A stretch of DNA of 26,570 nucleotides, from IMG/VR virus record IMGVR_UViG_3300030406_002326, positions 1 through 26,570 of that record; one strand, given 5' to 3'. The notes under the pieces are model-generated. The model did no database searches and was not told the origin of the DNA. It was given only the letters and a program-made list of their open reading frames with translations. Positions 1 to 26,570 of the stretch are shown piece by piece (positions within the stretch are counted from its first letter, which is position 1; the number at the start of each line of letters is the position of its first letter). A program made the translations under genes and the position numbers. The stretch comes from a virus.

Positions 1-239
1 GATATGATCATAATTTTTCTTTCTGGATCGTTAAAGAGAGTCCAGAGGACGAAGGCTCCTGTGATCCACGACTTTCCAACGCCACGGAAAGCCTGTATCT
101 GAAGACGCTTAGGTCCATTTTGAAGATAGTCTGCGATTGCATATTGTGCCCTCGTGGGTGATGGTAAATCTAGTTGTGACCATAGTGCTTGTAGGAAGAG
201 TTTAAAGTCGTCCTGTAAAGCTGTTATAGTATCATTCAT
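1..239 (-). CDS. terL: Terminase large subunit (gp19-like), N-terminal part, cut by window edge
   Basis: This is the ATPase that pumps DNA into the prohead; it acts with TerS at the portal. Only the first 79 residues are visible. They begin MNDTITALQDDFKLF from an ATG at 239. The frame is open to the window edge. A Walker A motif, FRGVGKSW, lies at about residues 51-58 and matches the RGVGK-type loop of T7-like large terminases. The second ATG at 235 leads to an early stop, so 239 is the start. The gene begins 8 nt after the stop of the 502-aa protein, with no clear Shine-Dalgarno, so translational coupling is likely. The position, last in the late cluster after TerS, equals T7 gene 19. The nuclease domain is outside the window. 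Confidence 0.93.
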   Translation of the reverse strand, partial: MNDTITALQDDFKLFLQALWSQLDLPSPTRAQYAIADYLQNGPKRLQIQAFRGVGKSWITGAFVLWTLFNDPERKIMII

Positions 240-247
240 AAGTTATA

Positions 248-1756
248 TTAAAATGCCAAACTAGCTAAAGCTTCCTCAGCTTCTTTTCTACGATCCCATT
301 GTTTAATTTCTGCTACTCCATATTGAGGATCATCTTCAGGTAAATGAGTATTAGCTGGGATATATTTATCTTCTTTAAGAAATCTATAAAAGATCTCTTC
401 GTGTCGTCTTTTATCTCCTTCTGCCATCATCCTTGCTCCAGAACCTATCAACCCGAAACCAAAAGAAGGTGCTACTGATATACCACCTGACGGTATAGCA
501 GCTAAACCAGTACCTAAAGCAGCTGTATCTGCAACATTAGCTATATCAGACCAGTTCGATGTACTAGCCTCCTCATAATATCGTTCAAATGGGGTTTTAG
601 CTTCATATGTTAAATCAGCTAGAACTGGTACACCTGTTAGTAATTCTAATCCTATTTCACCTACTTTAAAAACTTTACCTGCTACACCTGGAATTTTACC
701 TCCTCCTTTTAATACAGGTTTAAGTTTGTTTAATTTACGCATCCTTGCCTGGATCTGAGATAAGGATAAATTTGGATTTTTATTCAACTCTTTCAATAAC
801 TTTAGCAAGCCACCTTGTCCTTCATCTATTAAATCCATATCAATTTTATCAATATCTGGAAGCTTCATTCCTTGAGAAAGACGATGAACTATATCATTTA
901 TATCAAGGTTAAACCCATCTTTATGACTTATTATTTCTCTATATTTTTTGAGTAACGATGGGTCTTTTATATTTTCTAAATCTACACCTGCAAGTTGTGA
1001 AATAAACTTTCTAGCAGTACTTTCTTGCTCATTCAGTGCAGCAACATTTGTCATCATCTTACCAGGATCATAAGCATAGTTTCTTATCTGTTTCACCATG
1101 AAGTCAATAGAATCATCGTCTGTAAAAAATTGATTCGGTATAAATTCTTTACCTTCTCCTATAAGACCTGAAGGTCGATCAAAGCCTTCAGCAAACATAC
1201 CTGTATCAGCTTTATCTGTTATAATATTATAATGTGCAGAAATTGCCTTACCTGAAGAACGCACATTGTCTACTACCTCACTTAATAACTTACCTGCACT
1301 ATGACCACGCCTAGATAAAGGAAATAAATTATCAAAAACTACACCTGATGTACCGCCTTCATCTCTGAAGCGTTTCATTACTTGTAAGGCTTTTTTTATA
1401 CCCGTTTTTGAACCTTTTGTAATATCTTGAAACCATTGCATCACATTTTGATGTAAATAGTGATGACCTTCCATTCCACCTACAAATTGAAAGCCTCTTA
1501 ATGTTTGATCTTCCAATTGTTTAAGTTTAAACGCTAAGGTTCCAGCATCATCATTTATAAACTTTTTAAGATGTGGTAAAAAGAGTAAATCTGGTTGTGC
1601 TAGTAAAGCAGCTTTAGCTCTATTAGCATATGTTGAACTAAGTACTTCTTTTTTCCCACGCCACTTAAATTCACTATTTAAACCCTTATCTATCTTTGTA
1701 AAGGCTTTGTTAATAAGATTAACATACTCTTCATTCTTCCAAAGTTCTTCATTCAT
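248..1756 (-). CDS. 502-aa protein with GHH nuclease-like motif, just upstream of TerL
   Basis: The function is not established. A stretch around residues 93-152 holds G-G-M-E-G-H-H (93-99), then N143-L-F-P-L and H152. This spacing recalls GHH-type members of the HNH/endonuclease VII (treble-clef) superfamily, seen in Tox-GHH toxins and some phage proteins. The centre (about 250-350) is charged and probably helical. Residues about 410-445 are glycine- and alanine-rich and hydrophobic, and could contact membrane. The start ATG forms a TAATG overlap with the stop of the 81-aa gene, and the end lies 8 nt before terL. HNH nucleases next to terminases are known in other phages, where they help DNA packaging. 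A virion-delivered nuclease is an alternative. The reading frame is sure; the nuclease call is a motif-level inference. Confidence 0.6.
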   Translation of the reverse strand: MNEELWKNEEYVNLINKAFTKIDKGLNSEFKWRGKKEVLSSTYANRAKAALLAQPDLLFLPHLKKFINDDAGTLAFKLKQLEDQTLRGFQFVGGMEGHHYLHQNVMQWFQDITKGSKTGIKKALQVMKRFRDEGGTSGVVFDNLFPLSRRGHSAGKLLSEVVDNVRSSGKAISAHYNIITDKADTGMFAEGFDRPSGLIGEGKEFIPNQFFTDDDSIDFMVKQIRNYAYDPGKMMTNVAALNEQESTARKFISQLAGVDLENIKDPSLLKKYREIISHKDGFNLDINDIVHRLSQGMKLPDIDKIDMDLIDEGQGGLLKLLKELNKNPNLSLSQIQARMRKLNKLKPVLKGGGKIPGVAGKVFKVGEIGLELLTGVPVLADLTYEAKTPFERYYEEASTSNWSDIANVADTAALGTGLAAIPSGGISVAPSFGFGLIGSGARMMAEGDKRRHEEIFYRFLKEDKYIPANTHLPEDDPQYGVAEIKQWDRRKEAEEALASLAF

Positions 1757-2001
1757 TATCTCCCTTGACCTCCTCCTCTTCCACGATTTGTCTTCCGACT
1801 CTCTGCTTTATAGGATCCATCGGATTGCTTAGAAGCATCCTTTTTAGAACCTTTAGGGATACCTAGCGCCGCTCTAGCTTTACCATGATCCCTTTTGTAC
1901 TTTTTGGAGTGGGCATACTTACCTCCAGGACTATTATCGCGTACATGCTTAGCACGTGATTTAGCGTTTGTCCTATAAGTTTCCGTTGACGACTTTGCCA
2001 T
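1756..2001 (-). CDS. Small basic conserved phage protein between TerS and the 502-aa gene
   Basis: This 81-aa, strongly basic protein begins MAKSSTETYRTNAKSRAKH. It contains a KKYKRDHGKARAALG segment and a Gly/Arg-rich tail (NRGRGGGQGR). It resembles a family of short Lys/Arg-rich proteins that marine phages encode next to terminase genes. The composition suggests nucleic-acid binding, but no catalytic motif is visible. The ATG at 2001 follows GGAG a few bases upstream, which supports this start. It overlaps the end of the TerS-like gene by 29 nt, and its stop overlaps the next start in TAATG. A packaging accessory role is a guess from position. Confidence 0.8.
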   Translation of the reverse strand: MAKSSTETYRTNAKSRAKHVRDNSPGGKYAHSKKYKRDHGKARAALGIPKGSKKDASKQSDGSYKAESRKTNRGRGGGQGR

Positions 2002-2227
2002 ACATTCTCCGTTTTACAAGTTCAGGGTCTACTTTGGGTAATACATTAGCGAGTTTATCTAAAGGACTACCTTCAAATGCTACCCCACTAATATCATTGA
2101 TTTTTAACCAGTCACAAGCTGCTTTAAGGTCTTGTGTTGAAGCGGTGCCACTTTTAACCCGTTGTAGGAATTCATTTGTGACAAGGCTGTGTAATTCGTT
2201 AAACTGGTCTTCAGTGGCTTTCTTCAT
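1973..2227 (-). CDS. terS: Terminase small subunit-like protein (gp18 position)
   Basis: This 84-aa protein begins MKKATEDQFNELHSLVTNEF. The pattern LH..V...F..R.KSG.A...DL.AA..WLK.NDI is the compact helical motif common to small terminases of T7-like and other marine phages. T7 gp18 is of similar size (89 aa). TerS recognises the concatemer and regulates TerL ATPase. It lies three genes before terL in the late operon, where T7 gene 18 sits. The ATG directly follows the TAA of the 51-aa gene with no spacer, so it is probably made by reinitiation. Its end overlaps the 81-aa gene by 29 nt. The assignment rests on the motif plus position. Confidence 0.78.
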   Translation of the reverse strand: MKKATEDQFNELHSLVTNEFLQRVKSGTASTQDLKAACDWLKINDISGVAFEGSPLDKLANVLPKVDPELVKRRMYGKVVNGNL

Positions 2228-2383
2228 TTAACTAAATAGTTTCTCTTTTACAATTTTTAGTGCCTGATCATCAAGCTTGTTATCAGTTCTAGCTACATAC
2301 GCTTCTAGTAGATCTACTACAAGTTTCTTCACTGAATCTGACTTCAAGAAGGCGAAAAGGATGGGTTTGATGATAAGTAACAT
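2228..2383 (-). CDS. 51-aa conserved small cyanophage protein
   Basis: This short gene begins MLLIIKPILFAFLKSDSVKK. It continues with LVVDLLEAYVARTDNKLDDQ and ends KIVKEKLFS. The N-terminus is hydrophobic (residues 1-12) and the rest is an amphipathic, charged helix. The sequence is similar to short proteins I recognise from other marine cyanophages in the same position; no function is known to me. It begins 3 nt after the stop of the preceding exported protein and ends exactly at the TerS start codon. This packing, the codon structure and the lack of another reading for this DNA make it a real gene. A membrane-associated role in lysis or packaging is possible but not shown. Confidence 0.72.
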   Translation of the reverse strand: MLLIIKPILFAFLKSDSVKKLVVDLLEAYVARTDNKLDDQALKIVKEKLFS

Positions 2384-2386
2384 AGT

Positions 2387-3391
2387 TTATTTTTTAGTAG
2401 TGGTTTTCTTTTCAGTTTTTTTCTCAGCTGTTTTCTTCTCAGCTGCCTTGATTCTTACTTCTCTTTGATCTGATAATGTACTCATTTTACATTCTTCTTT
2501 AGGTTTAGTCCATGGCTTATACCATGGTTTAGGCGGTAACTTACATTTAAGAATTTTAGCTTCCGCTTTTTTCCATGCAGAGATAGGAATGATATCACTA
2601 CACATATGATAGACACGTGTGCCAGGTAGGATCATAAACCCCTTTGATTGGAGGTTTGCACATTCCTTAGCTCTAACTAATTCATAGTCTAAAGCCATTT
2701 TAGCCTCCTGGCGTGCTGCTATAGATTTACATCTCTCAACAATAGAACCGTCTAGGGGAACCATGAAGTTAATCTGTGCTCCCCAGTTCTCAGCTACAGT
2801 ATAGCTTTGTTGTTCCATATGATCATCGAATGGTGTGGTATGATTCCCCATATAAAAAGGTGAGAAAGTCATAGTTGCACCATTACAACTGATATTAGGA
2901 CCCATCACTTGTCTGGATGGTGCTCCATTGTTCTGAAATTGTACAGCTTGGTTTGTAACGTTACCAGTAGCAGCAGCAACTGGATTTGAGGTGTTATTGG
3001 TTTCTCCTTCATCCGCACGAACTGGTGCTATTGAGAGAAGACTGATAAGGATGTAGTAGTAGCAGAAGTTTCGATAGTTCTTTCGATTTCTGTTACTTCT
3101 AGTACCTGACTTGCGGCTCTTGTTACGATCTCTAGTGAGAAATCTGAACCAGCTGTTGTCATGTTGAATACCGAATCTGAATCGGCGATACCGCCTGACG
3201 AGGTAGAGGTATGGGTTATATTGTCCCCACTCCACTTGTTTAAGGCTGACCCATAAGTGGTCGTCGTTATTTCTTCTGTTATTTCTTGAGTTGTAGTGGT
3301 GGTTGAATTCATTGATCCCTGGGTGAACTGGGGAGTCACTAATTCTGCTCTTGCTACCGAGGGTGAAAACAGTAGGAAGAGTAAAAGCCAT
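2387..3391 (-). CDS. Exported protein whose 5' part overlaps the preceding gene in the -1 frame; true start unclear
   Basis: The frame is open from an ATG at 3391 (334 codons), but only the downstream part looks like a protein. Residues 109-126, FCYYYILISLLSIAPVRA, form a signal-peptide core with a plausible cleavage site before DEGETNN. The mature part has NPVAAATGNVTNQAVQF, a CNGATMTFSPFYMGN segment, further cysteines and a Lys-rich tail. Residues 1-100 coincide with the out-of-frame shadow of the 123-aa gene. No ATG, GTG or TTG lies just before the signal peptide; the nearest is a GTG at 3235. The product may start there, use a rare start, or arise by frameshift. It resembles paired exported cyanophage proteins of unknown function, sitting in the lysis region. 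A spanin-like role is a weak possibility. Confidence 0.6.
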   Translation of the reverse strand: MAFTLPTVFTLGSKSRISDSPVHPGINEFNHHYNSRNNRRNNDDHLWVSLKQVEWGQYNPYLYLVRRYRRFRFGIQHDNSWFRFLTRDRNKSRKSGTRSNRNRKNYRNFCYYYILISLLSIAPVRADEGETNNTSNPVAAATGNVTNQAVQFQNNGAPSRQVMGPNISCNGATMTFSPFYMGNHTTPFDDHMEQQSYTVAENWGAQINFMVPLDGSIVERCKSIAARQEAKMALDYELVRAKECANLQSKGFMILPGTRVYHMCSDIIPISAWKKAEAKILKCKLPPKPWYKPWTKPKEECKMSTLSDQREVRIKAAEKKTAEKKTEKKTTTKK

Positions 3392-3399
3392 TTTCTCAT
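3028..3399 (-). CDS. 123-aa exported Thr/Ser-rich protein
   Basis: The protein begins MRKWLLLFLLFSPSVARA, a textbook signal peptide with cleavage before ELVTPQ. The mature part is rich in Thr and Ser (MNSTTTTTQEITEEITTTTYG) with a YGSALNKWSGDN segment and ends SLSVFSQ. There is no lipobox cysteine. It resembles cyanophage exported proteins that carry TTTTTQ..TE and end in SLSVFSQ-like residues; their function is unknown. Its ATG overlaps the stop of the holin-like gene (ATGA), which indicates coupling. Its 3' end overlaps the signal-peptide region of the next exported protein in the -1 frame. Nested exported pairs next to holins recall Rz/Rz1 spanins, but the sequence features do not prove this. 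Confidence 0.78.
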   Translation of the reverse strand: MRKWLLLFLLFSPSVARAELVTPQFTQGSMNSTTTTTQEITEEITTTTYGSALNKWSGDNITHTSTSSGGIADSDSVFNMTTAGSDFSLEIVTRAASQVLEVTEIERTIETSATTTSLSVFSQ

Positions 3400-3701
3400 T
3401 CTTCCTTTTTCTTTGCCATAGGACAGTTTACTACACCACCTTTATCTTTAGAATTACCAGTAGACAAGCCAAAAGTGGCTAATGCACCAGTAAACACCGA
3501 AGCCACGAACGTGATATCTGAGTTACCAGCTTTCTTAATCATAGGCAGTTCTACGTAATTCATTGTTATGATAAAACCAGACCAAACAACTACGCCAAGT
3601 CTGACGAATGTTCCTAGAATCTGGATTTGGTGTTCTTGATCCTCAGCAGCGTCTTTCAGCTTTCCGAGGATTCCTTTTTTTTCTTCCGGTTTTCCTTCCA
3701 T
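3396..3701 (-). CDS. Holin-like two-helix membrane protein (T7 gp17.5 position)
   Basis: The 101-aa protein has a soluble, charged N-terminus (GILGKLKDAAEDQEHQIQIL). It has a first membrane helix at about residues 30-50 (VRLGVVVWSGFIITMNYV) and a second at about 64-80 (FVASVFTGALATFGLSTG), with a Lys-rich C-terminus. Two transmembrane helices with charged ends and this length fit a class II holin, which permeabilises the inner membrane at lysis. It lies between the tail-fibre genes and TerS, exactly where T7 places its holin gene 17.5. Similar proteins occur in marine cyanophages. It overlaps the preceding gene by 46 nt and the next by 4 nt. No endolysin is recognisable in the window, so partner and function are inferred. 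Confidence 0.62.
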   Translation of the reverse strand: MEGKPEEKKGILGKLKDAAEDQEHQIQILGTFVRLGVVVWSGFIITMNYVELPMIKKAGNSDITFVASVFTGALATFGLSTGNSKDKGGVVNCPMAKKKEE

Positions 3702-4051
3702 TTGTTGACCTTAGCTTGTAATTGCTTTTGGACTTTCTTTTTAATTGGTTCAAATAAGGTTTGTGTAACAGAGGTGGTTGCCACTGCCACTACTGCTGTT
3801 GTTACAGCTGTTATCACTACTGCTGTTTCCGGTATAGGCATTTGTATATCTAATACCGGAATCGTTAGTTTAGGTGGTTCAGGCTGCTCTTCATTTGTCT
3901 CTGTTTTAACGTCTTCAGGGGCTTCTAAATCAGCTGGAGGTACAATCATAGGTTTATATGATGGAACACGCGCTGTAGGCGGTCTGAAGTACATATGAGG
4001 GACATCTAAAGCTTTAGGTAGATTAGGTATTGGAAGGTGGATGGGATCCAT
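3656..4051 (-). CDS. Proline-rich protein with one C-terminal membrane anchor
   Basis: Residues 1-75 are rich in Pro and acidic residues (for example PKLTIPVLDIQMPIPE). A single hydrophobic helix at about 77-100 (AVVITAVTTAVVAVATTSV) is followed by a very basic, probably coiled tail ending in ENRKKKKE. Cyanophages commonly encode proteins with this layout (proline-rich stalk, one helix, basic cytoplasmic end) near tail-fibre and lysis genes; the role is not known to me. The start ATG forms a TAATG overlap with the stop of the preceding gene. The end overlaps the holin-like gene by 46 nt. A lysis-related envelope role would fit the neighbourhood but is inference. Confidence 0.7.
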   Translation of the reverse strand: MDPIHLPIPNLPKALDVPHMYFRPPTARVPSYKPMIVPPADLEAPEDVKTETNEEQPEPPKLTIPVLDIQMPIPETAVVITAVTTAVVAVATTSVTQTLFEPIKKKVQKQLQAKVNKWKENRKKKKESSES

Positions 4052-4605
4052 TATCTAGCAGGTGCATATGGATCTTCTGGCCAAAGTGTTATACCAGCAG
4101 TACGTTTACCATCACTATCATAAGTCCCATCTATTAGTTTTTGTAATGCAGCTACATCTGCACAATTTGTGATTTCTGTTTCACGTGTAGCACAGGTAGT
4201 TCTAATAGCATCTCTATAAGTTGCAACTTTAGAATCTATTGCTGTATCTTTTTCAGCTTTACGTGTGACTTGCCAATCATATTTAGATAAGAATGAATTG
4301 GCTGCCTCTTTTTGTTGATTAATGTATATAGTCTTCAAACCATAATTAATGATTTGATTTCCATCTGAATCTTTTGCATCATTCCCATCTTTATCTTTTG
4401 CGTTAGAATCAGTTAAAGATTTAGGTGTACTGGCATCAATATAAAATCTATCATCATACCAAGCTGGATCATCTTCTTCAGTAATACCTATTGCTTTTTT
4501 CTCATCCAATGTGGTTAATCGTAACCAATTTGCTGGATATTGTACACCATTTGATGTAAAAGCGACATCAGTTGGTAATGTTTTTCCGTCTAATTTAAAT
4601 GCCAT
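4051..4605 (-). CDS. Tail-fibre-assembly-like cyanophage protein
   Basis: I place the start at the ATG at 4605 (MAFKLDGKTLPTDVAF), giving 184 aa. It lies 1 nt after the TGA of the 806-aa gene. The in-frame ATG 108 nt upstream would only add a shadow of that gene's C-terminus. The N-terminal half (LPTDVAF..NGVQYPANWLRLTT..EKKAIGI) matches a recurring phage module found behind tail-fibre genes. The C-terminal part (YDWQVTRKAEKDTAIDSKVA, then RDAIRT) is like small tail-fibre assembly chaperones. It probably helps fold or attach an adhesin encoded upstream. An Asp-rich insert lies in the middle (NAKDKDGNDAKDSDGN). Function is by family resemblance and position. Confidence 0.68.
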   Translation of the reverse strand: MAFKLDGKTLPTDVAFTSNGVQYPANWLRLTTLDEKKAIGITEEDDPAWYDDRFYIDASTPKSLTDSNAKDKDGNDAKDSDGNQIINYGLKTIYINQQKEAANSFLSKYDWQVTRKAEKDTAIDSKVATYRDAIRTTCATRETEITNCADVAALQKLIDGTYDSDGKRTAGITLWPEDPYAPAR

Positions 4606-4606
4606 A

Positions 4607-7027
4607 TCAATAAGCTTTAGAATATTTAAAAGGTGTTTTAGCAAATGCCATCCAGATAAGAGTGTCACCACTCCCGTTGAATTGAGCATAAGAAGACCTA
4701 ACTTTAAACCCATTGGCTAAGAAGTCTATTTGAGGGTCTGAACCTGTATTTGTATACTCAGCAGAATCACTATCTGGATAAACAGTTTTGGTGGTAGGGT
4801 TATAAGTATTTCTTTTATTATCAAATATATGCCATGGACCTGTATCTGAACTACGCTTGTGTAGGAGAAATGCGGGTTCAAAACCACACCATACGAATGG
4901 TCCGTCGGTTGATCCATTCCCAGTCCATGTTCCGATTTTACTGAAACCTTCTACTTCGCTGAATACATAAGCTATATGGTTTTTAGTATCAGTATTAACT
5001 TCCCATCCACCACCATTGACAGTAAACACAGAAGAAGTTGGTGCAGTATCATTCCAAAAAGCCTGAGTATCTACACCTGCACCTGAATCAAGTGTCATCT
5101 CTTTTGTAGCTCCGAGACTAGCGTGATAAACGTGCCAACTATATCCAGCAGTATCTCTGTCTTTTATTATATATAGTTGAGGAACAGCATTCAATCCATG
5201 TCCAACTGTTGCTCCTGTAGCATTGTTTCCAACATAAGTTACAATAGAAAATCCTGCTGAAGTATTTGCGTTTACTGTTGAACTTATAGAACCATCTGAA
5301 TTAGATGCTGATGCTGAATCAGATCCTCTCCAATTCCAAGATACATAAGTCTTTGTATTACCATTAACACCTGAATTCGTGCCGAGTGTAAAACCATCTG
5401 AATCAAATGATTTAAGCAACTGTGCATCTGTAGCTTCAGCTGCAGTTCCATTAGTAACTAATTCTTTAGTGACTCCTCTTACTGTATCGAATAGAGAGTT
5501 GTTATCAGCGTCACTTCTACCTTTAGTCCATACTAAGTCAGGTGAAAAACCAACGCCTGTTATTGCTTGCTCTGCCCCTGTTCCTGTATAAAGAGCTATA
5601 TTGAAATGTTCACCAGGATTTTTAATTGTTGGTGCAGACATATTAGATGCACATAATGTTTTAAACCCTGTTGGTGCAGTATGAGAGAATGCTTTTTGAC
5701 CAAAATTTAATTCCCAAGTAGCACTTTGATAACCATAAGCACATGGAAAATATTCACCTGTTGCACCTGTTATAGTCCCCTGACTAGTACCGTTTTTATA
5801 AAAAGTTATTTCATCATCATCACTATTAAAAGCAACTCCTATAACATCATCTGTTGTCCATGTACTACCATAAGCACTTAATCCAGATGCGGAGCCAGGA
5901 CCTATACATTTCTGACCAGTTGATAAATAACTAATAGCACCATCTACATAATTATAGTCTCCACCATAAGGCATTTGACTCCCAGTAGTTTTATCTATAG
6001 GTAGAAGACCAACACCAGATCCACCACCAACAGCAACACTTGTTAATTCATAATACCATTTACCACTTGACATGGCAAACGTACCAAAGGTTCCTAAATT
6101 ATTACTATTTCCAGTATCACCTATACCTTGTAATGCACCCTCCTTAACACTTGTGGCATTTGCGTTAATAGGATCAAGAACACACCAATTATTAGTTGGA
6201 GTATCTTCTACAGAATCATTTCCTACACCTGCTGCTACTGAAAAATTATGAGGAGTCCAATCATTATTATTACCAGAACGATCCTTTCCTAATGTTGCTG
6301 CGGTAGTATCTGAATTGTCGGAAAAGTTTAAATAGAATCCATTGTCACCATAAGTTCCATCGTATTTTTTAGGAACCCAAGCTCCTGTTATACTATTAGT
6401 TTCAGCAAAATCACCAGGTTCTAATTGTTGACCATCAATAAAATAACTCTCTGTCATATAACCACCAAAGCGTGTTGAACTTGATGTTCCTCCTGGTGCA
6501 GCATAACGTCCTATAGAGTGTCGTTGTTGTTTATTCCAACCTAATTGATAATTTTGTGATGGTTGAGTATTTGTACTAAAACTAGTTTCTTGAACACCAT
6601 TAACATATATTTTTACTCTATTAGCTGCTGTTGCTTGTGTTGTATCTGTTGCGACTACTAAATGATACCAGGCTGATGGATCTCTAAATACACGAGCCGT
6701 AACCAAATCCATTTGAGTTGCACCTGAGTCATACATTCTCAGTTTGTCACTACTTACAATATACATTACACTTTCATTAGAACCATCACCACCTACATCT
6801 GGTGCGAATAAATGATTGGTTCCACTATTTGTGCTTCCAAATTGAGATCTCTTAAACCAAGTGGAATATGTCCATTTTTGACGATCCCCATCATGATCAA
6901 AATCTCTATCTAAACCACCTCCATTACCAGAAGTGTTTGAACCAGAGACACTAGCAAATCTAAGAGATCTTTCTATTTCATAGTCTCCAGCTGCGCTAGA
7001 ACCGGTCCTTGCTGTATTATCAAACAT
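4607..7027 (-). CDS. Large LamG-SPRY-containing tail adhesin/tip protein
   Basis: This 806-aa protein probably binds the host surface. Visible modules are, in order: a concanavalin/LamG-like fold at about 50-200 (WTYSTWFKRS, then AWYHLVVATD and VKIYVNG); a SPRY-like fold at about 318-445 (SSGKWYYELTS, then DDVIGVAFNSDDDEITFYKNG); a module often found after these in marine phages at about 474-566 (FNIALYTGTGAEQAITGVGF, then NSLFDTVRG and SWNWRG, similar to DUF7483). Residues 591-800 hold related degenerate copies (FSIVTYVGNNATGATVGHGL; FSKIGTWTGNGSTDGPFVWC). The start follows the 142-aa gene's stop closely. It is the last of seven fibre-type genes. Sugar versus protein receptor cannot be told. 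Confidence 0.82.
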   Translation of the reverse strand: MFDNTARTGSSAAGDYEIERSLRFASVSGSNTSGNGGGLDRDFDHDGDRQKWTYSTWFKRSQFGSTNSGTNHLFAPDVGGDGSNESVMYIVSSDKLRMYDSGATQMDLVTARVFRDPSAWYHLVVATDTTQATAANRVKIYVNGVQETSFSTNTQPSQNYQLGWNKQQRHSIGRYAAPGGTSSSTRFGGYMTESYFIDGQQLEPGDFAETNSITGAWVPKKYDGTYGDNGFYLNFSDNSDTTAATLGKDRSGNNNDWTPHNFSVAAGVGNDSVEDTPTNNWCVLDPINANATSVKEGALQGIGDTGNSNNLGTFGTFAMSSGKWYYELTSVAVGGGSGVGLLPIDKTTGSQMPYGGDYNYVDGAISYLSTGQKCIGPGSASGLSAYGSTWTTDDVIGVAFNSDDDEITFYKNGTSQGTITGATGEYFPCAYGYQSATWELNFGQKAFSHTAPTGFKTLCASNMSAPTIKNPGEHFNIALYTGTGAEQAITGVGFSPDLVWTKGRSDADNNSLFDTVRGVTKELVTNGTAAEATDAQLLKSFDSDGFTLGTNSGVNGNTKTYVSWNWRGSDSASASNSDGSISSTVNANTSAGFSIVTYVGNNATGATVGHGLNAVPQLYIIKDRDTAGYSWHVYHASLGATKEMTLDSGAGVDTQAFWNDTAPTSSVFTVNGGGWEVNTDTKNHIAYVFSEVEGFSKIGTWTGNGSTDGPFVWCGFEPAFLLHKRSSDTGPWHIFDNKRNTYNPTTKTVYPDSDSAEYTNTGSDPQIDFLANGFKVRSSYAQFNGSGDTLIWMAFAKTPFKYSKAY

Positions 7028-7028
7028 A

Positions 7029-7457
7029 TCATTTCACATCTAAACTTGCTACACAATGTATAGTATCTGCTGCGGTGACAACATAATCTATACGGTCAAC
7101 TGCATTTGCTGCAGATGACAATGTAGGTGCAGTGCCTCCAACCCATTTATACTGAGAAGTTGCTCCTGAAGTTCCCCATGCAGCAGTTCTCGAACCAGTG
7201 CCATCTTGAGTAATTGTTATCGTCCCGCTCTGCCCGATGTTTTCAGTGTCTGCTGGGTTATTAAAAGTAGCATTATGAGCTAGTGTTACTTTAAAATGGT
7301 TAGCATTACCGAAATTTGGTGTAATAGTACTAGCTGATGTAAGGGTCTCTACATTAGCTGAACTACATCCTGTTAATGCTGCCTTAGTTCCAGATAGTCC
7401 TATAATCGCAGCTGATCCGCTCGAATGAGTCAGACTGTTTGTTTTTAATGTTGACAT
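7029..7457 (-). CDS. Short tail-fibre/tip-associated protein
   Basis: This 142-aa protein begins MSTLKTNSLTHSSGSAAI. It is mostly beta-strand in character, with the segments ADTENIGQSGTITITQDGTG, AAWGTSGATSQYKWVGGTAP and AVDRIDYVV. These are typical of a widespread marine-phage tail-associated domain, seen both alone and at the ends of longer fibres. A GGAG Shine-Dalgarno lies 8 nt before the ATG, one of the clearer ribosome sites in the window. It probably contributes to the fibre or tip complex. Receptor binding is inferred from context. Confidence 0.75.
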   Translation of the reverse strand: MSTLKTNSLTHSSGSAAIIGLSGTKAALTGCSSANVETLTSASTITPNFGNANHFKVTLAHNATFNNPADTENIGQSGTITITQDGTGSRTAAWGTSGATSQYKWVGGTAPTLSSAANAVDRIDYVVTAADTIHCVASLDVK

Positions 7458-7465
7458 AAATTAAT

Positions 7466-7469
7466 CTCC
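7466..7469 (-). promoter_or_regulatory. Shine-Dalgarno of the 142-aa tail gene
   Basis: On the minus strand GGAG lies 8 nt before the ATG at 7457. Most start codons in this window lack a clear Shine-Dalgarno and rely on overlap with the gene before. This gene has a 31-nt spacer from its neighbour, so an independent ribosome site makes sense. Confidence 0.6.
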
Positions 7470-7488
7470 GTTTTTAATTTACTCATAA

Positions 7489-8166
7489 TCATAACTCCCA
7501 CGTAAGATTCATTGAACCCCCGTCAAAAGTATCATCACCAGTGAAAGTTACTTTTAAGCGATCTACTGCTGTACTAACACTATTTAATACACCACCTCCC
7601 CATCTTTGTGATTGATCCCTTTCAGTACCGTTATGTCTTTGAACCCATGAAGTGCCAGTACTTGTGTTATTGAGTTTCATGAAGGTCATCATCATTGAAA
7701 ACTGATGCGCTGCTCCTCCATTGAAAAAGACAAAAGAATCTGTTCTACCGTTTTCACTATAACCAACACCTTCAGCTTGATATCCACTAGTAGACTTATA
7801 ATTTGAAGTGTAATAACCACCTGAATGACCAAGTTGAATCTTGAAATCTTCAGTAGATGATCCGCTTACATCTGCCCAAATCAAGGTTAATCTAGTAGCA
7901 GTTGATGGTATACCTGTAAATTCAACCGATGTTCCACTAGTTGTAGCTACGGCTGTGCCTTTATAAACAATCTGACCTGAATCATTAGTTGGTGTATCAA
8001 AGCTCAGTGTACCGCTACCATTTGTTTTTAAATATTGACCATCACTACCTGCAGTTGCAAGATTAATACTTGCTGTAGGTAAGGTGATTGTTGGTGTACC
8101 TGCTGCAGCTGTAACAGTAATTTCTGCTTCTCCAGAAGTACTACCTTTTAGTTTTAATGTACTCAT
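7489..8166 (-). CDS. Tail-fibre-like protein, 225 aa
   Basis: The start MSTLKLKGSTSGEAEITVTA, followed by ITLPTASINLATAGSDGQYL and KTNGSGTLSF, is a standard repeat-rich N-terminus of marine-phage fibre proteins. The C-terminal half (about 70-225) looks like a compact beta domain: GTSVEFTGIPSTATRLTLIW, then DFKIQLGHSGGYYTS, ending GSMNLTWEL. Such domains are thought to form the exposed end of short fibres. The first three residues and the helper segment match the next gene (MSTLK), which suggests a shared attachment point. The ATG lies 4 nt after the stop of the 277-aa gene. Receptor specificity is unknown. Confidence 0.76.
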   Translation of the reverse strand: MSTLKLKGSTSGEAEITVTAAAGTPTITLPTASINLATAGSDGQYLKTNGSGTLSFDTPTNDSGQIVYKGTAVATTSGTSVEFTGIPSTATRLTLIWADVSGSSTEDFKIQLGHSGGYYTSNYKSTSGYQAEGVGYSENGRTDSFVFFNGGAAHQFSMMMTFMKLNNTSTGTSWVQRHNGTERDQSQRWGGGVLNSVSTAVDRLKVTFTGDDTFDGGSMNLTWEL

Positions 8167-8170
8167 AATT

Positions 8171-9004
8171 TTATACGATTGTCCAGTAATCTCCAGAAGC
8201 TATTGTAACCGTGACACCACTATTTATTGCTATCGGACCTGCACTTAGTGCATTACAAGCAGCACCAAATGAAGTACCAATTTCATAGTTAGCAGCTACA
8301 GTCTGACCGTTTTCCCAAAATATTTTATCAGAGGAACCACCTGTAGCACCAGCTGATACTGATTGCCATGAGCAAGTACCATCACCATCTTCTCTAAGAT
8401 ATTTAGTACCTCCACTCTCACCCGTAGATAAGATAGCAGTACCTTCTGGTGTAGTGCTAACTGTAGCCCATAATAAACCACCAGTTCCACCTGATTGTTT
8501 CTGTAGGAATTGACCATTAGAACCATCATTATCTATATAGAGATTATCCTCATCAACTGATTGAGAAGACATATGTTCTAAATCAACTGCACCTGTAGCT
8601 ATATGTTCAGATTCAACTGCATCATCTTGGATGTTAGTTCCATCTATACAATCGTTTGCTAAATGATCATGATCAATAGATGCGTCTACATATTGATCAC
8701 TATCCACAGAGTTTGCAGACATATGTTCTAGATCTACAGCACCTGCAGCTATATGCTCGGATTCAACTGCATCATCTTTAATATTATCACCCTCAATGGC
8801 ATCATTTTCTAACATAGCATGAGTAACTGATCCTGCTACTATGTTATTTAAATCTTGCCTTAATAGTGGTCTACCACCAGCCGTTGATCCATCATGTACA
8901 ACTAAAGTATCCTTTGTTGTATCTACAGTACACTCACCTTCGGCTCCGGTAAAGCTACTGTGCTGCGTGGTTGTACCACGTCTTAGTTTTAATAATTTAG
9001 CCAT
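8171..9004 (-). CDS. Tail-fibre-like protein with internal 50-residue repeat
   Basis: The N-terminus MAKLLKLRRGTTTQHSSFTG, followed by AEGECTVDTTKDTLVVHDGS, matches the small domain that starts many phage fibre and tropism-determinant proteins (RRGT..., AEGE..., D...L.VHDG). Residues 78-101 and 128-151 are near copies (DAVESEHIA.GAVDLEHMS), spaced exactly 50 residues apart, so this shaft is probably a regular beta or helical repeat. The C-terminus is Gly/Ser-rich and ends GVTVTIASGDYWTIV. It shares a TAATG junction with the preceding gene. Role as an adhesion fibre is inferred from family and position. It lies far from any reverse transcriptase in the window, so nothing suggests a diversity-generating system. 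Confidence 0.76.
   Translation of the reverse strand: MAKLLKLRRGTTTQHSSFTGAEGECTVDTTKDTLVVHDGSTAGGRPLLRQDLNNIVAGSVTHAMLENDAIEGDNIKDDAVESEHIAAGAVDLEHMSANSVDSDQYVDASIDHDHLANDCIDGTNIQDDAVESEHIATGAVDLEHMSSQSVDEDNLYIDNDGSNGQFLQKQSGGTGGLLWATVSTTPEGTAILSTGESGGTKYLREDGDGTCSWQSVSAGATGGSSDKIFWENGQTVAANYEIGTSFGAACNALSAGPIAINSGVTVTIASGDYWTIV
8570..8778. repeat. Direct repeat pair, about 59 nt at 150-nt period, within the 277-aa fibre gene
   Basis: Two near-identical copies lie at about 8570-8628 and 8720-8778. They begin CATATGTTCTA and end in TCAACTGCATCATC on the plus strand. The exact 150-nt spacing keeps the reading frame and encodes the 50-residue protein repeat. Differences are mostly third-codon changes, so the duplication is old enough to have drifted. 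Confidence 0.8.
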
Positions 9005-9891
9005 TAAGCTACGCTCCCGAAGTCAAGTGAAAGATTATCTCCTGCAGCTCCATCGATTGTTGTTGCTGACATTAATCCTGTTATAGATGCACCAGTTGAA
9101 GTAGTTGCGAATTTTACAGCATTTGCATAGTATATATCAGTTGATGCATTAGAATTACATTTAATATTAAATTCACCAGCTTGGTTTCTAATCCATGTAC
9201 CACCAGATGCTGCTATTTTAACTGTTCCACCACTAAATGCTGATATTGATAAACCAGATCCACCATTAGATAATGAAGCATTCTGTCCACCAGATGAATC
9301 ATTCAATTTTATAGAAACATTCTCTGAGAAATTAAGGGAATTATCTGATTCATCCCATAATATATCCTTACCAGCATTAGTACCATTATCAAAACTTACA
9401 TCACCAGCAACAGTAAGACCAGTTAAAGTACCAACTGAAGTGATGTTAGTTTGAGCAGCTCCAGTAACAGTTGCAGCTGTACCTGATGCATTACCAGTTA
9501 CATTACCAGTTACATCACCAGTTACATCACCAGTTACATCACCAGTTACATTACCAGTTACATTACCAGTTAAATTTCCTGTAACAGAAGTAGTTGTCAA
9601 AACTCCTGTACTAGGATTATAAGTCAATCCTGTATCTACTTCCGCACCTTGGTTTCCACTTGTTCCATCTACAAATACTGGGTAAACAGTCTCATCTGTA
9701 GAGTTGTTTTCTGTAGTTGTGAAGGTACTAGTATTGTCAGCAGTACCACCAGTACTACCAATCTCTACAACTGAACCTCCAGTTGTCTTGGTAAATACAC
9801 CACCATCTTGGGTGTTAATAGCTAATTCACCTACAGTAAGGTCACTAGCTGAAGGATCAGCTGTTTTTCTTTTATGTAGTATTGTAGCCAT
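9004..9891 (-). CDS. Tail-fibre-like protein with GNVTGDVT repeat shaft
   Basis: The N-terminal domain (MATILHKRKTADPSASDLTV, then GELAINTQDGGVF) is the short attachment domain seen in many phage fibres. Next comes NNSTDETVYPVFVDG and YNPSTGVLT, then a tandem GNVTGNVTGDVTGD shaft at about residues 104-140. A beta-rich tip region follows (VGTLTGLTVAGDVSFDNG; NAVKFATTSTGASITGL). The start directly follows the stop of the next upstream fibre gene (TAAATG), and the stop overlaps the following start. It shares N-terminal and central motifs with the 295-aa gene at 9892-10779 and is probably its paralogue. Confidence 0.78.
   Translation of the reverse strand: MATILHKRKTADPSASDLTVGELAINTQDGGVFTKTTGGSVVEIGSTGGTADNTSTFTTTENNSTDETVYPVFVDGTSGNQGAEVDTGLTYNPSTGVLTTTSVTGNLTGNVTGNVTGDVTGDVTGDVTGNVTGNASGTAATVTGAAQTNITSVGTLTGLTVAGDVSFDNGTNAGKDILWDESDNSLNFSENVSIKLNDSSGGQNASLSNGGSGLSISAFSGGTVKIAASGGTWIRNQAGEFNIKCNSNASTDIYYANAVKFATTSTGASITGLMSATTIDGAAGDNLSLDFGSVA
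9490..9573. repeat. 12-nt tandem repeat, seven units
   Basis: On the plus strand seven consecutive units of the form ATYACCAGTTAC occur without interruption; the last ends in A. Each unit adds four residues (GNVT or GDVT) to the fibre shaft. Copy number can change by slippage without loss of frame. Confidence 0.9.
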
Positions 9892-10779
9892 TTACCATGT
9901 CCCACCATCAATTGAACCTACAGTTAGTAAACCAGAAGAAGGGTTATATGATAATCCTGTATCAGTTTCAATTCCTCGACCGCCTGTAGCAGTATCTACA
10001 AATGTTAAATATACAGTTTCATCTGTTGAGTTATTAGCTGTACATGTCACATTAGTTGCAGTAGTTGCGGTTGTAGCTGTAGTAGCTGTAGCAGCATTAC
10101 CAGAAGTATCTTGATTACCAGAAGAATTTACACCAGGTAAGTTGATATTAGCTGTGCCATCGAATGAGACACCTCCAATAGTACGGGCGTTTGCTAAAGC
10201 AGTAGCAGTTGCAGAATTACCTGTACAGGATCCTGAAGAACCAGTAGCATTACCTTGCACGTTACCAGTAACAGAACCTTCTAGGTTAGCTAAAAGTGTA
10301 CCTGTAGTAACTGTTAGGTTACCAGTTGAACTAGCTGTACCTGTTGTTGTACCTACTAAGAATTTATCTTCTGATTCGTCCCAACCAATAAATGCATTAT
10401 CACCAGTTGAGCCTCTTTCAATTAATAAACCGCAGTCATTAGCATTAGTACTAGCACCACTGTTTAATTCAAGTAGGTTATCTTCAAGTGTTGTGTTTGC
10501 AGTGGCTACTGTAGTTGTAGTACCATTAACAGTTAAGTTACCAGTAACAACTACGTTATCACTGAATGTTTTAGTACCAGCTACTGTTTGTGCAGTTGTC
10601 AGGTCACAGAATGCACCTGATCCACCGACTTTAATTACAGAAGCAGCATTACTTCCACTTGTTCCTTCACCATAATACAGTATATCATTACCTTCAGTAA
10701 AAGCTAATTCTGCATTAGCTAGATCTGAGCTACTTGGTGCTGTTGAACCAGTCGATCTTTTGATTCGTATCTGAGCCAT
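9892..10779 (-). CDS. Tail-fibre-like protein, 295 aa
   Basis: The start MAQIRIKRSTGSTAPSSSDL, followed by ANAELAFTEGNDILYYGEG, is the small N-terminal domain common in marine-phage fibres. Central motifs TFSDNVVVTGNLTVNGTTTT, LEDNLLELNSG and GLLIERG..GDNAFIGWDES are standard in cyanophage fibre proteins. A low-complexity stretch, ATATTATTATTAT, precedes NNSTDETVYLTFVDTATGG, which is paralogous to the next gene. The ATG lies 3 nt after the stop of the T7-type fibre gene. It likely forms part of the fibre or an accessory adhesin; the exact place in the virion is unknown. Confidence 0.78.
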   Translation of the reverse strand: MAQIRIKRSTGSTAPSSSDLANAELAFTEGNDILYYGEGTSGSNAASVIKVGGSGAFCDLTTAQTVAGTKTFSDNVVVTGNLTVNGTTTTVATANTTLEDNLLELNSGASTNANDCGLLIERGSTGDNAFIGWDESEDKFLVGTTTGTASSTGNLTVTTGTLLANLEGSVTGNVQGNATGSSGSCTGNSATATALANARTIGGVSFDGTANINLPGVNSSGNQDTSGNAATATTATTATTATNVTCTANNSTDETVYLTFVDTATGGRGIETDTGLSYNPSSGLLTVGSIDGGTW

Positions 10780-10782
10780 GTC

Positions 10783-12405
10783 TTAAAAGGATCCTCCATC
10801 CACTATAGTTGACGTTGTTATTGTTGAATCTGCTTTAAATTTAGAAGCAGAATTATTATAATAAATTAATGAACCATCTGTTTTAGCAGATTGATCTAAC
10901 CAAGCTAACGAATCAACGTAAGCTTTTACTGATTGCTGACTAGGTGCTTGTGTAGCACTATTAGTCGCCATATTATCTTCATCTAATAAAGCACCACTTG
11001 TTGTCGATTTAAAGCTAGTACCATCATAGAATTTTAATACATTATTAGCAGTATCATACCACAAATCACCTTCGGATGGAGAACTAGGTGCACTAGCGGC
11101 TATCTTATATTCTTCTGCATATCTATTTATATCATTAATAGATTCAGCTACTGTATTAATACTACCAGATGTTCCTTGAGAAACACTATCTGTAACAAAA
11201 CCTAAGTCATCAGTATAGGTAACATTACCTGCTACAATTGCTATATTAGATAATTGAGCATCTGTTGGTACAGTTTTTATCCATGCACCATCATCATATA
11301 CTTTAAATAAGTTCTGACTAGTGTTAAAGAATAAGTCACCTTGATCATTATCTGATGTAGGATCATTAGCACCAAATCTATATCTCTCATTAAAGCTATT
11401 TACACTATCACTTAAAGCTATAAGATCAGCTTCCTTACCTATAGTTCTATGATAAGTATAAGTATTTAATGTAGATGTAGTTTGGACTAATACACCCATA
11501 CCAGCTTCTAAGGTTTTACCATATAAACTAGCAGGGAATCCTGTAATTGTTACTGTTGAACCGCCTAAAGTACGACCTGTAGTAGTTGTACCAGACCCAT
11601 TAATTACAAGTCCTTGAGCATCTGCTATAGATACTACTGTACCTGCATCATCATCAGGATCAGGGTTAGCATTAGGAAACTTTTGATCATCTGCTATAGC
11701 TACAAAACCACCTAAAGCATTTAATAGATTTATAACCCATGCATTAATAGCTGAACTAGTTGGTATATCGTTAGTATTAGCAGGTGTAAGTGTACCTGTA
11801 ATACTCTTACCATCTAATTGGTTTAACTCAGTTGTTGTACTTGTTAAGCTTGTAGCTAAACTAGATAAGATAGCATCACTAATTTTACCATGAGCTATTG
11901 AATTATCAGCTAGTTTTGTACCACTTATAGCAGCACTATCACTAACATCAGCATTAACAATAGTTCCGTCAATAATATTAGAACTGGCTATTGCGTCTGG
12001 ACCTATATCTTCTGCTTGTATTATTCTTTCTTGTTCTTCTTGTAATGCAAATAGAGAATGTTCATAAATTTTATTTAAGTCATTTGCTCTAATTGATGAT
12101 CCAGGTTGGAATGTAACTCGTTTATCGGATGGAGTAGCTACACTTGTTTCCCTGAATACTCTTACAGTTACTCCTGTTTTAGGAGCACCTGTTGTCTCTT
12201 GTACTGTACTATCAATATTTGTATTATTGAAAGTAATTCTTGTTGGATTGCTTGTACTATTAACTGTGTATTTAGTTGTTGCCTGGGTCTTGCCGTTAAG
12301 CATGACCCTGACGTCTGCATCTTTAATTGTCTCGAATGTATAACCAAACCATAGGTGACTCCCATTAGGAGTGTTGGTATGATTATCATTATATGTTGTT
12401 GCCAT
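10783..12405 (-). CDS. Tail fibre protein with T7 gp17-type N-terminus
   Basis: Residues about 1-135 (NGSHLWFGYTFETIKDADVR, then VMLNGKTQ, ITFNNTNI, VRVFRETSVATPSDKRVTFQ and GSSIRANDLNKIYEHSLFAL) match the T7 tail-fibre N-terminal domain, which anchors the fibre to the gp11/gp12 tail. The rest (540 aa in total) is a different shaft and tip: short DGTIVNADVSDSAAISGTKL repeats, then FNERYRFGANDPTSDNDQGD with DLFFNTSQNLFKVYDDGAW, a segment repeated later as LWYDTANNVLKFYDGTSF. It follows gp16 after a 31-nt gap, with no clear Shine-Dalgarno, and leads a run of seven fibre-type genes. T7 order (16 then 17) supports the call. Confidence 0.9.
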   Translation of the reverse strand: MATTYNDNHTNTPNGSHLWFGYTFETIKDADVRVMLNGKTQATTKYTVNSTSNPTRITFNNTNIDSTVQETTGAPKTGVTVRVFRETSVATPSDKRVTFQPGSSIRANDLNKIYEHSLFALQEEQERIIQAEDIGPDAIASSNIIDGTIVNADVSDSAAISGTKLADNSIAHGKISDAILSSLATSLTSTTTELNQLDGKSITGTLTPANTNDIPTSSAINAWVINLLNALGGFVAIADDQKFPNANPDPDDDAGTVVSIADAQGLVINGSGTTTTGRTLGGSTVTITGFPASLYGKTLEAGMGVLVQTTSTLNTYTYHRTIGKEADLIALSDSVNSFNERYRFGANDPTSDNDQGDLFFNTSQNLFKVYDDGAWIKTVPTDAQLSNIAIVAGNVTYTDDLGFVTDSVSQGTSGSINTVAESINDINRYAEEYKIAASAPSSPSEGDLWYDTANNVLKFYDGTSFKSTTSGALLDEDNMATNSATQAPSQQSVKAYVDSLAWLDQSAKTDGSLIYYNNSASKFKADSTITTSTIVDGGSF

Positions 12406-12436
12406 TTTTTAATTTGTCAATAGTCATGGCGGGTGG

Positions 12437-15400
12437 TTATTTGAACATTTCTAAAAGTTCTAATTCAGGCACATTCTCTTCTTGATATAAAGTTTCTAAA
12501 TCACCTGATTCTGTATTTAATTTTCTATTTAATATTCTAAATTCACGTGTTTGTATTTCAGCGTACATTAATTGTTCAGCTTCATTACCATCTTGCAAGG
12601 ATTCTTCAGCGAATCTTTTAGCATTATTATATGCAACTGTTATCTGTTTAAAGACTTGTGCATATTTTTTAATATCTAAAACTTCCGATGATATATTACC
12701 ACTTCTAGCAGCTCTGAGTATATTTCTAAATCCTTTATAAGTAACACCACTAGGGTCAGTATAAGTTAAATTTTCAGCTCTTTGTTTAATTCTTAAAAGT
12801 TCTTCTTTATAATGACCTTGTTTACCCATAATACTATTAATAGCTTGTCTTTCGTGTGGTTCTAATAAAGCACCTCTATTACTTAAATTCATAGAAGGTG
12901 AATTAGGATATTCAATATCTATTAACCATTGATTAACAGGGCTTGGACGATTATTAATTTTAACAACATTTTTAGAAACTCTTTGCCACCAACTTAAATT
13001 ATTTACTGGTTGACCGTCTACTGGATCTACTATAGAAGGTAATCTACGAGAAGGATCAAACTTATCTAACCATGCATTTTTATTTCTTAATGCATCATCT
13101 AATTGATTCCTTACATCACGTAAATCAGGATACATCATCTTACCAGCCCATTGTCTAGCAGAACCCATTGGTAATAAATTATTAAATAAATTACTTTGCC
13201 ATCTGATAGCTGCAGCTCCGTTACCTTGCATTACATCAAATAAAGGTTCTAATTGTGTTAGTACCTGTTTATCAGTAAAATTAGCAGCTCCTATAACCCA
13301 GAGTCTTTGAGCAAATTCTTCAAATTGACCTGTTGTTAATGTATCAGCATTATCAGCAAGATCAACTGCGAGAGATAACCAATCACCTACTGGACCCATC
13401 CATTCATAACTAGCAACTTGATTAGTACCAGGTACTTTACAAGACTTCTTTTTCCAACCTTTTGTAAGGCGAGATTTTTGAATGGCTTTATTAACATGAC
13501 CTGTACCAGTACATCTATCATTAATACCTGCCATAAATGCACCTGTTAATAAGAACCCACTTAAAGCAGCTTTACCTTTAACTTCATGCCGTAAATTCTG
13601 GAAAGTTTCTTTATAAAACTCATCTACAGGTAATCCTTTTCTAGTTAGAATTTCAATGATTTCTTCATCTTCAAATTGTTTAGCAGATTTTTGTCCAAAT
13701 TGACCAAATAATTCTCTCCAATCACTAGAAAATTGACCTGCTGGAGACCATTTTGCAAAGGTATCCATTACATTTGCAGTAGTTCTAGGGAACCAAACGA
13801 TTGATCTCATTATTGGATACTGTCTGATAAGATTATTCATCGTATCAACTAGAGGAGAATCAGCATTAAGTGCTATTTCTTTTGCACTAGCATCTATTCT
13901 TAGATCACTGATCATTCCTCTACTATCAAACATTCCCTCATATATTTCATTCCAAGCTTCCTTAAAGGCTTCCTCAGTTAAATCTGTACCTTCTTTAGTA
14001 GCTTTCCATAGTGCTCTATACTTAGCTTCAGATGTTCCTAAAATAGATTTAGAGAAACCATCAAAACCTGTCATAGTATTTGATCCCCATCTTAAGAAAG
14101 GATCAGCAGCCATCTCTTCTAAGTCATCAAAGATTCTTAATAAAGCACCAGCACCATGTTCACCATTAGCTGAAGCTGCCTCTGCATAAGCTCTTAAAGC
14201 TCCTAATTCTCTAGTTTCTTTTAATGCAATATCACTACGCATTGAATAACTTATCTCTTTTGGATTATTAACAGCCTTTCTATATACTAATCGCATATGA
14301 TCAAAAGCTTTTTGTATAGTATCATCTAAAGAATACCAAGCTGTTATAGCTCGTTTAGCTGCACCAAAATCACCCGATAAAACAGCACCCCAAATTTGAG
14401 CTTGTGATTTACCGAATAAACCTGTTAAGTTACCAACTCCAGCTGCAATAGGTGTTGTAGGAGCTGAAAGCATAGAGTTAAATATATTAGACATCAATGC
14501 TTTATTTATAATAGAAGGTACTTTAGGATTACCATCTTTAATAAGCTTATGCCAAGTGCCTAGATTCTCTTGAGCCCATCTATGAAGTTTCCATAGTTTA
14601 TCTACATCACCATCAGCTAATTCACTTGCCATTAATAATGGTTTTAAGAATTCAGGATTGTCTCTTGAAACTATTTTAATAGTATTTGACCAGTCTTTAG
14701 CTTCTGGTATAATATCTAATAAAGCACTTTTATTATTATCTACAAGAATTTTACTAGCTTGATCTATAATTTCTTTATCACCACTTTTAACTGCTTTTTT
14801 CCAGGCATTCATATTTTGCAGCATAAAGTTAGCTTCGAAATTAGCTAAACCTTTTTCTACCATTAATACCTCTAGACGATCAGCCATAAGTTCAACAGTA
14901 CGTTGAAGCACTGCCTGATTATCTTCCATCAATGATGCACCAGTTGCTATATCAGATATCTGACCAGCTTCAGAAGTGACTAAATAAGCTCTAGCTTTAT
15001 GTACATCTAAATCAACCAGTTGTGATTTAAGATCAGATAATGCTTTAGTAATACCTTTCTTACCTACAATTCTAGCAATAGATCCATCTACTGATTCTTT
15101 AAATTCTCTAAGAATTCCTAAGATATCATCTGTATCAACTCTAGGATTTAATAATGTAGCTGCTAAATGATCTCCTGCGTCCTTGATCATTTTTTCTGTA
15201 ATGATCTGACCTGAGTTTGTTTTATATTTAAACGAACCACCTTCTTTTAATTTAGCTGTAGCTTCTGATACTAAAGTACGGTTTATTAAATTATCATATT
15301 TAATACCATTCTTTCTACCAGCTTCTGTTATAATTCTAGTAATTCTACCATGAGAACTTTCGAAGTTATTAGCTATTTCTGCTGCATTAACTTGTGCTCT

Positions 15401-16471
15401 AGGTAAAGGATTAGCTTCAGTAACAGGTAATACTAAATTTTCAGTATCATCAAAAACATCATGTAAACCAACAGTAGGTTTATTAGGTAATTCATCTAAG
15501 TCTTGATAGTACTTACCTAACTCTTGTAAAGCTTCTTGCTTTTCATGAGTTCTTTTTAATACTGCATTCTCTATTGGTTGATCAGAAAATTTAATCTCAG
15601 CACTTGCTTCACTAGCTGATTCATTTAAAGCTTTAGCACTCGTACCATCAGTAGGTATAAACCGAGCTGTACGTTTCAGACTTTGACCATGCTTTCCTAT
15701 ATAAGCAGCACCTTCTATAATACCAGCAAAGATATTAAAGATACCACCTTCTGCTACATTAGCAAAACGTATTTGATCAGCAGTTTTATCTGGACCAGTT
15801 AACATATAATCAGGTATATATACCTTAGTTGATGGCCACATCTTTGATATTGCTGTAAGAGCAGTATCATTCTCTTGGTTCTGTTCAGCTACATAATCAA
15901 CTAAACCACCAGTACCAAAGTCAATACCAACTTTTGAAAAGTTAGCAAACCCTCTGTTATTACCTAATCGTTGTAACCAAGGTGCAGCTGTTTTAGACAT
16001 ATGAGCTTTACTACCTGCATTTAATGCCATAGCTCTTAAACCTAAAGAAGGTATAACTATGCCTGATATATTACGAATAGCTTGAGCAGCTTTATCTTCA
16101 TATGCTGGTAGTTTAGGTATATCCCATTTACCACCATCAGCTGAAGCAAAGTTAACAAGATCAATTATTGTATCAGCAACCCCTACTATAGGAGCAAGAC
16201 CTTGCCATGATCTTTCAAAAGTATCGTGGAAGAAACCACCTACACCTGGTCTTGGTTTTGTTAGACCAAAATGTCCTGGTATAACTTCACCAGGTTCAAT
16301 AGCATCGAATTGTTCTTTGGTGAGTTTTCCTTGAGGCTCTGGTGCTTCCGTGGGAACATCAGGCTCTTCTGTTTGTATTGGTTCCTCAACCTTATACTTA
16401 GCATCAAGTTCGGCTAAACGAGCCTCCATATCTTGTAAGGATTGAGGTTGAGTTTGATTTTCTTCTTCCAT
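12437..16471 (-). CDS. Internal virion protein gp16-like (ejection protein)
   Basis: At 1344 aa it is close to T7 gp16 (1318 aa). In T7 this internal core protein is ejected with DNA and helps build the trans-envelope channel. The N-terminus is acidic and Pro-rich (EEPDVPTEAPEPQGK). Several hydrophobic segments could contact membrane (IVGVADTIIDLVNFAS; GFLLTGAFMAGI at about 1050). Long helical stretches fill the rest. I do not see the E-S motif region of the lytic transglycosylase that starts T7 gp16, so cell-wall cleavage may be missing or elsewhere. It begins 3 nt after gp15 and precedes the tail fibre, as in T7. Confidence 0.85.
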   Translation of the reverse strand: MEEENQTQPQSLQDMEARLAELDAKYKVEEPIQTEEPDVPTEAPEPQGKLTKEQFDAIEPGEVIPGHFGLTKPRPGVGGFFHDTFERSWQGLAPIVGVADTIIDLVNFASADGGKWDIPKLPAYEDKAAQAIRNISGIVIPSLGLRAMALNAGSKAHMSKTAAPWLQRLGNNRGFANFSKVGIDFGTGGLVDYVAEQNQENDTALTAISKMWPSTKVYIPDYMLTGPDKTADQIRFANVAEGGIFNIFAGIIEGAAYIGKHGQSLKRTARFIPTDGTSAKALNESASEASAEIKFSDQPIENAVLKRTHEKQEALQELGKYYQDLDELPNKPTVGLHDVFDDTENLVLPVTEANPLPRAQVNAAEIANNFESSHGRITRIITEAGRKNGIKYDNLINRTLVSEATAKLKEGGSFKYKTNSGQIITEKMIKDAGDHLAATLLNPRVDTDDILGILREFKESVDGSIARIVGKKGITKALSDLKSQLVDLDVHKARAYLVTSEAGQISDIATGASLMEDNQAVLQRTVELMADRLEVLMVEKGLANFEANFMLQNMNAWKKAVKSGDKEIIDQASKILVDNNKSALLDIIPEAKDWSNTIKIVSRDNPEFLKPLLMASELADGDVDKLWKLHRWAQENLGTWHKLIKDGNPKVPSIINKALMSNIFNSMLSAPTTPIAAGVGNLTGLFGKSQAQIWGAVLSGDFGAAKRAITAWYSLDDTIQKAFDHMRLVYRKAVNNPKEISYSMRSDIALKETRELGALRAYAEAASANGEHGAGALLRIFDDLEEMAADPFLRWGSNTMTGFDGFSKSILGTSEAKYRALWKATKEGTDLTEEAFKEAWNEIYEGMFDSRGMISDLRIDASAKEIALNADSPLVDTMNNLIRQYPIMRSIVWFPRTTANVMDTFAKWSPAGQFSSDWRELFGQFGQKSAKQFEDEEIIEILTRKGLPVDEFYKETFQNLRHEVKGKAALSGFLLTGAFMAGINDRCTGTGHVNKAIQKSRLTKGWKKKSCKVPGTNQVASYEWMGPVGDWLSLAVDLADNADTLTTGQFEEFAQRLWVIGAANFTDKQVLTQLEPLFDVMQGNGAAAIRWQSNLFNNLLPMGSARQWAGKMMYPDLRDVRNQLDDALRNKNAWLDKFDPSRRLPSIVDPVDGQPVNNLSWWQRVSKNVVKINNRPSPVNQWLIDIEYPNSPSMNLSNRGALLEPHERQAINSIMGKQGHYKEELLRIKQRAENLTYTDPSGVTYKGFRNILRAARSGNISSEVLDIKKYAQVFKQITVAYNNAKRFAEESLQDGNEAEQLMYAEIQTREFRILNRKLNTESGDLETLYQEENVPELELLEMFK

Positions 16472-16474
16472 AAG

Positions 16475-19024
16475 TTATTTATTCTTTAGGGCTTTAAGAG
16501 CTTCTATTGCCGTTCGTAATCTTTTTTGTTCTAACTTCTCTTGTTTAACAGTTTCAGCCTCAGACTCAGTAGCTATAATATTAGGGTCAATTTTACCTGA
16601 TTCAAAAGTATCACCTACTTCAAGTGGTAAACCTTCAGGTACAACTGTAGCTCTTCTTTGACCTTCAAATGCAAGAGATATTCTTTGTAATTGTGGTAAA
16701 GATAAATTCTCAATACCTTGTCGTTTTATTAGAGCAAGAGCATCTAAATCTGTGATTCCTTTATAAACTTCAGCTTCTAAATCTAAAAATTTAATATCAT
16801 CTATATTAAACCTTGCAATATCTTCTGCTAATTCTGGATTTGCTAAACCTTTTGTCTCTGGATCTACTTCTGCAGCTGCCTTTTGAAGTGCTTGAACTTG
16901 TGCTTCAAATAATGTACCATAAGGTATTCCAAGTTTACGAGCTTTATACTTTAACTCAGCTGAATAAAATCCATTTTCAATCATACCTCGAATATCTTCT
17001 TTTGATATAACTGATTCAGGTTGAGATATTAACTTTTCTACAAACTTAGAATCATTCCAATCTTCAACTAAACTATAAGATTTATTCATGTCACCATCCC
17101 ATTCCTGTTTAGTTGTATCATTAAGACCTCTTTGAGCGTTGAAAGAATCTAATTCTCTTTGCTTAACCCAAGCTGTATAATTTTTAAAAGGATTATCTCT
17201 TTTAGTACTTCTAGCATACCTACCTTTATTTTTATTACTAGGTTTTAAATTACCACCACCTGCTTCCCATTCCTCTTGTAATTTTTGTTTTATAAATCCT
17301 TTTAAACCGTCTCCTGTTAAACCTTGTTTGACACCTAAAGCAAGTAATTCTTTAGAAAGATTCTCAAAATCATCATAGATATATTGAGCATTACCTTTTA
17401 ACTGTCCAGTCGTTGGATTCAGTAAAGTTTTACCATCTCCTTGGATTAAAGCTTTTATATCATTGTCCATGATTGAGCTGAACTTCTCCTTACCACCAAA
17501 GGATTTCAATGCATTATCTGTATTTGTTTTCAGCTCTATCAATTCATTTCTTAATTTAACACTTGTTATTTTTTCGATGTCTGCCATCTTTGTATTTATC
17601 ATTCCTTTCTCTATTTCTACTTCCCATTCTTGTCTTTGTTCGTGATAACTTTGGGGTGAGTGATCCTCTTTTTGTATAGTCTCTAATTTATCAGCTGACG
17701 TCTTATCACCTTTACTTCTTAGATAATCTATAGTTTTCTGTAATGTCACTTCATTATTACCACCTCTATTCTCAGGATTAGAATATTTAATTTGAGCTTT
17801 ATTAAATGTAGCTGAAAGTTGAGCCTTTTGCTGTTCTGATGCTATTCGTTCTAGTAAAGCTGTACCAGAATCAGATGCATCTACAATTCTATCCCACTGA
17901 TCTTCAGTAAATATAGATTGTAAATTATTATTTCCTTTAGAAGTACCACCATATGCTTTAAATACTTCAGAGTTTTGATTAGCAAGAATTCTGTCAGTTG
18001 TTGTGAAACCACCATCATAACCTAAGTTAATTAATTTTTGAGCTTCAATTTCTCTAGCAATATTTGTTATATATGATTTTTTATCCTTTGCATCTTTGAA
18101 TTCAACTCTATAGTCTATATTTGGAACTGGTATACCATTTACTTCTATACCATCTCCTACTTGTTTAATACCATTCCCATTAAGTGCAGCTTCGGTTTCA
18201 ACGATACTATCGGTAAAGCCGTTATATAACATGGTTTGAAGACCATACGCATCACCATTAGAAGACAGAGCTTTAATTGTTTCTATATTCTCTTTATTAT
18301 TTTGATTATAAACAAGTTCTTTAATAGCATGTCTAGCTGTTTTCTCAGTACTATCTAACCAGTTATGAAGGTTAGAACCTGCAGCTTGAAATAGTAGTTT
18401 ACCATCTAACAGTTCTGGTCCGAACTGCTCCATAGCCCACTCATATTTAAACCGTTTTTGTGCTTCTAAATCTGTACCTAACCGTCTGAAGTCTTTTTGA
18501 AGTTGGTTTTCACTACCATCTTCAGGTTTAAAATTTATTGCCTTTTCAAAAAGAGCTGGTAATTCAGCAGACCGTTTAGTAGCAAATATTTTTTTAGCAT
18601 AGTATAACTGTTTACCAGATAAACTTTCTATATATTTAGCAGCGTCTGCATTTTTTTCTCTTATTGCTTGGATTACTGGTTTTAAACTCTTACCGTCAGC
18701 ATCTAATGCATTTTCACCAAGTCTAAGGTTTACAAAATCCTCATGAGTAAGATTGGAACTAGTTATATGTTGTCTAACTTTTTGTTCTATTTCCTGTTTT
18801 TTAGCAGCTGAAGGTGTTGTAGCTCTTTTAACAGCTCCGACAGTCTGTGCAATCTGCTCTATCATTTTAACAGGATCTTCTGCTCTTGCCTTAGCTTCTA
18901 ACTGTTTATCACGTTCTCTAAGTTGATTATGGTATCGTTCTAATTGAGCATCTTGACGTTTATAACGTTCAGCCAATGTAGTAGTATAATCAATCGGTGA
19001 TAATAATGGATTGTATTTTGTCAT
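16475..19024 (-). CDS. Internal virion protein gp15-like (ejection protein)
   Basis: This 849-aa protein is slightly longer than T7 gp15 (747 aa). The N-terminus (TTLAERYKRQDAQLERYHNQ, then LRERDKQLEAKARAED) is a predicted coiled coil. The whole protein is helical and charged, with no catalytic motif, as expected of the gp15 core component that forms part of the ejection nanomachine. Its ATG has the strongest Shine-Dalgarno in the window, AAGGAG, 8 nt upstream and overlapping the gp14 stop. It lies between gp14 and gp16. The call rests mainly on size, helical nature and gene order. Confidence 0.82.
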   Translation of the reverse strand: MTKYNPLLSPIDYTTTLAERYKRQDAQLERYHNQLRERDKQLEAKARAEDPVKMIEQIAQTVGAVKRATTPSAAKKQEIEQKVRQHITSSNLTHEDFVNLRLGENALDADGKSLKPVIQAIREKNADAAKYIESLSGKQLYYAKKIFATKRSAELPALFEKAINFKPEDGSENQLQKDFRRLGTDLEAQKRFKYEWAMEQFGPELLDGKLLFQAAGSNLHNWLDSTEKTARHAIKELVYNQNNKENIETIKALSSNGDAYGLQTMLYNGFTDSIVETEAALNGNGIKQVGDGIEVNGIPVPNIDYRVEFKDAKDKKSYITNIAREIEAQKLINLGYDGGFTTTDRILANQNSEVFKAYGGTSKGNNNLQSIFTEDQWDRIVDASDSGTALLERIASEQQKAQLSATFNKAQIKYSNPENRGGNNEVTLQKTIDYLRSKGDKTSADKLETIQKEDHSPQSYHEQRQEWEVEIEKGMINTKMADIEKITSVKLRNELIELKTNTDNALKSFGGKEKFSSIMDNDIKALIQGDGKTLLNPTTGQLKGNAQYIYDDFENLSKELLALGVKQGLTGDGLKGFIKQKLQEEWEAGGGNLKPSNKNKGRYARSTKRDNPFKNYTAWVKQRELDSFNAQRGLNDTTKQEWDGDMNKSYSLVEDWNDSKFVEKLISQPESVISKEDIRGMIENGFYSAELKYKARKLGIPYGTLFEAQVQALQKAAAEVDPETKGLANPELAEDIARFNIDDIKFLDLEAEVYKGITDLDALALIKRQGIENLSLPQLQRISLAFEGQRRATVVPEGLPLEVGDTFESGKIDPNIIATESEAETVKQEKLEQKRLRTAIEALKALKNK

Positions 19025-19032
19025 AATTTAAT

Positions 19033-19038
19033 CTCCTT
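19033..19038 (-). promoter_or_regulatory. Strong Shine-Dalgarno (AAGGAG) of gp15
   Basis: AAGGAG on the minus strand is 8 nt from the ATG at 19024 and overlaps the TAA of gp14. It lets gp15 be translated at a rate of its own rather than only by coupling. Confidence 0.8.
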
Positions 19039-19639
19039 ATGTTGGGATCCAATTTAGACCGCCAGATCCAAATGTTGTAGCAACAGAACTTCCAATTTTC
19101 AATGCATCCATAAATGATGCAGCAGCTACATTCTGCATAACAGGTGGTGGTGGTGCAAAGTCAGGCATCTTAACAAATGCTTGTTCAGCCCACATTTGTT
19201 TCTGTTGAGCAGCAGCTTGTCCTGCAGCTGTTTGTCCTTGTTTTCTTAAAGCTTTAGCATCGTTGGTTAATTTACGAGCACGATTCGCGCTTTCAGTTAA
19301 GTACTCTGCTAAATCTAAGGATTGAATTCTTTGGGCTGATTTACCTGTAACTCCACTAGCAGCTAAATTAGCTCCAGTACTGTTTTTTAAAAACTCTTTC
19401 CAACTATCTTGATCAGCTCTTATGGCTTCATCAACTAATTCTCCATGCTTATCTTGGATATCAGCATAGACATTTGCTAGTCCTAAATTACTAGCATTAA
19501 TTCCTTGTTCGTATTGAATACGTTCAACTCCAGTAAGGCTGAGTTGTTGCATCCACTCGCCTTCTCTTTTTTGAAGTTGATATTTATAATTACGCCTAGC
19601 AGTCTCATTAGCTGCTCTGGCTTGGGCTCCTAAACACAC
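19037..19639 (-). CDS. Internal virion protein gp14-like
   Basis: The 200-aa protein, MCLGAQARAANETARRNYKY followed by QLQKREGEWMQQLSLTG, matches the MC-start, ARAANE..RR pattern of podovirus gp14-type proteins. A helical, Gln- and Ala-rich body follows, with a Pro-rich segment (FAPPPPVM) and a Gly-rich end. In T7 gp14 forms the outer-membrane part of the ejection channel. The start codon is GTG at 19639; it overlaps the gp13-like gene by 32 nt. The long hydrophobic N-terminal helix of some relatives is absent. Gene order (13, 14, 15, 16) agrees with T7. Confidence 0.84.
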   Translation of the reverse strand: MCLGAQARAANETARRNYKYQLQKREGEWMQQLSLTGVERIQYEQGINASNLGLANVYADIQDKHGELVDEAIRADQDSWKEFLKNSTGANLAASGVTGKSAQRIQSLDLAEYLTESANRARKLTNDAKALRKQGQTAAGQAAAQQKQMWAEQAFVKMPDFAPPPPVMQNVAAASFMDALKIGSSVATTFGSGGLNWIPT

Positions 19640-20090
19640 GGCAAAACTCTATAAATGTTAATTGGTTAGGTCCATGTTTTAATTCCCTCAAAAATTTGAA
19701 CCCGAGGAATTTCAGTAGTTTCAAATGGACGATATTTCGTTTATCAACGATGTTCCATAGTAACTTCTCTTGTCTACTGTCTACATAACGCTTAGCTTCT
19801 CTAGCAAACGTTACTGGATATTTAAGTATAGCTGGGGTACAGAGCATCCAGATTTGCCCTTCACCATGTACACCTGCTATACCTGCTAGTTCGCCATTAG
19901 GCACTCGGAAATACACCGAGTCGCCCATGTCGTAAGTCAAAGGTAGTATTACGGTAGGATCATGTCCATGACCCTCTTCGACCTCTCTGTGGTCTTCTGG
20001 GAGGAGGTTAGAGGCAACCTCAAAAGCTGCCTCTTTAGTTAGTGGGTGAATGTATTTAGACACTTCTATAGTATTTAGTGGTGTAATCAC
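19608..20090 (-). CDS. Internal virion protein A-like (gp13 position), GNAT-like fold
   Basis: The 160-aa protein resembles T7 gp13 in size and ending: LWNIVDKRNIVHLKLLKFLG, then FKFLRELKHGPNQLTFIEF, against the LWNYV...HIRFLKTIGA pattern of T7. This LWN...N..H...L..LGF signature is the end of a GNAT acetyltransferase-like fold; catalysis is not assumed. In T7 gp13 is needed for proper virion assembly. The start is GTG at 20090, overlapping the end of gp12 by 35 nt. A later start would remove part of the N-terminal region, so GTG is preferred. Confidence 0.8.
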   Translation of the reverse strand: MITPLNTIEVSKYIHPLTKEAAFEVASNLLPEDHREVEEGHGHDPTVILPLTYDMGDSVYFRVPNGELAGIAGVHGEGQIWMLCTPAILKYPVTFAREAKRYVDSRQEKLLWNIVDKRNIVHLKLLKFLGFKFLRELKHGPNQLTFIEFCRVFRSPSQSS

Positions 20091-23000
20091 CTTCCCATGT
20101 CATTGAATATAACGTGGCAGGTGCTGGGTGTTTGGAAGATACTTCTAGAGTTACATTTTTATTTTTATCATATATTGGTACGACTTGTTCTTTTTCAAAA
20201 TGTATTCCTACATGGTTAGCATTATAAGAATCAGCTAATGGTGCTTCCCAAGTTTCAGAATAATCATCTTTACCTAATCTCTTTAGAGTTGTTTTATATA
20301 ATCCTGCAGCACCAAAGTTAATCTTAGCTCTATGTAAAATTAAATTACCTTGTATATCAGCTGTAGTACGTTCACCAGCACTTTGAGTGGGATAGATAGT
20401 TGGAAACTCTATTTTCATATCAAAGAGATATCCTACAATAAGATCATGACCAGTCCAGTCACCATCCCATTCTATATTATAATTTCCAGGGTTACCGACA
20501 ACACTAGCTAAAGCATACTTACCTACGTTATCCCCAGTAGAATGGCAATAGACAACAAGTTGACCTGTAGTACTATTGAATCCATCAGGTTTAGTAAAAC
20601 CAGTTCTACCTGAGCTTGATGAGTAACCTAATTTAGATGCTTCTATAACTTTGCTGTTATCTAAATGTACTCTATATAATCTATCATCTGTTGTATCAGA
20701 TTCAGTGTCTCTATCATCTGTAACTGTAAGCGTACTTACATCTATCTTAATAGGTACACGTTGCATAGTATCTTTACCGTCATCTCTGATGATAAGATAT
20801 AAAGAATCATCTAATACTGCATGATGTTGAATAGCACCACTGAATTCCCATTTAAACCATGCCTGTTGTAAACGTTTTTCACTTGAAGCAAAGTAACTGA
20901 ATCCATATAAAATGCCTTTATTTTTTTCGCTGAAAAATATAAGGGAGTTCTCTCTAGAGTTAGAGATTTTATTTAATCCTTTATCAAATAATTTACTAAC
21001 AACTTTTGTTTGATCAATAACTTGTGGCTCACCTTCACGTAAAATACCAGCCATTTCCCAGAAGCGAGTATATTTACCTGCGTTATCTAAGAAACCTATT
21101 GTAGTACCTAGTGATATAGGTGAGCTTGCAACGTTAAAATTATAAGCTGCTAAGGTATTAAGCTTAGCTGTTTGAGGACTCAAGACATCACTATCAGTAG
21201 TTAATAGGAATTGTTTATTTTTAGTAAATAATACTAAGCCTGAATTCGTCGGTATAGCATCATAAATATCAGCAGGATATTCTGAGCTACATGATATATC
21301 TATAACGTCTGTAGCTGTGTATGCGATCGAAGATTTTGGCCAAAAATTAAAGAAGTCTCCAGGTTGTGATAACACAACATCTTCCATACTAAGCAATGCT
21401 AAACGGTTTCTCCAGAAAACCATCTTATTAATATATCTATTAACTGTTGCATCATCGTCATCTACACCTGCTACGGTTGAGATAAAGCTAGGTTTAGGTA
21501 CTGTTACATTATTACCTACTAAACAGTCTTCCCAAGTTATTTGGTTTACTATGAAATTACCATCTGCTTGCCTTACTAATTGTATAGGCATAGTTGCAGG
21601 ATCAAATGATATTCTACGTCCAGGTTCAGGGCATTCTTCCCAAGCTCCTTTACCATCCCTACCATTATGCCCTTCAAACCTTAAGTAATAATCATCTTCA
21701 TTAGCTTCAGTGTTTGAAATCTTTACAACATACCCATGTTTACATTGAGATGGTAAATCATCTATGTTTTGAATTTCATCACTAACTACATTTAACAATT
21801 CATCATCTAATGCAGACACATTAAAATCAATTGAATGTCTTAAATATAAACCATTACCTATAATAGAACATTGAATCTGATCAGTAAGACCGCCTGCCCA
21901 TGGACCTTGGTCTCCATTAGCTTTAGTTCCAGTAAGCAGAGAGTATTGAATATCACCTAAAACTTGTTCAGATGTAGTAGTAGTTTCTGTATCGAAAGGT
22001 GTAGGTTGTGGTCTAATTACACCTAAATTAGCTTGTACTTTAGCAGTACTTACTTCATCTATTTTAATTAAATATAAACCATCTTTCATCCAAACATAGA
22101 AGTAATCACCTACTAACCAACCTTTACCACCATATAATAAATCATGTGTAGTAGTATAACGAGCGTAGTATACTATAGAATTACCTGAACCTTGAGGTAT
22201 AGATTGAGATATATTTGTTATTTGAAAATACAAATCTTTTTTATCACCAACAGTAGTTGTACCTTTAGATATATTAACTGCTGTTTCTGTACCTTCTGTA
22301 CCTGATGTTAAATAATGATCTGTTACTGTATATACATTAGTATCTGTAGAAACTATTTTATACTGACCATCAGTTGCACTACCACCAAAGTTTAAATCAA
22401 CATAATCTCCAACCGCATAACCATGTGCAGTATGGTAAATTGTTATTGTAGCAGCGTTTCTGGTGTATGTTTTAGTAACTTTATTAGATGTATTGTAAAC
22501 TGCTATAGTGTAGTCATGGTAAGCATCTATAGCACCACTAGCTCCTGTTCCACCAACACCTTCATCTGATAATGCTTGACCACTACCTACAGAAAATATT
22601 TGTGTTGCAGTATTAGGTGCTAAAGAGTCCCTATTTAAACCTGAATTATCACCACATTTAGTAGCCATAGATTCTCGTGCACCACGAGCTACCATATAAC
22701 CATTAGTATCACAATAGTTATTACTCGAAGCAACTAAACCTACTGTTATTCTAGTAGCAGTTGTTACATCTGTTTTATCATTAGTATTAAATACATTCAG
22801 AGAATACTGTCTAGAATATGCTACTTTTTTAAGTTCAATATAAGCCTCATTAACTTTTACTGGAGAAGTTGTAGCTAACATTGAAGTAGCTTTAGTCCTA
22901 TTACTTAAATATGTAAAATCATTTAGAGTTAAAGTTTGTATATCTTCATCTACAGTATGCTTTAAATAATTTATTAATGGATCTTGTACTTCAGCTGATG

Positions 23001-23499
23001 TTTGTTGGTATGCCCATTGAGCTCCACCATCCTGAATAACTGATCCTGTACTAGACGGACCAGTCCCTGAGTCTGCAGAAGTACCAGTTGTCACACACTT
23101 ATAAACTTTTGCATTAGCTATTACATAAGTACCTACTGTATAGACAGTATCTGTTTTCCAATCTACAGCATAATAAGAAACAATTTTTTCTGAACCATCA
23201 CTACATTTCCACATCCTTATTTTACCATCATCCGCATGTCCAGATCTACGAATAACTTGTCCTATATATTGTTCGTTTTCATCTCTATAATAATGGAACC
23301 ATCTACCAGTTGTATATGAATTTAAAGTTCCATCACTTAATGAAGCTACTAATTCAGCTCCTGGTCTTTTCTGTAAACCTAGTGTTACATCAGGTAAGAC
23401 GTTAACTGCTTCAGTTACTTGACCTGGTAATTTCTTTTGATCAGGTTGTTGTGAGATACCACCAATGTAACTGTTAATTGTTTGTGTAATACTTGACAT
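20056..23499 (-). CDS. Tail tubular protein B (gp12-like), enlarged
   Basis: The N-terminus (INSYIGGISQQPDQKKLPGQ, then VNVLPDVTLGLQKRPGAEL) is the hallmark of T7 gp12, the tail nozzle. At 1147 aa it is much longer than T7's 794. Two additions are visible. Residues about 113-165 form a module like small carbohydrate-binding domains: VDWKTDTVYTVGTYVIANAK, then VYKCVTTGTSADSGTGPSST and GGAQWAY. Residues about 345-412 form a second beta module: HTAHGYAVGDYVDLNFG, then ATDGQYKIVSTDTNVYTVTD. The later part keeps gp12 features (NRLALLSMEDVVLSQPGDFF, NFWPKSS). Its ATG overlaps the gp11 stop (TAATG). The inserts may project from the nozzle and touch the cell surface. Confidence 0.92.
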   Translation of the reverse strand: MSSITQTINSYIGGISQQPDQKKLPGQVTEAVNVLPDVTLGLQKRPGAELVASLSDGTLNSYTTGRWFHYYRDENEQYIGQVIRRSGHADDGKIRMWKCSDGSEKIVSYYAVDWKTDTVYTVGTYVIANAKVYKCVTTGTSADSGTGPSSTGSVIQDGGAQWAYQQTSAEVQDPLINYLKHTVDEDIQTLTLNDFTYLSNRTKATSMLATTSPVKVNEAYIELKKVAYSRQYSLNVFNTNDKTDVTTATRITVGLVASSNNYCDTNGYMVARGARESMATKCGDNSGLNRDSLAPNTATQIFSVGSGQALSDEGVGGTGASGAIDAYHDYTIAVYNTSNKVTKTYTRNAATITIYHTAHGYAVGDYVDLNFGGSATDGQYKIVSTDTNVYTVTDHYLTSGTEGTETAVNISKGTTTVGDKKDLYFQITNISQSIPQGSGNSIVYYARYTTTHDLLYGGKGWLVGDYFYVWMKDGLYLIKIDEVSTAKVQANLGVIRPQPTPFDTETTTTSEQVLGDIQYSLLTGTKANGDQGPWAGGLTDQIQCSIIGNGLYLRHSIDFNVSALDDELLNVVSDEIQNIDDLPSQCKHGYVVKISNTEANEDDYYLRFEGHNGRDGKGAWEECPEPGRRISFDPATMPIQLVRQADGNFIVNQITWEDCLVGNNVTVPKPSFISTVAGVDDDDATVNRYINKMVFWRNRLALLSMEDVVLSQPGDFFNFWPKSSIAYTATDVIDISCSSEYPADIYDAIPTNSGLVLFTKNKQFLLTTDSDVLSPQTAKLNTLAAYNFNVASSPISLGTTIGFLDNAGKYTRFWEMAGILREGEPQVIDQTKVVSKLFDKGLNKISNSRENSLIFFSEKNKGILYGFSYFASSEKRLQQAWFKWEFSGAIQHHAVLDDSLYLIIRDDGKDTMQRVPIKIDVSTLTVTDDRDTESDTTDDRLYRVHLDNSKVIEASKLGYSSSSGRTGFTKPDGFNSTTGQLVVYCHSTGDNVGKYALASVVGNPGNYNIEWDGDWTGHDLIVGYLFDMKIEFPTIYPTQSAGERTTADIQGNLILHRAKINFGAAGLYKTTLKRLGKDDYSETWEAPLADSYNANHVGIHFEKEQVVPIYDKNKNVTLEVSSKHPAPATLYSMTWEGDYTTKYYRSV

Positions 23500-24113
23500 T
23501 AGCGTCTTAGAGATCTATAAGGTTTAAAGGAATCATAACGAGTCTCATGGGGGTGACCTAGGAATGAGTGGTCTCCTTGGTTGCATTCATATTCCATACA
23601 AGTAGCTCTTGATTTAGCTTCATCAGCTTGTAGCAATTGAGTTAATTGTGGATTAGATACAAGTTGAGTAGCAGCTCTAACAGCAGCTCTATGTGTTATG
23701 TACCTTTGAAATGCGTTGGGTAGATCTTCAAATTTATATAAAGTTACAATGTCTACATAGTAATCACCACTATCCCATGTATCTTTATGCTCTACTAAAT
23801 CGTATAGACGTCCGTTTCGTACTACTGTATCTCTAAGTTTATCTGTATCACCATCATGTAAATCATATCTTAAAGTATTACTAGGTACTGGTAGGTAATC
23901 ATTACTGTCTGGGTTTTTCTTTACATGGTATTCTGTATTAAAATGCCAACCTTCATTCTGTACATCTTTATTTACTTCTGTTAATATATTAAATATGAAA
24001 CTTACTTCTGGGTTTGTGAAACTCAGTGAAGTTATAGGGCTTTGACCGATAGCTCCCAGAATTGAGTTCACTGCGGATAGGTTTGTATCGGTGTCAATTG
24101 TCGTGGTTGCCAT
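23499..24113 (-). CDS. Tail tubular protein A (gp11-like)
   Basis: I choose the ATG at 24113 (MATTTIDTDTNLSAVNSILG), giving 204 aa, near T7 gp11 (196 aa). The upstream extension would run through the terminator hairpin and is not protein-like. SAVNSILGAIGQSPITSL, NKDVQNEGWHFNTEY and FQRYITHRAAVRAATQLVSN match the gp11 family, which forms the adaptor ring between portal and nozzle and holds the fibre bases. It follows the capsid gene after the terminator, as in T7 gene 11, and its stop overlaps the gp12 start. Confidence 0.92.
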   Translation of the reverse strand: MATTTIDTDTNLSAVNSILGAIGQSPITSLSFTNPEVSFIFNILTEVNKDVQNEGWHFNTEYHVKKNPDSNDYLPVPSNTLRYDLHDGDTDKLRDTVVRNGRLYDLVEHKDTWDSGDYYVDIVTLYKFEDLPNAFQRYITHRAAVRAATQLVSNPQLTQLLQADEAKSRATCMEYECNQGDHSFLGHPHETRYDSFKPYRSLRR

Positions 24114-24133
24114 AGGTATAAATATTTGTGAAT

Positions 24134-24164
24134 AAAAAAAAAGGAGGGCGTGAGAACCCCCCTT
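24134..24164 (-). terminator. Intrinsic terminator after the capsid gene
   Basis: On the minus strand AAGGGGGG (24164-24157) pairs with CCCTCCTT (24148-24141). This is an 8-bp stem with one G-U pair and an 8-nt loop, followed by a run of about 9 T. It starts 10 nt after the capsid stop codon. T7 has its terminator T-phi at the same place between genes 10 and 11, where partial read-through lowers tail-gene expression relative to capsid. The same use is likely here. Confidence 0.88.
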
Positions 24165-24174
24165 ATAAATATGA

Positions 24175-25356
24175 TTAACCGAATGCAGCTGGCTTAGTTG
24201 TTGTTCCAGCGAACAATTCAACAGCAGCAGCTGGGTTAAGATAGTCTGCGCCCATTGCTAGACGTCCGAGGATAACATCACCTTGGTAGATGACTGATAC
24301 GTCCCCAGAAGTTGTTTGAACTTGAGGTCCAATAGCTTCAACAACACCTGCAGCTTCTCTTTGGAAGATAAGTCCACATGAGTTTTCAAAGTCTGAAGTA
24401 CCATTACCGTAGTTATTAACGGTCTTAACTGAGGTATTACCTGCAGTCTCATCAACCATTTCAACTTCAACGAAGTCACCCTTATTACCTGGATCGGTAA
24501 CACCTGGGTTAGTTCCTGAAGCTGTTCCGAACTTAGTACCGTAGCGTCCGAAGAATGGAATGTTCATTGACTTGTAGATCTTGATGCCTGCAATCTCAAC
24601 GATTCCTTGTCCTTTCTGACGTGCTGTACCTTGCTCGTCTCTATTTACAAGTCCGTTCTCACCGACCTGTTGGATTAGTTCATAGTATTGGCGTGGGTTT
24701 AATACACCTACACGACCTTCAGTAGAAACTCCCTTCTCATCTAATGCAGCAGCTGCATCATAGAAGCCGTTTATGAGGCATTGAGCATCATAAGCAGCTG
24801 TACCATCAGTAACTCCACTTCGAGTTAATTGAATCTGAGTTCCACCTGGTTCCTTATAGTTTGTCTTAGTAATAGGTGAAGCTTTTCTTGCAGCTTTGGT
24901 TACAGCTTGGAAGATCTTTCTATCATACTTCTCAGCGAGAGCATAACCGATCTTACGAGAAATTTCTCCACGTAGGTCATAGTGGGCAAGTGTCTCATCG
25001 AGCTCATAAACGAATGCACTGGAGATGAGTAAGTCATCAACTGTGATCGTCTTCTCAGCTACTGGAGGTGCACTGTCACTATTACCTAGTATTGAATTTC
25101 CTGGTGTATGATATTCAGCAGTTGTGCGTCCTGTATAAATGAACTGTAAAGACTTACCGTTCTTTATGGTACGCTTCATAACTAGATCTCTAGCAATTGT
25201 GTTATGCTGGAAACCTTTGAACATCTCACCAGAAAATAGCTTAAGGTACAGTGCTCTACGGGAACCTTCTCCTGCTACGTAGGATAGATCACCGTTATTA
25301 GCACCTGGACCTGTTAACAGAGCGGTATTAGAACCACTCGTAGTTTGATGTGCCAT
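24175..25356 (-). CDS. Major capsid protein (T7 gp10A-like)
   Basis: The 393-aa protein begins MAHQTTSGSNTALLTGPG. ALYLKLFSGEMFKGFQHNTI, ARDLVMKRTIKNGKSLQFIY, GRTTAEYHTPGN and DDLLISSAFVYELDETLAHY are typical of the T7 gp10 / HK97-fold capsid family of cyanopodoviruses. Length matches the family (T7 gp10A 345 aa, cyanopodoviruses slightly longer). The ATG follows a 17-codon leader ORF with no spacer and has no clear Shine-Dalgarno. Codons appear more C-ending and optimised than in neighbouring fibre genes, as expected for the most abundant virion protein; this is an impression, not a count. A terminator follows directly. Confidence 0.95.
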   Translation of the reverse strand: MAHQTTSGSNTALLTGPGANNGDLSYVAGEGSRRALYLKLFSGEMFKGFQHNTIARDLVMKRTIKNGKSLQFIYTGRTTAEYHTPGNSILGNSDSAPPVAEKTITVDDLLISSAFVYELDETLAHYDLRGEISRKIGYALAEKYDRKIFQAVTKAARKASPITKTNYKEPGGTQIQLTRSGVTDGTAAYDAQCLINGFYDAAAALDEKGVSTEGRVGVLNPRQYYELIQQVGENGLVNRDEQGTARQKGQGIVEIAGIKIYKSMNIPFFGRYGTKFGTASGTNPGVTDPGNKGDFVEVEMVDETAGNTSVKTVNNYGNGTSDFENSCGLIFQREAAGVVEAIGPQVQTTSGDVSVIYQGDVILGRLAMGADYLNPAAAVELFAGTTTKPAAFG

Positions 25357-25410
25357 TTATATGGATTTTAAATAAAGTTTATATAATTTTTCAGCTGATT
25401 TGTTGCGCAT
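25357..25410 (-). CDS. Putative 17-aa leader peptide abutting the capsid gene
   Basis: ATG at 25410 opens MRNKSAEKLYKLYLKSI and the TAA directly precedes the capsid ATG in the same frame. The peptide is basic and predicted helical. Its start lies in a short hairpin-forming stretch (GTGG...CCAC, 25412-25425). It could bring ribosomes to the capsid start, which has no Shine-Dalgarno of its own. Chance is possible for so short a frame, so confidence is low. Confidence 0.4.
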   Translation of the reverse strand: MRNKSAEKLYKLYLKSI

Positions 25411-25426
25411 GTTGTGGTCTATCCCA

Positions 25427-25438
25427 CCGTCTAGACGG
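25427..25438. repeat. Perfect 12-nt palindrome in the capsid leader
   Basis: CCGTCTAGACGG is self-complementary over 12 nt and lies between the tRNA and the capsid leader ORF. It could be a dimeric protein site or a stem in the mRNA. It sits next to small imperfect hairpins, CCTG-TACG-CAGG (about 25452-25463) and GTGG-GATAGA-CCAC. Confidence 0.6.
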
Positions 25439-25471
25439 CTAATGGTATCCTGCGTACAGGGCAAAAGCCAA

Positions 25472-25542
25472 AGCGAGATATCGGAATCGAACCGATGACA
25501 ATAGCTTGGAAGGCTACAGTTTTACCGCTAAACTAATCTCGC
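25472..25542 (-). tRNA. tRNA-Gly (anticodon UCC)
   Basis: All four arms pair. The acceptor is GCGAGAT/ATCTCGC, the D arm GTTT-AGCGGTA-AAAC, the anticodon arm GTAGC-CTTCCAA-GCTAT (anticodon TCC) and the T arm ATCGG-TTCGATT-CCGAT. The length is 71 nt with discriminator T, and CCA is not encoded. It resembles cyanobacterial tRNA-Gly(UCC), which reads GGA and GGG codons. It lies inside the late transcript between the auxiliary cassette and the capsid gene, in the sense direction. Besides raising a glycine tRNA, RNase P and 3' processing would cut the transcript here. Confidence 0.95.
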
Positions 25543-25566
25543 TTGCACAATGTGGATGAGCTTTTC

Positions 25567-25598
25567 TATGATAGTTGACGTGCAGTATCTCTATCATA
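25567..25598 (-). other. 8-bp inverted repeat between hairpin and tRNA
   Basis: TATGATAG (25567-25574) and CTATCATA (25591-25598) are exact inverted repeats with a 16-nt spacer. In RNA they form an 8-bp stem right after the UUCG hairpin. Possible roles are RNA processing, mRNA stability or an operator site; the sequence alone cannot decide. Confidence 0.55.
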
Positions 25599-25606
25599 AT
25601 GAAGAA

Positions 25607-25632
25607 GGCTAGGAGTCCGAAGACCCCTAACC
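25607..25632 (-). terminator. 11-bp hairpin with UUCG tetraloop after the 55-aa gene (terminator or processing site)
   Basis: On the minus strand GGTTAGGGGTC, TTCG, GACTCCTAGCC form an 11-bp stem with two G-U pairs and the very stable UUCG loop. It begins 8 nt after the stop of the 55-aa gene. The tract behind it (TTCTTCATT) is T-rich but broken, so termination may be partial. A 3'-end stabiliser for the psbA-containing message is an alternative. Confidence 0.7.
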
Positions 25633-25640
25633 ATAATTCA

Positions 25641-25808
25641 TTAGCCTGTGAGAGCTTCTTCAAGTGACTGATATTCCTCATCTACACCAGGGGGTTGCTG
25701 ATCACTAGGGTTAGTATCAGGATGGTCCTCTGGTTTGTTATGATGAGCTTCAGGTTCAGGTGAATAGCTTGTCACCGAAGCTCTTCCTTGAGAAGTTTGG
25801 TGTGCCAT
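25641..25808 (-). CDS. 55-aa acidic, probably disordered protein
   Basis: I do not recognise a family. The protein begins MAHQTSQGRASVTSYSPEPE, has a His/Pro/Asp-rich middle (KPEDHPDTNPSDQQPPG) and ends EYQSLEEALTG. It is acidic with no hydrophobic core, so likely disordered except for a short C-terminal helix. Its ATG overlaps the stop of the beta-barrel-like gene (TAATG). The first five residues are those of the capsid protein (MAHQT). Position just before the capsid gene is where T7 places scaffold gp9, but it is far too short to be a normal scaffold. A capsid-associated role is only a guess. Confidence 0.65.
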   Translation of the reverse strand: MAHQTSQGRASVTSYSPEPEAHHNKPEDHPDTNPSDQQPPGVDEEYQSLEEALTG

Positions 25809-26167
25809 TAGAATTTATATTTTGCGCCTATCTTAGTACCATAAGCTGTATCAGTATCTTCATCTGTTACGAATGATACTTCACCATATACAGCAAGCTT
25901 CTCAGTAGCAGCGATGGATACTCCACCTTTACCAGAGAAATCTGTTGTACTATCTACACCATCAGCAGCTTGAAGTGCAGGACCACCTTGAATATAGTAT
26001 CCAAGTTGACCTACATCACCTTCATAACCAATGTGAAGATCAGTTTTTCTAGAAGTATAGTCGCTTCCAGTATAAGATGCGTTTGACTCGGCATTTACAT
26101 AGACGCCAGCCATTGCAGGAGTCGAAGCAAATGAGATTGTAGCTAGGGCTAGTGCAATTGATTTCAT
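25808..26167 (-). CDS. Secreted small outer-membrane beta-barrel-like protein
   Basis: The 119-aa protein begins MKSIALALATISFASTPAMA, a clear signal peptide with cleavage before GVYVNAES. The mature part of about 99 residues alternates hydrophobic and polar residues in strands (TDLHIGYEGDVGQLGYYIQG; KLAVYGEVSFV; YGTKIGAKYKF) and ends in Phe, the usual C-terminal signal of outer-membrane barrels. It would form roughly 6 to 8 short strands, smaller than OmpA-type barrels. Similar short exported proteins occur in other marine cyanophages; function unknown. Placement behind psbA suggests a host-takeover role at the envelope, for example receptor masking, but this is inference. Confidence 0.78.
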   Translation of the reverse strand: MKSIALALATISFASTPAMAGVYVNAESNASYTGSDYTSRKTDLHIGYEGDVGQLGYYIQGGPALQAADGVDSTTDFSGKGGVSIAATEKLAVYGEVSFVTDEDTDTAYGTKIGAKYKF

Positions 26168-26171
26168 TAAT

Positions 26172-26219
26172 TTACTTTTTGTTTTTAGTGTACGTTACAC
26201 CACGATAGGTAAGAGTCAT
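26172..26219 (-). CDS. 15-aa micro-ORF with YRG motif (DUF4278-like)
   Basis: ATG at 26219 encodes MTLTYRGVTYTKNKK and stops 4 nt before the next gene's start. The M-L-YRG-Y pattern is the start of DUF4278 proteins, common in cyanobacteria and their phages. Here only this N-terminal motif is present. It may be a real micro-peptide or a decayed remnant. Confidence 0.5.
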   Translation of the reverse strand: MTLTYRGVTYTKNKK

Positions 26220-26227
26220 TGAGAGTC

Positions 26228-26251
26228 TCCACTATCACAGCCCCGTTCCAT
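26228..26251 (-). other. Possible hairpin downstream of psbA
   Basis: On the minus strand TCACAGC and GCTGTGA can pair over 7 bp around a 10-nt loop, between the AT-hook-like peptide and the YRG micro-ORF. No T-tract follows, so it is not a classic terminator. It may stabilise or regulate the psbA message. Confidence 0.4.
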
Positions 26252-26297
26252 GCTGTGAATTCATGCGTCCTAATAAAAGGATGAACGGACGTGGTGT

Positions 26298-26369
26298 TTA
26301 TTTTTTCTTCGTGCCCTTTATAGGTGGGCGTCCTTTTTGTGTACCGTAAGTACCTTTGCCTTTAGGCAT
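26298..26369 (-). CDS. 23-aa basic AT-hook-like peptide overlapping the psbA stop
   Basis: The ORF starts at ATG 26369 and shares 8 nt with the end of psbA (ATGCCTAA). It reads [19 protein letters not shown] and ends in TKKK. The K-G-R-P-P core is like an AT-hook minor-groove binding motif. Similar tiny MP.G.GTYGS..GRPP peptides recur in marine phages, so this is likely a real gene rather than chance. The role may be DNA binding; this is unproven. Confidence 0.62.
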
Positions 26370-26570
26370 ATTCTTTCTCAGGTAATGCCGCTAAATCTAG
26401 CGGGAAATTGTGTGCATTTCTTTCATGCATTACTTCCATACCTAGGTTAGCACGGTTGAGTACGTCTGCCCAGGTAGGGATAACCTTACCACCTGAATCT
26501 ACTATGGACTGATTGAAGTTAAACCCGTTAAGATTGAACGCCATAGTGGAGACTCCCATACTGGTGAGCC
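26362..26570 (-). CDS. psbA: Photosystem II D1 protein, C-terminal end (5' part outside window)
   Basis: The visible 68 residues read [20 protein letters not shown], then [20 protein letters not shown] and [17 protein letters not shown], the conserved end of cyanobacterial D1. D1 is the core reaction-centre subunit that turns over under light; phage copies keep photosynthesis running during infection. All C-terminal manganese-cluster ligands are present: the H-E pair of MHER (His332, Glu333), Asp342 of LDLA and Ala344, the processed C-terminus. The extension after the cleavage site is only ALPEKEYA, shorter than the usual cyanobacterial one of about 16 residues. The frame continues open off the window; the apparent ATG near 26559 is internal. 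Confidence 0.97.

Follow-up and report, generated by a model that had tools for sequence, protein, structure and literature searches.

T7-like phages require their capsid protein in amounts far above those of neighboring proteins, and the capsid gene of T7, gene 10, has its own promoter. The RNA polymerase of phage Syn5 uses only two promoters, from one of which more than 37 kb is transcribed (PMC3950665). Because there are only these two, a post-transcriptional step is plausible for the dosage of Syn5 capsid protein.

We analyzed a stretch of viral DNA of 26,570 nucleotides from an IMG/VR record (hereafter the window), whose virus has T7-like cyanopodoviruses as relatives by sequence comparison. 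The 284 nucleotides preceding its capsid gene had been predicted to form one intergenic island, in which hairpins, a tRNA, a palindrome, and a leader open reading frame together separate two messages. Half of this interval is instead protein-coding sequence, which rules out a single intergenic device. The remainder appears to belong to a capsid-mRNA leader with two RNA domains, termed D1 and D2 (Table 1).

Table 1. Positions of the operon and leader features in the window
Feature	Position	Strand	Basis or remark
psbA, end only	26362-26570	minus	
Second non-coding gap in the operon	26168-26361	minus	contains Glutamine-II riboswitch
Glutamine-II riboswitch (RF01704)	26234-26290	minus	Rfam scan, 54.1 bits
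Outer-membrane-like gene	25808-26167	minus	Pfam Phage_OMP
orf55	25641-25808	minus	
orf2, conserved 55-aa single-TM protein, phrog_27060 (unknown function)	25514-25681	minus	tblastn; PHROG E 0.0019
11-bp hairpin, UUCG loop, inside orf2	25607-25632	minus	
8-bp hairpin inside orf2	25567-25598 (arms 25567-25574/25591-25598)	minus	
tRNA-Gly(UCC), in D1 slot	25471-25543	minus	ARAGORN; Rfam tRNA
D2, conserved structured RNA domain of capsid leader	25411-25472	minus	covariance model R1; covariation
D2 P1	25466-25469/25437-25440	minus	
D2 P2	25462-25463/25443-25444	minus	
D2 P3, UACG loop	25457-25460/25449-25452	minus	
D2 P4, 12-nt palindrome CCGTCTAGACGG	25427-25438	minus	possible alternative to P1/P5 pairing
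D2 P5, GAUAGA loop	25424-25427/25414-25417	minus	
PAL, palindrome TCAGCTGA	25391-25398	minus	window's version of the variable pre-ATG palindrome
Leader ORF, ATG, 17 codons	25357-25410	minus	stop abuts capsid ATG; probably no gene
Major capsid protein gene, downstream of leader	24175-25356	minus	Pfam Gp10A-like PF21703, E 2.4e-71

The operon and the coding part of the interval

The minus-strand operon runs from the end of psbA through the gap with the Glutamine-II riboswitch, the outer-membrane-like gene, orf55, orf2, and tRNA-Gly to the capsid gene. This gap contradicts the view that the operon is otherwise without gaps. The riboswitch, located between psbA and the outer-membrane-like gene, has a counterpart in many relatives. 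At the other end, a terminator-like hairpin and T-run directly follow the capsid stop codon (24141-24164, minus strand); T7 likewise has a terminator after gene 10.

As a whole, the 284-nucleotide interval folds better than shuffled sequences (z = -2.78; 1 of 200 shuffles was as good). Positions 25514-25640 are the 3' part of orf2, a previously unannotated frame of 55 codons with relatives in 54 loci, representing 49 distinct proteins (tblastn). A Pfam search with orf2 gave no match. Its last 30 nucleotides overlap tRNA-Gly, and it occurs in relatives both with and without the tRNA.

Both predicted hairpins exist, and both reside inside orf2. The UUCG hairpin is more stable than codon-preserving shuffles in the window (z -2.89) and across 40 distinct relatives (mean z -2.79); in 39 of these 40 orf2 sequences the region surpasses its shuffles, and its conservation thus exceeds coding needs. 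The 8-bp hairpin is conserved only partly (z -1.98 in the window; mean z -1.58 for 42 relatives). The expectation that stems would be conserved in relatives therefore holds for the UUCG hairpin and, by covariation, for D1 and D2, and only in part for the 8-bp hairpin.

Partial termination at the hairpins ahead of the capsid gene, as originally predicted, or pausing there, is quite improbable. A pattern scan does rate the UUCG hairpin terminator-like, and TTTTTT follows it in some relatives. However, an intrinsic terminator combines a GC hairpin with a conserved U-tract, and the tract past this hairpin reads TTCTTC in the window, and just 10 of 40 relatives have TTTTTT; termination here is unlikely because the U-tract is not conserved. 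Moreover, the hairpin lies within coding sequence, upstream of the tRNA, and terminator-like sites in the scan occur near chance frequency (2 found, 1.6 expected).

Structure and distribution of D2

The 12-nucleotide palindrome of the original prediction, P4, is real (0 expected in shuffles) and proves to be the center of a larger domain that had escaped description. Aligning relatives around it yielded D2, a block of ~62 nucleotides whose start coincides with the final bases of the tRNA; the window's tRNA ends where D2 starts, its discriminator lying next to D2. A covariance model (R1) built from 24 relatives, with the window left out, finds D2 once in the window with 75.1 bits (E 1.5e-18). 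Stems P1, P2, P3, and P5 all covary. In an alignment made from sequence alone (A2), 98.2% of cells are paired and covariation is 0.360, versus 0.129 when shuffled and at most 0.077 when slid; in an alignment fitted to the D2 model (A3), the values are 98.9%, 0.363, 0.106 (0 of 500), and at most 0.073, all counts being inflated by kinship among the sequences, for which the slid and re-dealt controls correct in part only.

P3, 3-5 bp long, comes in some twenty sequence versions, and nearly all carry a UACG-like loop. The minimum-energy fold of the window reproduces P1-P3, and D2 is not unusual by energy alone (z -0.09). Unpaired bases are near-invariant in an internal loop (C opposite AYAC) and in the GANAGA loop of P5, which suggests that these loops contact a specific binding partner. 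D2 is a previously unnamed RNA family that Rfam lacks: when the window and 16 loci were scanned permissively with Rfam 15, nothing matched D2 or the D1 minihelix described below (tRNA aside). The literature searched, which included few subscription journals, holds no earlier description of the capsid-leader element.

A search with the capsid protein, in which the motif played no part, found D2 before the capsid gene in every untruncated locus (L025, L042, L049, and L076 are truncated). D2 is also present in twenty isolates, including S-RIP1, which has a variant P5. Past the first 80, most loci were picked by patterns containing the D2 motif, so the evidence for the universality of D2 comes from the capsid-protein search and from the isolates. 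Forms in Syn5 and P60 are more divergent, and the model matches Syn5 weakly. Complete genomes each carry D2 once.

Upstream of the capsid genes of roseophages and pelagiphages (L346-L348, L349-L508) lies a core resembling that of D2: C-[4 bp]-U(A/G)CG-[4 bp]-A(C/U)AA(C/U). Of 102 distinct upstream regions, 84 match it by a strict pattern, among them L413, which looks like chance; the matches have at least 11 different stems, and in P2 a G-C pair is exchanged for A-U. This core escapes the D2 model (best E 0.5) and was found by pattern only; homology with D2 is likely. No tRNA-like D1 was recognized next to the core in the pelagiphage and roseophage relatives analyzed. A genome scan for D2 returned 11 stretches, five of them strong model matches (L236, L240, L241, L242, and L246) that are likely cyanophage contigs within marine MAGs and a Prochlorococcus SAG. 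A host origin of D2 was rejected, as these five resemble phage DNA and the other six resemble chance.

P4 varies as a palindrome. Among 203 loci its center, left free in the search pattern, is TA in 178, AT in 19, and TG in 6, and nothing else; the corresponding palindromes are centered on CTAG, CATG, or CTGG. It reads CCGTATATACGG in L041 and is shorter in P-GSP1. Because P4 shares bases with P1 and P5, it may engage in alternative or intermolecular pairing. The spacer that separates D2 from the capsid ATG contains, in almost all genomes, another perfect palindrome of 8-18 nucleotides, in most cases centered 32-38 nucleotides ahead of the ATG; palindromes of at least 10 nucleotides occur in 138 of 173 such spacers versus about 11% of shuffles. 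These palindromes have 16 different central hexamers among relatives, and a few contain G-U wobbles (AUUGUGCACGAU). They do not recur in complete genomes, and PAL was rejected as a copy of a repeated site. The leader ORF also exists as predicted, and its stop abuts the capsid ATG, but the closest relatives (L010-L015) lack it or carry it with a frameshift. A role as attenuator was ruled out, because the ORF is not conserved.

Perfect palindromes such as P4 and PAL, together with the example of the T7 gene 10 promoter, could argue that D2 and PAL are DNA elements, either a promoter for phage RNA polymerase or a site for a dimeric protein. One stretch, GGGATAGACCACAAC, resembles the T7 phi10 start; because it occurs in one copy and shows compensatory variation in its stem, we treat the resemblance as coincidence. 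A phage promoter is expected at several sites per genome, and D2 occurs once in complete phages. In addition, compensatory changes and G-U pairs indicate RNA, the PAL sequence varies from phage to phage, and the known promoter of Syn5 is unrelated (PMC3950665). The Syn5-type promoter ATTGGGCACCCGTAA has only two matches in five complete genomes, each with 3 mismatches and both in NATL2A-133. We consider a DNA element the most far-fetched of the explanations.

tRNA-Gly, tRNA-like structures, and a minihelix in the D1 slot

D1 is located directly upstream of D2, either past the stop codon of the preceding gene or overlapping the end of that gene. In nearly every relative with enough sequence, this slot is filled by one of three structures: a minihelix (the commonest), a tRNA-like structure, or tRNA-Gly. 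In one exception, L021, neither D1 form is present and D2 comes directly after a riboswitch-like stretch.

The complete tRNA-Gly(UCC) of the original prediction is borne out in the window, where a cloverleaf with a UCC anticodon scores 68.7 bits with the Rfam tRNA model against a gathering threshold of 29. The same tRNA occupies the slot in L010-L013, L015, L144, L153, L207, and NATL1A-7. In L107, L127, and L129 the slot holds degenerate tRNAs that have lost the D-arm and kept the acceptor, T-arm, and anticodon arm; ARAGORN makes no call for those of L127 and L129.

P-SSP7, S-TIP37, Syn5, and P60 carry a tRNA-like structure of acceptor stem and T-arm, which, as read from the sequence, takes fuller forms in Syn5 and P60. 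In such T-type D1 elements, a canonical T-loop (UUCGAUU, UGCGAGU, and similar) caps the T-stem, and an acceptor strand 0-1 base past the 3' strand of the T-stem pairs upstream (AAGUGA/UCACUU, AACUGA/UCAGUU, GGUAA/UUACC, GAUAG/CUAUC, and others). In 17 non-tRNA cases, acceptor pairing averages 4.88 versus 3.83 bp, and 0 of 1000 re-dealings reach the score. An acceptor contiguous with the T-stem plus a canonical T-loop, a hallmark of viral tRNA-like structures, is found in 30 distinct cases, real tRNAs included. CCA does not follow the acceptor in the T-type sequences read.

The minihelix, found in 150 loci, has a near-invariant 15-nucleotide loop, CACCUCAGAGUCGGA, and no T-loop. Its 44 distinct stems are 92.9% paired, versus 67.0% when re-dealt (re-dealt maximum 73.7%). 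In L341 (minus strand), a minihelix without D2 lies shortly upstream of psbA (psbA 1319-2398), and D1 is therefore portable.

The tRNA-Gly could have come to lie in the leader while serving in ordinary decoding, with D1 and D2 having another role. It is complete and high-scoring, and tRNAs are frequent in phages. However, the tRNA sits exactly in the D1 slot in every locus where it is seen, and degenerate tRNAs without a D-arm persist there, both of which fit tRNA-directed cutting better than decoding. We infer chiefly from this sharing of one slot by tRNAs, broken tRNAs, and mimics that the role is in processing, and regard decoding as unlikely.

A possibility of more weight, though still a minor one, is that D1-D2 acts on translation as an operator or in the manner of a riboswitch, with D2 loops that bind a phage or host protein or a ligand controlling capsid translation and with P1 and P4 as possible alternative states. 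The near-invariance of the unpaired D2 bases, the occurrence of a D2-like core in phages of three host groups, and the overlap of P1 and P4 on the same CC, with compensatory change in both, would be consistent with such control. Nevertheless, neither an anti-SD nor a terminator platform is seen, D1 stands alone before psbA in L341, and an operator leaves the sharing of the slot by tRNA, mimic, and minihelix unexplained.

Proposed maturation of the capsid message and its relation to known systems

The structures, their covariation, their position, their universality in our sample, and the interchange of tRNA and mimic are observed directly; cleavage, stabilization, and an effect on dosage are what we infer. 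Phage RNA polymerase would make a long message across D1, and host tRNA-maturation enzymes would cut it there, RNase P at the 5' end of D1 and RNase Z or an equivalent at the 3' end. The mRNA for capsid protein would then start at or close to UUGGC, where D2 begins. As a structured 5' end, D2 might stabilize this message, aid its translation, or both, with the outcome that capsid protein is made in excess over its operon neighbors. We give about an even chance to the proposal that D1 is a tRNA-type processing signal that creates a capsid mRNA with D2 at its terminus. Because the tRNA in the window is complete, general tRNA biology predicts cutting at its ends, provided that it is transcribed. 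For the commonest D1, with its 15-nucleotide loop and lack of a T-loop (150 loci), recognition by RNase P or RNase Z is uncertain. Syn5 itself bears a tRNA-like D1 and the D2 core.

A broader proposal, which we hold slightly more tentatively, is that T7-like phages of cyanobacteria generally use a tRNA or its mimic as a signal for maturing their capsid mRNA, and that this signal is coupled to D2, the core of which would extend to phages of SAR11 and Roseobacter. If true, tRNA-style cutting of the leader would explain how one long message supports separate dosages, and the natural series of tRNA, degenerate tRNA, tRNA-like structure, and minihelix could reveal how mimics arise from tRNAs or are replaced by them. 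As a family missing from Rfam, D2 could also mark the capsid gene in abundant ocean phages.

Among known systems, the Glutamine-II riboswitch is likewise a structured RNA, and these phages carry it in the operon that contains the leader, but it is a separate element about 760 nucleotides upstream. Viral tRNA-like structures share with T-type D1 an acceptor-like stem contiguous with a T-arm and T-loop, other arms being reduced or absent; D1 differs in being internal to the mRNA leader of a DNA phage, without a CCA end, rather than genome-terminal. At T7 RNase III sites, as predicted here, cutting of structured RNA by a host RNase separates the messages of a T7-like phage, although the structures differ, D1 being like a tRNA and D2 a short, irregular hairpin whose loops are conserved. 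The proposed leader also resembles the tRNA punctuation of mitochondrial type, in which a tRNA between coding sequences is a cut mark excised by RNase P and RNase Z. In contrast to that system, the phage leader is a single site before the capsid gene, its cutting is predicted, and most relatives have a minihelix or tRNA-like structure in place of the tRNA.
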